Shown here piece by piece: positions 1-60,220 of a DNA stretch of 60,220 nucleotides. Location of the stretch: contig JALSTK010000088.1 of the NCBI GenBank assembly GCA_026983775.1, forward strand, positions 1 through 60,220, read 5' to 3'. The position numbers and the translations under genes are program-made. The notes beneath the pieces were generated by a model that saw only the letters and a program-made list of their open reading frames with translations, ran no database searches and was not told where the DNA came from. This DNA is from Calditrichia bacterium. Its GTDB lineage: Bacteria > Calditrichota > Calditrichia > Calditrichales > Calditrichaceae. The number at the start of each line of letters is the position of its first letter. The stretch's first letter is position 1.

Positions 1-401
1 CCAGCCTGTTAAAGGCCCTGAATACCCTTCATAAAAAGTATTATCCCCGGCCGGCGCTCTTCCCGCCCATGCCCTGGAAAGAAGTTCCCATTGAAAAACC
101 GCTATTGGCCGAATATCATCTTGGCGCAGACACCCTGCACATCCGGTGGAGGGCTAATCCCGGCATTGAATATTATGTCATCTATTCCGATCCCGATCTG
201 AGCAAAATGAAAAATATCATTCAAATAGTCCCCGGTTCGGATTCCACGACCGCGTTTCCCCTTCTTCCCGGACAACAGGTGTATTATCTGACGGCTGTGA
301 ATCGCACCGGCATGGAATCCTCGCCACTGGAGCTCTATCCCTTACAAAATATTTCGCTCACCAAACAAGTTGAGGCGGTTTCGTGCGACCCGGTTCCTTA
401 A
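1..401 (+). CDS. C-terminal part of a probable family-10 glycosylhydrolase-like (GHL10/DUF187) protein, cut by the window edge
   Basis: The reading frame is open from base 3 and ends with TAA at 399-401, so only the C-terminus is present. The segment contains the motif YYPRPALFPPMPW, which resembles the end of the catalytic barrel in GHL10 (DUF187) proteins. About 80 residues of fibronectin type III-like beta sequence follow (residues such as HIRWRA, YYVIYSD, YYLTAVNR). In this family the barrel is thought to act on polysaccharides outside the cytoplasm, but catalytic residues lie upstream of the window, so function is inferred from the tail only. Its end overlaps the GTG start of the next gene by about 19 bases. 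Confidence 0.6.
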   Translation, partial: SLLKALNTLHKKYYPRPALFPPMPWKEVPIEKPLLAEYHLGADTLHIRWRANPGIEYYVIYSDPDLSKMKNIIQIVPGSDSTTAFPLLPGQQVYYLTAVNRTGMESSPLELYPLQNISLTKQVEAVSCDPVP

Positions 402-829
402 AATACTATGCCCTGGCAGGCTTTATCTTAAGCCTGGTCATCCATATTCTAACGGTCAGTCAGGTCTACCTGGTATCCAACCTGCTCAGCATGATTATGA
501 CGACCGGTATCCTGATCATCTGGCTGCAATCCAGCAAGGAACTAAAACTTCTTCATACGATTGCGCCGGACCATAACTTGTGGACCTACACTTTCGGTCT
601 GGTACCGGTCTGGCTTAAATACGGTGTTTACTTCTTCATCTTGTATGCCATCTTTAATTTCATCTTTTCTGCCGAGACCGAACCGGGCAGCGGCTATTTT
701 AATTTCACCGTTTCTCAACCCAAACTTCGCGGTTTGTCCGGTTTTTGGCTGGCTTTTTATGCTTTAGGATTCGCAGTCGGTCTGGCCGTTAAAAAGAGCG
801 GCCTTTTACAAAAAACTCATTTGGATTAA
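383..829 (+). CDS. Small integral membrane protein of unknown function
   Basis: A 148-residue protein starting at GTG 383, inside the end of the preceding gene. It has about four hydrophobic segments: roughly residues 9-29, 32-48, 73-93 and 122-140. The loop between segments two and three contains a short charged stretch (SSKELKLLHTIAPDH). I recognise no family. The overlap with the upstream gene and the 5-base gap to the omega-amidase gene suggest cotranscription. The start is uncertain because no strong ribosome binding site is visible within the upstream gene. Confidence 0.7.
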   Translation: MRPGSLKYYALAGFILSLVIHILTVSQVYLVSNLLSMIMTTGILIIWLQSSKELKLLHTIAPDHNLWTYTFGLVPVWLKYGVYFFILYAIFNFIFSAETEPGSGYFNFTVSQPKLRGLSGFWLAFYALGFAVGLAVKKSGLLQKTHLD

Positions 830-834
830 CTACC

Positions 835-1617
835 ATGAATGATCTGACCATCACCCTCATCCAAACCGATCTGGTTTGGGAACAGGCAGCGCAAAACAGG
901 CAAGGCCTTAAAGAAAAAATCCGTTCCCTTTCCCGGAGCAGTGATCTGCTTATTCTACCTGAAATGTTCACAACCGGTTTTAGTATGCATCCTCAAAAGC
1001 TGGCCGAAAGCCCGAACGGTCCGACGGTGCAATGGCTTAAAACACTATCTGCCGAGGTCCAGACCGATATTACAGGCAGTATCATCATTAGCGAGAAGGA
1101 TCACTATTTTAACCGTCTGTTCTATGTGAAACCGGCCGGTCAAATCTTTACTTACGATAAACGCCACCTGTTCCGTATGGCCGGGGAGGACCGGATTTAC
1201 AGCGCCGGCCGTAAGCTGCTCACCGTACAATTAAAGGGCTGGAACATTCGTCCTTTTATCTGCTACGACCTGCGCTTTCCGGCCTGGATACGCAATCAAA
1301 ATCTGGAATACGATCTGGGACTCTTTGTAGCCAACTGGCCGGAACGACGCATTGCCCATTGGCGGCTTTTACTTCAGGCCCGGGCCGTGGAAAATCAGGC
1401 GTTTATTGCCGGAGTCAATCGTATCGGCAAGGATGGCCATGGAATCGTCCATAACGGTCAGTCTCTGGTGGTCGATCCGTCGGGGAATATCCTTGCCGAT
1501 TTAGAGGATAAAGACACCGTCCGGAGCGTAACTCTATCCCGGAAGAAACTGAACGACTATCGTCAAAAATTCCCTTCCTGGAAAGATGCGGATGTTTTTC
1601 ACATTAAAACAACCTGA
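835..1617 (+). CDS. Carbon-nitrogen hydrolase, omega-amidase (YafV/Nit2-like)
   Basis: A 260-residue nitrilase-superfamily enzyme. The catalytic triad is visible as Glu43 (LPEMFTTGF), Lys109 (YDKRHLF) and Cys143 (FICYDLRFP). The DLRFP context after the cysteine and MFTTGFS after the glutamate are typical of omega-amidases, which hydrolyse alpha-ketoglutaramate and alpha-ketosuccinamate to the keto acid and ammonia in the cytoplasm. The length is normal. The gene ends with TGA, which shows that TGA is a normal stop in this genome. Its last 32 bases overlap the start of the DUF4846 gene. Confidence 0.88.
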   Translation: MNDLTITLIQTDLVWEQAAQNRQGLKEKIRSLSRSSDLLILPEMFTTGFSMHPQKLAESPNGPTVQWLKTLSAEVQTDITGSIIISEKDHYFNRLFYVKPAGQIFTYDKRHLFRMAGEDRIYSAGRKLLTVQLKGWNIRPFICYDLRFPAWIRNQNLEYDLGLFVANWPERRIAHWRLLLQARAVENQAFIAGVNRIGKDGHGIVHNGQSLVVDPSGNILADLEDKDTVRSVTLSRKKLNDYRQKFPSWKDADVFHIKTT

Positions 1618-2446
1618 TTCCGGAGGCAAGCTGATCCGGCTTTCATTCGCCTTAATTTTTCTACTGGTTTCTATACCTCATGCTCAAGATTTTCAGGGGC
1701 TTTCGAACGATACGGTGCAGCAACGTTTTGCCCCGCCACCCGGCTTTACCAGAGTCCAGGTTCAAAAGGGTAGCTGGGCCGACTGACTACGTCATCTCCC
1801 TTTATTGCCGCCGGGTTCGGCCGTAAAGGACTACCGAGGATGCATCCGGGTTAAGGTCGATGACTCTACCCTGGCTGCCGTTACGGCCATCAGAATCAGC
1901 AAGCGTAACCTGGATCAGTGCATGGATATTCTCATGCGTTTAAGAAGCATTTATTTACAGCAAACGGGCAGGCAAAAGGTGATTTCTTTCCCCCTGCCGG
2001 ACGGCTTACTTCTATCATGGCAGGACTGGCAATCCGGTCAACGACCGGTTTTCAAAGGCTTACATTTTCGGCTGATACAATCCGCAGGGATCGATTCTTC
2101 TGCTGCGAATTTCGAACACTATTTACGTACCCTGTTCAATTATAGCGGTACACAGACTTTTTATCATTATTACCCGAAAATGGATCCATCGACTCTTCGG
2201 ATCGGTGACTTTATCGTCAAAAAAGGACGCAAGGGTCATGCCGTGATGATTGTGGATTTAGCACAAAATAAAGCCGGACAACGGGTAGCTCTGTTCGGCC
2301 AGGGAGATACACCGGCCTGTGCCTTCTATATTCTCAACTATCGTAAAGGTCAACCCTGGGTACCGATCGATTTTTCAAAAAAGGTTATACCTCTGCCCAT
2401 CAAGAAAAAAATGTCCTGGGATGGATTGAGACGGTTTGGCGACTAA
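1586..2446 (+). pseudogene. DUF4846 family protein interrupted by an in-frame TGA
   Basis: One frame runs from ATG 1586 to TAA 2446 with a single stop, TGA at 1784-1786. The first part encodes a signal peptide (hydrophobic stretch around residues 17-34) and the beginning of a DUF4846 domain (PPPGFTRVQVQKGSWAD). After the stop the frame continues at once with LRHLPLLPPGSAVKDY and the rest of the domain, including KRNLDQCMDILMRLRS and GDFIVKKGRKGHAVMIVD. In intact family members the interrupted position is tryptophan (pattern GSFxxWLRxLPL), so the lesion is most simply TGG to TGA. No frameshift is needed. The rest is undamaged, so this is a recent nonsense mutation, a sequencing error, or a readthrough case. 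Confidence 0.82.
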
Positions 2447-2508
2447 AAAAACCGGGCTGATTATGACCGCAAGAGACATCTTTAAAAAGGGTTTCGAATA
2501 GTAAAATT

Positions 2509-3528
2509 TTATTGGGAAGATTTCTTTACCATCTTCCACTGCCATCCCAGCAGTAATTGGCGGTTACTGAAATATTGCCCGCGCCCCGGAAAAGTATCTT
2601 TAAGGTACCCCGCTTTTAGAAAAAATTCGTTTTGCCGGTTCAGATCAAACCCTAACTTGGCGTAAAGCCAGTTTTCGTTATCGATGGCCGAATAAGTTAA
2701 TTCCAGGGGTACCTCTGCCGACGGTTTTTCCACCCGTCGGTAGTTGATATAAACAAAGAAGGACCAACGACGGGCGAAAAGTTTGCCGTAAATCAGTTGC
2801 ACCAGCCACTCCCTGTTCTGTCGGTTCGAGCGATGATCCGCTTGCAGCACGAAGCGCAGACTAAAGCGCAAGACCGATCGTTTTTGAAAGGAAACCGCAA
2901 TTTCCGGTGAAAGGCGCCAGCCCTCGTTCGATTCTCTTTGATTAAAAACAGATTCCGATTGAATGCCGAATCGTTCCAGGCCGATACTGATGTTAAAGCG
3001 TTTATATCGATTAAACGACAACCATTTTCCGGCACGAAATTGAGCAGCATTTAGTGCCGATTGCGGGGAACGGTTCAACTGGCGATTGATATAAAAAAAT
3101 TGCAATTGTGTAGAACTTCCTTTTCGCTTAAAAAAGAAAAGGTTAAAGTGCAACATGGTCACTTCAAAAGAAAGATTTCCGTTACTTTGCAGATGATAGA
3201 AGTAACGCCGATTCATTAACCGACCCTGCCAGGAATATCGTTTTTTTTGCTGACCGACCGTAAAATCGCTCTTTAGTTTGAACGTGTTGGACCGACCCGC
3301 AGTCCCTAAAAATTCCGGATTGAGCTTACCTGACAAATTAATATAAAAACGATCGAATCGATGTCGGTACAAAAGTTGAGCGGATAAGCGGTTGATTAAA
3401 TCGGCATCGGCATTCTGGACCTGGAAGAGCCCACTTTCGAAAGCGGTTTTAAAAACAAGTTGTCCGAACAGAGGAGTAAACAAAACCGTGCTAAAAAAAA
3501 ATACGAGGACAAGAACTGATTTTTTCAT
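2509..3528 (-). CDS. Predicted outer-membrane beta-barrel protein, unknown function
   Basis: A 339-residue protein with a clear Sec signal peptide (MKKSVLVLVFFFSTVLFTPLFG, cleavage near residue 23). The rest alternates aromatic and polar residues (for example FDRFYINLSGK, SFFVYINYRRV), as in transmembrane beta-strands, and the chain ends with short strands such as LLLGWQWKM. No named family is recognised. Its ATG lies one base after the stop of the upstream coiled-coil gene (TAG-A-ATG), so the two are probably translationally coupled and made with the two-component genes further upstream. Confidence 0.75.
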   Translation of the reverse strand: MKKSVLVLVFFFSTVLFTPLFGQLVFKTAFESGLFQVQNADADLINRLSAQLLYRHRFDRFYINLSGKLNPEFLGTAGRSNTFKLKSDFTVGQQKKRYSWQGRLMNRRYFYHLQSNGNLSFEVTMLHFNLFFFKRKGSSTQLQFFYINRQLNRSPQSALNAAQFRAGKWLSFNRYKRFNISIGLERFGIQSESVFNQRESNEGWRLSPEIAVSFQKRSVLRFSLRFVLQADHRSNRQNREWLVQLIYGKLFARRWSFFVYINYRRVEKPSAEVPLELTYSAIDNENWLYAKLGFDLNRQNEFFLKAGYLKDTFPGRGQYFSNRQLLLGWQWKMVKKSSQ

Positions 3529-3529
3529 T

Positions 3530-4534
3530 CTATTCTTTGGCCGTTTTTCCCTGTAGACGGTGGAGTTTATTAAGAACCGATCGGCGATAGAGTTGCAGGT
3601 AGCGGATCATGAGTGTCATCCTTTTTAAGAAGGTCTGTTCATCCACTGCACTGCTGTCCGACTCCACCTGTTTATTCACATCGAGAGGCATCGGATTCGC
3701 GCTCTGTAGCTGCTGCCAGATCAACTGCAATTCCGTATTTTGATCGTCCATCACTTCTGCATAATTTTTGGTATTCCCTATGGTTTCTGTCCGCTCCGAT
3801 GCGGGAGGAGAGGTAGATTGCGGGAAAGCACTTAATTGGTTATCCGCCACATCCGATAAAAAGGATTCGGTCTTTTCCCGTAAACGCTGCATTCGGCGCA
3901 TTTCTGTTTTCTTGCGATTCAGAAGCGTTATTTGTCGATCCAGCTCTTCTACCGCTTTTTGTATATAGCTGATCCAAATAGCACGTTCCAGACTATCCCC
4001 GCTTTGGGAGGGATGAATCGCAGCAATCTTTTGCGGATTAAAAGAAAAACGTCTGGCCAGGGGAGAAACGTTCCATCGTTTTTCGGCGACTCGAAATAAT
4101 TCCAGTTGCAGTTTCTTTTTAACCCGAGGTAAAGAAACGGCTATTTTTTGCTGCAATGAATCGATTTGCCTTCCGTAAAGCCCATACAGTTTTTGCCTTT
4201 CCGCCTGAATCTCTTTTTGAACGGCGGCTAAGTCCCGTTTTTTACGGGTCAGATCACTGGATTGGGTAAAAGCTTTGGAGAGACCTTTCGCCGACTTCAC
4301 CGGCCTATTTCCCCGCTTATCCAACTGATTTAATATTTGCTCCATTCTGGCCTGCCGAACGGAAATTTCTTTTTGCAACCGCTGTGCTTTATTCTGAAGT
4401 TGTTTCAAATGCTGCTCGGCCAGGTCGATAGATGGCGTTTGTGCCTGCAAAGGCCGCATCAGCAATAAGCAGACGAAAAATACCGCAAAAACCGTTTTTA
4501 TACATTTTTCTAAAAATAAAAACATCATACTCAT
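3530..4534 (-). CDS. Exported coiled-coil protein, unknown function
   Basis: A 334-residue protein. An N-terminal hydrophobic segment (about residues 14-31, ending PLQAQ) looks like a signal peptide. Most of the remainder is rich in Gln, Lys, Arg and Leu in heptad-like order (for example residues 38-68 and 92-125), indicating long coiled coils, separated by a Ser/Thr/Pro-rich linker near residue 240. There is no recognisable enzymatic motif. It sits between the beta-barrel gene (1-base gap) and the response regulator gene (55-base gap), so an envelope role under control of the adjacent two-component system is plausible but unproven. Confidence 0.7.
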   Translation of the reverse strand: MSMMFLFLEKCIKTVFAVFFVCLLLMRPLQAQTPSIDLAEQHLKQLQNKAQRLQKEISVRQARMEQILNQLDKRGNRPVKSAKGLSKAFTQSSDLTRKKRDLAAVQKEIQAERQKLYGLYGRQIDSLQQKIAVSLPRVKKKLQLELFRVAEKRWNVSPLARRFSFNPQKIAAIHPSQSGDSLERAIWISYIQKAVEELDRQITLLNRKKTEMRRMQRLREKTESFLSDVADNQLSAFPQSTSPPASERTETIGNTKNYAEVMDDQNTELQLIWQQLQSANPMPLDVNKQVESDSSAVDEQTFLKRMTLMIRYLQLYRRSVLNKLHRLQGKTAKE

Positions 4535-4589
4535 TCTTCCTGGTTGAATTGATCTTTGGGCCGGCTTCTCAGAGGCGTCAGCCGACGAC

Positions 4590-5972
4590 TTAAATCAATC
4601 CGAATTTTTCCAGTTTATAATAAAGAGCGCTGGTGCGGATACCCAGCATTTTAGCCGCCCTGTTTTTAATTCCGCCGCTTTGTTGCAAAGCATGCTCGAT
4701 CAGCTGTTTTTCAAATTGAAAAACAGCATCATTCAAATTCATAGCCTCTGTAGAGGGATGCAAACCCACTTGCGGGGATAGATAAGCGGCGATGGTATCG
4801 GCCCCGATCTCTTCTTCACGCACGATGACATGCAGTCGTTCCATCAAATTCTCCAGTTCCCGCACATTACCCGGCCAGGAATAATTCTGCATAATTTTAA
4901 TGGCATCTGCGGATAACCGTTTCTTGCTGTTGAGCTTTTTCAGAAAGTGTTCGGCCAGCAATGGAAGGTCTTCTTTTCTTTGACGCAAGGGCGGTAAATT
5001 CATAGGAATTACATTTAATCGGTAAAACAGGTCTTCCCGGAAACGTCCCGAATGAACTAAGTTTGCTAAATTTTGATTGGTGGCCGCGATGACCCTGACA
5101 TCGACCCGAATGGTTTGTTCCCCGCCAACCCGTTCGAATTCCTTTTCCTGAAGAACCCTTAACAGCTTCACTTGCATGGCAGACGAGACATCACCGATTT
5201 CATCCAAAAACAGGGTACCCTGATCCGCCAGCTCGAAGCGGCCTTTCTTGCGCCGTAAAGCGCCGGTAAAAGACCCCTTTTCATGGCCGAATAGCTCGCT
5301 TTCCAGCAGGTTGTCGTTCAGAGCCGCACAATTGACTTTTATAAACGGCCCTTTGTTGCGCAAACTTTTTCGGTGAATCGCCCGGGCCACCAATTCTTTG
5401 CCCGTACCGCTTTCTCCCTGAATCAGTACGGAACTATCTTCTCCGGCCACCCGGTCGATCAGCTCGAATATGCGGCGCATTGAAGGAGATCGACCCACCA
5501 GCCAGGCATAAGGTGTGTCCACTTCCTGACGAAGATACCGGTTTTGTTCCTGAAGCTGATCGATCAACTGCTCGGCCGCTCTCTGTTCCATAATTTTTTG
5601 CACCCGAATGCGCAGTTCATCCGGAGAAAAGGGTTTGGTGAGAAAATCGGCCGCCCCTAACTGCATGGCTTTTACGGCGTCGTCAACCGTGCCATAAGCA
5701 GAAACCAGCAGAACCTGGGTCGGTAAACCGACTTCTTTCATTTCTCTCAAAAGTTGCAGGCCGTCCATGGGTTCCATCCGTAGGTCGGTAATGACCAACT
5801 CCGGATTCAGCGCTTTTATTTTTTCCAAAGCCTGCCCGGCCTGATCATAGGCCTGAACACGATAACCGGCCCGCTGTAAGGTCTCACTCATGCCGAGACG
5901 CATGGTGTCATTATCTTCCACAATGATAATGAAATTAGATTCCGTATAAATCTTCTTGCTCATAGTTCCCAT
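4590..5972 (-). CDS. Sigma-54-dependent response regulator (NtrC/AtoC type)
   Basis: A 460-residue regulator with three domains. The receiver covers roughly residues 13-130, with phospho-acceptor Asp63 (VITDLRM) and the KPF lysine near 113. The AAA+ domain has Walker A GESGTGKE at 186-193, the sigma-54 contact loop as GSFTGA at 233-238 (consensus GAFTGA) and Walker B LFLDEIGD. A Fis-type helix-turn-helix lies at the C-terminus (NRAAKMLGIRTSALYYKL). The protein should activate RpoN-dependent promoters when phosphorylated by the adjacent kinase, whose stop codon directly abuts this start. A second ATG three codons in is an equally possible start. I found no convincing -24/-12 promoter in the window. 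Confidence 0.93.
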   Translation of the reverse strand: MGTMSKKIYTESNFIIIVEDNDTMRLGMSETLQRAGYRVQAYDQAGQALEKIKALNPELVITDLRMEPMDGLQLLREMKEVGLPTQVLLVSAYGTVDDAVKAMQLGAADFLTKPFSPDELRIRVQKIMEQRAAEQLIDQLQEQNRYLRQEVDTPYAWLVGRSPSMRRIFELIDRVAGEDSSVLIQGESGTGKELVARAIHRKSLRNKGPFIKVNCAALNDNLLESELFGHEKGSFTGALRRKKGRFELADQGTLFLDEIGDVSSAMQVKLLRVLQEKEFERVGGEQTIRVDVRVIAATNQNLANLVHSGRFREDLFYRLNVIPMNLPPLRQRKEDLPLLAEHFLKKLNSKKRLSADAIKIMQNYSWPGNVRELENLMERLHVIVREEEIGADTIAAYLSPQVGLHPSTEAMNLNDAVFQFEKQLIEHALQQSGGIKNRAAKMLGIRTSALYYKLEKFGLI

Positions 5973-7349
5973 CTATCCGATTTCCACGGTGAAAGTGCAG
6001 CCCTTCTCTTCATTATTTTTAACCGAAATACGAGCATTATTCTCTCTGCATAATTTATTACAGATCGCTAAACCCAGACCGGTTCCTTCGGGCTTGCCGG
6101 TATAAAAAGGCTCGAATATCTTTTCCGGGTCTTGTTCGCCGATTCCCGGCCCGTCGTCACTCAAAGTCAAATAGGTAGAATACCCGTTCCTGAACGTTCC
6201 GACCGTTATATGTCCATCCCTTCCTATAGCCTCGATACTGTTGGCCACTAAATTGGAAATAACCTGTTTCAGATGTTGCCGGTCGAACAACACCGTATCG
6301 GTTTTAATTTCGGTACCGAGGCGAATATTTTTTCGTTCCAACAACCCAAAATAACTGTTTTTCACTTCTTGTACAATATCCCGCACAGAAACTTCCCGGA
6401 TATGGGGTACGGCAGGCCGGCTGTAGTTCAGATAAGCATTGAGCTGACTTTTTAAACCCTGCACCTCTTTTAAGATTTTCTGAATATATGCATCCTGTTT
6501 GCTACCGGGTTCGACATCTTCCCGCACCAGTCCGGCTAAAAGTTCGATACCCCCTAAGGGATTACGGATTTCATGGGCAATCTGGGCCAGAATGTGTTCT
6601 TTTTCCTCGTCTCGTTGTAACAGTGCATCGCGCATATGAAGCAGAGAATCGCGCAAAATAGTTAGTTCCCCTTTAATATTATGCGGAGGCCGGGCCCGGA
6701 ATTGCCCCTGCCCGATCTGCTCACTAAAAGCAACCATGCGATCAATGGGTTTGGTGAGAGTCCTGGCCAAAAACCAGCCGGCAAGCACTACTACAATTAA
6801 CGCTATTAAACCGATCCCGGCGAAAATATGGGCTAATTCATCCATATAGGAGAGCTGATTGGCTGCCTCTTGCAAACCCAAATAGTACTGATTGCTAATC
6901 CGATAATAGGCCCAAAGGTACCAATGGCCGTCGCTCGACTTGAAAGGAGAAGAAAGCCCGGTCTGGTTGGGTTTGAGGCGATATATATCTCTTTGGTTCA
7001 AATAGAGCCCTGAAACCGAAGCCAACGCCGTATCCCCCACCAGGATGGTCAGGCTGGAATCGAAGATAAAGGCCTTGCTGAACTGCATTTTTCCCGCCAG
7101 AGACTTTAAAGATTTTCGATAATAAGTAGCTGCAAGATTATCGACCTCCGGTTCCACATAATCCAGAAAACGAATATCCAATTGCTCGGCCAGCACCTTA
7201 CTCAGCAAATTTACCTGATCTTTAAGCTGACGTAAGTAAATATGTTTGACCGTGACATAACCCAAACGGGCGCTGAGTCCCACCAGGGTTATGGAGATCA
7301 AACTGAAAACCAGAATAATCCTGCTTTTTAAACTCAGTCCGTGCTTCAT
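5973..7349 (-). CDS. Membrane sensor histidine kinase
   Basis: A 458-residue kinase. It has a transmembrane segment at about residues 10-30, a periplasmic sensor region of about 140 residues, a second transmembrane segment at about 173-194 and a HAMP linker. The dimerisation/phosphoacceptor box has His259 (AHEIRNPLGG). The ATPase domain shows the N box (NLVANSIEAI), DDGPGIG and GTGLGLAI. HEIRNPLGGIE is typical of NtrB-like kinases that partner NtrC-type regulators, which fits the response regulator gene that follows with no gap. The signal sensed cannot be told from the sequence. Confidence 0.93.
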   Translation of the reverse strand: MKHGLSLKSRIILVFSLISITLVGLSARLGYVTVKHIYLRQLKDQVNLLSKVLAEQLDIRFLDYVEPEVDNLAATYYRKSLKSLAGKMQFSKAFIFDSSLTILVGDTALASVSGLYLNQRDIYRLKPNQTGLSSPFKSSDGHWYLWAYYRISNQYYLGLQEAANQLSYMDELAHIFAGIGLIALIVVVLAGWFLARTLTKPIDRMVAFSEQIGQGQFRARPPHNIKGELTILRDSLLHMRDALLQRDEEKEHILAQIAHEIRNPLGGIELLAGLVREDVEPGSKQDAYIQKILKEVQGLKSQLNAYLNYSRPAVPHIREVSVRDIVQEVKNSYFGLLERKNIRLGTEIKTDTVLFDRQHLKQVISNLVANSIEAIGRDGHITVGTFRNGYSTYLTLSDDGPGIGEQDPEKIFEPFYTGKPEGTGLGLAICNKLCRENNARISVKNNEEKGCTFTVEIG

Positions 7350-7384
7350 GTTTTTACAACCCGGGAAACTACATTTTCACCCAT

Positions 7385-7789
7385 CTATTTGACGGGCTGC
7401 TGCTTGACTTCTATCGTTGTATCTAAATTGGCATTCATAGCAATAAAATGCAAATGATATATTCCCGCATTAAAAATCGGTAGCTCAACTTTAGCTTTCA
7501 GGACACTCAGGACATCCGGACAGATTCTGCGAGCGGTGGCACGGGTAAAAATCCTGATCGAAATATGATTCGAATCGCTGATAAAATCATTATGGTCAAA
7601 CGTAAAACAGGGCGTTGGAATGGTGGCATAGGCATCCATTTCAACCCGACCTATCGTGCGCGAAGGAATATGCAGAGAATCCACAGAATAGACCAGATAC
7701 ACAGGTTGATTCGCCTGCCGGCAGGACAGCAATAATAAGGTTACCAGAACCCATGCTGCTATCCATCTATGAACTACAAGAAGTTTCAT
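7385..7789 (-). CDS. Small putative lipoprotein, unknown function
   Basis: A 134-residue protein whose N-terminus has a hydrophobic stretch followed by a lipobox-like LLLSC (Cys at about residue 23). The mature part is short and beta-rich with no recognised domain. It contains two further cysteines (PTPCFTFD and RRICPDVL). It is the last of a run of three small lipoprotein genes on the same strand, downstream of a large beta-barrel gene, and 36 bases before the histidine kinase gene. The cluster suggests an envelope function of unknown kind. Confidence 0.65.
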   Translation of the reverse strand: MKLLVVHRWIAAWVLVTLLLLSCRQANQPVYLVYSVDSLHIPSRTIGRVEMDAYATIPTPCFTFDHNDFISDSNHISIRIFTRATARRICPDVLSVLKAKVELPIFNAGIYHLHFIAMNANLDTTIEVKQQPVK

Positions 7790-7851
7790 AAGAATGATCC
7801 CCTATACCTTAACCTGGAGTCCTTCTTCCGCACTTTTGTTTTTAATCGAAA

Positions 7852-8289
7852 TTACCGTGTTATTTCAAAGTCGTTCGAATATACGGCTATCCGGTTCGTT
7901 CCCCTGCCAACCATATAAGAATAGACCAATCTGAATCGACCGCTACTCTTAAATTTATCTGCCATTAAAAAATCCGACCTCTCGTCTCCGGGTTTTAATT
8001 CTTCAAAGAAGACCGGACATTTTAACGGATATACGAAATATTTTATTTTGCCCCATTCGCCGTTCTTAAATTCTTGACAAGCTATTTCCAAAATAGAACG
8101 ACATAATAACTCTAATGTAATACTTGAATCCGTACTATTTTTAAGGGTAAAATGAATCGTATCCTGCCGGTTGTAAAAAGAGCGGTTTGTTTTCAGGGTA
8201 ATCCGATCCGGTTTCACCGAGAGCGGATTCTTATTTTCGGCACAACCTAAAAGAGTTGCCAGGATTACCAGACCGATTAATCGTTTCAT
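7852..8289 (-). CDS. Small putative lipoprotein with an immunoglobulin-like fold
   Basis: A 145-residue protein with a short signal sequence and lipobox LLGC (Cys at about residue 16). The mature domain starts with SVKPDRITLKTNRSFYN and continues with DTIHFTLKN, LKPGDERSDF and RFRLVYSY. This pattern resembles Ig-like domains found in small bacterial lipoproteins, where a stated limit such as LKPG precedes the last strands. The family assignment is tentative. It lies 20 bases from the upstream lipoprotein gene, so cotranscription is likely. Confidence 0.68.
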   Translation of the reverse strand: MKRLIGLVILATLLGCAENKNPLSVKPDRITLKTNRSFYNRQDTIHFTLKNSTDSSITLELLCRSILEIACQEFKNGEWGKIKYFVYPLKCPVFFEELKPGDERSDFLMADKFKSSGRFRLVYSYMVGRGTNRIAVYSNDFEITR

Positions 8290-8309
8290 ACCTATCCCTC
8301 TTGAAATAT

Positions 8310-8747
8310 TTATGGTTGATCATCATCGATGGTCGCTATAAATGTACCCTGATTTATTTCGCCGGGATAACCGACCCACTGCCATTCTCCTCTGAATTGA
8401 TACGCTTCGAACTGCCCCTTAAGAACAATATTATTGTCCACCTCTTCCGGATTCAGATTAATATAAGCGATGCCGTCAATCGTTTGCCCTTCCAGTATTC
8501 CCGTGCCGATTTGCGGACCCGTTCCGGACAAGCGGCTCCGGCGATTGAACCTCCAATGGCCTGAAATATGGCCCGAGGAATCATTAATTGCCAGCCACAG
8601 CGTACCGCTTACAATCAAAACTCCGGTAGAATCATACGCCAGATAATTATAATCATTATACGAGTCGATCCCTACTCCCTTTCTCTGGCATGAGAACAGA
8701 ATAAGCAAACTCGCCAATACAATATAGACCACCCGAAATATACGCAT
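8310..8747 (-). CDS. Small putative lipoprotein, unknown function
   Basis: A 145-residue protein with a hydrophobic N-terminus and lipobox LILFSC (Cys at about residue 20). The mature part is beta-rich. Segments such as SGTLWLAINDSSGHISGHW and FEAYQFRGEWQWVGYPGEI suggest a compact beta-sandwich or barrel in which Gly-x-Trp turns recur, as in small secreted proteins that describe themselves by repeated strand hairpins. It starts 12 bases after the end of the large beta-barrel gene, consistent with one transcript. Confidence 0.68.
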   Translation of the reverse strand: MRIFRVVYIVLASLLILFSCQRKGVGIDSYNDYNYLAYDSTGVLIVSGTLWLAINDSSGHISGHWRFNRRSRLSGTGPQIGTGILEGQTIDGIAYINLNPEEVDNNIVLKGQFEAYQFRGEWQWVGYPGEINQGTFIATIDDDQP

Positions 8748-8759
8748 CCTATTTCCTTT

Positions 8760-10568
8760 CTACAGGTTAATTTTAAAACTCAGCCACCATTGCGACATGA
8801 AAAAATCCGCATGCCAATCCGGATTGGTAAAGAGATTGATGTGGAAATTCTGCGAAACGGAAATCATTAAACCGGCCAGAATATCTGTCCCGTCCTCAGA
8901 GATGGTTCGCGTCGGTTGAGTATAGCGTTCGCCGAAATCGGTCTCTTTTTCGTACTTTCCATTGTTGTTCTTTTCCCGCACTTTAAAGTAAGCGGTGGTT
9001 TGATCCTTAATTTGCCAGTATCTCCAATAGCGGTTAACCACCAGCATCAATGTCCAGCTTTTGGCAAATCTATACTGCAGCATTACCGGAATTTGGAAAG
9101 ATTGGCGGGTGGTATGCAAATCCCAAACCAGACTTTTATCCTCATGACGAGAATAATTACTTATGTAACTCTGCAGGTCATCGGGTTTACTCTGCCAGAT
9201 CGAATGGTAGTAGGAAGCGCTGTTAAACATAACCGGTTCGGTAGTCCTTGTGTGCAATCTGTAATCATTAAAATACAGGCCGAGAAAGAGTTTGCTGCGG
9301 GCTGTTTCCTGCCAGATATAGGAGAACATCATCTGCCACGCCTTAATATCCGAACTTCCCGCGGCATGACGCCGGTCATTTAATGAGTTCCAGGAATCAT
9401 ATTGAGAAAAATAATTGCTCGAATTCCAATGGCCGTTATAGTACGAGGTATCCCTGATTACGGAACGGTTGGCGATATCGATTGTAGTTTGATTGGCCGT
9501 GAAATAAAACTGAACCTTTCGCTTTTCGTTTATGCGATATTTTAATAGCAATGTTCCATATTGATCCTGCCCGTCGTGATTCCAGGATTGATTCGTATGT
9601 CCGTTGCGGAAACTATGACTTTCACCCTCATTATTCCCATTCTGATTTTGGTAATCATAAACGGATGAATCCCGGTTTACATAAGTTTGATCCGCCCTGC
9701 CTGTTAGCCAGCCCAGTTTTATACCCACCGTCATTTTATGGGACAGGTGGTAAGTGAGCCCGCCATTCATATCCCAATGATGGTAGTCATTATTACGTTC
9801 TTTACTATAGGTATTCATCCAGTCATGGGTCTCCTGGGTGGAATATTCGTCCTGGTGCAAGCGGGCATATGCCCCACTCCGTTTATGAAACACGCCGTTC
9901 ACTCCTCCGCCTATTTCCAATCCGGGAAGTATACGATAAGCGAGATTTACCGAAAACAACTGCCCCCGGGTAATCATGTTGTCTTCTCCGGCCGAGCGAT
10001 TGATAATCGGTACGTTACTGTCCGCAACCAGTTTTTCACCGGCATAATCCATCCCATAGCGGGCCTGATAGATCCAGGTCGGAGTTTGATAATAAGGCTC
10101 TTCCTTGTAAAGAAACTGAAAAGTCGCCGCTAAAAAAAAATCGGCCCGGGGATGGCTAAGATAACCGAAAGATACAATGGGCTCCGGTTCGGGTCGGGTT
10201 ACCGAATACCAGCGGGGATCGATATAAATCGGAGTGTAGGAATCTACACCGCCATAATCCCTGTAGGGTGTCAGAGGTACAATATGCGTCACCGGTGCTT
10301 CCTTACGATCGCCGCGAAAATCCACGTACAATTGACTGAAACGGCTCGTATCCAATGGAATATAGGCTGGATTCAGATGAATCTGCAGGAAGGGATCGTC
10401 GATTAAACCGGCCGATACTTTTTTGAAATTGTAAATTCCATATGGATTTAAATAGTAACTTTGAAAATATAGATTGGAGTGCTCAAAGCTTTTTTCCGTT
10501 ACCCGCTCTCCCCAGTATTGGGCAAAAAGCATAACCGGCAACAGCAAGCCTATCAATACTACCTTCAT
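8760..10568 (-). CDS. Large predicted outer-membrane beta-barrel protein
   Basis: A 602-residue protein with a signal peptide (MKVVLIGLLLPVMLFAQ, cleavage near residue 16). The mature part is rich in Tyr, Trp, Asn and Gln, with alternating patterns such as FFLAATFQFLYK, KVQFYFTANQTTID and SWTLMLVVNRYWRYW. It ends in an aromatic-containing final strand (WWLSFKINL). These are general features of outer-membrane beta-barrels. No substrate can be named. It heads a minus-strand run followed closely by three small lipoprotein genes, which could form a complex with it. Confidence 0.75.
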   Translation of the reverse strand: MKVVLIGLLLPVMLFAQYWGERVTEKSFEHSNLYFQSYYLNPYGIYNFKKVSAGLIDDPFLQIHLNPAYIPLDTSRFSQLYVDFRGDRKEAPVTHIVPLTPYRDYGGVDSYTPIYIDPRWYSVTRPEPEPIVSFGYLSHPRADFFLAATFQFLYKEEPYYQTPTWIYQARYGMDYAGEKLVADSNVPIINRSAGEDNMITRGQLFSVNLAYRILPGLEIGGGVNGVFHKRSGAYARLHQDEYSTQETHDWMNTYSKERNNDYHHWDMNGGLTYHLSHKMTVGIKLGWLTGRADQTYVNRDSSVYDYQNQNGNNEGESHSFRNGHTNQSWNHDGQDQYGTLLLKYRINEKRKVQFYFTANQTTIDIANRSVIRDTSYYNGHWNSSNYFSQYDSWNSLNDRRHAAGSSDIKAWQMMFSYIWQETARSKLFLGLYFNDYRLHTRTTEPVMFNSASYYHSIWQSKPDDLQSYISNYSRHEDKSLVWDLHTTRQSFQIPVMLQYRFAKSWTLMLVVNRYWRYWQIKDQTTAYFKVREKNNNGKYEKETDFGERYTQPTRTISEDGTDILAGLMISVSQNFHINLFTNPDWHADFFMSQWWLSFKINL

Positions 10569-10853
10569 AACAGGGCCTCCCTATAGATTTGATTAAGATA
10601 GGATCCTTCAATCAAAAATGGCTGTAGGGTTTAGTACAAATAATATACCATTAAATTGAAGCAGGGATACCCGGGTGGGTTATCTGTTGTTTTTTCAGAA
10701 CTTATAAAATAGGATGGTGGTTTAAAAAGAGGCCAAAATTATCAGAAATCTGATATAGCATCAGATTTCTGATAGACGCTTCCCGATTCAATTGCACCGG
10801 GCCACTTTGTCGGGCCGCCTGGATCTACGGCCTTCTCTACGGACAAGCCGGTC
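10569..10853. other. Intergenic region with a 15-bp inverted repeat
   Basis: This 285-base gap lies upstream of the large beta-barrel gene and downstream of the DUF2780 gene, both on the minus strand. It should hold the beta-barrel promoter. Its only clear structure is the inverted repeat at 10740-10774, described separately. No gene, tRNA or coding remnant was seen. Confidence 0.6.
10740..10774. repeat. Perfect 15-bp inverted repeat made of doubled ATCAGA/TCTGAT units
   Basis: The arms are 10740-10754 and 10760-10774, separated by five bases (ATAGC). Each arm is itself a dyad, ATCAGA-NN-TCTGAT, with AA between the half-sites in one arm and TT in the other. Read on the minus strand it lies about 80 bases after the DUF2780 gene and is followed by AATTTT, so it could be a weak terminator. 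The internal symmetry also fits a double operator for the beta-barrel gene. Confidence 0.6.
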
Positions 10854-11318
10854 TTAGAAGAAGTTGGATAGTTTCCCCATAAGGCCGTTTTTGCCGGAAT
10901 CGCCTAAATAGGAAGACAGGCCCGGAACAGCGGAACTAATGCTTTCCACCAACTGGCTGGAACCGTTTGATTTGAAATAATCAAATACAACCGGTAAAAA
11001 TTGTTTCACCATATCGAGGGAGAATCCCGCCTTGGAGAACATGGAAATCATGGAACCCAATTGTTCGGATTTTCCACCTAATAATCCGGAAGCCATACCC
11101 ATTAAACCGGACAATCCGCCGGAACCTTCCCCGGTCTGTGGCAAATTTTGGAATTTGCTCATGATCTCTCCTGAATTGGGGACTAATTCTTTGACCGCGG
11201 AGAACGTATCCCCGGGTACTGCCTCTTTAAGAGAACTCAGAAGCGCTCCCACTCCTTTTTCTGTAACACTCTCGTCAAGACCGGCCTTTCCGGCAATCGC
11301 ACTTAAAAATTCATTCAT
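10854..11318 (-). CDS. DUF2780 domain protein
   Basis: A 154-residue protein resembling DUF2780 (VcgC/VcgE-like) proteins. It begins with a helical part (AIAGKAGLDESVTEKGVGALLSS), has a central Gly/Ser/Met-rich linker (SGGLSGLMGMASGLLG) and a helical C-terminal half with a VKQFLPVVFDYF segment. There is no signal peptide and no catalytic motif. Function in the family is unknown. The start is supported by AAAGGA upstream of the ATG. It is followed by the inverted repeat at 10740 and preceded by a gene for an anchored helix-hairpin-helix protein. Confidence 0.72.
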   Translation of the reverse strand: MNEFLSAIAGKAGLDESVTEKGVGALLSSLKEAVPGDTFSAVKELVPNSGEIMSKFQNLPQTGEGSGGLSGLMGMASGLLGGKSEQLGSMISMFSKAGFSLDMVKQFLPVVFDYFKSNGSSQLVESISSAVPGLSSYLGDSGKNGLMGKLSNFF

Positions 11319-11380
11319 CTTGTATTTCCTTTCTTTATGGTTCGTAAGGTTGACTCTCCTTCCGGGTTCGATTTCAGAAA

Positions 11381-11872
11381 TTATCCGACTTCTTCCCCGT
11401 ATTTTTCTTTGTGTAATTTCCTGGCCTGCATGATCCAGGCATCGCGGCGGATGCGGTCCGTGAAATGTTCAAGCCTTCCTTCAATCCGTTTAATATCCGA
11501 CTCCGTGAAAGTGGCTATCTGTTTGAAAGAGACAATTCCCAGAGAGTTCAGCACCTGCTCGATATGGGGACCGATGCCCCAGATCTTCTTTAAATCATCC
11601 TTGGGCAAAGTCTCCTTAGTCTGTCCTTTTTCGCAGACCGCAAGAGACGCTCTGAGACCCTGATTAATGTCTTCAAGTTCTTTGATCCTGCGTTCCCGAT
11701 CCTGAAGTCTCAGATTCAGTTGATACAGGTCTCCCTGGGAAGTATCTACACCTTGTTTCAAACCATCCGTCGGATCTTTTCTAAACGGGCCTCTGATTAA
11801 CCAGCCCACAATAAAGCCTATGATAGCTGCCAGGATAAGGCAGCAGGTTATTTGTCCGATAATGCTTAACAT
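11381..11872 (-). CDS. Membrane-anchored protein with a helix-hairpin-helix-like domain
   Basis: A 163-residue protein. Residues about 5-27 form one transmembrane helix. Residues about 40-75 are a coiled coil. The C-terminal 70 residues contain LKKIWGIGPHIEQVLNSLGI followed by TESDIKRIEGRL and RIRRDAWIMQARKLH. This is the helix-hairpin-helix-like module found at the end of many otherwise unrelated bacterial membrane proteins and some ribosomal or NADH-dehydrogenase-associated proteins. Its ligand is not known with certainty; DNA or RNA binding is inferred from the fold. It starts 5 bases after the OmpA-like gene. Confidence 0.75.
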   Translation of the reverse strand: MLSIIGQITCCLILAAIIGFIVGWLIRGPFRKDPTDGLKQGVDTSQGDLYQLNLRLQDRERRIKELEDINQGLRASLAVCEKGQTKETLPKDDLKKIWGIGPHIEQVLNSLGIVSFKQIATFTESDIKRIEGRLEHFTDRIRRDAWIMQARKLHKEKYGEEVG

Positions 11873-11877
11873 GGTTT

Positions 11878-12435
11878 TTATTCTCCTTCCAAAATAATTT
11901 CCACTCTTCTGTTCTTCACGCGGCCTTGCTTTGTACGGTTGCTGGCAACAGGTTGCGTGCTACCCATACCCTGAATAGTGTATTCCGCTCTATTCAACCC
12001 CTTGTTTTTCAGATAATTCCGAACCGCTTCGGCCCGCATAATGCTTAATTTACGGTTCTGCTCTTCATTTCCGAAGGAATCGGTATGACCGATTATGGTT
12101 AACCTGGAATCCGACCTCTGCTTTAATATATCATAGATACGATCCAAAACTTTTCTTCCCCGGGCATCAATACCGGCTGTGCCGCTTTTAAAGGAAATCG
12201 TTTGCCGGGTTAAAACCTCTTTTATTTTCTTGCTCACTTCCTTAAGCGATGAAGGCGCTTCTTTGTGAATAAGCGTATCAGTCGACGCAGAAATCTCTGC
12301 CTTTTTGAGCGGCGCGGGGGAGACCACACCGGCCTCGCTCTGTTCCCGGATAACCCCGGCTTTGAAAAAATTACAAAAAATGATAAGTAGAATCAGGGCC
12401 ACGATTCCCAATAATAGGATGGTTTTTTTACGCAT
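11878..12435 (-). CDS. OmpA-family peptidoglycan-binding protein
   Basis: The start is placed at ATG 12435, preceded by GAGG at a 5-base spacing, rather than at an upstream ATG. This gives about 185 residues. Residues about 4-21 are a transmembrane or signal segment (ILLLGIVALILLIIF). The C-terminal OmpA domain covers the last 115 residues, with the typical TIIGHTDSFGNEEQNRKLS and the ending GRVKNRRVEIIL. Such domains bind diaminopimelate-containing peptidoglycan from the periplasm. A single N-terminal anchor suggests a tether between inner membrane or outer membrane and the wall. Confidence 0.88.
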   Translation of the reverse strand: MRKKTILLLGIVALILLIIFCNFFKAGVIREQSEAGVVSPAPLKKAEISASTDTLIHKEAPSSLKEVSKKIKEVLTRQTISFKSGTAGIDARGRKVLDRIYDILKQRSDSRLTIIGHTDSFGNEEQNRKLSIMRAEAVRNYLKNKGLNRAEYTIQGMGSTQPVASNRTKQGRVKNRRVEIILEGE

Positions 12436-12819
12436 TAAAACCTCGATCTTTAGTTTTATCTTAAAATTTTTCGGTTCATGGGGTACGGGCCGATTAGTAC
12501 AAGTACCGTGCCATTTTTGCCGTGTATTCATAAGACTAATAATAATAAGGGAATTGACCGCAAGAAAATCCGATAAAGCGGAGCAGGGCGAGCCATATGC
12601 CTAAGCGAAAAGGGTGATTTCACGCGCAAGGTAAATGGTTTTAAAAAAAATTTCCTCTTACAAAAGTGAAATTAAAATATACGCCCGTCCTTTTTTTGGG
12701 AGGCTCCATCAAGTCGGGCCCGACTTTGCAGGTCGAATAGACGGTTAGAAAACTGCTACTCGAAAGTTTTTTAAGAAGCTTCACCTTATCATAGCTTGGA
12801 AATGATTAAATAATTAGTT
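12436..12819. other. Intergenic region with a 16-bp palindrome, no gene seen
   Basis: This 384-base gap separates the OmpA-like gene from the HAD phosphatase gene, both on the minus strand. It contains the palindrome at 12711-12726 and several A/T runs, and should carry the promoter for the OmpA-like gene. I could not find a coding frame, tRNA or clear terminator. Confidence 0.5.
12711..12726. repeat. Perfect 16-bp palindrome
   Basis: The sequence AAGTCGGGCCCGACTT is its own reverse complement with no spacer. It lies about 94 bases after the end of the HAD gene on the minus strand and about 275 bases upstream of the OmpA-like start. There is no adjacent T-run, so a terminator is less likely than a protein-binding site or a chance palindrome. 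Confidence 0.5.
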
Positions 12820-13434
12820 TTATTCCGTGATCAGAGGTAAGAGTGCCTGCCGTAAGGCGTCCACCGAGCGAAAGAGGATCGCTTCCATACCGAGCCGGCG
12901 GGCGCTATCGACATTGATAGACCGATCATCAATAAACAAACAATGATTCGGCGATTGATTCAGTCGGGTAGCAGCTAATAAATAACAACGTGGGTCGGGT
13001 TTGAGGCAACCCTGCTCGAAACTGAGAACAGGAGCGGGAAACCAGGATAACCAGCCTATGGTTTTCACTAAATACTGCCAGTGCAGCGGACCGATATCCG
13101 ATAACAAACCGATCGGATATTTGGCCTTAACCTGTTCAACCAACTCCTTCATACCGGGCATAGGGGTAAATACAGCGCACCACTCGTGAACAAACCGATC
13201 ATATTCGAGAGTAATGCCGGTTACCTTTTTAAATCGGGAATAAAACTGATGCGGAGTTAATTTCCCTTTGGCAAAATCACGAAAAGTAGGGTCGGCGAAG
13301 AGTCCGGCCATGATGGTTCGTTCGTTTTCGTCTTTCTTAACGGGTATATACTTAAAAATACCCCGCCGTAAGTCCACATCAACCAGCACTCGTCCCAGAT
13401 CAAAAATTACCGCTTTAATCGATTTACGATTCAT
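12820..13434 (-). CDS. HAD-superfamily phosphatase (subfamily IA-like)
   Basis: A 204-residue hydrolase. Motif I is FDLGRVLVDVD (residues about 11-21); the nucleophile Asp and the second position Gly instead of Asp resemble the YihX/HAD-IA-v3 group, where motif I is DLGxVL. Motif II is LLSDIG, motif III Lys is in GCLKPDPRCYL, and motif IV is LFIDDRSINVDSAR. The substrate is probably a small phosphorylated metabolite, not identifiable here. The start overlaps the end of the upstream MBL-fold gene by 11 bases. Confidence 0.85.
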   Translation of the reverse strand: MNRKSIKAVIFDLGRVLVDVDLRRGIFKYIPVKKDENERTIMAGLFADPTFRDFAKGKLTPHQFYSRFKKVTGITLEYDRFVHEWCAVFTPMPGMKELVEQVKAKYPIGLLSDIGPLHWQYLVKTIGWLSWFPAPVLSFEQGCLKPDPRCYLLAATRLNQSPNHCLFIDDRSINVDSARRLGMEAILFRSVDALRQALLPLITE

Positions 13435-14194
13435 CCCTTAACTCCAGTTGCAAGCCGTCATAGCTGAATTCCATACCCTGTGGCAAAAGTCGGCCGTGTT
13501 TCTCATGATCCAGGTTATGACTCATATGAATAAAATAGGTTCGTTGAGCGTTAATTTTTCGGGCCTCGGAAAGGGCCTGCTGTAAATTAAAATGAGTCGG
13601 GTGGGGTTTTTCACGTAACGCATCCAGTACTAACAGATCCAGACCCTTCAGCAGAACGTAACTTTCTTCGGGGATACGGCTTACATCGGTGCAATAGGCA
13701 AATGAGCCGATACGATAGCCGAGAATCGGTAGATCACCATGCCATAATGGGATGGGTTCAACCGTAACTCCTTTGACCCGGAATGTTTTTTCGACTTCAT
13801 AGCCTTTTAAGTTTGGTACACCCGCATGCAATCCTTGTTCATGGAAGGCATGGGGAAAGATAATTTTAAGACGTTCCATAGTTTGGACATTGCCGTAAAC
13901 CGGAATAATCTCTTTCTGCAGGTAATTAAAACGGCGGATTTCATCCAGGCCGAAGATATGATCGGCGTGGGCATGGGTGTATAAGACGGCATCGATTCTT
14001 GGGAAAGGGTGACGAAGAAATTGCTGTCGCATATCCACGGAAGTGTCGATCAAAAGATTTACGCCCTGCGTTTCGATCATTACCGATGAACGCAGGCGTT
14101 TATTTTTAGGATTATCCGATCGGCACACCTCACAATCACAGTTAATGACCGGCACTCCGCCGGAAGTTCCGGTTCCCAGAAAAGTAATATGCAT
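13424..14194 (-). CDS. MBL-fold phosphodiesterase (PhnP-like)
   Basis: A 256-residue metallo-beta-lactamase-fold protein. It opens with TFLGTGTSGGVPVINCDCEVC, in which the paired cysteines are typical of PhnP-type enzymes that bind an extra structural zinc. The metal motif is YTHAHADHIFGLD, with later ligands around YCTDVSRIP and the histidine in THFNLQQAL. PhnP hydrolyses phosphoribosyl 1,2-cyclic phosphate, but many family members act on other cyclic phosphodiesters or lipoate-related substrates. No phosphonate genes are nearby, so the substrate is left open. Confidence 0.85.
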   Translation of the reverse strand: MHITFLGTGTSGGVPVINCDCEVCRSDNPKNKRLRSSVMIETQGVNLLIDTSVDMRQQFLRHPFPRIDAVLYTHAHADHIFGLDEIRRFNYLQKEIIPVYGNVQTMERLKIIFPHAFHEQGLHAGVPNLKGYEVEKTFRVKGVTVEPIPLWHGDLPILGYRIGSFAYCTDVSRIPEESYVLLKGLDLLVLDALREKPHPTHFNLQQALSEARKINAQRTYFIHMSHNLDHEKHGRLLPQGMEFSYDGLQLELRDES

Positions 14195-14232
14195 TTATTG
14201 CGCCTTAATATGATTTGAAATCATTCTCAATA

Positions 14233-15318
14233 CTATGGGTGAAGTAACACTTCAAAAGCCCGTTTCAGACGTTTATCGGAATCTACCGTTTCAATACGGC
14301 ACTGCCCCGGTTCATCCACCAGAATAAGGCGTACCCGGCGATTCTTCACCTTTTTATCGTGGTAAATGCGTTTTAAAAGGCGATCCGGATCCATCTTACT
14401 TCGATCAAAATCTATTTTCACTTTATCGAGCAGTCGCAGCATACGCCGGTAATTCGGTTCGGAAATACTTCCGGTCTGTTTTTCAAAACTAACCGCGCAT
14501 TTCATACCCAGTATAACCGCTTCCCCATGTTTCAGACCCTTAAAACCATATTCTGCTTCCAAAGCATGACCGAAGGTATGACCAAAATTCAGAATCATAC
14601 GCAGACTGCTTTCCTGCTCATCCTCTTCAACTACCCGGGCCTTGATTTCCGCCGATTCCAGTACGACATGTTGCAATACATTCAAGTCTTTCTTCAGCAC
14701 AAGAGTAAGCTTTTTTTCCAGATACTCGAACAGGCGGGCATTGCGAATGAACCCGTATTTAATCACTTCTCCCAAACCGCTGCGCAGCTCTGCTTCGGGA
14801 AGAGTCTGCAGAACCATCACATCGCTTAGTACAAACAGAGGCTGTTTGAACGCACCGATCAGATTCTTGCCCAGGGGATGATTGACGCCGACTTTACCGC
14901 CGATGCTGGAATCCACCTGAGCCAGAAGTGTAGTCGGCACCTGTATAAAGGGTATACCGCGCAAATACGTTGCGGCGATAAATCCCGCCAGATCACCGAT
15001 TACGCCCCCGCCCAGAGCAATGATCACCGCATTGCGCTCGAAATGATGTTCCAGAAGTCCGGTATAAAGCGCTTCGACCTGCTTCAAAGTTTTAGCCTGC
15101 TCTCCATCCGGGACGCGAAACGTAATCACCTGCTGCCCGGGACCGAATTCTTCTCTGACTTTAGCGCCGTAGAGATCATCAATAAGCTGAGAGGTTATAA
15201 CAGCCACCTGGGTTGCAGGATGTACCTTTGCCAATAAGCGGGGAACCCGCTGTAAGATATTTCTTCCCACATAAACAGGATACGAATGGTAGCCCAGGTT
15301 CACCTGAATCGTTTGCAT
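14233..15318 (-). CDS. aroB: 3-dehydroquinate synthase
   Basis: A 361-residue enzyme of normal length. It converts DAHP to 3-dehydroquinate, the second step of the shikimate pathway, using NAD and a divalent metal. Diagnostic motifs are GEQAKTL, the NAD-binding ALGGGVIGDLAGF, the substrate loop TTLLAQVDSSIGGKVGVN, FGHTFGHALE with metal-binding histidines, and HGEAVILGM. It lies 6 bases after aroK, the usual aroK-aroB order, in a long minus-strand run that also carries rnhB and comEC. Confidence 0.97.
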   Translation of the reverse strand: MQTIQVNLGYHSYPVYVGRNILQRVPRLLAKVHPATQVAVITSQLIDDLYGAKVREEFGPGQQVITFRVPDGEQAKTLKQVEALYTGLLEHHFERNAVIIALGGGVIGDLAGFIAATYLRGIPFIQVPTTLLAQVDSSIGGKVGVNHPLGKNLIGAFKQPLFVLSDVMVLQTLPEAELRSGLGEVIKYGFIRNARLFEYLEKKLTLVLKKDLNVLQHVVLESAEIKARVVEEDEQESSLRMILNFGHTFGHALEAEYGFKGLKHGEAVILGMKCAVSFEKQTGSISEPNYRRMLRLLDKVKIDFDRSKMDPDRLLKRIYHDKKVKNRRVRLILVDEPGQCRIETVDSDKRLKRAFEVLLHP

Positions 15319-15324
15319 TTTCCT

Positions 15325-15876
15325 CTATCCTTTTATACCATATCGTTGCAGATACTTCAGCATCATGGGTAAAATTTCTTCCAGTTCCAAACCATCACGA
15401 TCGAAAATAATATGAGCGCTCTCGTACAGGGCCTTGCGCTGCCCGAGAAGGGACTCAATTCTGCTTAATAAATTTTGTTCGAAATCCGGGCCCTCTTCCA
15501 CATCCAACAGGGGACGCTTACGGGTATGTTTGACCCTGGACAGGATATAGCGCGGACTGCTTTTTATATAAATAATGGTCCCGGTTTGGCGTACCATCCG
15601 ATCATTCTCTTCCTTCAGCAGAGCTCCGCCTCCCAAAGAAATGACAGCGGGTTGAGGACTTTGGCAAAGACGCCGGACTATGTCCGTCTCCTGATCCCGG
15701 AAAGCCTGTTCTCCCTCTTCTTCAAAAATCTGTTTAACCGTCTTTCCCGTTTCCTGCTCGATCATCCGGTCCGTATCAAAAAAGGGACGACTCAGTTGCT
15801 CCGCCAAAAGCAAACCGATTTTGGATTTACCTGCCCCCATAAAACCGGTCATATAAATATGGCGCTTCTCTTTCAT
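15325..15876 (-). CDS. aroK: Shikimate kinase
   Basis: The start is placed at ATG 15876, which overlaps the TGA of rnhB as ATGA and gives a 183-residue protein that begins just before the P-loop, as usual. An upstream in-frame ATG at 15915 would add 13 residues. Motifs are GFMGAGKS (Walker A), FFDTDRMIE (shikimate and magnesium binding), SLGGGALL, and the RPLL segment of the lid. The enzyme phosphorylates shikimate at the 3-hydroxyl. It is followed by aroB. Confidence 0.96.
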   Translation of the reverse strand: MKEKRHIYMTGFMGAGKSKIGLLLAEQLSRPFFDTDRMIEQETGKTVKQIFEEEGEQAFRDQETDIVRRLCQSPQPAVISLGGGALLKEENDRMVRQTGTIIYIKSSPRYILSRVKHTRKRPLLDVEEGPDFEQNLLSRIESLLGQRKALYESAHIIFDRDGLELEEILPMMLKYLQRYGIKG

Positions 15877-16541
15877 GCCGTCGTATCTTTCGTGAAAAAC
15901 AGGTTTTTCTGCCACCGGTCCCGGTTGCGCAAAAATGCCTTACGATGAATATCCGTCGGGCCGTATTTCAAGATCATTTGCCGGTGATGACGGGTACCGT
16001 ACCCTTTATGCCGTTCAAATCCGTACCGGGGGTATTGACGGCCGTATTCGACCATTAAACGGTCGCGATAGGTTTTGGCCAGTATGGATGCCGAGGCAAT
16101 GGTTAGTGATTTCCCATCTCCGCCGACAATCGCCCGACCCTTAATTGGTTTTTTCGAACCGGGAACAAAAAAGGACGGAAAATCCCGGCCGTCTACCAAA
16201 ATCATATCCGGAACAACCGTAATCTGTTCCAAAGCCCGCTTCATAGCCAGAAAAGTAGCCTGTAGAATATTGAGCCGGTCGATTTCTTCTACCGTGGCCA
16301 ATCCGATTGCGAAACTTACGGCCTGATTTCGGATCATTGGTTCCAAACTCTCGCGTTGGGCAGCGGTCAATTTTTTGGAATCGTTGATACCGCTAAGGGT
16401 AGTATCCCTGGGAAGGATCACTGCTGCGGCCACTACCGGTCCGGCCAAAGGTCCCCGACCGGCTTCATCGATTCCACACAGATAGTTCATTCCACTTGTA
16501 TAAAAACGGGCATCAAACTGTTTAATAGCAGACTCCGCCAT
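15873..16541 (-). CDS. rnhB: Ribonuclease HII
   Basis: A 222-residue enzyme that cleaves the RNA strand of RNA-DNA hybrids and starts removal of misincorporated ribonucleotides. The active-site motif GIDEAGRGPLAGPVVAAAV (acidic pair Asp-Glu) is near residues 23-41. INDSKKLT follows, and the third acidic residue is in MILVDGRDF. The helix with ASILAKTYRDRLM is characteristic. A short N-terminal extension of about 20 residues precedes the domain. The stop codon overlaps the aroK start. Confidence 0.96.
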   Translation of the reverse strand: MAESAIKQFDARFYTSGMNYLCGIDEAGRGPLAGPVVAAAVILPRDTTLSGINDSKKLTAAQRESLEPMIRNQAVSFAIGLATVEEIDRLNILQATFLAMKRALEQITVVPDMILVDGRDFPSFFVPGSKKPIKGRAIVGGDGKSLTIASASILAKTYRDRLMVEYGRQYPRYGFERHKGYGTRHHRQMILKYGPTDIHRKAFLRNRDRWQKNLFFTKDTTA

Positions 16542-16607
16542 GATTAAATTGTAATTTTTAAGCGCCTAATTTAAAGGTCAGGCTATCCAGATTCAAATTT
16601 TCCGGAA

Positions 16608-19022
16608 TTACCATGCTCTCCAATTAATAAAATGAATGGCCTGTCCGTCACTGTAAAACATGGCAGCGCCGAAATGATCGGTACGCATGGGATGGGCCCC
16701 GGCCTTTCTGAGACGGAGCATCGTCTGTTGCGAGGGATGAAAATATTTATTGTGGGCTCCCACCGAAACCACAGAAAAACGGGGTCTGACCCGTGCCAAA
16801 AACGGAAGGGATGTGGAAGTGATACTTCCATGATGGCCCACCTTGAGGTAATCGGATTGTAAAAAACGATTATAGCGCATTATCGCCGGCTCTGCACTTC
16901 GTTCCAGATCACCTGTAAGAAGAAATGAAGTGGCCTTGTATTGCACTTTAAGTACAATTGAACTATTGTTGATTTCCCGGCCGGTCTTTTCAACGGGATG
17001 TGTATATTTCCCGAAAGGATGAAGCACATAGACCCTGCAATCCCCGTCGGCATATAATTGTTGCCCGCGACGCAAAAAGCGAACCGGAATGTTCCGCTTG
17101 CGGGCAGTAACTCGCAGACGGTTAACCAGGGGGGTCGGTAGGGTGTAGGGGGATAAAGCCAATGTATCCACTTCTAAATTATTCAACAGGCTTAAAAATC
17201 CGCCGATGTGATCGCTGTGAACATGGGTTCCCACCAGATATTGAATGCGGTGAATTCCCAGGTATTTCAGAGTCGGCACCATATATCGCTTGCCGGCATC
17301 GAAATGATATTTATAGTCACCGCCGTCTACGACCATTACCCTGCCGTTGGGGAATTGGACGATAGCACCATCGCCCTGGCCAACATTGACCTGCAGTAAC
17401 CACAGGCGCCCTTTGGACCAAAGGTGATGGTTCCATACCGAAACAAAGAATACGGAAGCAACTATTACAGTAGTCAGCAAATTTCTTTTATTATTCAGAT
17501 TCACCAGAAGAAGAAGCAAAGCAATTAAAAAGATCAGACTTAAAAAAGAGGGCCGGGTCAACTCTATCTGCACCCAGGGCTGACGGGCGAAAAAGGCAAT
17601 TATTCTTGCAATCCATTTAAAATAATGTTCCATGGAAAACGCCAATCCCGCACATGCCCAGAATCCGATGCCGGACAACAGAAGAAAAAGGAAACAAAGC
17701 ATAACGAATACCGCCATCAGGGGAATAACCAGAAGATTAACCAGAACCGCGCCCACCTGTAGAGTACCGTAATAGCTCCAGGTGAGAGGAATCGTACCCA
17801 GGATCGCCGCCAGGGATACCAGGAAGGGTTGACGAAGATAGGAATTAAACCGCTCTTTCCAATGACTATGTCCCAAATCCATGGGCCACACTTTTTGAAG
17901 TTTGGGATAGCCATACAAGATACTGCCCACGGCAGCGAAAGAGAACTGAAAACCGGGCAGCAACAACTGCTGAGGTTCAACGATCAGTATCAGCAACCCG
18001 GCTACGCCGAGAGGATTTAGAGAACCTGCGCTGCGTTCGGTTAATTGAGCACTGAAGTAGATGGTGGCCATGAGCACGGCCCGAACCACCGGAGCTTTAA
18101 AATCAACCAGGGCCGCAAACAGCCAAAGAAAAAGTAGAGTAAGCAGGATCCGTTGCGGGTAGGTCAACGGTAAGAATCCCAGCAGCAGTAAAAGCATTGC
18201 CAGCAGGAAACCCACATGCAAACCGGAAATGGCCAAAATATGAATGACTCCGCTGCGCCTGAAATTATTCATTAAGCTCCGTTCCACATCCTGACGCTCA
18301 CCCAGGACCAGAGCCTTGAATACGGCCCGGGTCGGTTGGTGAAAATAATGGGTAATGGTCTGCCGGATCCCTTTCCTGAGCGGTACAAAAAATCTTCGTT
18401 GCCACAGCGGTCCCGCCTTGTCGCCCGTGATTTTTAAATTTTTCCGGTTATAATTGACGCGAAAATAAATGTGATTCAGTTGCAGATAGCGTCGATAATT
18501 AAATTCACCCGGATTTGAGGGTAACGGTGGATACAGTAAAGGAGCCTTGAATTGCACCCGGTCACCATAGTGCAGACGTAATCCCCGTTTACCGCGTATT
18601 AAGAGAATATGCCCCCTGGCCTCGTGCCATTGGGAATCTCTGTAAACGGCCTGACAGCGCATGATATATCGGTCCCGGCCCGATTCCCGGGGCATTTCGC
18701 CGGCGATCCAACCCCGTACTTTTCGAATCTTATACAGGGGCTCATTAATCAGGTGGTTGGGGGCAAAGAAGGTCAGGCGGGCTTCCAGCAAAGCGGCTGC
18801 GGAGAAGAAGACGCTGAACGCAATCAGAGCAGGGAAACAGGCCGGAAATTTTTTATGAGCGATTATAGTCAGAATAAACGAGAGCAGGGAAAATCCGGCG
18901 AAGACGGCAAACGAAATCCGATTCAGGGACTGCCAGCCGAAAGCAATTCCCGCGGCAAAGACCATAAAAAACCAGAAGGCCGGATTGGCCTCTATGCTTT
19001 TTTTAACAAGCGCCTTGCTCAC
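16608..19022 (-). CDS. comEC: DNA internalization competence protein ComEC/Rec2
   Basis: An 804-residue protein with the full three-part architecture. An N-terminal soluble insertion domain (GWIAGEMP, RVQFKAPLL) follows two to three membrane helices. The Competence domain is polytopic and includes HILAISGLHVGFLLA and the polytopic stretch with LLLLLGFLPLTYP. A C-terminal metallo-beta-lactamase-like domain begins LLQVNVGQGDGAIV and has the motif THVHSDHIGG. ComEC forms the inner-membrane channel for single-stranded DNA during natural transformation. Other competence genes are not in the window. It ends 66 bases before rnhB. Confidence 0.95.
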   Translation of the reverse strand: MSKALVKKSIEANPAFWFFMVFAAGIAFGWQSLNRISFAVFAGFSLLSFILTIIAHKKFPACFPALIAFSVFFSAAALLEARLTFFAPNHLINEPLYKIRKVRGWIAGEMPRESGRDRYIMRCQAVYRDSQWHEARGHILLIRGKRGLRLHYGDRVQFKAPLLYPPLPSNPGEFNYRRYLQLNHIYFRVNYNRKNLKITGDKAGPLWQRRFFVPLRKGIRQTITHYFHQPTRAVFKALVLGERQDVERSLMNNFRRSGVIHILAISGLHVGFLLAMLLLLLGFLPLTYPQRILLTLLFLWLFAALVDFKAPVVRAVLMATIYFSAQLTERSAGSLNPLGVAGLLILIVEPQQLLLPGFQFSFAAVGSILYGYPKLQKVWPMDLGHSHWKERFNSYLRQPFLVSLAAILGTIPLTWSYYGTLQVGAVLVNLLVIPLMAVFVMLCFLFLLLSGIGFWACAGLAFSMEHYFKWIARIIAFFARQPWVQIELTRPSFLSLIFLIALLLLLVNLNNKRNLLTTVIVASVFFVSVWNHHLWSKGRLWLLQVNVGQGDGAIVQFPNGRVMVVDGGDYKYHFDAGKRYMVPTLKYLGIHRIQYLVGTHVHSDHIGGFLSLLNNLEVDTLALSPYTLPTPLVNRLRVTARKRNIPVRFLRRGQQLYADGDCRVYVLHPFGKYTHPVEKTGREINNSSIVLKVQYKATSFLLTGDLERSAEPAIMRYNRFLQSDYLKVGHHGSITSTSLPFLARVRPRFSVVSVGAHNKYFHPSQQTMLRLRKAGAHPMRTDHFGAAMFYSDGQAIHFINWRAW

Positions 19023-19042
19023 GAATCGGTACCGTGTTTTCT

Positions 19043-19780
19043 TCAGGAAAATTGTTGAAAATCTCTGGCCACAATAATCTCTCCTTGGAAATGTTCGGCC
19101 ACTTCTTCCACCAGTTCCGGCCGCTCATTGAAGGGATAAAGATGAGTTAAAATCAACCGTTTAAAACCCGCTTTTTGAGCAAGCATGGCTACTTCTGCGG
19201 GAACCAGATGACCGGTCATCTTCATCCCTTCAGGTAGAGAACATTCGATAATCGCCGTATGCAAACCCGAAATACAGCGGATGAGCTTTTCACTGTAATC
19301 CGTATCACCGGAATAAAACCACCCCTTTCCATCCTCAATCACATAGCCGATACTCCGCTCCGTGTGCAGGGTTTTACAACTGCGGATGGTAAGCCCCGCC
19401 CAATGAAAGGGCTGAGCGGTCATTTCTATCAATTCAGGCGGATGGGCATTCAGCCATTCGCCCTGCCAGGAGGCCTGAGCCCGGAACCAGTCGGTCAGTC
19501 CCTTAGGACCAATAATCCGTAAGTGTTCATTGGCCCGGGAATCCAGTAAATAACGGGTCAGCAGCAGGGCCAGAACATCGGCACAATGATCCACATGAAA
19601 ATGGGTCAGGAAGATGGTTTTTAAGGCCAGCAGATCGGTATTCGTTTCTTTTAAGCGGCGCAAAATTCCCGGCCCGCAATCCATCAGACCCGGCTCCTCT
19701 TTTTCAACCAGCAGATAGCCGGAGGGGTTACGATCGGGAGCGGACAGGAGAGTTCCGGAGCCCAGAATAAATACTTTCAT
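19043..19780 (-). CDS. MBL-fold hydrolase, RNase Z-like
   Basis: A 245-residue metallo-beta-lactamase-fold protein. It opens with KVFILGSGTLLSAPDRNPSG and has the metal motif LTHFHVDHCADV, followed by YSGDTDYSEKL and a final histidine in LILTHLYPF. These fit the RNase Z/ElaC branch. At 245 residues it is shorter than typical tRNase Z (about 300) and I do not see the exosite arm, so tRNA 3' processing is not assured. It is the first gene of the minus-strand run that continues into comEC, 20 bases downstream. Confidence 0.85.
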   Translation of the reverse strand: MKVFILGSGTLLSAPDRNPSGYLLVEKEEPGLMDCGPGILRRLKETNTDLLALKTIFLTHFHVDHCADVLALLLTRYLLDSRANEHLRIIGPKGLTDWFRAQASWQGEWLNAHPPELIEMTAQPFHWAGLTIRSCKTLHTERSIGYVIEDGKGWFYSGDTDYSEKLIRCISGLHTAIIECSLPEGMKMTGHLVPAEVAMLAQKAGFKRLILTHLYPFNERPELVEEVAEHFQGEIIVARDFQQFS

Positions 19781-19861
19781 ATTTTCTCTTTTTTATTTCC
19801 TTACATATTATATTTTATTATCTTATAGAAACTTTTAATCGATAGGCAGGAGGTATTTTCC

Positions 19862-20854
19862 ATGAAACGATTCTCTACATTTTTGTTTATGTTGATTCTG
19901 TCTGCATTATTCGTACAATGCGGCGGAAATCCGGAAGCGGACGGCGATGCAGCCTATGCCAACGGGAAATATAATCAGGCTCTATCTCATTACCTGAAAG
20001 TTAAAAAATCTAATCCCCAAAATGCAAAAATTAATGAAAAAATTGCTCTGACTTACATGCATAAGGGATTAGACCTTTTTAAGAAACGTCATAACCTGGA
20101 TGCTTTTGTGGGCAATTTCGATAAAGCACAGGATTTCATTCCGGCTGAAAATATCAGTGCGCAATTCAAAAAGGAATACAGTCGATTACTGTACGAATTG
20201 GCCGTGGCTTATCATAACACGAAACCATCCAATGAAATTCAGCAGGAAAAATATTTTACCCGGACCCTTGACCTGCTGGATGATGCTCTTTATTATGATG
20301 AAAACAACAGTGATGCTGAAAAAACTCTAACCCGCATTAAGCAGGATAATTTTCAGCAGACCTTTGAAAAAGGCATTAAATTTTACCAACAAGCTGTAAA
20401 AGAAAAAAATCCGGACCTGTTTCTTTCCGCGGAATATTACATAAATCGCGCTGTCTCTTTTGATCCCGAAAATAATAAGGCCCGGAAGTATCTTAAAAAA
20501 GTGCGGGCCAAAACCGTTGCTATCCTCGATTATAACACCCTGTTCCCTCTCGCCGTGGGTGACAAAGAGTATAATTCGGGATATTGGTTGCTGGCTTTCA
20601 CGGCTGTCAATAACAGCGGTCAGCCCTTTACTTTTGATCCGGCTAAATTAAAACTGGTCATGGCCGACGGAAAGGAAATCGGCATTGATGCGGATTATAC
20701 CGCCAAATTCAAGGACGGGTTATCCAAGAGAGTAACCATGCAGCCCCGTAAACAACTCGACGGTACACTGGCCTTTAAAGTGGCCCGAAAAAAGATTGAG
20801 TATCTATCTTACACTATGGACGATAATAAGACCATAAAGAAATATTTTCCGTAA
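19862..20854 (+). CDS. TPR-containing lipoprotein
   Basis: A 330-residue protein with a signal sequence and lipobox ALFVQC (Cys at about residue 20). Residues about 24-200 contain tetratricopeptide repeats, for example YANGKYNQALSHYLKVKKS and NENIALTYMHKG-like segments. The C-terminal 110 residues are a beta-rich domain with the DUF4352-like phrase GYWLLAFTAVNNSGQPFTFDP. Start choice is supported by a strong GGAGG at 19848-19855 region. It probably acts as an outer-membrane-anchored scaffold; its partner is unknown. It is transcribed divergently from the RNase Z-like gene and followed by a hairpin at 20888. Confidence 0.82.
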   Translation: MKRFSTFLFMLILSALFVQCGGNPEADGDAAYANGKYNQALSHYLKVKKSNPQNAKINEKIALTYMHKGLDLFKKRHNLDAFVGNFDKAQDFIPAENISAQFKKEYSRLLYELAVAYHNTKPSNEIQQEKYFTRTLDLLDDALYYDENNSDAEKTLTRIKQDNFQQTFEKGIKFYQQAVKEKNPDLFLSAEYYINRAVSFDPENNKARKYLKKVRAKTVAILDYNTLFPLAVGDKEYNSGYWLLAFTAVNNSGQPFTFDPAKLKLVMADGKEIGIDADYTAKFKDGLSKRVTMQPRKQLDGTLAFKVARKKIEYLSYTMDDNKTIKKYFP

Positions 20855-20887
20855 TATCTGTTCCGTAGAATCCTTTCTCAACGAAAG

Positions 20888-20906
20888 CCCCGGCCTATGG
20901 CCGGGG
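20888..20906. terminator. GC-rich hairpin between convergent genes
   Basis: CCCCGGCC (20888-20895) pairs perfectly with GGCCGGGG (20899-20906) around a three-base loop TAT. It lies 34 bases after the TPR lipoprotein stop and 20 bases from the end of the converging short lipoprotein gene. There is no U-tract on either side, so factor-independent termination would be weak. It may also serve as an RNA 3'-end stabiliser. Confidence 0.5.
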
Positions 20907-20925
20907 TACCAAACGCAGGCCACTC

Positions 20926-21285
20926 TTATTTAATAAGCAGCAGACATTTACAGAAAGTCCGTTCGCCGTCGCAGACCCGGGCCCGGTAGGTATAGAAACT
21001 AAGGGGTAAAAGACCCCGGTCGTACGGCAGGGTATCGTTTGCCGTTAAGGGCTTGCTTATAATCAGGCTGTCGTCACGCAAGAGTTTTAAACTTTTTCCA
21101 TAATAGGCTGGGCTGTTTGTTAAACGTAACCAGGCTTCGGTGCAGGACACGTCTTCTACCTTCAACTGCAAATTTTTTGTATCCGCCAGAGGAGCCGTGC
21201 TTCTTTTGCAAGAGGAAAGAGTAAAGAAGAAAGAAGGAAAAAGGAAAAAAGAAGCACGTTTTTCTCGCTCCCACTTTACACCCAT
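20926..21285 (-). CDS. Short lipoprotein, probably a truncated FN3-plus-propeller protein
   Basis: A 119-residue protein with a hydrophobic N-terminus ending in the lipobox LSSC (Cys at about residue 26). The phrases LKVEDVSCTEAWLRL, LLRDDSLI and DRGLLPLSFYTYRA match the fibronectin III-like domain that, in FCB-group proteins I know, is followed by a several-hundred-residue beta-propeller. Here the chain stops within about 15 residues after that domain, and the last residues (CKCLLLIK) do not fit the family. It is most likely a truncated remnant, though a functional short lipoprotein cannot be excluded. The N-terminus overlies a purine/pyrimidine-biased homopolymeric stretch near 21220-21260. 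Confidence 0.6.
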   Translation of the reverse strand: MGVKWEREKRASFFLFPSFFFTLSSCKRSTAPLADTKNLQLKVEDVSCTEAWLRLTNSPAYYGKSLKLLRDDSLIISKPLTANDTLPYDRGLLPLSFYTYRARVCDGERTFCKCLLLIK

Positions 21286-21451
21286 ACAAAATATAAATCC
21301 GATTCAAGTAAAACGCTCCGTTTTTCCGGGCGTGGCGTATCCGTTTCATCAGGCAGGGATTACATTGCCTTAAAAAGGGTATTGGAATATTTTTAAGAAA
21401 TCAAGGAAAAAATTACTTCAGCAACTGATTTGTTTGATAATTATCCGTAAC

Positions 21452-21490
21452 AAAAAAAAGCCGCAAGAAAACGGTCTCCTGCGGCTTTTT
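21452..21490 (-). terminator. Intrinsic terminator of the S8 peptidase gene
   Basis: An 11-bp perfect stem (21455-21465 with 21480-21490) encloses a 14-base loop. On the minus strand it is followed by a run of eight U residues (A-run at 21452-21459). It lies 22 bases after the stop of the S8 peptidase gene and is a textbook Rho-independent terminator in that orientation. Because the arms carry A/T runs at both ends it may also work in the other direction. Confidence 0.92.
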
Positions 21491-21511
21491 GACTTCTATA
21501 TCAGGAATACA

Positions 21512-24454
21512 TTACTTCAACAAAAGCATCTTTTTTCGTAGAACTTTTTGATGATCCATGGTAATCTGGTAAAAGTAAAACCCGGATCCCACCGGTTGAC
21601 CCTGATCGTCACGAGCATCCCATTGGGATAGATTCAAACCTGCAGGAGCCATGCGATCCACCAGTAAGCGTACCCGTTGTCCCAATACGTTAAAAATTTC
21701 AACCTTCACCCGACCCGCTATAGGTACCATATAAGAAATGGTTGTAGTAGGATTGAAAGGATTGGGAGTATTCATACTCAGTTTAAAGCCCAGTTCTTTT
21801 TCAATCTTCGAAACATCCACATTGGTCAGGGTTTTGGTCTTTGTATCGGCATTGGTACTGCCGCAGGTTACCAGATTGGCATCCGAATCATAATTCCAGC
21901 CACTCTTGGTCACGTTGTCCACGCAGAAGGTAAAATCGCCGTCACCCCACACCCAGGCGGATACGCTGGTCGCCCAGCCGTTGCTGTCGGTGGTTACTTC
22001 ATCGCTGCCGGAAGTGCTACCGGACCAGGTACCGGATACGGTGGCATCGGCTACTGCGCCGCCGTTTTCATCAACGATGTGAATATCGGCCGTACCGCGG
22101 GTTACGATAAAAAAGGCTTCTTTGGACACATTTATTTCACTGACATGCATGGTATGGCTTGCCGGCGCGCTAACCGTAATATAGTCCGCTTTGGTTTCCG
22201 TATCCGAGCCGTCGGCATTACTGGCGGTGAGTGAAACCGTGTAACTGCCGGCCGAGGTATATTCATGTTGCGGATTTTGTTCGCCGGAAGTGGCTCCATC
22301 GCCGAAATCCCAGTTCCAGCCGGTGGGGTTGTTGGTGGACTGATCGGTAAAGGTGACCAGTAAAGGAGCCGTCCCGCTGGTGGGGGAAGCGCTAAAATCG
22401 GCTACCGGCGGATTACCGCTGGGTTCGGTGACTGTAATGTAATCGGTCTTCGTTTTGGTATCCGAGTCACAGGAATTCGAAGCGGTCATGCTTACCGTAT
22501 AGGTTCCGGCGGTAGTATACTGATGACTTGGATTCTGAGTGGAAGATGTACCGCCGTCGCCGAAATCCCAACTCCAGGTTGTTACGTCACCACTTGAAGC
22601 ATCCGTAAAATTAACGGTCAAAGGCGCATCGCCCGAAGTGGGAGTCCCGGAGAAATCCGCTGTAATCGGAGCATAGACCGTAATATAATCGGTTTTGGTT
22701 TTCGTATCCGACCCCCCCGGACCGGTAACGGTCAGGGCAACGGTATACGTACCGGCCGTAGTATACTGATGCGAGGGATTTTGTGCGCCGGAAGTCGATC
22801 CGTCACCGAAGTCCCAGGACCAGGAAGTGATCTCCCCGCTGGAAGCATCCGTAAAATTTACGGTTAGCGGAGCGCAGCCGCTGGTAGGATCGGCCGTAAA
22901 ATCTGCGCTTGGCGCCGAAGGAGTTCCGCCGTCATTTACGGCATTGAAGGCGTTTACCCGTCCCGCACCCAATTTACCGGCATAGCTGGCATTGCCGGAG
23001 ACATTATCGATATCGTCTGCTGTGTCGAATAAGCGTTGTTTGACCTGATCTGCGGTCCAGTCGGGATGATGCGACCAGATCAAGGCCGCTACACTCGCTG
23101 CATTGGGCGTAGCCATGGAGGTACCGCTCAAAGATGCAACATAATCCGTTTCCGGGTCCGTATGATCATGATAGGTACTATAGATATTATCGCCGGGGGC
23201 ACTGATATCGACCCAGCTACCGTAGGAAGAAAAATCCGCTTTCTGGTCGCTGGCATTGGTAGCGGCCACGGAAATAATATCGGTTCGAGCGGTCATATAA
23301 TCCGTATCTTCATTATCGTCATTACCGGCCGCTTTGAAAATCATTCCGCCGCCGGCCAGAAAATAATCGATGGCGTCACCCAAACCGCCGCTGTTGGAAG
23401 AGCCCCAACTACAGGAAGCAATTCTGGCCCCGTTATTGGCCGCATAATAGAAGGCATCGGCGGCAAAACCCATATCCACATAGCCCACTTCCCAGATGAA
23501 ATAACGTCCCGACCAGCCGATGCGCAGACCCATTACTTTAACACCGTTGCCGGTTTCGGCCTGACTGCCGTTCATCCAGCCGCCGGCCACGGAGGCCACG
23601 GCATAATTATTATCCGTTATGGCGGCAATCAGACCGGCCGTATGAGTACCGTGACCGTTGAAATCGCGCGGATCGTTATCCGGTGTGGAAACATCTTCTC
23701 CGGAGACACCGCTTTTCCCGGTTACAAAATCCCAGCCGATCCAGTCATCCACATAACCGTTATTGTCATCATCAACACCGTCTGTGCCGTTCTTTTCCGC
23801 CCAGTTGATCCACATATTGCCGCGGGCCGCTTCCGGATGGGAGTAAGAGGCATTGGCCCCACCCAAATCTTTATGAAAATAACGAACACCGGTATCCAGA
23901 TCGGCTACAATGATATCCGTATTGCCGGTTTCGATATCCCAGGCTTCCGGTGCGTCCATATCGGCATCATTAGATTGATTTAAATGCCATTGATCCGAAA
24001 ATCGCGAATCATTGGGATAGCGGGCCGTAACCGGGTGAACACCGATGGGCTGGGCATCCACCACCCCTCTTAAAGCACGATAGGCCCGAGCCACTTTTTC
24101 GGCATCGATCCTCGCTTTAAATTCAAGCCGAAACCAGGTAGCCGGAATAAGGGTGCGCCCCTGATACGTACGGGGTTTCATACGGGGATACTTCTGTATA
24201 AAATGAAGCACTTCGTAAGCTCTGTTCAAGTTATCCAGGCGACTGATGCCGGTTAATCCGTCCCGGGCCGCCCTTTTTTTCTCAATTTGCTTCAATAGCG
24301 AAGGATCCACTTTAACCACAATAGCCAGCGGATCAAAACCTATAAATTTCGGAATCTGACGATCCGGCTGAGAAACCTGCTTTACCTTGATTTGTCCGCC
24401 GAATAAGGCGGAGGCCATCAACAAAAAAACCAATACAACCGTAAAACGTTGCAT
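21512..24454 (-). CDS. Secreted subtilisin-like (S8) protease with three PKD domains and a FlgD-like C-terminal domain
   Basis: About 980 residues. The start is ATG 24454, five bases after GGGAGG, not the GTG that overlaps it. After a signal peptide (to about residue 20) and a prodomain, the S8 catalytic domain has Asp187 (DLDTGV), His268 (GHGTHTAG) and Ser446 (GTSMATP). Three PKD domains follow at roughly 515-595, 596-675 and 683-762, each with WDFGDG. Next comes a beta domain of about 110 residues. The end is a FlgD Ig-like domain (TPNPFNPTTTISY to KKMLLLK), which in FCB bacteria usually marks surface or secreted proteins exported through the type IX or a related route. It is probably an extracellular thermostable peptidase. 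Confidence 0.93.
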   Translation of the reverse strand: MQRFTVVLVFLLMASALFGGQIKVKQVSQPDRQIPKFIGFDPLAIVVKVDPSLLKQIEKKRAARDGLTGISRLDNLNRAYEVLHFIQKYPRMKPRTYQGRTLIPATWFRLEFKARIDAEKVARAYRALRGVVDAQPIGVHPVTARYPNDSRFSDQWHLNQSNDADMDAPEAWDIETGNTDIIVADLDTGVRYFHKDLGGANASYSHPEAARGNMWINWAEKNGTDGVDDDNNGYVDDWIGWDFVTGKSGVSGEDVSTPDNDPRDFNGHGTHTAGLIAAITDNNYAVASVAGGWMNGSQAETGNGVKVMGLRIGWSGRYFIWEVGYVDMGFAADAFYYAANNGARIASCSWGSSNSGGLGDAIDYFLAGGGMIFKAAGNDDNEDTDYMTARTDIISVAATNASDQKADFSSYGSWVDISAPGDNIYSTYHDHTDPETDYVASLSGTSMATPNAASVAALIWSHHPDWTADQVKQRLFDTADDIDNVSGNASYAGKLGAGRVNAFNAVNDGGTPSAPSADFTADPTSGCAPLTVNFTDASSGEITSWSWDFGDGSTSGAQNPSHQYTTAGTYTVALTVTGPGGSDTKTKTDYITVYAPITADFSGTPTSGDAPLTVNFTDASSGDVTTWSWDFGDGGTSSTQNPSHQYTTAGTYTVSMTASNSCDSDTKTKTDYITVTEPSGNPPVADFSASPTSGTAPLLVTFTDQSTNNPTGWNWDFGDGATSGEQNPQHEYTSAGSYTVSLTASNADGSDTETKADYITVSAPASHTMHVSEINVSKEAFFIVTRGTADIHIVDENGGAVADATVSGTWSGSTSGSDEVTTDSNGWATSVSAWVWGDGDFTFCVDNVTKSGWNYDSDANLVTCGSTNADTKTKTLTNVDVSKIEKELGFKLSMNTPNPFNPTTTISYMVPIAGRVKVEIFNVLGQRVRLLVDRMAPAGLNLSQWDARDDQGQPVGSGFYFYQITMDHQKVLRKKMLLLK

Positions 24455-24744
24455 ACACACCTCCCGTTAAATGAATGTTATGATGAATTTATTTTCCCTT
24501 ACTTTTCAACGAAAGAGAAATTTCAAATATTTCTTCCTATCTTTTAAAAAGACGAACAATTACATCCCGTCCGTTTCTTCAATATCGGATTTACCGCTGC
24601 TGTTGGTCTGTTTTAGCCGGTTCAGGATCTATGACATCCAATTGCATGAAATTAAAAAATGGTCACTCGTTTTTTGGGATGACTTGAATATAGGACTCGA
24701 ATTTCCTACAGGCAAATAAAATGGTCGTGCTCTACCGTCATAAC

Positions 24745-25752
24745 TTATTTTTCTTTAGACATAAGTTCGATCTGCAGCGGCGTATTGGGGTTGGAGCTGG
24801 CGGAGCGGATGGCTCTTATAAAGATATCGACCAGCCCGGGATCAAATTGAGTTCCGGCATTTTTTTTAAGTTCATCCAGGGCCTGATCACTCGTATGGGA
24901 TTCACTATAGGTCCGACCCGAAACAATCGATTCGTAGGCGTCGGCAATCGATAAAATACGGGAAAAATAGGGGATCACATCGCCCTTAAGTCCGTCGGGA
25001 TATCCCCTGCCGTCATACCGTTCATGGTGATGGCGAATAATGGCCGCTACCTCTTTCAACTCATCAATCTTGCCGACAATCCGGCTGCCGATAATCACGT
25101 GCTCTTTGGCCGTATTATATTCCATCTCCAATAAAGAAGATGACTTCTTAAGGATGTTATCCGGCATACCGATTTTACCTATATCATGCAAAATAGCGGA
25201 GAATTCGAGGATAAATTTTTCTTCGCCGGAAAGTCCCAGGGCTTCGCCCATCATTTTGGCATGACGAGCCACACGCATGGAATGGCCGGAGGTGAAACTG
25301 TCTTTGGCTTCCAGGGCGGTGATCAAAGCCTGAATCGTTTTTAACAAAACCGTCGGTTTCTTGGGAGTATATTCTTTTTGTATCAAACGGCGGCGCTGAA
25401 TATTGCGTTCGATGATGGTCGGCAAATTATCCATATGGAAGGGCTTGCTCAGAAAATCATCGGCGCCCTCCTTTAAGGCCTGCAAAATTAATTCTTTTTT
25501 ATCGGAAGCGGTAATGACCACAAAGGGGATGTTAAGCAAAAACTGACGAACATCCTTTAATAATTGCAAGCCGGATCCGTCCGGTAACCAGATGTCGCAG
25601 ATAATCAAATCGCACACTTCCCGTTTGATCATGTCTTTCGCTTCATTGAGGGTCTGGCAACCCAAACACCGATAATGATATCGGTGCAATGTTTGGCAAA
25701 TGCTCTCGAAAGAGACTTTATCATCTTCTACCAATATTATTTTTTTATTCAT
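24745..25752 (-). CDS. Response regulator with HD-GYP cyclic-di-GMP phosphodiesterase domain
   Basis: A 335-residue two-domain protein. The receiver (residues about 4-118) has acceptor Asp53 (LIICDIWLPDG) and the KPF lysine near 103. The HD-GYP domain (about 140-325) has the metal motif ILHDIGKIGMPD (His189, Asp190) and HHHERYDGRGYPDG (GYP at 250-252), so all signature residues are present. It should hydrolyse cyclic di-GMP when phosphorylated. No cognate kinase is adjacent. Its ATG overlaps the stop of the acyl-CoA dehydrogenase gene (ATGA), indicating translational coupling. Confidence 0.95.
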   Translation of the reverse strand: MNKKIILVEDDKVSFESICQTLHRYHYRCLGCQTLNEAKDMIKREVCDLIICDIWLPDGSGLQLLKDVRQFLLNIPFVVITASDKKELILQALKEGADDFLSKPFHMDNLPTIIERNIQRRRLIQKEYTPKKPTVLLKTIQALITALEAKDSFTSGHSMRVARHAKMMGEALGLSGEEKFILEFSAILHDIGKIGMPDNILKKSSSLLEMEYNTAKEHVIIGSRIVGKIDELKEVAAIIRHHHERYDGRGYPDGLKGDVIPYFSRILSIADAYESIVSGRTYSESHTSDQALDELKKNAGTQFDPGLVDIFIRAIRSASSNPNTPLQIELMSKEK

Positions 25753-26915
25753 CTGAAGGCACTTATCCCCGTAATTTCCTGTCCTATGATTAAAGTATGA
25801 ATGTCATGGGTCCCTTCGTAGGTATAAACCGATTCAAGGTTTAATAGGTGGCGGATGACCTGATATTCATCGGTGATTCCGTTGGCAGCCAAAATAGAAC
25901 GGGCCGAGCGGGCAATCTGTAATGCCTGATGGACATTGTTGCGCTTGGCCATGGAAACGTGATAAAACCGGGCTTCCCCCGCATCTTTCATCCTTCCCAG
26001 TTGATAATTCAACAATTGCCCTTTGGTGATTTCCGTCAGCATTTCGACTAATTTTAATTGTGTGATTTGAAAAGCGGCGATAGGTTTATCGAATTGAATA
26101 CGGCTTTGCGCATATTGAAGCGCCTCATCATAGCAGGCCATAGCCGCTCCCATGGCGCCCCAGGCGATTCCGTAACGGGCTTCATTTAAGCACGATAAGG
26201 GAGCACGCAGGCCAATAGCGCCGGGCAATTGATTTTCATGCGGAATCAGGCAGTCCTGAAAACTCAGTTCCGCCGTATCCGAAGCCCGCAAAGAAAACTT
26301 CCCTTTAATCACCCGGGCCTCGAATCCTTTGCGCTCTTTCTCTACCAGAAAGCCGCGAATACCTTTTTCCGTTTTAGCCCAGACCACGGCCACATCGGCC
26401 AAAGTCCCGTTGGTAATCCACATTTTACTTCCGTTCAGCAACCAACCCTCTGCGGTCTTTTCAGCCCGGGTCAACATGCCTCCAGGATCGGAACCATGAT
26501 CGGCTTCGGTTAATCCGAAACAACCTATCTTTTCTCCCTTTGCTAACAGCGGCAGCCAGTATTTTTTTTGTTCCTCGGAACCATACTTATAAATGGGATA
26601 CATGACCAGACTGCCCTGTACCGAAGCAAAAGAGCGCAATCCACTGTCTCCGCGTTCCAGCTCCTGCATGGCCAAACCGTAAACGGTGTAACTTAGACCC
26701 GGGCCGCCATACTCTTCCGGGACGGTCACTCCCAACAAACCCATTGCACCCAATTTAAGCGACATCTCTTTGGGAAAAATGCTTTTCTGATGATATTCGG
26801 CCACAAACGGCAGATATTGTTCTTCCACAAACTGGCGCACGCTATCCTGGACCAGCCGTTCTTCTTCGGAGAGCAGACTATTTATATGATAGTAATCAGT
26901 ACCGTGATACATCAA
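25749..26915 (-). CDS. Acyl-CoA dehydrogenase, glutaryl-CoA dehydrogenase type
   Basis: A 388-residue flavoenzyme. Features that match glutaryl-CoA dehydrogenase rather than the general family are SGLRSFASVQGSLVMYPI near residue 95, CFGLTEADHGSDPGGM, RIQFDKPIAAFQ and the active-site Glu367 in YTYEGTHDIHTL, ending GQEITGISAF. The reaction converts glutaryl-CoA to crotonyl-CoA with CO2 release in lysine and tryptophan degradation, passing electrons to ETF. It could also act on another acyl-CoA. There are no neighbouring degradation genes. It overlaps the HD-GYP regulator by four bases. Confidence 0.88.
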   Translation of the reverse strand: MMYHGTDYYHINSLLSEEERLVQDSVRQFVEEQYLPFVAEYHQKSIFPKEMSLKLGAMGLLGVTVPEEYGGPGLSYTVYGLAMQELERGDSGLRSFASVQGSLVMYPIYKYGSEEQKKYWLPLLAKGEKIGCFGLTEADHGSDPGGMLTRAEKTAEGWLLNGSKMWITNGTLADVAVVWAKTEKGIRGFLVEKERKGFEARVIKGKFSLRASDTAELSFQDCLIPHENQLPGAIGLRAPLSCLNEARYGIAWGAMGAAMACYDEALQYAQSRIQFDKPIAAFQITQLKLVEMLTEITKGQLLNYQLGRMKDAGEARFYHVSMAKRNNVHQALQIARSARSILAANGITDEYQVIRHLLNLESVYTYEGTHDIHTLIIGQEITGISAFR

Positions 26916-27062
26916 ATTCTTTCTTTTCTTCTTTACCGATCGGGCAATTTATAGAATTACCCTTTTTCAGGCAATCGGCAATCACCGAGTTTGTGGATTT
27001 AAATTTATTTTACTTAGATGAATGAATTAGGTTTCGTTCGTTTTCCGGAGAGTAAACCGAAT

Positions 27063-28766
27063 TTAAAATATCCAGTTCAGCTCCAAACCGTATTGCCACC
27101 CTTTATAGGTTTCGTAGCTGTTAAAAAAGAGCGGCCCGTAATCCGGATCGGCAATCACTTGCAAAGCCTGTTGCTGGGAATATCCCATGTTTCTAAAATC
27201 CGTTCCCCCTATCATTTTAAGCGAGATATTATCATTGAAAAAATATTCCATCGAGAAGCGCGAACCAATCTGATTGTAGTCACTGAGATAATCCTGGTAT
27301 CCGCCGTTGGCCGCGTCGTTCAAGATAAAATTTATAGAACCTTCCATTTTCAAACGGCGCGGAATCAGGTCCCAGCGCCAGGAAGTATAGGTATACAGAT
27401 TGCGATTGCTCTGATGATTGCTGAGGTTTAGCTGGCTATAAACCGTTCCACCGGAAAAATAAAGACGTCCGGCCAGGCGAAAATAGAAATTCATACTGCC
27501 GATTAACTGATCCGTACCCAACGGTTCCCCGGAAATGAGTACGCTATGGTCGTTGAGATCAATATACAGGGCCGAGAGTGAAATACGTTGCGAACCATGG
27601 CCGAAAGCAATCCGTCCCTCCAGAGTGCGGGATATTTTTCTGGTCTTCACGGTATCCAAAATAACATCGCTGTTATCATCTCGGAATTGCCATCTCAGGG
27701 TGATTTCCGGCCAGGATTTCATGGCAGTGGTGATTCCGGTTTGGATCATACGTGTTCTGGTGGTGGGACGTTGATCGTCTTTGTTCAGATTGTCATGATA
27801 ATTTTCCCCTTCCGCGCTCAGAATAAGGGTATGGGGGATATAATAGGCGGTTGTGAATTTCAAACCCTGCCGGTCATTTTGCAGAAACGGGTAGCCCGCC
27901 GTGTAATAATCGTATCCCAGGCGTTGATAAAAGGTAACCAGTTTAAAATTCCTGTATCGGAAATCCATCCCGCCTTTGTAGGCAAAATCATTTATGTTCT
28001 TAGCCGTGATGGTATCCTTGCGGCTGGCATATCCCTCGGCAAAGAGTTGAATATGTTTTTGCCATAAATAAAGCAGGGCATTGCCTCCGATATTGCGATT
28101 GATCAGAGGTTCGTTTATGGATTCGCTGATAGACTTCTGATCATCCCTGGCATAGAGGTATTTCAACCCCACTTCAAAATACCGGTTGTCTCCCACCTGA
28201 GTCAGTCCGGAAGCGAAAAAACGGCGATACTGGCCGGCATTCTCATACTGATGATACAAGCCGTACAAACGCTGACCGATGCCCAAAGCTTTTTGTATTT
28301 GACCGCCGCTAAACTTGAAACGCCAGTAGGAATCGGCTCCCCATAGATTGGACAGATTCAACAAAGCTCTGGCGCCTCTTACTTCCCGGCTTTGAATAAA
28401 AAATTCGGAACCGGAATCGAAAAAATCCCCCAGAATAATTTCATTCCGGCCGAAGCGGATATTGAGGGAAAGGCGGTTGACATTTTTGAATTTATTTAAT
28501 TGATCCCATTGGTTGTTGCGCAGATCACCCAGCAGGGTAATATCCATCTTGGAGGTTCTGGCAAAAAGGGCAATATTTAAATTCTGCTCCAGACCGGGTA
28601 TCAACGGACCTTTGGCATAAGCGGAATCCGCTATGGAATCGGGCTTTATGGTACTTTTTGTATCATACGTCGTATTCAGAGTACGCAGGGAGATGCGACC
28701 CGTTATATTAAAGTTGTTTTGCGCCGCAAGTAAAACCGGCAGCAGTAAAAAAATCCACCATCGCAT
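27063..28766 (-). CDS. Predicted outer-membrane beta-barrel protein
   Basis: A 567-residue protein with a signal peptide (MRWWIFLLLPVLLAAQ). The mature chain has many alternating strands such as KMDITLLGDLRNNQW, FFIQSREVRGARAL and YFSGGTVYSQLNLS and ends with the aromatic final strand WQYGLELNWIF. Such signatures indicate a large outer-membrane barrel; the ligand is unknown. It follows the FecR-domain gene by 17 bases on the minus strand, so the two form a likely operon. No plug domain or TonB box is visible, which argues against a TonB-dependent receptor. Confidence 0.78.
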   Translation of the reverse strand: MRWWIFLLLPVLLAAQNNFNITGRISLRTLNTTYDTKSTIKPDSIADSAYAKGPLIPGLEQNLNIALFARTSKMDITLLGDLRNNQWDQLNKFKNVNRLSLNIRFGRNEIILGDFFDSGSEFFIQSREVRGARALLNLSNLWGADSYWRFKFSGGQIQKALGIGQRLYGLYHQYENAGQYRRFFASGLTQVGDNRYFEVGLKYLYARDDQKSISESINEPLINRNIGGNALLYLWQKHIQLFAEGYASRKDTITAKNINDFAYKGGMDFRYRNFKLVTFYQRLGYDYYTAGYPFLQNDRQGLKFTTAYYIPHTLILSAEGENYHDNLNKDDQRPTTRTRMIQTGITTAMKSWPEITLRWQFRDDNSDVILDTVKTRKISRTLEGRIAFGHGSQRISLSALYIDLNDHSVLISGEPLGTDQLIGSMNFYFRLAGRLYFSGGTVYSQLNLSNHQSNRNLYTYTSWRWDLIPRRLKMEGSINFILNDAANGGYQDYLSDYNQIGSRFSMEYFFNDNISLKMIGGTDFRNMGYSQQQALQVIADPDYGPLFFNSYETYKGWQYGLELNWIF

Positions 28767-28783
28767 AGAATATCCGTTCTGTT

Positions 28784-30271
28784 TTATCTTATCAATATCA
28801 CATGACTGTTGTCGCGGGTGATGTTGCCGGCCATGTCTTCTATATAAAAGGAAAGACGATTTTTTCCGGGCTGGCCCAATTTCCCCCGCTTCAACACAAT
28901 TTCTGTCTCAAAACTACCATCGGAATTTGGACGGATTTCTTTACCATTTATTGTAATTCTTTTGATACCGGACGAAGGCTGAGGATCGATAACCAGACCG
29001 CGAATGGTTTGTTTGAATTTTTCCTTAACAAAGGAGTAGTCCCCTGAAGGCGGACGGGGAGGTTCAAAACGAGCAAAGACCTGCTGGGCCGGTTCGGTCA
29101 CGGTCAGAATCGGTTTGACCGTATCCAAAAAGAGCTGCTCCGCCATTTCCGTCGTATTTTTAGAGATATCCACGGCCCGGATGCGAATAATATTTTTGCC
29201 TTCTTTCAATATAACCGTACGGTTAAAACTACCGCGGCCTACTACTTCGGTCACCAGTTCATCGTTAATAAATACTTTGATTCGGTCCTGGGGAGTCAAA
29301 TCAAAGACGGCACCGCTCAAACTGTAATCGCGCCGGTTCAGGAAACCGGCCACGATCGGTTTGGAGAGACGAATTTGCGGTTTTTTGGTATTCACTAAAA
29401 CGCGTAATACTTTTTTAATCTGTGTGCCGTCCAGCCTGGCCACAAAACGAATTTCATTCAATCCTTCTTTAACCCGGATACGACCCTGAAACTGACCGTT
29501 GGGCATCACATTTAACGGGATATCATTGGCCACGAGCTGTGCTTTGGGATTGACTCTGCCGCGGACAGGGATGCCGCCCATAATCACGGCAGGATCGGTA
29601 AACTGCAATTTGGCAACATTTACATCCAGTTTCAGCTTTTCACGCACACTGTTCGACTGTCCTTCCGCTTCATTGCCGACCGCTTTCGGGGGCGAGGGCG
29701 CCTTACCCTTCTCTATAACGGATTGCTGGTTACTGCCCACCAAAACTTCTCCGGCGGCTCCCCTGGACCGTACGGCCACCTGTCCCTCAATCACATGCAC
29801 CCTGGTCGTTTCATGTTGGTCCACATCCATTTCCAGGGTCGTACCGCGGATAGCCACCACGGCACTGGGGCTTTCGATTTCCCTCGTTTGACGACTACTG
29901 ACGATCTTTTTAAAATGAGCCCAGATATTACCGGCCCACAGGGTAAAGCTCATTTTATCCTCATTGTTTTGACGAGCCGTCTTTATCTCTTTAACTTCAA
30001 AGATGCTATTCTGATTTACTTTGATCACCGATTTGTCGGGCATCTGCAGTTCAACCCGGGAACTCAAAAAAGTCTTTAAGCGATCCCCGCTGTACACAGA
30101 CTGACGCAAGCGCAATTTAGACCATCGGGTTTGATTTTTAGGCTGAATCTCCACTTTACCGATTACAAATTTAACCTGCGCACCCGGTTGCTGCCTGGTC
30201 GCGGAAAAAGACCAGAATGATGCTGTTACAAGGATCAACAGCCCGAGGGTTTTCATTTTTGGCCGGTTCAT
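28784..30271 (-). CDS. Secreted FecR-domain protein with Ig-like repeats
   Basis: A 495-residue protein with an N-terminal signal segment (TLGLLILVTASFWSFS). The FecR domain spans about residues 50-180, with GDRLKTFLSSRVELQMPD, SAVVAIRGTTLEM and VHVIEGQVAV. Behind it are at least three repeats of a glucodextranase-B-like Ig fold, recognisable by the phrases VKEGLNEIRFVA, LKEGKNIIRIRAVD and KNRLSFYIEDMAGN. FecR domains in this architecture lack the cytoplasmic anti-sigma part, so this is a periplasmic or surface protein rather than a classical sigma regulator. It is paired with a downstream barrel gene. Confidence 0.85.
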   Translation of the reverse strand: MNRPKMKTLGLLILVTASFWSFSATRQQPGAQVKFVIGKVEIQPKNQTRWSKLRLRQSVYSGDRLKTFLSSRVELQMPDKSVIKVNQNSIFEVKEIKTARQNNEDKMSFTLWAGNIWAHFKKIVSSRQTREIESPSAVVAIRGTTLEMDVDQHETTRVHVIEGQVAVRSRGAAGEVLVGSNQQSVIEKGKAPSPPKAVGNEAEGQSNSVREKLKLDVNVAKLQFTDPAVIMGGIPVRGRVNPKAQLVANDIPLNVMPNGQFQGRIRVKEGLNEIRFVARLDGTQIKKVLRVLVNTKKPQIRLSKPIVAGFLNRRDYSLSGAVFDLTPQDRIKVFINDELVTEVVGRGSFNRTVILKEGKNIIRIRAVDISKNTTEMAEQLFLDTVKPILTVTEPAQQVFARFEPPRPPSGDYSFVKEKFKQTIRGLVIDPQPSSGIKRITINGKEIRPNSDGSFETEIVLKRGKLGQPGKNRLSFYIEDMAGNITRDNSHVILIR

Positions 30272-30367
30272 AAGAACACCCCTTTGATAATAAACTGTAA
30301 GTATTTAGAAATATTAAAATTGAGCAGGCAACTTACCGTGATTGTTATCACATGACACCTTTTTTAT

Positions 30368-31120
30368 CTACATGATTTTACAGTAATCGATATAAGTTGC
30401 CCAAATCGATTCCACATAGTTGATGGTCTCTTTATAGCCATAAAAATAGCCGTGCCGCGGTCTGCCCTCGGGCCAGACCTGTAAATGAAGCTGCCAATCC
30501 GATTTTTTGAGCATGGCCAGATAGGGGCGGACATTTATCCAGCGATTGGTTTGTAATTTAAAATAGCGGGCAATATCCTGGGCATCGAAGACCCGGCCGG
30601 CCCCGGCATTGTAACTGGCAAGAGCCAGCTTGGTGCGGTCGGCAAATGGGGCGTCACTAAACAAACGGTATTGTTTATGCAGATGATAAATCCCGGCGGT
30701 GATGTTTTCCCGCGGGTTTTTCATGATATACTCAATATCCAGCTCCTGGCTGATTTCCCGGGCTGTATAGGGCATAAGCTGCATGAGTCCGCGGGCTCCC
30801 ACATGGCTGCGGGCTTTGGTCTGAAATCCCGATTCCTGCACAATCTGGGCGGCGATTAAACGCCAGTCAAATCCATAACGCTTGGCATATTTTTTAATGA
30901 TCGGTTTGTAATGAGCGATCGACCTGCCCAGCTCGCTGCTCATCAGTTCCGTACGCAATTCTTCCAAACGCTTTTTATCTTCGATTCGCTGACGTACCCT
31001 GTGAAGCAAAAGGCTGTCGGCCCTGCCGTTGCTGATCCGACGCTCGGCCGTGGATTGCCTGCAGGCTACCAGGCTGAAAGCCACCACAACCGGCAGTATG
31101 TAAGATAGGAAGCGAATCAT
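30368..31120 (-). CDS. Lytic transglycosylase (SLT domain, MltF-like) lipoprotein
   Basis: A 250-residue protein with a signal sequence and lipobox FSLVAC (Cys at about residue 20). The SLT domain contains AQIVQESGFQTKARS with the catalytic glutamate near residue 94, GARGLMQLMPYTAREI, and YNAGAGRVFDA. It should cut the MurNAc-GlcNAc bond to give anhydro-muropeptides in the periplasm. The C-terminal GYFYGYKETINYVE is typical of MltF-like enzymes. The N-terminal solute-binding domain of true MltF is absent. Start and preceding DUF350 stop overlap as TAATG. Confidence 0.9.
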   Translation of the reverse strand: MIRFLSYILPVVVAFSLVACRQSTAERRISNGRADSLLLHRVRQRIEDKKRLEELRTELMSSELGRSIAHYKPIIKKYAKRYGFDWRLIAAQIVQESGFQTKARSHVGARGLMQLMPYTAREISQELDIEYIMKNPRENITAGIYHLHKQYRLFSDAPFADRTKLALASYNAGAGRVFDAQDIARYFKLQTNRWINVRPYLAMLKKSDWQLHLQVWPEGRPRHGYFYGYKETINYVESIWATYIDYCKIM

Positions 31121-31356
31121 TAATTTAGACTCATCCCGATAATTAAACCGACAATTAACCCGATCATGATAAAAATACCGCCGACAACGATACCAACGGC
31201 CAGATTACCCTTTTCCAATTCATTGGGAATATCGAAACGTGTACTGCGATTCACCAGTTTATAGGTGATAATCGAAGAAAACATACCTACCAGAACTCCA
31301 AAGATCGCATATAAAAAATTCCTGAGCATGATAGGATCAAACCATTCGAAATCCAT
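31120..31356 (-). CDS. DUF350 family small membrane protein
   Basis: A 78-residue protein with two transmembrane helices (about residues 12-33 and 53-76). The loop between them holds the DUF350-like conserved part, an acidic/polar FDIPNELEKGNLAVGIVVGG. Most DUF350 proteins contain two or more such units, so this is a single-unit form. Its function is unknown. It is coupled by TAATG to the downstream lytic transglycosylase gene. Confidence 0.8.
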   Translation of the reverse strand: MDFEWFDPIMLRNFLYAIFGVLVGMFSSIITYKLVNRSTRFDIPNELEKGNLAVGIVVGGIFIMIGLIVGLIIGMSLN

Positions 31357-31420
31357 CTTTTTCCCTCTTGATTAAATACAACCTGGGCTTCGGAAAGTAT
31401 TTCCGATTTACGGACTTTAT

Positions 31421-32764
31421 TTAGCCAGTATCTAAATTATAACTATTTTCGCTATCCGTGTCAATGCTCGGCAACAATTCCTGAGAATTCGCAACCGGAT
31501 TTTCTTCCCGGAGAGAAAAAGGAACGTTCTGCAATTGAAGCAGACCCTGATATAATGCCTGGGCCGGCCATAACTTGAGCATCTTCTTATGCCAGGGAAA
31601 CCATGTGGACAGGGACGAATAGGAATTAACGGCAGGTATCCAAAGATAAAAGGCCTGCAAATACTGGGCAAAACCGAAACTGCCCTTCAGCCAGGCCCGG
31701 GCCAATAACAGAGGAATGAATACATTCATGATGATCTCCTGTTGCCGGCTCAGACCGAAATAAAACCGATTTCTGGCGCTCTTTATGGACACCCCCAGGG
31801 CCAGATGATTTTGCCAATAACCCCTACAGGGAATACTTAAAAATTCCTTCCAGGCCGCATAAAGGACGTCAAACTCCCGGCGTTGCCCGGCCTTTTCCAG
31901 GCATTGTTCGAAGACGGAGGATCCGTACTCCCTAAAAAAAGCCAGGCCTCCGGCTAACCGGAAATGGGGGTGATTGCCCCGGCGCTGCCCGGCCCATTGC
32001 CACAACCCTTCAGCGATAGGAGGCGTATCTTCAACGGAGCCCCATTGCCGATATTGTTGCTGTAAACGGATAGTATAGGAATCGGGATCGGCCACAGAAG
32101 CCAAAAATCCGGCCTGCCCTGCATAGAGGGCATAGAGAATATCGAAAGGTAAATACCTTTCCTGTAACCAGGATTTTAAGCGGACCCAGGGAAGACGATG
32201 AGCCAATTGTTGGAAAGGGTCCCGATTGGCGCTGTAGCCCAGGGCCCGAAAAAAATAGACATAAAATAGTTGCGGCCAGGAAGATACATTGCATTCCGTC
32301 AAAAAGATCCTGGCCTTGGTATGCAAGCGCCGCAGGGCCAGAGTTTTTAAAAGATCCACCTTCGCGGAAGTGACCGGACACACCGTAAATAGACTACTTT
32401 TTAATTGGCCCAAAACAGCTCTTAGTAGGGATTCGGGAACAGTGACCGTAGGAATCTGCATTCCGCTTAGACGATGTTCCACCGGAATACGGTCTGCAAG
32501 GAGGGTTAGGTGTAACAATACCCGGCTAAAAGCCGGATCGATATGGTGAAGGTGACCATACCAATCGGAGGAACGCACATGGCACTCCACATCGCCCTGA
32601 TAAATTATGCCATCCAGCAAGAAACGGGCAGCCGTAAAATCCGGACCACGCTGGCGATTGAGCTGCCCGGCCGCCAGAACCTGTAACTGGTGATCCTGCA
32701 AACGGACGGTTTGCCGACTGACTGCTAACATTTGCCAGAAAAAATATAGCGTTTCTTCTTGCAT
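31421..32764 (-). CDS. DUF2851 family protein
   Basis: A 447-residue protein of a family common in Bacteroidota and relatives. The diagnostic N-terminal section includes NRQRGPDFTAARFLLDG, GDVECHVRSSDWYGHLHH and FSRVLLHL. The family has no experimentally defined role that I know. The remainder is helical with many Trp, Leu and Arg residues. There is no signal peptide. It is transcribed divergently from the XRE regulator, with which it shares the repeat-bearing region at 32765-32848. Confidence 0.85.
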   Translation of the reverse strand: MQEETLYFFWQMLAVSRQTVRLQDHQLQVLAAGQLNRQRGPDFTAARFLLDGIIYQGDVECHVRSSDWYGHLHHIDPAFSRVLLHLTLLADRIPVEHRLSGMQIPTVTVPESLLRAVLGQLKSSLFTVCPVTSAKVDLLKTLALRRLHTKARIFLTECNVSSWPQLFYVYFFRALGYSANRDPFQQLAHRLPWVRLKSWLQERYLPFDILYALYAGQAGFLASVADPDSYTIRLQQQYRQWGSVEDTPPIAEGLWQWAGQRRGNHPHFRLAGGLAFFREYGSSVFEQCLEKAGQRREFDVLYAAWKEFLSIPCRGYWQNHLALGVSIKSARNRFYFGLSRQQEIIMNVFIPLLLARAWLKGSFGFAQYLQAFYLWIPAVNSYSSLSTWFPWHKKMLKLWPAQALYQGLLQLQNVPFSLREENPVANSQELLPSIDTDSENSYNLDTG

Positions 32765-32781
32765 TTTAACTATGAATAAAA

Positions 32782-32820
32782 TATATTACAATCGTTACGA
32801 TCAATTACATTCGTAATATA
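32782..32820. promoter_or_regulatory. Nested inverted and direct repeats in the divergent DUF2851/XRE promoter region
   Basis: Three symmetries overlap here. An 8-bp inverted repeat, TATATTAC and GTAATATA, bounds 32782-32820 with a 23-base spacer. Inside it is the perfect dyad ATCGTTACGAT at 32791-32801. A 10-base direct repeat (9 of 10 identical), ATTACAATCG at 32785 and ATTACATTCG at 32804, has a 19-base period, close to two helical turns. Lying directly upstream of an XRE-type regulator gene, this is a strong candidate for its autoregulatory operator and could also control the DUF2851 gene. Confidence 0.6.
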
Positions 32821-32848
32821 CTATCTTTTATAAATTATTACAAATATT

Positions 32849-33211
32849 ATGGATAAAAATAATGAAGTTTGTGAACGGATCGACTGGATCCGCAGAAACC
32901 GGAAAATGAGCCAGGAACAGTTGGCCCGGGCCCTGCAGATCAGTCAGCCTGCCGTAAGTAATTATCTGAAAAATCGCATTCCTCCGGCGGATATTCTCCT
33001 GAAGCTGGCTCGTCTTGGCGGTACCACCGTGGAATGGTTATTAAGCGGGGAAAAAAATTATCTTTACACTCCTTCTCCCTCAGCCGTTCATGAAACACAG
33101 GCCGCGTATGATGCCGAGCTGGCTGTAAGCCGGAAAATATCCGCTTTGCCATCCCCCCTGCGTCAGGCCGTTATCCATTTAATCGATGCGCTCACCGATC
33201 AGTGTGCATAG
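32849..33211 (+). CDS. XRE-family helix-turn-helix regulator
   Basis: A 120-residue DNA-binding protein. The helix-turn-helix is at about residues 12-60 (RRNRKMSQEQLARALQISQ then PAVSNYLKN), the Cro/C1 type. A C-terminal tail of about 55 residues has a helical part suited to dimerisation. The protein resembles short stand-alone XRE regulators such as those controlling envelope or stress genes. Immediately upstream lies a nested repeat region that may be its operator. It ends 13 bases inside the convergent NlpC/P60 gene. Confidence 0.9.
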   Translation: MDKNNEVCERIDWIRRNRKMSQEQLARALQISQPAVSNYLKNRIPPADILLKLARLGGTTVEWLLSGEKNYLYTPSPSAVHETQAAYDAELAVSRKISALPSPLRQAVIHLIDALTDQCA

Positions 33212-33705
33212 CGCCGGGCCACGATCAGGTGGCGGCGGTAATAGGAATCATCCAAGGAAGAGATAACCACTCCTCTGCTGCTCGAGGCGTGCAGAAAACG
33301 CTTCTCTCCGAGATAGATACCCACATGATTGATTCCGCCCGGACCCCGAAAACGGAAAAAGAGCAGATCGCCGGGTCGCAGATAACGTTTATCCACCGAA
33401 GAACCCAGCGCTCTCTGTTGAGCCGCTTCCCGCGGCATATGTAAATTATAAACCGTAGCATATATCCGTTGAACCAGACCGGAACAATCAATACCCGTGG
33501 AATCGGTGCCCCCCAAACGATACGGGGTGTGTATCCAGCGCAGGGCTTCCCGTTGTAACAAGCCGATGTTTGCCTTCCGTAATGGTTCTGCACTTCCCGA
33601 CGGACTGCGGAATCGTGCACTGGGTTGGCAGGATAACAGGATAAAAATATTTATCAACAGAATCCAAAAAATCCTTATAACAGACAGTCCGGGAATAGGT
33701 ATCAT
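33199..33705 (-). CDS. NlpC/P60 family peptidase, lipoprotein
   Basis: A 168-residue protein with a signal sequence and lipobox LLSC (Cys at about residue 26). The catalytic residues of NlpC/P60 enzymes are present: Cys74 in TGIDCSGLVQRIY, His127 in GGINHVGIYLG and His139 in RFLHASSSRGV. It should hydrolyse the D-iso-Glu to meso-diaminopimelate bond in peptidoglycan stem peptides, as Spr/MepS-type enzymes do. The first 40 residues after the lipid anchor are a linker. The gene converges on and slightly overlaps the XRE regulator gene. Confidence 0.93.
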   Translation of the reverse strand: MIPIPGLSVIRIFWILLINIFILLSCQPSARFRSPSGSAEPLRKANIGLLQREALRWIHTPYRLGGTDSTGIDCSGLVQRIYATVYNLHMPREAAQQRALGSSVDKRYLRPGDLLFFRFRGPGGINHVGIYLGEKRFLHASSSRGVVISSLDDSYYRRHLIVARRYAH

Positions 33706-33808
33706 GTATTTGCCCTACCTGCTTCAGGATTCATATGGAGCCTACCGTGTATTTCAATTTTAAAAAAAGTATTTTTTCAGAAAGACCGGAAAAAATTCGC
33801 GAGAGAGA

Positions 33809-34768
33809 TTACCAGCGCCGGTAGCGGATAAAACGGATTAAATTCCCTAATTGGTCCCGGCTTTCCCCGGCCGGTAACCGTTGAAATTTTTCTTCAGCCT
33901 GAGAAAAATAAGCTTCATACCGCGCCGTCACCTCATCCAGTACCCCGCTTTCCCGGAGCAGGGCCTTAAATTCATGCAAATTCAGGGCAAAGATATCCTG
34001 ATCCGGATAGGCGGATTGTAATTTAATCGCCGGCAGGGTTTTCTTATGCATTCCCAGGTCGCTGCCGGCATCTTTGCCAATGGTATCCGTTCCCCCGATA
34101 ATATCCAGCAGATCGTCCTGAATCTGGAAAGCCATACCCAGGGCATACCCCAGCTCACCCAATCCATGTATATCATCGTCTTCGGCACCGGCGACCAATC
34201 CCCCGAGCTGACAGGAAAGTTGCAGAAGAGCAGCCGTTTTACAGCCGATCATATTCAGGTATTCCTCTTCGGAAATCGTGGTACGCTTCTCAAACATTTT
34301 ATCCAGCCCCTGACCTTCGCAAATGACCAGCATGGTTTTAACAAACCGACGACTCATCTCCGTAAGATCACCGCGGGGTGATTGCAACAACTTCTGAAAG
34401 GCCAGGCCCATCAAGCCGTCTCCGGTGAGAATGGCCGTACTCACATCCCATTTGGTATGCACCGTGGGTTGCCCCCGTCGCAGATTGTCTTCATCCATTA
34501 TATCGTCGTGAACCAGGGTGAAATTATGCAGCATCTCCACGGCAGCGGCGGCAAAACGGGATACTTTTCCCGCGGCTCCGAATATCTCCGCGGAGAGAAA
34601 AACCAACAGAGGACGAATGCGTTTACCCGGGATTTTCAGAAAATAACGAATCGGATCATAGAATAAAGAAACGGGCTGGTGTTCTTCAATAATGCGTAGC
34701 TCCTGCTCGACAAGGTCCAGATATCCCCCAAAAGCGGTCTTCAGGTTAGGGTCAGAGGTCAGGGACAT
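33809..34768 (-). CDS. Trans-polyprenyl diphosphate synthase
   Basis: A 319-residue enzyme. The first aspartate-rich motif is VHDDIMDED (Asp88, Asp89, Asp92), followed by RRGQPTVHTKW. The second is QDDLLDIIG. Lys-Arg substrate residues are in PGKRIRPLL. The amino acids before the first motif include the bulky LHNFTL, typical of medium-chain or long-chain enzymes such as those making the octaprenyl-type side chain of menaquinone; the exact chain length cannot be read with certainty. Its ATG overlaps the EIIA stop by one base (TAATG). Confidence 0.92.
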   Translation of the reverse strand: MSLTSDPNLKTAFGGYLDLVEQELRIIEEHQPVSLFYDPIRYFLKIPGKRIRPLLVFLSAEIFGAAGKVSRFAAAAVEMLHNFTLVHDDIMDEDNLRRGQPTVHTKWDVSTAILTGDGLMGLAFQKLLQSPRGDLTEMSRRFVKTMLVICEGQGLDKMFEKRTTISEEEYLNMIGCKTAALLQLSCQLGGLVAGAEDDDIHGLGELGYALGMAFQIQDDLLDIIGGTDTIGKDAGSDLGMHKKTLPAIKLQSAYPDQDIFALNLHEFKALLRESGVLDEVTARYEAYFSQAEEKFQRLPAGESRDQLGNLIRFIRYRRW

Positions 34769-35223
34769 TATTTGAATTTTTCCTTGATGATTTCAGCCAT
34801 CTCTTCGGCCGTTTCCGCATCGAGAAGGGCCTGACGAAGGTCTGCCTCTTTCATATTTCTGGAAATAACGGCCAGAGTTTGAATATGCGGTCCGGAGGTA
34901 TCTCGGGGGGACAAAACCAAAAAGATCAAATTAGCCGGTTTCCCGTCCAGCGATTCGAAATCGATCCCTTCTTTTTTCCGGCCAAGAGCCACCACTAATC
35001 CACTGACTCCGTCCGTCTTGGCATGGGGAATGGCCAGACCGTTCTCGAGACCGGTACTCAGATATCCCTCGCGGGCCATCACATCCTGTAAGGTTACATC
35101 CAGATCGACCAGCTTATCACTATCCTTTAGCGTCTTCAGAAGTTCTTCGATTGCCTCATATTTGGTATTACCCTGCAAATCGGCGACAATATGTTCTTTT
35201 TCCAGATAATCTGCTAACTGCAT
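34768..35223 (-). CDS. PTS EIIA domain protein (PtsN-like), paralogue 1
   Basis: The start is placed at ATG 35223, four bases after GGAGG, matching the spacing in the divergent paralogue; two or three upstream ATG codons overlap that site. The 151-residue protein is a fructose/mannitol-type EIIA. The phosphorylatable histidine is His67 in GLAIPHAKT, and the ending LLDAETAEEMAEII is typical. With no EIIB or EIIC nearby, a regulatory role like that of PtsN (EIIA-Ntr) is inferred. The paralogue 35351-35824 has the histidine at the same position. The stop couples to the polyprenyl synthase gene. Confidence 0.92.
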   Translation of the reverse strand: MQLADYLEKEHIVADLQGNTKYEAIEELLKTLKDSDKLVDLDVTLQDVMAREGYLSTGLENGLAIPHAKTDGVSGLVVALGRKKEGIDFESLDGKPANLIFLVLSPRDTSGPHIQTLAVISRNMKEADLRQALLDAETAEEMAEIIKEKFK

Positions 35224-35238
35224 CATTCCTCCATACAT

Positions 35239-35350
35239 TTAAAGGATGAATTTAGCTATTAACCAATTTTATGTCAATCACTATTCAAAAGTATTGGCAT
35301 ACAATATGAGAATTCCCTAAATTACTTTAAATAAAGTTTATGGAGGAACC
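35239..35350. promoter_or_regulatory. Divergent promoter region between two EIIA genes
   Basis: The two EIIA genes are divergently transcribed from this 112-base gap (127 bases between their chosen start codons). On the plus strand TTGGCA at 35294-35299 and TAAATT at 35318-35323 are spaced by 18 bases and could be -35 and -10 elements for the right-hand gene. This is a weak match only, since the housekeeping sigma consensus of this phylum is not known to me. Confidence 0.35.
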
Positions 35351-35824
35351 ATGCGTCTCACCGACATCCTGTTAAAAGAACATGTAAAAATTAAATTGGA
35401 ATCAACTACCCGTGATGAAGCCATCAAAGAATTATTAACGTTATTGGACCAGAATAAGAGGGTCGCCGATATGGATGAAGCATACCATGCCATTCTTGAA
35501 CGTGAAAAGATTATGACTACCGGCGTGGGCAACGGAATCGCCATTCCCCATTGCAAACACACTTCCTGTCCCAATTTTGCCGTGGCTCTCGGTATCCATA
35601 GTAAAGGAATCCAATTTGAATCCATTGATAAAAAACCGGCAAAAATCATTTTTTTGCTGATCGGTCCGGAAAATAATCCCGGTATGCATATCAAACTTCT
35701 TAGCCGTATATCGCGCCTGATGAGCAACGAAGACCTGCGAAATCAATTACTAAAATGCAAAACATCGGATAAGGCGCTGGAATTAATCGAAGAAGAAGAA
35801 AATTATTACTTTGATATCGATTGA
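35351..35824 (+). CDS. PTS EIIA domain protein (PtsN-like), paralogue 2
   Basis: A 157-residue EIIA of the fructose/mannitol type. The ATG is preceded by GGAGG with a four-base spacing. The active histidine is His67 in GIAIPHCKH, the same position and phrase as in the divergent paralogue, and the N-termini align (MRLTDILLKEH versus MQLADYLEKEH). The two genes therefore arose by duplication. Both sit without PTS transport components, next to a PII-like gene, which suggests signalling rather than sugar uptake. Confidence 0.92.
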   Translation: MRLTDILLKEHVKIKLESTTRDEAIKELLTLLDQNKRVADMDEAYHAILEREKIMTTGVGNGIAIPHCKHTSCPNFAVALGIHSKGIQFESIDKKPAKIIFLLIGPENNPGMHIKLLSRISRLMSNEDLRNQLLKCKTSDKALELIEEEENYYFDID

Positions 35825-35829
35825 TCTTC

Positions 35830-36168
35830 ATGCAATTAATTATTTTCTTTCTTAACAAAGAAGAATACCTCAATGAAATTCTGGAAGCATTTTTGGAACT
35901 GGATATTCATGGTGCAACTGTTTTAGACAGCGTTGGCATGGGACGTATTCTGGCCCACGACATTCCCATCTTTGCCGGATTTCAGAATCTGCTTCAGGAA
36001 TCACGCCCCGGTAATAAAACCATCCTGTCCGTAGTCCCGGAACAAAAAATTAAACCTTTAAGCAAAGAGATCGAACATATTGTCGGTGATCTGGATGAAC
36101 CGGGTAACGGTCTTTTACTCAGCCTTCCCATCGATTATTTGAAAGGGCTGAGTAAATCTTCGCTTTAA
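35830..36168 (+). CDS. PII-like (GlnB-fold) small protein
   Basis: About 112 residues from ATG 35830; an upstream TTG at 35821 would overlap the EIIA stop. The pattern LIIFFLNKEEYLNEILEAFLELDIHGATVLDSVGMG, followed by PEQKIKPLSKEIEHIVGDL and GNGLLLSLPIDYLKGL, resembles nitrogen-regulatory PII-like proteins, a ferredoxin-like fold that forms trimers. The typical T-loop tyrosine motif of true GlnB is not present, so it is probably a PII-like paralogue rather than GlnB. It follows an EIIA gene with a 5-base gap, so functional coupling is likely. Confidence 0.72.
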   Translation: MQLIIFFLNKEEYLNEILEAFLELDIHGATVLDSVGMGRILAHDIPIFAGFQNLLQESRPGNKTILSVVPEQKIKPLSKEIEHIVGDLDEPGNGLLLSLPIDYLKGLSKSSL

Positions 36169-36189
36169 TTAAACGTATGTGGAATTTAT

Positions 36190-37656
36190 ATGTCCGAACT
36201 GAAGGCTAATTCTTACATCGCCAGTTACAAAATCCTGCATAAATTTAATGAAGGGGGCATGGCTTTAATTTATAAAGCCCTGCAACCGAGCCTGAACCGA
36301 ACGGTCGTTATTAAAAAACTGAAAGACCCTAATCGCGAAATCATCAACCGTTTTAAAAAAGAAGCTTTACTCAGCGCTTCCTTTCACCACGAAAACCTGG
36401 TTTCCATTTATGATTTTCTCTATGTCAATCGTAACTACTATCTGATTATGGAATTTGTAGACGGGGAAGACCTGCGCACCCTCATCGATTACATGGCTCC
36501 TCTACCGGCCCATGTAGCCTCTATCATTATTCTCGGTATTGCCCGCGGACTGGAATATACTCACTCCCGCAACATCATCCACCGTGACATCAAACCCAGC
36601 AACATTCTGCTTTCCCATGACGGCGATGTAAAACTCATCGATTTCGGCATTGCCAAAGATGATATTTCTACCCGCCTGACTCTTACCGGAATGATTGTAG
36701 GTACACCGGCTTACATGTCACCGGAACAAGCCAACGGTCAGCACCTTTCCATTCAAAGCGACCTGTTTTCCCTGGGCATCTTACTTTATGAAATGCTCAC
36801 CGGCCTAAAACCCTTCGGAGGTGAAAACAACAGTGAAATCATGGCCAGGCTCATCCGCAATAAATATATTCCCGCCCACCGTCTGAATCCGCAAATTCCC
36901 AGACCGGTACGACGCATCATCAAAAAGGCCCTGCGTAAGGACCCCCGGCATAGATATTCAAACGCCACGGAATTGATCCATGATCTGGAAAATGTGGTAC
37001 CCTGGCAACTGCGCAGCCATAAGAAGGAGATACTATCCCGTTACCTCGATAAACTCAATATAGCCAAAACGACTACGATGAGTGACGAAACTGCGGTAGG
37101 TTACTATCCCGGCCATGTAAACGGACTGTGGGCCGGTCTCAGAACCGCCCTGATTGTCTCGGCCGTTGTCCTTATCGGTTTGGAATCCTGGATATTTTAC
37201 AAACAACATCTGGGATTCATCCGGATTGTTAGCAACCGGCCCGGCTACCGGTTGACTATGGATCAAAAACAATTTTCCCGTACCCTGCAAAAATCGACGG
37301 TTTTGGGCCCTATGATGGCCGGTTGGCACCGGATTCGTATCCATAATCCGCAACATAATTCCGCTTTTATTTCCCGGATGGCTATTCAACCCGGAGATAC
37401 GACCCACTTAAACGTCAACCTGCCCGGCGTAAGTACTGCTGCGGTTACGGCTTCTCTGGAAACACAACCGGCCGGGGCCACAATCGTGCTTGACCATATT
37501 CCAATCGGCCAGACTCCTATTTATGATTTACATCTTTCTTCCGGAAAACATCATATCGAAATCCGTTTACGGGGATACCGGACCATCGATGATGAACTTG
37601 ATCTAAAAACCTATCATTCCTTTCAATTATTTTTCCCATTACTCCCCAAATCATAA
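36190..37656 (+). CDS. Membrane Ser/Thr protein kinase with a PEGA domain
   Basis: A 488-residue protein. The kinase domain (about residues 10-275) has the glycine loop FNEGGMALIYKA, ATP-binding Lys42 (VVIKKL), the catalytic loop HRDIKPSN with Asp133, DFG with Asp151, and the activation segment ending GTPAYMSPEQ. A transmembrane helix lies at about 317-338 (TALIVSAVVLIGLESW). The extracytoplasmic part ends with a PEGA domain (LETQPAGATIVLDHIPIGQ). It resembles Pkn-type kinases that sense envelope conditions. It is 21 bases after the PII-like gene. Confidence 0.93.
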   Translation: MSELKANSYIASYKILHKFNEGGMALIYKALQPSLNRTVVIKKLKDPNREIINRFKKEALLSASFHHENLVSIYDFLYVNRNYYLIMEFVDGEDLRTLIDYMAPLPAHVASIIILGIARGLEYTHSRNIIHRDIKPSNILLSHDGDVKLIDFGIAKDDISTRLTLTGMIVGTPAYMSPEQANGQHLSIQSDLFSLGILLYEMLTGLKPFGGENNSEIMARLIRNKYIPAHRLNPQIPRPVRRIIKKALRKDPRHRYSNATELIHDLENVVPWQLRSHKKEILSRYLDKLNIAKTTTMSDETAVGYYPGHVNGLWAGLRTALIVSAVVLIGLESWIFYKQHLGFIRIVSNRPGYRLTMDQKQFSRTLQKSTVLGPMMAGWHRIRIHNPQHNSAFISRMAIQPGDTTHLNVNLPGVSTAAVTASLETQPAGATIVLDHIPIGQTPIYDLHLSSGKHHIEIRLRGYRTIDDELDLKTYHSFQLFFPLLPKS

Positions 37657-37717
37657 ATATTTCGTTTTTACAATTCTTTTTGTAAATTTCTCTGATTTTT
37701 GAAAAAATGGAGCTATT

Positions 37718-38986
37718 TTGGCAACAATAAGACGCATCAAAGGTACGCAGGACATACTTCCCGGGGAAAGTGAACAATGGGTCGCTCTGGAAACTTTAAT
37801 CCGGGAGACCATGCGGGTCTATAATTTTAAAGAATTACGAACTCCTGTATTCGAAAAAACCGAACTGTTCGCCCGCGGCATCGGACAACTCACCGATATC
37901 GTATCAAAGGAGATGTACACCTTTTTCGACCGCGGAAACAAGCAATTGACTCTCAAACCGGAAATGACGGCGCCGATCATGCGCGCTTATCTGGAAAATA
38001 AGCTATATGCCAAATCTCCGGTTAATAAATTTTTCTACATTGCTCCCCTTTTCCGTCAGGAGAATCCCCAGGCCGGACGCTTACGTCAATTTCATCAGTT
38101 TGGCGCCGAGACACTGGGCACAGCCTATCCCGAAGCGGATGCCGAAATGATCGATCTTGCTTTAAACATTTACCGCAGAGCGGGATTAGAAAATTTGAAT
38201 TTGCGCATTAATTCCGTAGGTGATGTTACATGTCGCCTTCCGTATAAAAAACTTCTCCAGGATTATATCCGCCCTAACCTGCATCTTTATTGCCAGGACT
38301 GTCAGCGTCGTTTCGATGACAATCCCCTGCGCATTCTGGACTGCAAGAAGGAAACATGCAGCGCTTTAAACCAAAAGGCACCCCGTCTGGTCGATCATCT
38401 TTGTGAAGAATGCCATACCCATTACCATCGTCTTAAACAGCACCTGGATGCGTTGCAAATATCCTATGATGAAGACCCCTACCTGGTAAGAGGATTGGAT
38501 TATTATACCCGTACCGTTTTTGAAATTACCAGCGAAGCTCTGGGTGCTCAGAATGCGATTTGCGGCGGTGGTCGCTACGATTTGCTGGCCGAAGAACTGG
38601 GGGGACAGCCGACCCCGGCCGTCGGATTTGCATCGGGGATTGAACGCTTATTACTCATTGCCAGGCATCAGAACCTGCATCTGGCGCCTGCCCAACGGTT
38701 GGATGTCTTTATCATTACCATGGGAGAGACAGCCCGACAGAAGTCTCTAAGCTGGTTAAAGACGCTCCGTCAGGCCGGATTCCTGTCTGAAACGGATTTT
38801 TTAGGCCGTAGTGTTAAAGCCCAAATGCGTGAGGCAAACCGGCAACAAGCCCGCTTTGTGCTTCTGGCCGGAGAAGAAGAATTGGAGCGGAAGACCTTTT
38901 CCCTGAAAATTATGGACAGGAGTCAGCAAATATCCGTACCTTTTGCAAATCTGATCGAAACCCTGGAATCGCTTGCAAATGAGTAG
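37718..38986 (+). CDS. hisS: Histidine-tRNA ligase
   Basis: A 422-residue class II synthetase that charges tRNA-His. The start is TTG 37718, preceded by TGGAG at a suitable distance; no ATG is available near the expected N-terminus, IRRIKGTQDILPGE. Motif 2 is seen in FYIAPLFRQENPQAGRLRQFHQFG, the histidine-binding region in LVRGLDYYTRTVFE, and motif 3 in AVGFASGIERLL. A C-terminal anticodon-binding domain follows. The stop overlaps the start of the ClC gene by 8 bases. Confidence 0.97.
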   Translation: MATIRRIKGTQDILPGESEQWVALETLIRETMRVYNFKELRTPVFEKTELFARGIGQLTDIVSKEMYTFFDRGNKQLTLKPEMTAPIMRAYLENKLYAKSPVNKFFYIAPLFRQENPQAGRLRQFHQFGAETLGTAYPEADAEMIDLALNIYRRAGLENLNLRINSVGDVTCRLPYKKLLQDYIRPNLHLYCQDCQRRFDDNPLRILDCKKETCSALNQKAPRLVDHLCEECHTHYHRLKQHLDALQISYDEDPYLVRGLDYYTRTVFEITSEALGAQNAICGGGRYDLLAEELGGQPTPAVGFASGIERLLLIARHQNLHLAPAQRLDVFIITMGETARQKSLSWLKTLRQAGFLSETDFLGRSVKAQMREANRQQARFVLLAGEEELERKTFSLKIMDRSQQISVPFANLIETLESLANE

Positions 38987-40763
38987 CCGAAACATTACAA
39001 AACTTTTCCGATCCTGGCAGGTCCGCTCTTTACGCACCCTGTATAAGCTGGATACACCGCGGGAATTTTACCTGATCTTTCTGGCTATTATCGTCGGTAC
39101 CCTGACCGGCTATGGAGCTTACGTGTTAACCCTGATTGTGAATGGAGTGCATTTCCTGCTCTTTGAGCAGGCCGATATGAAACTCTTTTCCGATGAAACG
39201 GCCAATTATTTGCGTATCATTTACCCTGCCCTGGGCGGGATAACCGTAGGACTCCTGGCATATTTCTTTTCACCCGAAGTCAAGGGACACGGTGTACCCA
39301 GCGTGATCGATGCCGTGGCAAATAAGGGTGGTTTCATTCGTAAACGAATCGCCTTCTTAACCTCTATTAATTCCGGAACAACCATCGGCTCGGGCGGGTC
39401 GGCGGGTAAAGAAGGACCCATCGTACAGATCGGTGCCGCCCTGGGGTCCATCGTCGGTCAGTTGTTTCATGTTTCCCAGCAGCGTATGCGTGTTTTGGTC
39501 GGATGTGGTGCGGCTTCCGGTCTGGCAGCGGTTTTCAATGCCCCGGTGGCAGGAGTGGTCTTTGCCGTGGAAATCATTTTGTCCGATTTCCGCCTGTCCG
39601 TTTTTACTCCCATCATGATTTCATCGGTCATTGCCACGGCCATTTCCAGACATTACATCGGTTCCAGTCCCCTGTTCTCTATTCCGGCTTACAGTCTGCA
39701 AAGCCCGACAGAGTATATCTTTTACCTGATCATGGGTGTTGTGGGGGGGGTTGTCTCCGTTATATTTATCAAGACCCTCTACGGTATCGAAGACTTCTTC
39801 GAAGAGGGTATCTCTCTTCCTCCCTGGGTCAAACCGGCTATAGGCGGACTGCTGACCGGCGCCATTGCGTACTATTTCCCCGAACTTTACGGTTTCGATG
39901 ATTCGGCCACCCATACCGCCCTGGTCGGTCATCCGGAAATCTATTTGCTGGCCATCTTAGTTGTTGCAAAGATTTTGGCAACCTCCTTCACTTTGGGATC
40001 AGGCGGTACCGGGGGGTTGTTCACTCCCTCCCTGTTCATCGGCGCCACCTTCGGCGCACTGTTCGGCAATATCGTCGGCCAGCTTTTCCCATCCATCGCC
40101 GCTCCGCCCGGTGCCTATGCTTTGGTGGGTATGGGGGTGATTGTCGCCGGTACCATTCATGCTCCACTGACCGCCTTGCTCATTATATTCGAGGTAACGG
40201 GAGACTATAAGATCATCTTACCCCTCATGCTGGGCACGGTAACCGCCACCTTGATAGCCAAGTGGCTGGAAACCGAGTCCATCTATACCATGAAAATTTC
40301 TCAGTTTTCCAATCGTACGGATAACGGACGTAATGTGGATATTCTTCAGTCCCATCGCATCAATAATCTGATTCAGACCGATGTACCGGTCATTCGGGCT
40401 CATACCGGTTTTGAAGAAATTTTGAATATTCTGATGAATTCCAGCCTGGTAACTTTCCCCGTTCTGGATGACAAGGACAAACTGATCGGTATTATATCCT
40501 TGCGGGATTTACGGCCCGTCCTTTTCAACCGCGATCTGGCTCCGCTCTTAGTCGCTGCGGATGTAATGAGTGAAAATGTCTTTGTCCTCAATCCCAATGA
40601 CACTATGGGAGATGCTTTGCATAAGATGGAATTGGACGACTCGGAACTTTTGCCGGTAGTCGATTCTCCTGAAACGATGCATTTTCTGGGTATTGTCACC
40701 AGAGAGAGCATTCTTAAACGCTATACCAAAGAAAATTTACTTTTAGCCGATCAGCGTGAATGA
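38979..40763 (+). CDS. ClC-family chloride channel or transporter with CBS domains
   Basis: About 594 residues from ATG 38979, which overlaps hisS. The membrane domain has ion-path motifs KGHGVPSV, GSGGSAGKEGP (gating Glu) and GGLFTPSLFIGA. The internal proton glutamate of exchangers, the second Glu of EE in E. coli ClcA, is Ile here (FNAPVAGVVFAVEIIL). Two CBS domains occupy the last 130 residues (TDVPVIRAHTGFEEIL onward and VMSENVFVLNPNDTM). CBS domains usually bind adenine nucleotides. A run of eight G's lies at 39743-39750 inside the coding region. Function is anion transport across the inner membrane. Confidence 0.92.
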   Translation: MSSRNITKLFRSWQVRSLRTLYKLDTPREFYLIFLAIIVGTLTGYGAYVLTLIVNGVHFLLFEQADMKLFSDETANYLRIIYPALGGITVGLLAYFFSPEVKGHGVPSVIDAVANKGGFIRKRIAFLTSINSGTTIGSGGSAGKEGPIVQIGAALGSIVGQLFHVSQQRMRVLVGCGAASGLAAVFNAPVAGVVFAVEIILSDFRLSVFTPIMISSVIATAISRHYIGSSPLFSIPAYSLQSPTEYIFYLIMGVVGGVVSVIFIKTLYGIEDFFEEGISLPPWVKPAIGGLLTGAIAYYFPELYGFDDSATHTALVGHPEIYLLAILVVAKILATSFTLGSGGTGGLFTPSLFIGATFGALFGNIVGQLFPSIAAPPGAYALVGMGVIVAGTIHAPLTALLIIFEVTGDYKIILPLMLGTVTATLIAKWLETESIYTMKISQFSNRTDNGRNVDILQSHRINNLIQTDVPVIRAHTGFEEILNILMNSSLVTFPVLDDKDKLIGIISLRDLRPVLFNRDLAPLLVAADVMSENVFVLNPNDTMGDALHKMELDDSELLPVVDSPETMHFLGIVTRESILKRYTKENLLLADQRE

Positions 40764-40764
40764 T

Positions 40765-41550
40765 ATGTCTCAACTTATTTCCAGGAATCAAATCCAATAT
40801 TTTAGCAAACTGAATCAAAAGAAATATCGCCGACAATACGGACGCTATTTGATCAGCGGGCTGAACAGCATACGCAGCGCCCTGGAAGATACGGAATGTG
40901 CCTGGGAATATCTGCTTCTGCGCGAAGATCGCCGATCATTATTGAAGCATCTTCCGCTACAGCCGAAAGAGGAACACATCCTTATTGTGCAGGAAAGGGA
41001 TTTCCGGCGCATCAATCGGGAAGAACACCCCCAGGGCATCGCCCTTGTGGCTGTGCGGCCGGATACAGACTTCAAAAGATGGAGAGCCGGAAATACGGTG
41101 CTCTATCTGGACCGGGTCAATGATCCGGGAAATTTGGGTACCATTATACGCACGGCTTGCTGGTTTGGCATCAATCACCTTTTGCTAAGCCCGGACTGTG
41201 CCGATCCCTTCAATCCGAAAGTGGTCAGAGCCTCCACCGGCTATGTCGCAAAGATCCATATGGCGGAAAATGTGACCAGGCAACATCTATCTATTTTGAA
41301 GGAGAAAGAGTCGTTTTATCTGTTTGGGACCGCGGTAGAAAACGGCGAACCATTGACTCATTTTCACCGGCAAAGGCACCGGAAGAAGATGATTCTATTG
41401 GGATCGGAAGCACACGGTTTAGAGGAATCTTTGTTGAAAATGTGCCAGGAAATCATTACAATTCCCAGAACAGGATTCGGTGAGTCGCTAAATCTGGCCG
41501 TATCTGCCGGAATTATCATGTATCACTTTCAAATAGCCGAGGAGACATGA
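40765..41550 (+). CDS. SpoU/TrmH-family RNA 2'-O-methyltransferase
   Basis: The ATG at 40765 immediately follows the ClC stop; a GTG at 40756 is also possible. Roughly 261 residues. The N-terminal substrate-binding part (QYFSKLNQKKYRRQYGRYLISG) precedes the SPOUT knot with motif 1 DRVNDPGNLGTIIRTA, motif 2 LLGSEAHGLEE and motif 3 IPRTGFGESLNLAVSAGIIMY. It uses S-adenosylmethionine to methylate a ribose, in rRNA or tRNA; the target cannot be told. It is coupled to the CPBP gene by an ATGA overlap. Confidence 0.93.
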   Translation: MSQLISRNQIQYFSKLNQKKYRRQYGRYLISGLNSIRSALEDTECAWEYLLLREDRRSLLKHLPLQPKEEHILIVQERDFRRINREEHPQGIALVAVRPDTDFKRWRAGNTVLYLDRVNDPGNLGTIIRTACWFGINHLLLSPDCADPFNPKVVRASTGYVAKIHMAENVTRQHLSILKEKESFYLFGTAVENGEPLTHFHRQRHRKKMILLGSEAHGLEESLLKMCQEIITIPRTGFGESLNLAVSAGIIMYHFQIAEET

Positions 41551-42377
41551 ACTTAGAAGAGCATCCTAAACCGAAACGACAATTTCCCGAACCGGTAGAG
41601 GCCTTGATTGTCATCCTTATTCTATTCGTTCCCCTCTATCTCGCGGCGGTGCTTGTCAATTTTCTGGCAAGTCCGGGCGGTAATCCTCTGGCTATGCAGG
41701 AAGCCTCCCGCTATTTCTATATTCTGGGTGGGCTATTGTTCGGCATCATTCCGTACGTATATGCCGTATGGCGTAAATATGATCTGAAGCGCTTGTTTCG
41801 GATTCACCGCGTTCCCTGGGAGATTATCCTTTTTAGCTTTATTTTGGCCATTGCCCTCAGTATCATCGGTGATGAATTGGACCGGCTGGTTGATCTTTTC
41901 GTGCCCATTCCGGACTGGCTTTATGAATCCATGCGTCCTTTGAAAGCACAAACTACTTTTGACTGGATTTTAATTATCACCGGTGCCGTATTTGTAGCGG
42001 CTGCTGCAGAGGAGGCCCTGTTCAGGGGATTTTTACAGGTCGCGCTGGAACGAAAAGGGGACGTCACCCGGGCGGTGATTCTTTCTTCGTTGACCTGGAC
42101 ATTGGTTCACGGTAATTTTTACTGGGCAGTGGAAATTTTCATTATCGGCATTTTTATCGGTTTTCTGGCCTGGCGTACCCAGTCTCTTATTCCCTCTTTT
42201 GTGGTCCATGCGACCAATAATTTAATTGCCGTCATCTTTCTGAACATCGATATGAAACAATCCATGGCCTGGTATGAGTGGGGAGACCATGTTTCGCCGC
42301 TGGTACTCATCATTGCCGTGGTATTGACTATCTGGTCTTTACAGCAAATAACCCGTTTTTATCGGCGCAGTTCCTGA
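41547..42377 (+). CDS. CPBP-family intramembrane metalloprotease
   Basis: A 276-residue polytopic protein with about seven to eight transmembrane helices. The three conserved motifs are AAAEEALFRGF (double glutamate, near residue 155), LTWTLVHGNFYW with a histidine, and IPSFVVHATNNLIAV with a second histidine, so the metal site is intact. Homologues include Rce1 and bacteriocin-immunity proteins. It overlaps the methyltransferase by four bases and overlaps the convergent SatD-like gene by 19 bases. Confidence 0.92.
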   Translation: MNLEEHPKPKRQFPEPVEALIVILILFVPLYLAAVLVNFLASPGGNPLAMQEASRYFYILGGLLFGIIPYVYAVWRKYDLKRLFRIHRVPWEIILFSFILAIALSIIGDELDRLVDLFVPIPDWLYESMRPLKAQTTFDWILIITGAVFVAAAAEEALFRGFLQVALERKGDVTRAVILSSLTWTLVHGNFYWAVEIFIIGIFIGFLAWRTQSLIPSFVVHATNNLIAVIFLNIDMKQSMAWYEWGDHVSPLVLIIAVVLTIWSLQQITRFYRRSS

Positions 42378-43009
42378 AGACGATCGAAATCCTTTAATAA
42401 TTCATCAATCGCCCTATCGGCCTGAAGTACATCCAGGGCACCGGATTTAAAGAGTGATTCCCAAACGGATTGGCTGGACACCCCGGCCTCGTTGGCTACT
42501 TTTTGCAGGGTTCCCAAATCGCGATACTTCCAGTATCGTCGATAATTAAGATCGCTCCAGCCCCGTTTGAGCGAATGAATCAGTTGGAAAATGGTATTCA
42601 GAGCCCGGTCAAAAATAAGGTCTGTGGTGGAAATTCGCACCAGAATTTTCTTCTTTTTGGCATATTCCAGAGCGGCATTGGCCAAATGGAAGGCAGGACC
42701 ATCCATCTCGATGGGAATATCGCTACCCATTTTCTGGACATAACCATAGCCAACACCAAAACGCAGATGCAGCGGATAGGTAAGTTGCTCAAACTTGCTC
42801 ATGAGTTGATTGACCGGGGCCATTCTTTTGAGCACCCCCTGGAACTCATCCCCTTTGGTGATCATAAAGGGGGCTTCGATACATTCGATATAGGTCTCGT
42901 TCAGTTGTACGATTGCCGATTTAAGAAACAACTGCCATTCGTAACGTTCCCGTTCCCGCATTTTACGAGAAGCTTGCATATCGGCAATAATAACCGCAAA
43001 ATCAGCCAT
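42359..43009 (-). CDS. SatD-family protein
   Basis: A 216-residue protein resembling the SatD family. The phrases FAVIIADMQASRKM at the N-terminus and ITKGDEFQGVLK near residue 55 are the hallmark of this group, with a later RFGVGYGYV. In Streptococcus, sat genes are linked to secretion and acid tolerance, but the molecular function is not known. The C-terminal helix region may bind DNA (KVANEAGVSSQSVWESLFKSG). The gene starts 2 bases after the end of the TIGR02265-like gene. Confidence 0.82.
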   Translation of the reverse strand: MADFAVIIADMQASRKMRERERYEWQLFLKSAIVQLNETYIECIEAPFMITKGDEFQGVLKRMAPVNQLMSKFEQLTYPLHLRFGVGYGYVQKMGSDIPIEMDGPAFHLANAALEYAKKKKILVRISTTDLIFDRALNTIFQLIHSLKRGWSDLNYRRYWKYRDLGTLQKVANEAGVSSQSVWESLFKSGALDVLQADRAIDELLKDFDRLQELRR

Positions 43010-43011
43010 GA

Positions 43012-43563
43012 TCAGTCAGCCCAGTGTATACGATACTCAACATCAAATGCATCGCTTCGTTCCTGTTCCGTAAACAACTCCCTGGCACCGCACATCCGGC
43101 ATCCTTCCTCCAGAAAACTCAATTCGCTTAACTGAACGGCTTTTGAAAAGGGCTGGCCGTAGTTGATTCGTATGCCGAAATCGTTCGGAGCAAACCGGGT
43201 AAGATGCATCTCTCCCAATCCGATCAGGACATCCCGCATGCGCTCCATTTGCCTGAGAAATTTCTCCGGATTCTGTTCGTCAATGTAAAGCTGAAAATAT
43301 TTGGGCACCAATTGACGGGCATTCCAGACCCCCAATTTACTGAATGGATCCACCCGTTTATTGAAAAATACATCCTGAATATGTTCGTCTACGGTCTGTA
43401 AAAGCCCTTCGGAATATTCTTTGGAAAGAACAATCGGCTGGTTGAGTGTATTCCGCTGTTCATCCGGAAGAGTGGAAATAAACTTTTTTAAGGCTTCCTT
43501 TCCATAGGACTGTTCCAGATAATCAAAGCGGGTTAAAAGTACAATCCCTTTGATTCCACTCAT
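43012..43563 (-). CDS. TIGR02265/DUF2378-like protein
   Basis: A 183-residue soluble protein. It starts with IKGIVLLTRFDYLEQSYGKEALKKFI, which is like the opening of TIGR02265 (DUF2378) proteins known mainly from Myxococcota, and ends with a segment containing FLEEGCRMCGARELF and a final beta-strand YRIHW, also typical of the group. The Cys-x2-Cys pair (CRMC) may bind metal. Its role is unknown. It lies upstream of, and almost touching, the SatD-like gene, suggesting they act together. Confidence 0.65.
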   Translation of the reverse strand: MSGIKGIVLLTRFDYLEQSYGKEALKKFISTLPDEQRNTLNQPIVLSKEYSEGLLQTVDEHIQDVFFNKRVDPFSKLGVWNARQLVPKYFQLYIDEQNPEKFLRQMERMRDVLIGLGEMHLTRFAPNDFGIRINYGQPFSKAVQLSELSFLEEGCRMCGARELFTEQERSDAFDVEYRIHWAD

Positions 43564-43715
43564 GGTCTACCTCATCGTCTATATAAATTTTTTTTAACTG
43601 ACTTTCTGATTATAACAGCTGACCCTTTTCGAGATCAATACAACCCGATGTACTAACGAAGGCCTGAGTACTTCCGTTACAGCGACTTGTCACGCCCGGC
43701 TATCGTAAATTTTAA

Positions 43716-44264
43716 TCAAAATGCTCGTAATTTATTCGTTACATTTATTACTACATGAATACCTTTGGACTGTATAGAACGGAGTATTTTTTTCAACTTT
43801 TCCTTTTCTTCTCTGTTCCGTATTTTTATCTCATATTCATTCTCTTCACCGTCAGCATGTTCTATTGTAATATAATTGCCATTACCGTAAGGCCGGCTTG
43901 TCCAAATACCGGCATAACCGAAATAGTCAAATATAATTTTATTTATATGGGTAAATGGAATCGTTTTATTATACGATTTTCTCTTAAATTTAATACGATC
44001 TTGATATATTTGAAGTTTCCCTGGCTCTTCCGGTTTCGCCCAGCCATCTTTTAAGATAATAAAGAGACTCGATATATAGACGAACAGAGATACTATCTTT
44101 AGAGACAGAGGAATTGTATTTTTATCAAGACCATAAATTCCCGGAATAAAAACCAGAAATAATGCAGCAATATAGAGTATTGTAAAAAGTATACGGGACA
44201 GGTTTTTCCGGTTAACCATTCTAGCCCTTACCCTATCAAGTTCTATCTGTATATTTTCTTCCAT
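43716..44264 (-). CDS. Membrane protein with a PH-like C-terminal domain
   Basis: A 182-residue protein. After a short N-terminal charged helix come two transmembrane helices (about residues 22-46 and 53-70). The C-terminal 110 residues are beta-rich, beginning LQIYQDRIKFKRKSYNKTIPF and including NYITIEHADGEENEYEI, which resembles bacterial PH domains of the YcxB type. Base composition looks AT-richer than neighbours. No partner is apparent. It has its own intergenic flanks on both sides. Confidence 0.6.
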   Translation of the reverse strand: MEENIQIELDRVRARMVNRKNLSRILFTILYIAALFLVFIPGIYGLDKNTIPLSLKIVSLFVYISSLFIILKDGWAKPEEPGKLQIYQDRIKFKRKSYNKTIPFTHINKIIFDYFGYAGIWTSRPYGNGNYITIEHADGEENEYEIKIRNREEKEKLKKILRSIQSKGIHVVINVTNKLRAF

Positions 44265-44436
44265 GTGCCGCCAACTCTTTTTTTACTATGGTACTCTCAA
44301 CCTTTTTATTTTAATAAAAATAAAGACACATTTCCGTTCAAGTTTTTTCTACACAAAACAAAATATTTTGCCCTTCCCATTAACGCGGATTTCAACCGCT
44401 TAACGGTCCGTTTAAGAACAGGAATATCCCGCATGT

Positions 44437-45612
44437 CTATCGCGACAGATGGTCTTGCAGACAACGACGGATGATTTTTACATCGTCATGCGCAATTTTG
44501 CCTTGAAGAAATCCCTGTCCGCCTCCGCCCTGCAAACCGAGTTTTTGAGCACACTCTTTTATAAACAGATGGCCGTTAAAGCGGATTTGCTCTTGCGGCC
44601 AGGCCAGAAAAAAACGTTCCTCGGCCATAATAAAAGCAAGACAACAACCTTTTTCGGCAATTCTTCTTGCCAGCAAAGAGGCACGCCCCATCTCTTCCGG
44701 CCCCAGTTTATAGACGACCATTCCGGAATTCTTATCCCGATTCAGCAGCTGGAGAGCCTGATATTCAATGATTTCTGCGAGTAGTTTCTTGTTCTGTCCC
44801 CGGGCCTCCGCCAAGTCATCCAACAAACCTTCTATGCGCCGGATGGCTTCGCTGTGGTGGATTTTCAACAGCTTGCGAATTTCTCTTGTCAGATGATGGA
44901 TTTCTCCAAAATAAGCGTAAGCACGATCACCAATGGCAAATTTAAGGCGGGCATGCCCGCGGATTTTTTCCCGGCCCAGAGCTTTAATGAGGCCGATTTC
45001 CGCCGTGTTTTGCAGATGGATGCCCCCACAAGCGGCGTAATCCGTTTGATCGATTTCGATGACGCGCAGTTTTTCATACGCTCCGGGAGGACGACGCAAA
45101 GGAAAACGGTCTATATCCTGAGGAGTCGCCCAATGCTGGCGTACAGGCAGGGCCTGACGGATTAAGGCATTGGCTTCTTGTTCAACCTGAGCCGGGAAAA
45201 GTTCATCGGTAACCGCTCCTTCCACTTCAATCAAAGTATATTCCTCTCCCAAATGGACGGAAACGGTCGGTAAATGATGGCGATGCAAAACCGATGATAA
45301 GAGATGCTGACCCGTATGCTGTTGCATCTGGTAATAACGCCAATCCCAGTTCAGCTTCAGGTTAACTTCATCTCCGGGATTCACTTCCTGCGGGGGAATC
45401 CAATGCCAGATTTCTTCTTTTTCGGCACGGACGGTTCGAAGCTCCTTACCCGCAAGCAGTCCCCGATCTGCGGGCTGCCCTCCGCCACCCGGATAGAAAA
45501 TTGTCTGATTAAGCAAGAGCCCCAGGGCATCTTTTTCTTTACGGATATCAAGGACCGTAGCTCGGGTCTCCCGCAAATAAGGCCTGGAATAGTATAGTTT
45601 TTGTGTCTCCAT
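44437..45612 (-). CDS. Alanyl-tRNA editing protein AlaX (DHHA1-containing)
   Basis: A 391-residue free-standing relative of the alanyl-tRNA synthetase editing domain. The zinc ligands are His99 and His103 (QHTGQHLLSS) and Cys195 and His199 (AACGGIHLQ). The N-terminus contains FYPGGGGQPADRG, where AlaX and AlaRS share this loop. The C-terminal DHHA1 domain ends GLQGGGGQGFLQGK. It should deacylate Ser-tRNA-Ala (and Gly-tRNA-Ala) made in error. The long form is rarer than short AlaX. Its ATG overlaps the stop of the cysteine-desulfurase-like gene (TAATG). Confidence 0.93.
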   Translation of the reverse strand: METQKLYYSRPYLRETRATVLDIRKEKDALGLLLNQTIFYPGGGGQPADRGLLAGKELRTVRAEKEEIWHWIPPQEVNPGDEVNLKLNWDWRYYQMQQHTGQHLLSSVLHRHHLPTVSVHLGEEYTLIEVEGAVTDELFPAQVEQEANALIRQALPVRQHWATPQDIDRFPLRRPPGAYEKLRVIEIDQTDYAACGGIHLQNTAEIGLIKALGREKIRGHARLKFAIGDRAYAYFGEIHHLTREIRKLLKIHHSEAIRRIEGLLDDLAEARGQNKKLLAEIIEYQALQLLNRDKNSGMVVYKLGPEEMGRASLLARRIAEKGCCLAFIMAEERFFLAWPQEQIRFNGHLFIKECAQKLGLQGGGGQGFLQGKIAHDDVKIIRRCLQDHLSR

Positions 45613-47021
45613 TAAAGCCTGAAATATTGATCAAAATGCAACTCAAAACCGGCGGGACGATATTCACCGCTCTCTTTATTCAAAATATATTTGCCCTGTA
45701 CCTTACCGGCCGCAATTTGTTTAAGGGCTTCAACAAATACGTCTATTTCTTCTTCCTGATTATACATACCAAAACTCATACGCACGGCACCGGGAATGGC
45801 GCTGCGATCATGGTGCAGAATTTGTTCTTCCATTTTTTGGTTTTCATCTTTGTTGATCCCCAGCAACACCTTGAGGTAGGGATGAGCACAAAAGCAGCCG
45901 TTGCGCACTCCGATGGCATATTCATAATTCAAAATGGCGGCCAGTAAAGCGTGATACATACCCTGAATATTAAAGGAAATCACACCGAGACGATTCTCTA
46001 CATCCTTTTCATCCGCAGAACCATAGATCACCAGACCCGGCACTTCTTTCATCCGTTTCAAGGCATAAGAGGTCAATCGCGCTTCGTGCTCGGCAATTTG
46101 ATCCATGCCGATGTCCATCACTACCTGCAAAGCCTTGGCTAAAGCAATGGCACCCACCACATTGGGCGTGCCTGCTTCTTCTTTTTCCGGTACATCCGTC
46201 CAGAAAACATGATCCATGGAAACGATTTCCACCTGGCCTCCGCCTACCATCTCCGGCGCCCCTTCTTCAAAAGGCTCACGATTAGCCACAAGAACACCCA
46301 AACCGAAAGGGGCATAAATCTTGTGGGCGGAAAAAGCCAGATAATCAATATGCTGCGGATCGTTCTGATTTCGCATATCGATTTTACGATGGGGAGCCAA
46401 CTGAGCGGCATCAACCATAATTTCCGCACCATGTTCATGTACAATTCGGGCAATTTCATGCACGGGATTCACATATCCGCTGACATTCGAAGCGCCGGTC
46501 ACCGTAACCAGACGAACCCGATCGCCATACTCTTCTAATTTCGCCTTTAAATCGGCGATGCTAAAACGACCCGTTTCATCCACATCGATATGAATGACTT
46601 TGGCAACCTGGCGCCAGGGTAAATCGTTGGAATGGTGTTCCATACGCGTTGTTAAAATAACACTATCTTCCTTTAAAGGAATGCGTCGGGCCAGTTTATT
46701 AATGGCTTCCGTTGAATTTTTTCCGAATATAATCGTATGCAGATCATCATGGACATTACAAAACTGACGAACAATATCCCGGCTTTGTTCGTAAAGATGC
46801 GTACTTAACTGCGATTTAAAACCGGTTCCGCGGTGAATACTGGAATACCAGGGCATGAATTGATTAATCGTGTCCAGGACGGGTTGCAGGGTCGGCGTAC
46901 TGGCCGCGTTGTCGAAGTTAATATAGCGCCGCATCTCACCTTGTAAGGTGGGGACTTGCCGCTCCCGGCCTACTGAAAAATCTTTGATATTATCAATGGT
47001 CACTTTCGCAGACATATTCAA
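45612..47021 (-). CDS. Class V aminotransferase, cysteine-desulfurase-like
   Basis: A 469-residue PLP enzyme. The PLP lysine lies in FSAHKIYAPFGLG, the phosphate-binding part in NFDNAASTPTLQP and IIFGKNSTEAIN, and a histidine in TTRMEHHSNDLPW. A cysteine is in RNGCFCAHPYL near residue 372, in the region where desulfurases carry the catalytic Cys. At 469 residues it is longer than SufS (about 405), with an N-terminal extension of about 30 residues. Sulfur transfer from cysteine is plausible but a lyase or epimerase role is possible. It is coupled to alaX. Confidence 0.85.
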   Translation of the reverse strand: MNMSAKVTIDNIKDFSVGRERQVPTLQGEMRRYINFDNAASTPTLQPVLDTINQFMPWYSSIHRGTGFKSQLSTHLYEQSRDIVRQFCNVHDDLHTIIFGKNSTEAINKLARRIPLKEDSVILTTRMEHHSNDLPWRQVAKVIHIDVDETGRFSIADLKAKLEEYGDRVRLVTVTGASNVSGYVNPVHEIARIVHEHGAEIMVDAAQLAPHRKIDMRNQNDPQHIDYLAFSAHKIYAPFGLGVLVANREPFEEGAPEMVGGGQVEIVSMDHVFWTDVPEKEEAGTPNVVGAIALAKALQVVMDIGMDQIAEHEARLTSYALKRMKEVPGLVIYGSADEKDVENRLGVISFNIQGMYHALLAAILNYEYAIGVRNGCFCAHPYLKVLLGINKDENQKMEEQILHHDRSAIPGAVRMSFGMYNQEEEIDVFVEALKQIAAGKVQGKYILNKESGEYRPAGFELHFDQYFRL

Positions 47022-47113
47022 CTCCTTTTAAATCTTGGTACTTACGTCTATAAAACAGCGCTCCGCTTTCATATATTCTGACAATTATTTAAATTCACCG
47101 GTTTGAAAATAAA

Positions 47114-48121
47114 TCATAGTCCCATTTCTCTCCGGTGCATTTCAATGCGATCTATGATTTGATCGGCCAGATGCAGAGCGGCCAATCCTTCTTCCGCACT
47201 GACCATAGCCGGTTTATTATTCTGGATGGACTGGACGAAACTGGACAGCTCTTTTTTTAAGGGATTCAAATTTTTTCGCTGTAATCGATTATATTTAATT
47301 TCGCGATGGGTTTCCCCGTCTTCGATTTTTCCCAGGGAAACAGCGAGAGTCCCGTCATGAAACGGCGTCTGATTTTCCTGAGGAATGTAAAATATCTCCG
47401 AAACGCCCTCTATGAAATCCATGGATATATAGGCATCCTTCTGGAAGAGACGCATCTTGCGCATCTGTTTGGCGGAAATGCGACTGGCCGTAAGATTGGC
47501 CACACAACCGTTCTCAAAAAGGATACGGGCGTTGGCAATGTCGATCGTCGAAGAGATAACCCCGACTCCGCTGGCATGAATTTCTTTCGGTTTACTCTGA
47601 ACAATATGCAGAACCAGATCCAGATCATGGATCATTAAGTCCAGGATAACAGCTACATCCGTACCCCGGGCATTGAATGAAGCCAGACGATGGGCCTCGA
47701 TGAATACGGGTTGAAGAGGCACATCTTCCAAAGCTTTATAAGCCGAATTGAAACGTTCGATATGGCCGATTTGCACCAGACAATTCTTTTCCCTGCTTAA
47801 TTCGATCAATTGCCGGGCCTCTTCTTCCGTAGCCGTAATCGGCTTTTCGATAAAGACATGCTTTCCGGCCTGCAGAGCCTGCCGGGCCAGCTCAAAATGA
47901 GTGGTGGTTGGCGTAACAATATTCACCGCATCCACGGCATCGAACATATCCTGCGCTGACTCGAAAGCTTTAATGTGAATCTCTTTGGCCAGCTGCCGAC
48001 TCTTTTCCTGTTCCGTATCGTAAACTCCGATTAAGATGGCGTCCAGAATTTCCTGATATAACAAAGCATGTAATCGCCCCAAATGGCCGATGCCGATCAC
48101 ACCGACTTTAATCTGTTCCAT
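47114..48121 (-). CDS. Gfo/Idh/MocA-family oxidoreductase
   Basis: A 335-residue dehydrogenase with a Rossmann NAD(P) domain (KVGVIGIGHLGRLHALLY) and the family motif EKPITAT with Lys near residue 94. Substrate residues follow in DLMIHDLDLVLHIV. Many members act on sugars or inositol; others on nucleotide-sugars for surface polysaccharides. The substrate is not determinable. It follows the GWxTD gene with a five-base gap on the same strand. Confidence 0.9.
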   Translation of the reverse strand: MEQIKVGVIGIGHLGRLHALLYQEILDAILIGVYDTEQEKSRQLAKEIHIKAFESAQDMFDAVDAVNIVTPTTTHFELARQALQAGKHVFIEKPITATEEEARQLIELSREKNCLVQIGHIERFNSAYKALEDVPLQPVFIEAHRLASFNARGTDVAVILDLMIHDLDLVLHIVQSKPKEIHASGVGVISSTIDIANARILFENGCVANLTASRISAKQMRKMRLFQKDAYISMDFIEGVSEIFYIPQENQTPFHDGTLAVSLGKIEDGETHREIKYNRLQRKNLNPLKKELSSFVQSIQNNKPAMVSAEEGLAALHLADQIIDRIEMHRREMGL

Positions 48122-48126
48122 ATGAT

Positions 48127-49392
48127 TTATTCCTTTTCCTTTAATAAGGTAAATTGACCGTCATGGTGTTTGTCTATGAAAACAAATTTCAAACTGTCGT
48201 TGTATATCCAGACTAAGTAGGGGACGGTCTGCGTCGCATAACGACGATTTTCGATTTTTCCGGGCGGTCCGTAGACCAATAAGATATGACCCCGATCCGT
48301 TTCCCAGCCCTCTTTATGACGGGTAGAAAATTTTCGGTTGGCCTGATCGACCCGTTGGAAATAGACATACATGAGTTCATTAAAATCCGTACCGGGCGTG
48401 GGATCGTGTTTTTTCCAATACTCTTTGAACCATGAGGTGATTTCGGTACGGCTTTTGCTTTTAATCTCCTTATATACCTTCTCAGGAACTAAATATTTCA
48501 TGGTGCGAAAGGCAAAATCGGGGTGATAGAGGTAGATGGGTTTCTCAAACCAGATCAGGGAAAACGTCTTATCGATTACTACGGAATCGGTTTCCACACT
48601 GATCCGATACGTACCTTCCGGTAGAGAATCCGTTGGCAATGAAGCAAGATAGACCTCTTTCCCGGTAGAATCGGAAGAAAGAAATTTTCGTTGTTCTATC
48701 AGTTTTTCACTTCGATCTTGCTGAGTATGATAGAGCCGATAATAGAGGGTATCTTTGGCAAAATCTCCGGGACAGTGAAAATACAACCAGTATTTTTTAT
48801 GATAACTTAAGGTATGGGTTGTGGGGACTAAGGGAAGAGAACGGGATGAATCCGGCAAGCGGGTTAAAAAGGCCAGGCCGCTACATCGTTTTTTATTTTT
48901 TACGGCCGGTACTTTTATGGTGCGCTTAACCACCAATTCCTTCCTGGAATTATTATCGCGGATTTGCAACAGACATTCATAGCTGGCTTGTGAATCCGGG
49001 AAACTCACCCCGGAAACGGTAAACAAATTGTATTGAAACCGTCGCCGTGAATTGGTAACCGTAAACTCCTCGGAGAAGATATTTTTCTGCCAAACCGCTT
49101 TGTACAGGGTATGTTCTCCCTGACGGATTACACAATTAATCAAATAAGAAGCGTGATAGGATGTCCCTTCTTTCTGGAAAGAAAGAATATCGTTCTGGAT
49201 GGCCAGAGCCAGGTGAAGCAAGGGTGAACCATCGTTGTCCGTATAGTCCACAAACACATTCAAATTGACGGATGCCCGGCGGTTGACCATGAAACCATAG
49301 CGGGACTTTATTTGAATCACATCCTGAGACGACGGCTCGTCCGCCGACAGAATCGTGGATGAAAATAATATGATTAAAAAAAGATAACGCAT
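48127..49392 (-). CDS. Secreted GWxTD-domain protein
   Basis: The start is at ATG 49392, six bases after GGAG; the further upstream ATG overlaps the site. About 421 residues with a signal peptide (MRYLFLIILFSSTILS). The C-terminal 120 residues form the GWxTD domain, with RHKEGWETDRGHILLVYGPPG and ending near KFVFIDKHHDGQFTL. This family is found in FCB and other deep lineages; its function is not established. The middle part (about 20-300) is made of beta-sandwich repeats. It is cotranscribed with the oxidoreductase gene. Confidence 0.87.
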   Translation of the reverse strand: MRYLFLIILFSSTILSADEPSSQDVIQIKSRYGFMVNRRASVNLNVFVDYTDNDGSPLLHLALAIQNDILSFQKEGTSYHASYLINCVIRQGEHTLYKAVWQKNIFSEEFTVTNSRRRFQYNLFTVSGVSFPDSQASYECLLQIRDNNSRKELVVKRTIKVPAVKNKKRCSGLAFLTRLPDSSRSLPLVPTTHTLSYHKKYWLYFHCPGDFAKDTLYYRLYHTQQDRSEKLIEQRKFLSSDSTGKEVYLASLPTDSLPEGTYRISVETDSVVIDKTFSLIWFEKPIYLYHPDFAFRTMKYLVPEKVYKEIKSKSRTEITSWFKEYWKKHDPTPGTDFNELMYVYFQRVDQANRKFSTRHKEGWETDRGHILLVYGPPGKIENRRYATQTVPYLVWIYNDSLKFVFIDKHHDGQFTLLKEKE

Positions 49393-49719
49393 ATAAGACT
49401 CCATTAAAGTTTAAATTTAACCGCTTGCCCGGATCAAAGCAAGTTAAGCTTTTCTCCCTTATGGAACCGGGAAACCGTTGAAACGGTGATATCGACTGTA
49501 AAGACAAAACTTATTTACAAGAAAAGATATATTGAATGAACTCCGGATTGTTTTTTCTTCCGTTTGATTTAAATGTAATTGAATGGTAATTTTTATATAT
49601 TGGGTGGGTGGCTTGCACCTGCCGATGCGGATTGTTTAATTTTTAGGCTGTTGGGGGTAAATATAATTGTTCTACCCTTTCGGGTTTAATAAGGATCACT
49701 ATCGGCCGATCTGGTTCAT
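49393..49719. other. Intergenic region between divergent GWxTD and NhaC genes
   Basis: About 325 bases with divergent promoters expected. A small hairpin, ACCC-TTTC-GGGT, lies at about 49674-49685, followed by TTTAATAAGGATCAC. The sequence before the antiporter start has no strong ribosome binding site (the nearest AAGGAT is more than 20 bases away). This could be a structured leader, but I recognise no riboswitch class. No gene is seen. Confidence 0.35.
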
Positions 49720-51645
49720 ATGAAAATACACGGGCGACACATACTCTTCCTGCTGCTTTTCTTCTGCGGAACGGCTCAGACTCTGTTTTCGGCTCCTCCC
49801 CGGCTGGTTCAGAGTAAAATCCTCTATTTGCGAGAGGTTACTTACCGGCTTACCCTTCAATTCGATCGTCTTCCGGATTCGGTTTCTACTTTGAATGTGA
49901 CGGATGGGCAGCGTGTACTGCAACGATTACCCCTGCATCGTGACGGTGAAACTCTTCAATTTAAAACGGGTCCTTTCCTTTTTAAAAATACGGGGAAATT
50001 TTCGCTGCATTATGAACATCAACAGGTTTCGGCTTCTTTACCGGTTCTCCCCGGCTGGTTAAGTTTATTACCCCCGCTGATTGCTATCTTGCTGGCCTTG
50101 CTTTCCAGACAGGTTTTGATTTCCCTGTTCGCCGGAGTCTGGCTGGGAGCGGTCTTCATTTACGATTATAATCCCTTAACCGGTTTTCTCAATTCCCTGA
50201 CCGAGTATGTTGGTAAGGCACCGGCTACCCCGGATCACGCGGCTATCCTCATCTTCAGTCTCACTCTCGGAGGTATGGTCGGAGTCATTTCCCGCTCCGG
50301 GGGGACTCGAGGCATCGTGGAGCGTCTAAGGGTCTTTGCTTCCAACGCCCGTAAGGGACAGTTTGTAACCTGGCTGATGGGTGTGCTGGTCTTTTTTGAC
50401 GATTATGCCAATACATTAATTGTCGGCAATACCATGCGCCCTTTGACGGATAAGCTGAAAATCAGCCGTGAAAAACTTTCCTATTTAGTGGATTCTACCG
50501 CGGCCCCTGTGGCCAATATCGCCATTATTTCCACCTGGATCGGTTATGAACTCAGCCTGATTAGTCAATCCTTTAAAACCATCGGTTTAACGGACAATCC
50601 CTATATTATTTTTCTTAAAACCATTCCCTTTAATTTTTATCCTCTTTACACCTTGGCTTTCGGATTTTTTGTAGCCATCCTGGGTCGGGATTTTTTTTCC
50701 ATGTTCCGGGCGGAAAAACGGGCGGCGGAGCAGGGACAGGTACTGGCCGAGAACGCCACTCCTTTGATGGATGTTAACAGCAGCGAATTACAGGTCAAAG
50801 AGGGTGTTCCTTTACGCTGGTATAATGCGGCCCTGCCGGTAGGGATGGTTATACTGACCACTCTGGCCGGTCTCTGGTTCACCGGTTTACAAAATGTACA
50901 TCTATCGCCGGAAGACATACAGGGCATGAGTCTGCTGCGCTATGTCAGTTTGGTTGTCGGGCAGGCCGATTCTTTCGCCGTCTTGATGTGGGCCGCCTTT
51001 ATCGGCAGTTTTACGGCCATTCTTATGGCCCTGGCCCAGCGCATATTAAATTTAAACGAGGCGATAATGAGCTGGGTGGGCGGAGTAAAATCCATGGTCA
51101 TGGCCGCTTTGATCCTGACCCTGGCCTGGGCAATAGGAAATGTGTGCATGGATTTGCAGACGGCCGACTATGTAATCGGCATCTCCCGTCAATTCCTTTC
51201 ACCGCATTGGCTGCCCTTTTTATCTTTTTTGATCGCCGGTTTAATCGCCTTTTCCACAGGTACCTCCTGGGGCACCATGGCCATTTTGGCTCCGATTGTG
51301 ATTCCTCTTTCCTACGAACTCCCCTTAGCCAGTCCTGCCATCAGCCCGGTTTTGGCTCATGAGATCTTTCTCAGTTCCATTGCTTCCATTCTGGCCGGAG
51401 CGACCTTCGGAGACCACTGCTCCCCCATCTCCGATACAACCATTATGTCTTCCATGGCTTCGGGAGCCGATCATATCGACCATGTACGTACGCAATTGCC
51501 TTACGCCTTAATTGCAGCCGCTGTCGCCATTCTCTTCGGTTATATACCAGTCGGCTTCGGTTTACACGACTGGATAGTTCTGCTGTCCGGATTTTTGTTC
51601 ATTTTCCTGGTGATTCGCTTCCTCGGCAAGCGTGTTCAGGCTTAA
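49720..51645 (+). CDS. Na+/H+ antiporter, NhaC family, with an N-terminal exported extension
   Basis: A 641-residue protein. Residues about 7-25 look like a signal peptide (HILFLLLFFCGTAQTLFSA), followed by about 85 residues of beta-rich extracytoplasmic sequence. The antiporter domain then begins near residue 110 and has about a dozen transmembrane helices, including VFFDDYANTLIVGNTMRP, STAAPVANIAIISTWIG, STGTSWGTMAILAPIV and FGDHCSPISDTTIMSS. The FFDDYAN and DHCSPISDT motifs are conserved in NhaC. The extension is not typical of the smaller NhaC proteins. The stop overlaps the end of the convergent SLOG-like gene by four bases. Confidence 0.9.
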   Translation: MKIHGRHILFLLLFFCGTAQTLFSAPPRLVQSKILYLREVTYRLTLQFDRLPDSVSTLNVTDGQRVLQRLPLHRDGETLQFKTGPFLFKNTGKFSLHYEHQQVSASLPVLPGWLSLLPPLIAILLALLSRQVLISLFAGVWLGAVFIYDYNPLTGFLNSLTEYVGKAPATPDHAAILIFSLTLGGMVGVISRSGGTRGIVERLRVFASNARKGQFVTWLMGVLVFFDDYANTLIVGNTMRPLTDKLKISREKLSYLVDSTAAPVANIAIISTWIGYELSLISQSFKTIGLTDNPYIIFLKTIPFNFYPLYTLAFGFFVAILGRDFFSMFRAEKRAAEQGQVLAENATPLMDVNSSELQVKEGVPLRWYNAALPVGMVILTTLAGLWFTGLQNVHLSPEDIQGMSLLRYVSLVVGQADSFAVLMWAAFIGSFTAILMALAQRILNLNEAIMSWVGGVKSMVMAALILTLAWAIGNVCMDLQTADYVIGISRQFLSPHWLPFLSFLIAGLIAFSTGTSWGTMAILAPIVIPLSYELPLASPAISPVLAHEIFLSSIASILAGATFGDHCSPISDTTIMSSMASGADHIDHVRTQLPYALIAAAVAILFGYIPVGFGLHDWIVLLSGFLFIFLVIRFLGKRVQA

Positions 51646-52211
51646 GCAAGGTCTGAAAACAGAAGGTTCAAATCATCTGCTGCAATGGCTACCGTATCTT
51701 CTCTCAATTGTTGCTGATTTACAGGATGATCAAGAAGGTAGAAATCATGCTTCATCCGGGAAGCCTGTCGCAGATAACTGGCCAGACGGCCCGTGGGATG
51801 CACATACAGAAACACCACTTTCTTCACCTGGGAAAAAACAAGCGTATCGCGCAGCTGAATCTCTTTCCGGCTGGGGCGGGAAGTTCGGATGGATGGAGCA
51901 ACAAAGAGCAAACGATTCCGGTCAAGCAGGGCTTCCGCCCGGCGATCCGGTGTATAGCCGTTTAAATCGCGGGCCAGATAGTACATCAGATTGGCTTTGC
52001 AAGTCTTATAATCAAACAATTTCCACAATCTTTTCTCCAGAGGAGCCTGCCAGCCACCGGCCAGGGCGATGTTCAGCGCACACAGGGCGCGGAATAATTC
52101 CTCGGCAGCCGGATAGACCTCCGGCGGAGTGTGGCGCGAGGCAAAGAGAGCTACTTTCCGCTGACTCAGAATTTCCACATTGCCCAGAGTTTGAAAAACA
52201 TGCGACGACAT
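51642..52211 (-). CDS. Rossmann-fold (DprA/SLOG-like) protein, unknown function
   Basis: A 189-residue protein. It opens with NVEILSQRKVALFASRHTPP, followed by GGWQAPLEKRLW near residue 55, LLFVAPSIRTSRPSRK and VVFLYVHPTGRL. These positions (a GG-x-W/H after a first strand and alternating hydrophobic strands) suggest the SLOG superfamily, which includes DprA and LOG nucleotide-binding proteins. DprA itself is longer and has GSR-type motifs, which are absent here. A nucleotide or nucleic-acid ligand is possible. The gene converges with nhaC. Confidence 0.55.
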   Translation of the reverse strand: MSSHVFQTLGNVEILSQRKVALFASRHTPPEVYPAAEELFRALCALNIALAGGWQAPLEKRLWKLFDYKTCKANLMYYLARDLNGYTPDRRAEALLDRNRLLFVAPSIRTSRPSRKEIQLRDTLVFSQVKKVVFLYVHPTGRLASYLRQASRMKHDFYLLDHPVNQQQLREDTVAIAADDLNLLFSDLA

Positions 52212-52279
52212 GGGGTTATGCCTTTCTTATTTCGGAATCCTCGACGATATTGTTTTACCGAAATAGGTACCCGAGTAAC

Positions 52280-52609
52280 CTATGGGGTTTTTAGCCGCGT
52301 TCCGTTCCACTTGGAAGAAGGAACCGCATCATTGTATCCCCACTTACCGTTAAATTTTGAGAAATCGGAATTGAACTCAAAAACAAATTTACCCTTTCCG
52401 TTCGACTGATACCACCACCCTGAAAGCGTATGCCCGTTTAACACCCCTTCAATCCGACCGTTTTCGTACTTGTAAGTACCGAAGACCTTATTACCGTTCT
52501 GATGTAAGGTTAAATCATTGAAATCGGTGTGATAAATTCCCGAAAGGTTTTGCGCAAAAAGAAAATTACAGAAAAATAAAAAAAAGAGCGCCAATACGTA
52601 GTTTTTCAT
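52280..52609 (-). CDS. Small secreted beta-sandwich protein
   Basis: A 109-residue protein with a signal peptide (MKNYVLALFFLFFCNFLFAQ). The mature part consists of repeated short strands: LSGIYHTDFNDLTLHQNGN, YKYENGRIEGVLNGH, LSGWWYQSNGKG, KFVFEF and FNGKWGYND. This pattern occurs in small secreted proteins of Bacteroidota and relatives with unknown function. The base composition is AT-rich, like the following genes. It lies on the minus strand beside the accessory stretch. Confidence 0.65.
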   Translation of the reverse strand: MKNYVLALFFLFFCNFLFAQNLSGIYHTDFNDLTLHQNGNKVFGTYKYENGRIEGVLNGHTLSGWWYQSNGKGKFVFEFNSDFSKFNGKWGYNDAVPSSKWNGTRLKTP

Positions 52610-53388
52610 GGTCTTGTCCCTTCATAGATTCTGTTTTTTGTATGATTTATTAACCTGAACCCCTTATCGGTAAACCCCGCCCGGAAATCATAGGCTATAG
52701 AATATTTACCGGTTTATTCTCTATGACTTGTTAATCTCTTCGAACGTTTATTTAGATCTTTTGTACCTTTTTGCCTTGTCTCGCTTACCGCTAATTTCAG
52801 GATCGGCCTATTTCCTGATTCTTAATTACAAACAAATCGGCTCGCCTTAAGTTAACACTGTCGATTTATCAGTGCAACGCAGAATGCAAATGAATTTAAG
52901 TTATTATAGATCCGGGCTGCGGGTCGCGTTAGCAAGGAGGATAAAAACTATCCGCAGTCTGTCGAAACGGTCTCCGGCGGATTGTTCATCGCAATTTTTT
53001 CTTGGTTTCTACCTTCAGACGCCGGAATTCAACACTATTTGCTTTCATTTTCGCATGCAGGTGTAAATATAATTAAATTGGAAAACGGATAAATCGGCGA
53101 ACCACTGCACTCCTGATTTCTTATTTGGCAGAAGTTTTCTTGATTCAGCTAAATTTCATGGCGTACGGATCAAGCCTGTCCGTTACCGGCGTATATTCAA
53201 TTTAACCTTGCATAATATTTTTATCCGTTTATATTCTTTAAAAATCGATCTGATACTTTGATAAGAAGATATATGTGAGTCGGAACAATGATCATAACAT
53301 TCGATACTCTTCCGATTTTTTTATTGTCGGCCCCACGGGCTGATTCTAAATGAACGGCTGATTTACCACATAATTTATAGGTACAGGT
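52610..53388. other. Long AT-rich intergenic region, no supportable gene
   Basis: This 779-base gap has no intact gene. Open stretches of about 58-64 codons exist (one at 52872-53066, another overlapping in a different frame and ending near 53093), but neither has a recognisable domain or a good ribosome binding site; an AAGGAGG at about 52934-52940 is followed by no start codon. It may hold the promoter of the TPR gene and degenerated sequence. No tRNA, RNA gene or clear repeat was found. Confidence 0.45.
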
Positions 53389-54669
53389 ATGAATACCCGT
53401 AAACAAATCTTCCTCTTGACCCTATTAGTGTTTTGCTTATCAAGCAATCTTCTCGTTGCTCAGGACGCTGATTGGCAGCTCTCTATTATAACGTTGTTTA
53501 ATAAAGGATTATATCCAAAAGCAATCGATGCATTGAATAGGCGATTGCAAAAGGGGAAAAATGATGTTGAGGTTAAAATTCTTTTGGGACAGGCCTATCA
53601 AAAACTGTCTCAGCACCGGAAAGCAATCAGGTATTTGGAAGATGCTCTAAAACACGCCGAAAATAAAAGGGTGATATTATTAGCCTTGAGCGATTCCTAC
53701 GAAGCACTCGGTTTATTCCCTAAGGCCGTTTCCTGTTTAAAAGCCATTATCCAGGTCCAATCGGAGGATCGTACCGCCTATCTGAGGCTGGGTAAAATTT
53801 ATATGCAACAGAGTGAGTATCAAAAGGGATTTTTGTTGTATAAAAAGCTGATAATATGGGATGCTCAAAATCCGGTATTATATAAAAACCTTGCTATCTG
53901 CGCCGTTAAGAATAATGATGTGCATGAAGGAATACAATATTTCAAAAAGGCGCTGGTTTTAAATCCAATGGATGAAACCATCTATATTCATTTAAGCAAT
54001 TCCTACTCTAAAATCAAGCAATTCGCAGCAGCGGAAGCTCTGTGCATTACCGGGCATAACTTAATGCCCGATAGTAAGCGTATCCTTCATGCTCTTGCCG
54101 AAAGTCGGTTTTCACTCGAAAAATATAGTGAAGCATTCACAGCCTATTCCGAGCTGGTGAATCACGGCGATTCCACCGAAAGCATCTTTAAAAAGTACGG
54201 AGTATGCGCCTATAATATAAATAACTTTCCCGTGGCAATGTATGCCCTTAAAAAGGCAATTGACGATAATGACCCCGATCCGCTGGTATTTTATTATCTC
54301 GGACTTACCTTTAAACATGTCGGTAATTATGAAAAAGCGATCGGGTATTTCAACAAGGCCCTCAAGGAATATATTCCGGATTATGTACGGGACGTCTATA
54401 TCCAACTGGCAGATGCCTACGACCGAAATGAGAAATATCAACAAGCATTAACTATCTATAAACAGGCCAATGCTCTGTATCCTGAATGGTCGCTTCCGCT
54501 ATTTTATATCGCCACCATCTATGATAAATATTATGCCGATCGTCAACCGGCTTTGGAATATTATCAGTTATTTATCGAACATTCGGGAAAGAGAGATGAT
54601 CGTTTTATCCGGTATGCAAAAGAGAGAATCGATAAGATTATAGAAGAATTGCATTTTAAGAAGAAGTGA
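53389..54669 (+). CDS. Exported TPR-repeat protein
   Basis: A 426-residue protein with a signal peptide (IFLLTLLVFCLSSNLLVA). Nearly all of the mature part is tetratricopeptide repeat, about ten units, for example FNKGLYPKAIDALNRRLQKG, LLGQAYQKLSQHRKAIRYLE and YYLGLTFKHVGNYEKAIGYF. There is no catalytic domain. It is followed after three bases by the thioredoxin-fold gene, so the pair is probably an operon. Base composition is AT-richer than the genes around it, suggesting lateral acquisition. TPR arrays bind proteins; the partner is unknown. Confidence 0.85.
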   Translation: MNTRKQIFLLTLLVFCLSSNLLVAQDADWQLSIITLFNKGLYPKAIDALNRRLQKGKNDVEVKILLGQAYQKLSQHRKAIRYLEDALKHAENKRVILLALSDSYEALGLFPKAVSCLKAIIQVQSEDRTAYLRLGKIYMQQSEYQKGFLLYKKLIIWDAQNPVLYKNLAICAVKNNDVHEGIQYFKKALVLNPMDETIYIHLSNSYSKIKQFAAAEALCITGHNLMPDSKRILHALAESRFSLEKYSEAFTAYSELVNHGDSTESIFKKYGVCAYNINNFPVAMYALKKAIDDNDPDPLVFYYLGLTFKHVGNYEKAIGYFNKALKEYIPDYVRDVYIQLADAYDRNEKYQQALTIYKQANALYPEWSLPLFYIATIYDKYYADRQPALEYYQLFIEHSGKRDDRFIRYAKERIDKIIEELHFKKK

Positions 54670-54672
54670 ATC

Positions 54673-55644
54673 GTGAAATATTGTCTTTTTATAATTTTCA
54701 TTTTTGTTGTTTCTGTTTCCGGTCAGAAAGAATCCGCGGCTCAACCGGGCGGTAAATTGCATCGGATTGAAGCTCAAATGCAAACGCATCCCGATAGTCT
54801 CGAATTATATGAAGAATATTGCGAACTTAGTTTAAAAGGGAAAAAAACATTGGATGAACTGTATGCCTTTGATTCCGAATTAAATACGATATTTGCAAAA
54901 ATGAAGGATACGATTCGGGACACAATCGCAATGTATGAAACTCAGATCCGAATATGTTTTAAATACAGCCGGTTTCTGTTTGCTAAAGCGGATACATTAA
55001 TCAAAGCCCTTCATACTACACTCAACAAGGAAGAACTTGTAAAGCTTTATAAGATTAATTTTGCATACTATAAAAAAATAACGGACAAATCTTATCAGTT
55101 ATGCAGAAAACTCACCCATGTTCATACTGATTCTTCTGTCTATTCCTGGTGTCAATCGATTATTCAATATAAAAAGTACCGGACCTTTATGGAAAATTTG
55201 AAGAAAAATCCGGCACCCCTTTTCCATGCGGTTGATATAAACGGGCGAACCGTTTCTCTCGATATGTTCCGGGGACGTTTTGTACTTATTCATTTTTGGA
55301 GTATGTATAGTCAACCCTCTGTGTTGGAATTAAATGATTTGAAAAAAATATCTATTACCTATTCAAAGCAGGATCTGGCCGTAATTAGTATTAACGGTGA
55401 TAAACTGAACAATGCCATTGATGAAAAGATACTTCATAATTTTATCAATGAAATGAATCTGAACTGGCATCATATTGCCGACGGGAATAAGCGCAAAATT
55501 TTTAATCTTTACTTTGTACGAAATTATCCGACTCTCTATCTGATTAACAGAGCGGGATTTATTATCTATAGTGAAAATGAATTGCGGGGAAAGAGGCTTT
55601 TTTCTACTTTCTCAAAACTTGCCATAAGGCAAAGTAAGCATTAG
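54673..55644 (+). CDS. Exported thioredoxin-like (AhpC/TSA-fold) protein lacking CxxC
   Basis: A 323-residue protein starting at GTG, three bases after the TPR gene stop. A signal peptide (CLFIIFIFVVSVSG) leads to about 150 residues of unrecognised helical sequence, then a thioredoxin-fold domain from about residue 180. The usual WCxxC site is replaced by SMYSQPSVLEL: the expected cysteines are Ser213 and Ser216. The cis-Pro motif is kept as NYPTLYLIN near residue 288. The fold is therefore probably intact but without thiol-disulfide activity. This may be a binding or structural partner of the TPR protein. Confidence 0.8.
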   Translation: MKYCLFIIFIFVVSVSGQKESAAQPGGKLHRIEAQMQTHPDSLELYEEYCELSLKGKKTLDELYAFDSELNTIFAKMKDTIRDTIAMYETQIRICFKYSRFLFAKADTLIKALHTTLNKEELVKLYKINFAYYKKITDKSYQLCRKLTHVHTDSSVYSWCQSIIQYKKYRTFMENLKKNPAPLFHAVDINGRTVSLDMFRGRFVLIHFWSMYSQPSVLELNDLKKISITYSKQDLAVISINGDKLNNAIDEKILHNFINEMNLNWHHIADGNKRKIFNLYFVRNYPTLYLINRAGFIIYSENELRGKRLFSTFSKLAIRQSKH

Positions 55645-55663
55645 ATGGAATCAACCGCATTAG

Positions 55664-55813
55664 TCATAAAAATGGATAACCCATACAGATCGACATAGAA
55701 CCAATAAATTTATAGCCATTCCCATAATATTCAGGATTTTTTGTACTCGGTGTTGTTCCGGATAAGGCTTTACCAAAGTCTTCAATATGATATTTTTTCC
55801 ATCCTTCCATCAT
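55664..55813 (-). pseudogene. hsdS: N-terminal fragment of a type I restriction specificity (HsdS) gene
   Basis: Translating the minus strand from ATG 55813 gives 49 codons ending in TGA at 55664-55666. The start reads MEGWKKYHIEDFGKALSGTT followed by PSTKNPEYYGNGYKFIG, the standard opening of an HsdS target-recognition domain (WKxxxLGDxxxxxxGxTPSTKNPEYY). After about residue 39 the resemblance stops and a stop codon follows, so more than 350 residues of a normal HsdS are missing. No hsdM or hsdR is in the window. It is a remnant, 21 bases from the hairpin bordering the GIY-YIG module. Confidence 0.72.
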
Positions 55814-55833
55814 ACACCCAATTTTATTAAACC

Positions 55834-55859
55834 GCTGCCTGAGCGGAGTCGAAGGCAGC
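55834..55859. repeat. Hairpin repeat, left copy
   Basis: A perfect 7-bp stem, GCTGCCT with AGGCAGC, closes the 12-base loop GAGCGGAGTCGA. The loop is shared with the right copy (one A/G difference) whereas the stem is different. Inside the loop CGG and TCG can pair with a G-T wobble where the right copy has a Watson-Crick A-T pair. Confidence 0.85.
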
Positions 55860-55874
55860 GGAGTCGAAGGCAGC
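55845..55874 (+). repeat. Perfect 15-bp tandem duplication
   Basis: The unit GGAGTCGAAGGCAGC occurs twice with no spacer (55845-55859 and 55860-55874). It copies half of the left hairpin: part of the loop plus the 3' arm. It lies 8 bases from the stop codon of the GIY-YIG gene. Confidence 0.95.
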
Positions 55875-55882
55875 GTCTATTT

Positions 55883-56191
55883 TCATTCATTTTCATCCTT
55901 TTTAAAATTTTTATAGTGCGTTTCATTCATACATTCCGCCAATTTATGCAATTCATAAGGCGTCCCGTTTATCAGTGCTTCTTTCTTTTTTCTGCTCCAA
56001 CCCTGTACTTGTTTTTCTCTGTAAAAAGCTTCATCTATTCTGCTATATTCTTCAAAATAAACCAACTTAACAGGCAAACATTTTTTCGTATGGTTCGCTC
56101 CTTTGCCTGCCTGATGTTGAGCAAGCCGTCTTTCCAGGTCTTTAGTACTGCTGGTGTAATAGCTACCGTCGGCACACTCCAATATGTACAT
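55883..56191 (-). CDS. GIY-YIG endonuclease, UPF0213-like
   Basis: A 102-residue protein starting at ATG 56191 (AAAGGA five bases upstream). The GIY-YIG core is visible as MYILECADGSYYTSSTKDLERRL, with the arginine after the second motif and the metal-binding glutamate in AFYREKQVQGW. The conserved Gly of the YIG-equivalent (YTG) is Ser here, which may weaken activity. The C-terminal WSRKKKEALING is typical of the subfamily. Such nucleases introduce single-strand or double-strand breaks. The gene is framed by the hairpin repeats described separately. Confidence 0.9.
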   Translation of the reverse strand: MYILECADGSYYTSSTKDLERRLAQHQAGKGANHTKKCLPVKLVYFEEYSRIDEAFYREKQVQGWSRKKKEALINGTPYELHKLAECMNETHYKNFKKDENE

Positions 56192-56220
56192 ATATCCTTT
56201 TATATTTTCCGACCTAACGA

Positions 56221-56242
56221 GGGCTGAGCGAAGTCGAAGCCC
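56221..56242. repeat. Hairpin repeat, right copy
   Basis: A 5-bp stem, GGGCT with AGCCC, closes the loop GAGCGAAGTCGA. The loop matches the left copy at 11 of 12 positions in the same orientation, but the arms differ in sequence and length. It lies between the GIY-YIG start and the stop of the M16 peptidase gene. Confidence 0.85.
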
Positions 56243-56250
56243 CGTTCATC

Positions 56251-57621
56251 TTAACGAAGACGCTTGCCCCGCGTATCAAAAACCCGCACTTCAAATTCAC
56301 GGCCCAGGTCCTTTTCCACCTGACCGGCATCGGTAGTAACCACGATCAGCATACGATCGGGATCCAGATATTTTGCGGCTACCCGCAAAATATCATCGGC
56401 CGTAATCGCGTTGATCCTATTTCGAAAGGTCTGGTAATAGTCATCCGGCAAACGGGAAAGAACTATATTGGCCAGACCCAGAGCTACCTGTTCCGCGGTT
56501 TCGAAGGCAATGGGAAAAACACCGATCAACTGCCCCCGGGCATTTTCCAGCTCTTCTTCCCGAACCTTTTCCGTCCTGATCTTTCGAATTTCTTGCAACG
56601 TTTCCTGAATAGCCTGCACCGTGTTTTCGGTATGAACCGCAGCGGAAATAAAAAACGGACCGCGACCCGGACGGTAAGAAAAGACCGAATGTGCCCCATA
56701 AGTAAAACCGTGTTTTTCACGCAGATTCATATTGATGCGCGACAGGAAATATCCTCCCAAAATTTCATTGAGTAAAGTAACGGCATAATAGTCCGGATTA
56801 TCCCGTTCAATGCCGAGATGCCCGATACGCAACTCGGCCTGTGCCGAACCCGGTTTGTGCACCAGCGCCACGGAAGTTTTCTGCGGCTGATCAAAAGCAG
56901 CGCTCCCCACTTCCGGTGCGCTACCGGTTTTCCACCGACTAAATCCGGCCTCTACAATATCCCTGGCCTTTTGCTCTGTAATATCACCGACCAGAATCAA
57001 CACGGCATTGCCCGCCCTGAGATAGCGATCGGAATAACGACGAACATCATCGCGTGTAATCTTCTTAAGGGAAGGCTCCGTGCCTTCTATGGGCAGTCCG
57101 TAACGATGATCCCCATAAAGTAAATTCGTAAAACGTTCACTGGCTACTTTACCCGGATTATCCACGGAACGCATGCGTTCCACTAAAATTTCATCCCTGA
57201 CCCGCTCAAACTCATCCTGTGGGAAAGAAGCGTACAGAGCCATATCGGCAAACACCTCCATGGCCCGATCCAGATGACGGGAAATCACATTCATCTCCAG
57301 ATAGAGCGCATTCCAATCGCAGTGACTGGCATAATGAGCGCCCAGGTATTCCAGCTCGGCGGCAATGTCCACACTGGAGCGCTTTGTCGTCCCTTCGGTT
57401 AATAATTCCGCGGTAAGATAGGCCGTGCCCTCTTTACCGGCAGGGTCCAAAAGAGCCGAACCCGGAAAGCACAGGGTGGCATTAACTAGGGGTAGCTGGT
57501 CTTCGCCGGTAACCAAAACTTTTAAACCGTTAGTCGATTCAAAGCGCGTAAATTGCGGGAAATTAAAAGTTCTGGGTGCACCTGCCGGCGGTATCCGACT
57601 GCGGTCTATGTTAGCTGGCAT
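56251..57621 (-). CDS. M16-family peptidase-like protein, non-catalytic partner
   Basis: A 456-residue protein with the M16 fold: KVLVTGEDQLPLVNATLCFPG at the N-terminus and GTAYLTAELLTEGT, where catalytic members have HxxEH. That motif is missing, so this should be the inactive subunit. The C-terminal half has VKKITRDDVRRYSDRYL-like and RINMNLREKHGFTYGAHSVF, which in M16 pairs form the RY substrate-clamp region. It lies 17 bases after the catalytic partner gene. The pair probably forms a heterodimer that degrades peptides in the periplasm or cytoplasm; no signal peptide is visible. Confidence 0.9.
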   Translation of the reverse strand: MPANIDRSRIPPAGAPRTFNFPQFTRFESTNGLKVLVTGEDQLPLVNATLCFPGSALLDPAGKEGTAYLTAELLTEGTTKRSSVDIAAELEYLGAHYASHCDWNALYLEMNVISRHLDRAMEVFADMALYASFPQDEFERVRDEILVERMRSVDNPGKVASERFTNLLYGDHRYGLPIEGTEPSLKKITRDDVRRYSDRYLRAGNAVLILVGDITEQKARDIVEAGFSRWKTGSAPEVGSAAFDQPQKTSVALVHKPGSAQAELRIGHLGIERDNPDYYAVTLLNEILGGYFLSRINMNLREKHGFTYGAHSVFSYRPGRGPFFISAAVHTENTVQAIQETLQEIRKIRTEKVREEELENARGQLIGVFPIAFETAEQVALGLANIVLSRLPDDYYQTFRNRINAITADDILRVAAKYLDPDRMLIVVTTDAGQVEKDLGREFEVRVFDTRGKRLR

Positions 57622-57638
57622 CTTTTTAATAACCTCTG

Positions 57639-58907
57639 TTAGGGTTTGGTAGGTAAAAAAGTAACCACGGCCCGGTTCTTACTTTGCAAGTACTCGGCAG
57701 CTACTTGGCGCACCTCATCTCTACTGATGGCTTTGTAGCGGTCGATTTCCGTGTTAATTAACTGCGGTTTATTAAAATACATATTGTACATATTCAGATA
57801 ATCGGCGCGGGCACTCATGGTCTCCAGCTCCCGTAATTTACGGGATTCAATCTGATTCTTTACGCGCTGCAATTCCTCTTCGGCCATGGGTTCGGAAATC
57901 AAAAGCTCTATTTCTTCCTGCAAAGCCTGCTCCGCTTTTTCCACCGATATACCCGGACGGGGAGTCAACATAAGGATCAGCAGAGAAGTCTCTTTCAAAG
58001 GCAATAAAATAGCCTGGGCATCCTGGGCAATCTGCTGGCGGTGAATAAGGGATTGATAGAGCCGGGCGCTTTTTCCCGAAGATAAAATGTCGGTAATCAG
58101 GTCGGCCGTATACGCCTGTTTCGTACCCAAACCCGGGATATGGTAGCCCATATAAAGACGTGGTAACTGAACATGATCTTTGACAAGGGTCCGTTTTTCA
58201 CCCCGGTTGTAGTCGGCAAACGGTTTGTTAAATGCGGGCAACGGCTCCCCGGGTTCTATTTCGGCAAAGTATTTTTCAATCAGGCCCCGAATGGTTTCCG
58301 GATCAAAATCACCGGCCACTACCAACGAGGCATTATTCGGACAGTAGTAGGTTTTAAAGAATCGGCGCACCTCTTCCATGCTGATCGTTTCCAGATCTTC
58401 CATATAACCGATAACCGGCCAGTGATAGGGATAATCCACGGCATAGGATAAACCCAGCAACTTCTCCAGCCAGAGACCATAGGGCATATTATCCATATGC
58501 TGGCGGCGTTCGTTCTTAACCACTTCCAGTTGGTTATCCAGTTTTTTCTGATCCAGGGCGGGCAAAAACCAACCCATACGGTCCGCTTCCAGCCACAAAC
58601 CCATTTCCAGATAGTGCGACGGCAGGGTTTCAAAATAATTAGTACGATCAAAAAAGGTCGAGCCGTTCAGGGTTCCACCTACGCTCTGGATCAGCTTAAA
58701 ATGCAAATCAGCCGCAATATGAGCACTTCCCTGGAACATCATGTGTTCGAAAAGATGGGCAAAACCGGTCTTGCCCGGTCGTTCGTTTTTGGAACCCACC
58801 CCGTACCAGATATTCACGGCCACAATGGGTATGCGGTGATCTTCATGAACAATAACGCGCAGACCGTTATCTAAGGTAAATTGTGTAAATTGAATATTCA
58901 GAGCCAT
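57639..58907 (-). CDS. M16-family zinc metallopeptidase, catalytic subunit
   Basis: A 422-residue protein. The zinc motif is HLFEH at residues 51-55 (FAHLFEHMMFQGS), with the third ligand Glu near residue 133 in EVVKNERRQHMDN. NGSTFFDRTNYFETLP and the later PGISVEKAEQALQEE are typical. No signal peptide is seen. It is the first gene of an M16 pair on the minus strand, the second being the inactive partner. Peptides shorter than about 70 residues are the usual substrates. Confidence 0.94.
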   Translation of the reverse strand: MALNIQFTQFTLDNGLRVIVHEDHRIPIVAVNIWYGVGSKNERPGKTGFAHLFEHMMFQGSAHIAADLHFKLIQSVGGTLNGSTFFDRTNYFETLPSHYLEMGLWLEADRMGWFLPALDQKKLDNQLEVVKNERRQHMDNMPYGLWLEKLLGLSYAVDYPYHWPVIGYMEDLETISMEEVRRFFKTYYCPNNASLVVAGDFDPETIRGLIEKYFAEIEPGEPLPAFNKPFADYNRGEKRTLVKDHVQLPRLYMGYHIPGLGTKQAYTADLITDILSSGKSARLYQSLIHRQQIAQDAQAILLPLKETSLLILMLTPRPGISVEKAEQALQEEIELLISEPMAEEELQRVKNQIESRKLRELETMSARADYLNMYNMYFNKPQLINTEIDRYKAISRDEVRQVAAEYLQSKNRAVVTFLPTKP

Positions 58908-59057
58908 ACTTCCCTGCTGTCGGTTTAAATGAAGAAGATTTACAACATGAACTTAGTGCTTTTCCCCTACGGCCCCGATCTCTTACTCCGGACGACCGTT
59001 CCTTCTGATCTTAATATAAATCCTGCAAAAAGCAAATGATTTCTTTATCCTTCCAAT

Positions 59058-59089
59058 AAAAAAGGCTGTCGTCCATCACGATGACAGCC
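59058..59089 (-). terminator. Intrinsic terminator after the TlpA-like gene
   Basis: The stem GGCTGTC (59064-59070) pairs with GACAGCC (59083-59089) around a 12-base loop. On the minus strand the 3' arm is followed by six U residues (A-run 59058-59063), and an A-run lies on the 5' side. It is 25 bases after the stop of the TlpA-like gene. Confidence 0.92.
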
Positions 59090-59114
59090 CTTTAATTTTT
59101 TACAAAGAACAGAT

Positions 59115-59708
59115 TTACAGTAAAGAGGTAATAATCTCTTCGAAGGTATCTGCGGGACGAGAGCCGACAATGCGGTAAACCACTTTCCCTTCGCGGTTGA
59201 CGACAAAAGTGGTCGGAATACTCTGTATACCGCCGTACAGATTGGAGACTCCCTTACTATCATAGAGTACAGGATAGTTCATCCCCAGTTTTTTAGCGAA
59301 AGGAGCCACCTTGTCAAATTCCCGGGAGTCCACGGCGATACCGAGTACGATAAAACCGTCTTTGCCATATTTATCAATCAGTTTTATAAAAGAAGGAATT
59401 TCCCGCCGACAGGGAGGACACCAGGTGGCCCAGAAATTGACGAACACCACTTTTCCCCGGTAATCGCTTAATTTGACCGGTTTACTCTGCAGGTCCATCA
59501 GCGTAAAATCCGGAGCCATGGGCATCTGTTGGGTATCGGCCGTAGTATTGGCGGAGGTGGTAGTGGCAGCCGGAGTATTCGTGGGAGTCGGCGCCTTTAC
59601 GGCAACTTCCTTTTTACTGCTGTTGATGAAGGCATAACCCAGAGCCACGACTACAATTGCAATCACGGCTATGGTGAGAATCATTTTGTTGTTGTTCTGA
59701 TTTGCCAT
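59115..59708 (-). CDS. TlpA-like membrane-anchored thioredoxin
   Basis: A 197-residue protein with one N-terminal transmembrane anchor (about residues 9-27), a Thr/Pro/Ala-rich linker (about 38-60) and a thioredoxin domain with the active site FWATWCPPC (Cys97, Cys100). The cis-Pro part is QSIPTTFVVNREG. Such proteins reduce disulfides of periplasmic apocytochromes or other exported proteins, and in some cases receive electrons from CcdA-type proteins, none of which are in the window. It follows the PDO gene by 12 bases, so the two may form a redox operon. Confidence 0.93.
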   Translation of the reverse strand: MANQNNNKMILTIAVIAIVVVALGYAFINSSKKEVAVKAPTPTNTPAATTTSANTTADTQQMPMAPDFTLMDLQSKPVKLSDYRGKVVFVNFWATWCPPCRREIPSFIKLIDKYGKDGFIVLGIAVDSREFDKVAPFAKKLGMNYPVLYDSKGVSNLYGGIQSIPTTFVVNREGKVVYRIVGSRPADTFEEIITSLL

Positions 59709-59720
59709 TTTGAAAATCCT

Positions 59721-60220
59721 TTACTGATACATTTGTTTGTAAGAACCGATTATTTTTTGAATATAGGCATTTTCCGGTAAAGCACCCTCAATCGGGAAAT
59801 CATCACCGACCATTGTACGTGGTACGCCACGAACATTGTAACGCATAGAAAGGTGAGGAAATTCCGTTGCTTCCACCATATCCGCTGTAACATGCTCATT
59901 TTCTATGGCTATTTTATGGGCCAACCGAACCGCCCTCGGACAATAAGGACAGGTCGGTGTTACATAAACCTGCAGGAGCAAAGGCCTGGTAATCTCTTTA
60001 AGCATCTCCTTCGATTCCGGGGACAAACCGGATTCCCCTCTGGAAACGTCCACAATATCTTCCAATACCGAAGAAAATTCATATCCGGATGGAATACCGT
60101 AATAGCGAATTCCATAGTCCCGCTGTCCTTCAATGACCGTAGCAGGTATTTTATCTATTTTATATTTTTCTACCTGTTCCTTATCGTTAACAAAATTATA
60201 GACATCCAGGTTAATTCGAT
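59721..60220 (-). CDS. Protein disulfide oxidoreductase (glutaredoxin-like, thermophile type), N-terminus beyond window
   Basis: The frame is open to the end of the window, so the 5' part is missing; an internal TTG at 60065 is not the real start. The upstream codons read KIPATVIEGQRDYGIRYYGIPSG, the end of a first thioredoxin fold. A second fold has the redox motif CPYC (VTPTCPYCPRAV) and cis-Pro region VRGVPRTMV. Two tandem glutaredoxin-like folds are the mark of PDO proteins, found mainly in thermophilic archaea and bacteria, where they form disulfides in cytoplasmic proteins. The first CxxC lies outside the window. Confidence 0.85.
   Translation of the reverse strand, partial: RINLDVYNFVNDKEQVEKYKIDKIPATVIEGQRDYGIRYYGIPSGYEFSSVLEDIVDVSRGESGLSPESKEMLKEITRPLLLQVYVTPTCPYCPRAVRLAHKIAIENEHVTADMVEATEFPHLSMRYNVRGVPRTMVGDDFPIEGALPENAYIQKIIGSYKQMYQ

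Follow-up and report, generated by a model that had tools for sequence, protein, structure and literature searches.

A small GIY-YIG endonuclease gene and its candidate partner hairpins: a probably decayed module copy in the genome of a Calditrichia bacterium

The locus and its present state

The window (the whole stretch of DNA that was analysed, 60,220 nucleotides from a Calditrichia bacterium) carries a small GIY-YIG endonuclease gene located between two hairpins of the same orientation, and the interval is bounded by two host genes (Table 1). The catalytic domain is present, with a match to PF01541 at E=1.5e-15 and 57.7 bits against a cut-off of 22.6. A first-pass annotation of the sequence had described two hairpins on either side of the gene that share a core in equal orientation and have differing, self-complementary arms; both are found where it placed them, with arms of 7 bp (GCTGCCT/AGGCAGC, or 9 bp counting CC/GG) and 5 bp. 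A tandem duplication behind hairpin 1 creates a partial third core at 55856-55867. Core matches with at most one mismatch number three in the window, where 0.31 are expected, and none of 100 shuffled sequences reaches three. In the 4,028,002 bases of the genome there are two exact copies of the core GAGCGRAGTCGA, both at the GIY-YIG gene, and none of its reversed control; type A hairpins are not amplified in this genome. A repeat at +15 bp is also seen at four loci of relatives (L011, L027, L052, L057), but as a general signature of the hairpins it was rejected: only 5 of 280 elements have such a half-hairpin duplication, and it was therefore not used as evidence.

Table 1. Features at and around the GIY-YIG gene of the window
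Feature	Position	Strand	Remarks
AhpC/TSA-thioredoxin-like protein	54673..55644	+	flanking host gene
hsdS relic (type I restriction specificity subunit)	55664..55813	-	first 49 codons, MMEGWKKYHIEDFGKALSGTTPSTKNPEYYGNGYKFIGSMSICMGYPFL
Hairpin 1, type A	55832..55861	+	arms CCGCTGCCT/AGGCAGCGG, core GAGCGGAGTCGA at 55841-55852
15-bp tandem duplication	55844..55873	+	55844-55858 = 55859-55873, after hairpin 1
GIY-YIG endonuclease gene, small single-domain	55883..56191	-	102 aa, type A tail LHKLAECMNETHYKN
Hairpin 2, type A, weak	56217..56246	+	arms GGGCT/AGCCC (5 bp), core GAGCGAAGTCGA at 56226-56237
M16 peptidase, second of conserved pair (56251-58907)	56251..57621	-	flanking host gene

The protein of the window retains the catalytic-motif residues Y2, Y12, R22, H26 and E59, and the motif is intact in relatives, but at residue 14 the invariant glycine of YIG is replaced by serine (YTG to YTS). 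Glycine stands there in all relatives compared, and this is the sole position of more than 90% conservation among them at which the window protein departs. The upstream start that is usual in the family, MKGY, reads IKGY in the window and is lost as a start. Downstream of the gene by 73 bp, on the same strand, lies the relic of hsdS, which matches Methylase_S weakly (E=0.014, the leading residues of the query being approximate) and matches the HsdS-like sequence downstream of the GIY-YIG gene at four other loci (L055, L073, L061, L081) with E between 3.5e-9 and 9e-4. Taken together, the glycine-to-serine change, the lost start, the weakness of hairpin 2 and the remnant of hsdS indicate that the window copy is probably decayed; neither the relic nor this degenerate look was part of the first-pass account of the module.

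The M16 pair is conserved in the relatives examined, and no GIY-YIG gene follows it there. An exact empty site was not found, because the genome set includes no genome of the same genus, and the flanks of the relatives that share the M16 pair are too diverged to align; movement of the module is therefore judged from synteny only. Cargo of a phage or plasmid was considered and rejected, as plasmids have no close homolog (1e-20), phages have only homologs of 38-45% identity, and viral contigs have none.

Association and structure of the hairpins in relatives

A protein search of genome contigs yielded 80 homolog loci, with 65-87% identity, distributed over at least eight phyla (Bacteroidota, Calditrichota, Ignavibacteriota, Cyanobacteriota, Thermodesulfobacteriota, Acidobacteriota, Planctomycetota and others), a pattern that fits and suggests horizontal spread of the module. 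A type A hairpin with the general core GAGCGNAGYCGA lies within 600 bp of the gene at 68 of these loci, and the exact core lies close to many of the genes, in mixed orientation relative to them. The other 12 loci comprise nine proteins with another tail, two loci (L034, L053) where the gene coincides with a contig end or masking, and one gene with a broken frame (L068). A looser search, which allowed three core mismatches and required arms of 4 bp or more, counted 262 hairpins in the 99.7 kb within 500 bp of the genes versus 51 in the other 333 kb. Among 98 genomes, exact cores had a median of five per genome with a homolog (E<1e-20) versus zero without (Mann-Whitney p=2e-4, kinship ignored). 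The genomes of relatives thus do contain the core, and GIY-YIG genes of the subfamily seldom lack it, which were the two points on which the first-pass annotation had staked the link between gene and hairpins.

For the comparison of arms, 67 elements from as many loci were aligned, and those of the window were left out. Arm cells are paired in 90.9% of cases versus 64.1% after shuffling and at most 47% in slid controls, and double changes in the arms number 133 versus 39.8 in shuffles. The core, 12 nt long, forms an unpaired loop when folded and is conserved more than the arms; among 242 elements its position 6 is G in 138, A in 63, T in 35 and C in 6. Pairing inside the core was rejected on the loop fold and the four bases taken at position 6; the first-pass suggestion that the one core difference keeps a pair (A-T to G-T) is not supported, nor is structural covariation within the core. 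The G at position -7 is kept in 235 of 242 elements, and where the -7/+7 pair is broken it is still there in 98 of 105; since this 5' G is retained independently of pairing, one foot of the hairpin is conserved as sequence and the other arm positions mainly as structure.

A covariance model (R1) was built from the 67-element alignment, from which the window sequences were excluded, and was run over the whole genome of the window. Hairpin 1 ranks first with 45.6 bits and hairpin 2, which has two broken pairs, ranks second with 30.4 bits. The next matches are an identical pair of 24.1 bits, inverted and 2.4 kb apart (G000:C31:15817-15836 on the plus strand and 18197-18216 on the minus strand). 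Chance juxtaposition of a nuclease gene and two similar hairpins, to which the presence of only two copies in the window's genome might point, is ruled out for practical purposes by the 68 of 80 loci, the difference in hairpin density and the ranking of the window copies by the model. Because the association recurs at those loci, the arms covary and the window hairpins are ranked highest by a model built without them, the link is not attributed to chance, and gene and hairpins are very probably cognate partners.

The family is represented in a different state in a relative from the same family of bacteria (G005; 4,978,541 bases in one contig). Model matches there number at least 121 and are dispersed, most of them away from the gene, although 25 elements surround the GIY-YIG gene of that genome. 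The elements alternate in inverted pairs and arrays with a period of 91-92 bp, and 20 regions that were sampled contain 122 cores, 95 of them outside open reading frames of at least 110 aa. The type A hairpins of G005 are dispersed, mainly intergenic and BIME-like, whereas those of the window's genome are not. The first-pass reading of REP-like elements with a GIY-YIG partner is well supported for the family by co-location, covariation of the arms, the coupling of tail and core described below and the BIME-like copies of G005; amplification in the window's genome, which has two copies, both at the gene, is not supported. In another genome (G042, 98% complete), 37 model matches (e.g., L207-L209) were found without a close GIY-YIG homolog, and the GIY-YIG genes that it has are without hairpins alongside. 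Elements can thus exist without the gene, and those of G042 may be orphans or may have another driver.

These distributions bear on two other explanations. If the hairpins acted at the level of RNA, terminating or attenuating transcription of the GIY-YIG gene, instead of being DNA targets, the folding of the sequences as hairpins near gene ends would be accounted for, but not their mixed orientation relative to the gene, the many copies of G005 away from it, or a loop more conserved than the arms. Rfam has no family that comes near its threshold, and such a role is considered highly improbable. It is just as improbable that a RAYT (Y1_Tnp) transposase moves the hairpins as ordinary REP elements, with the GIY-YIG gene as a passenger. 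Y1_Tnp genes are present in seven of eight genomes tested, including that of the window, where the gene is flanked by two pairs of another hairpin type (type C). However, a genome that is 100% complete and has 39 exact cores (G056) has no Y1_Tnp match; the three Y1_Tnp genes of G005 have no type A hairpins nearby despite the abundance of elements in that genome; the core tracks the tail of the GIY-YIG protein; and the Y1_Tnp gene of the window's genome has repeats of its own with other sequence. On the first two of these grounds, ordinary RAYT-driven REP elements were mostly rejected. The latter Y1_Tnp (RAYT-like) gene (G000:C117:34997-36564, L196) lies between two identical inverted type C pairs, each within a 160-bp repeat, 1479 bp apart, and is accompanied by other short repeats of its own.

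Coupling of the C-terminal tail to the loop core

Proteins of the family differ in the tail that follows the catalytic domain, and the tail "AECxNETH" is paired with the core GAGCGNAGYCGA, whereas the tail "AYRD" is paired with the 11-nt core GAGGNNCTCGA. Tail and core agree at 76 of 76 loci (67/0 versus 0/9; Fisher 7e-12, ancestry ignored). The case for coupling depends mostly on one weakly resolved tree, made from the N-terminal domain alone. Tail and core each change six times in it, on shared branches whose support is weak; the well-supported branches contain only one independent pair, and the AU test does not reject the AYRD tails having arisen once (p=0.065). Further pairs come from genomes of relatives: AYRD with GAGGTACTCGA (L096), LAKKPRFRK with a hairpin of the form GAGTAG-inner hairpin-CGTATCGA (L173), LSRNYTQ with core GAGCTTGTCGA (L097), LAKRYN with core GAGCNNNGTCGA (L166) and, in a protein whose domain is only 43% identical, the tail CxNESHYKN with an A-like core GAGCGNAGACGA (L103). 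The window's genome has a second homolog on contig 161 (G000:C161:25094-25354, L004:1501-1761), 77% identical and ending in LAKKIFRKE, which is flanked by another hairpin type (type C), GAGT...inner hairpin...TATCGA; thus, two enzymes and two hairpin types coexist in one genome. The hairpins of the contig 161 homolog include a direct duplication of 108 bp, and another pair lies about 2 kb off.

That the hairpins are found at nearly all genes of the family and that their core changes together with the enzyme tail suggest that the enzyme recognises the hairpins and that the pair spreads jointly. The tail, which AlphaFold models at low confidence after residue 85, as would be expected of a segment that folds on binding, may be a swappable reading head, the motifs of which would set the loop core (AECxNETH for GAGCGNAGYCGA, AYRD for GAGGNNCTCGA, LAKKxFxKE-like for GAGTAG-inner hairpin-CGTATCGA, LSRNYTQ for GAGCTTGTCGA and LAKRYN for GAGCNNNGTCGA). 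Such enzyme/hairpin pairs could then explain several large unexplained REP-like families across phyla, including invaders between hsdM and hsdS. This extension is offered tentatively, at somewhat less than even odds.

The frames of GIY-YIG genes often read into adjoining repeats, which gives rise to tails such as FGSAQPP and RSLSEVE (L020, L023, L024, L055, L073, L090 and others).

Restriction genes, known systems and a proposed mechanism

HsdM and/or HsdS are encoded within 1.2 kb at 24 of the 80 loci, nearly always in the order HsdM, GIY-YIG gene, HsdS along one strand (L025, with HsdM on the opposite strand, is an exception), and the 125 nearest neighbours of the homologs include 19 matches to N6_Mtase and 17 to Methylase_S. 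From the hsdS relic and this hsdM-GIY-hsdS order in relatives, we infer that the window module was derived from such a locus. These neighbours and the relic would also suit an accessory function of the GIY-YIG protein in type I restriction-modification loci, with the hairpins only aiding exchange of hsdS or control of the operon, but neighbours at most loci are unrelated, at least 121 elements are dispersed in G005 with 25 around its gene, and neither PADLOC nor PHROGs gave a match to a known defence protein. An accessory function is therefore judged unlikely, though less so than a role in RNA or movement by RAYT.

The reading preferred here, to which we assign a probability of about 0.68, is that the copy in the window, immobile and probably decayed, belongs to a widespread two-part module composed of a small GIY-YIG endonuclease and the hairpins that it recognises. 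The hairpin would be read as single-stranded DNA, extruded during replication, uptake or repair; the enzyme would recognise the loop core, via its C-terminal tail, together with the fixed G of the 5' foot, and would nick at the hairpin. Repair or recombination at the nick might then copy the gene with its flanking sites in a homing-like manner or, alternatively, copy the hairpins alone in the manner of REP/BIME elements, and the copies would land outside genes, in many cases between hsdM and hsdS.

By analogy, the module best fits a system that works like REP elements with a GIY-YIG enzyme, or like the Ssn/NTS pair. With REP/BIME elements and their RAYT enzymes (TnpA-REP, PF01797) it has in common intergenic hairpins, a conserved foot, inverted pairs and arrays, an enzyme gene flanked by the elements and, in some genomes, many copies; it differs in that the enzyme is a GIY-YIG nuclease and not a Y1 HUH transposase, that the conserved word is in the loop, and that type A hairpins occur without Y1_Tnp in G056 and are absent around the Y1_Tnp genes of G005. 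GIY-YIG homing endonucleases (I-TevI and free-standing phage enzymes) share the catalytic domain, a gene, mobile or here putatively so, flanked by its targets and a modular recognition region behind the domain, but the present proteins have no intron, no long linker and no separate DNA-binding domain, their targets would be many short hairpins instead of one long double-stranded site, and phage and viral collections yielded no close homolog of them. The nearest solved structures by sequence are PDB 1zg2 (BH0048; E=4.3e-16) and 1ywl (EF2693; E=7e-10), of which 1zg2 is also the nearest fold, with 42% identity; both are UPF0213/YhbQ-like proteins entered as hypothetical, for which we know of no hairpin partner.

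Ssn of Neisseria, said to have been described with its NTS repeats by Chenal et al. in Nat Commun in 2025, reportedly represents a family of site-specific single-strand GIY-YIG nucleases, with homologs of different specificities in many bacteria and NTS repeats also around important genes. The present proteins resemble Ssn in being small and single-domain and in having a cognate short sequence associated with the gene (here at 68 of 80 loci), and the number of target copies per genome, a feature of the Ssn type, is 2 in the window's genome and at least 121 in G005. The Ssn family of single-strand-specific GIY-YIG nucleases is the closest known kind, of which the window module may be a member. 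The novelty suggested in the first-pass annotation is accordingly doubtful, as Ssn nucleases with genomic repeat targets have reportedly been described already. To our knowledge, the Ssn work features neither covarying arms nor a tail-core code, and neither BIME-like arrays nor a place between hsdM and hsdS; novelty is likeliest in the tail-core code and the insertion at hsd loci. A literature search, with many journals outside its coverage, found neither the letters of the repeats nor a paper on GIY-YIG proteins with such repeats.

Many bacterial genomes carry short hairpin repeats without a known driver. Here, a dozen residues of the partner nuclease allow the class of repeat to be predicted, and small proteins and oligonucleotides therefore suffice for direct tests of the driver, the specificity code and the mode of spread. 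Should the loop be read by the tail, these enzymes would be natural, exchangeable, site-specific single-strand nucleases, and their frequent position between hsdM and hsdS suggests a route for the exchange of restriction specificity genes.

Other GIY-YIG genes also lie near repeats. In G005, another small one (G005:C1:3698462-3698662, L178) has eight copies of CCCGT-AGGGATCCTGCGGAA-ACGGG nearby at a spacing of about 113 bp, and more distant GIY-YIG genes at three loci (L183, L188, L190) are near hairpins resembling ATTCT-GAACGCAGTGA-AGAAT, of which L190 has ten.
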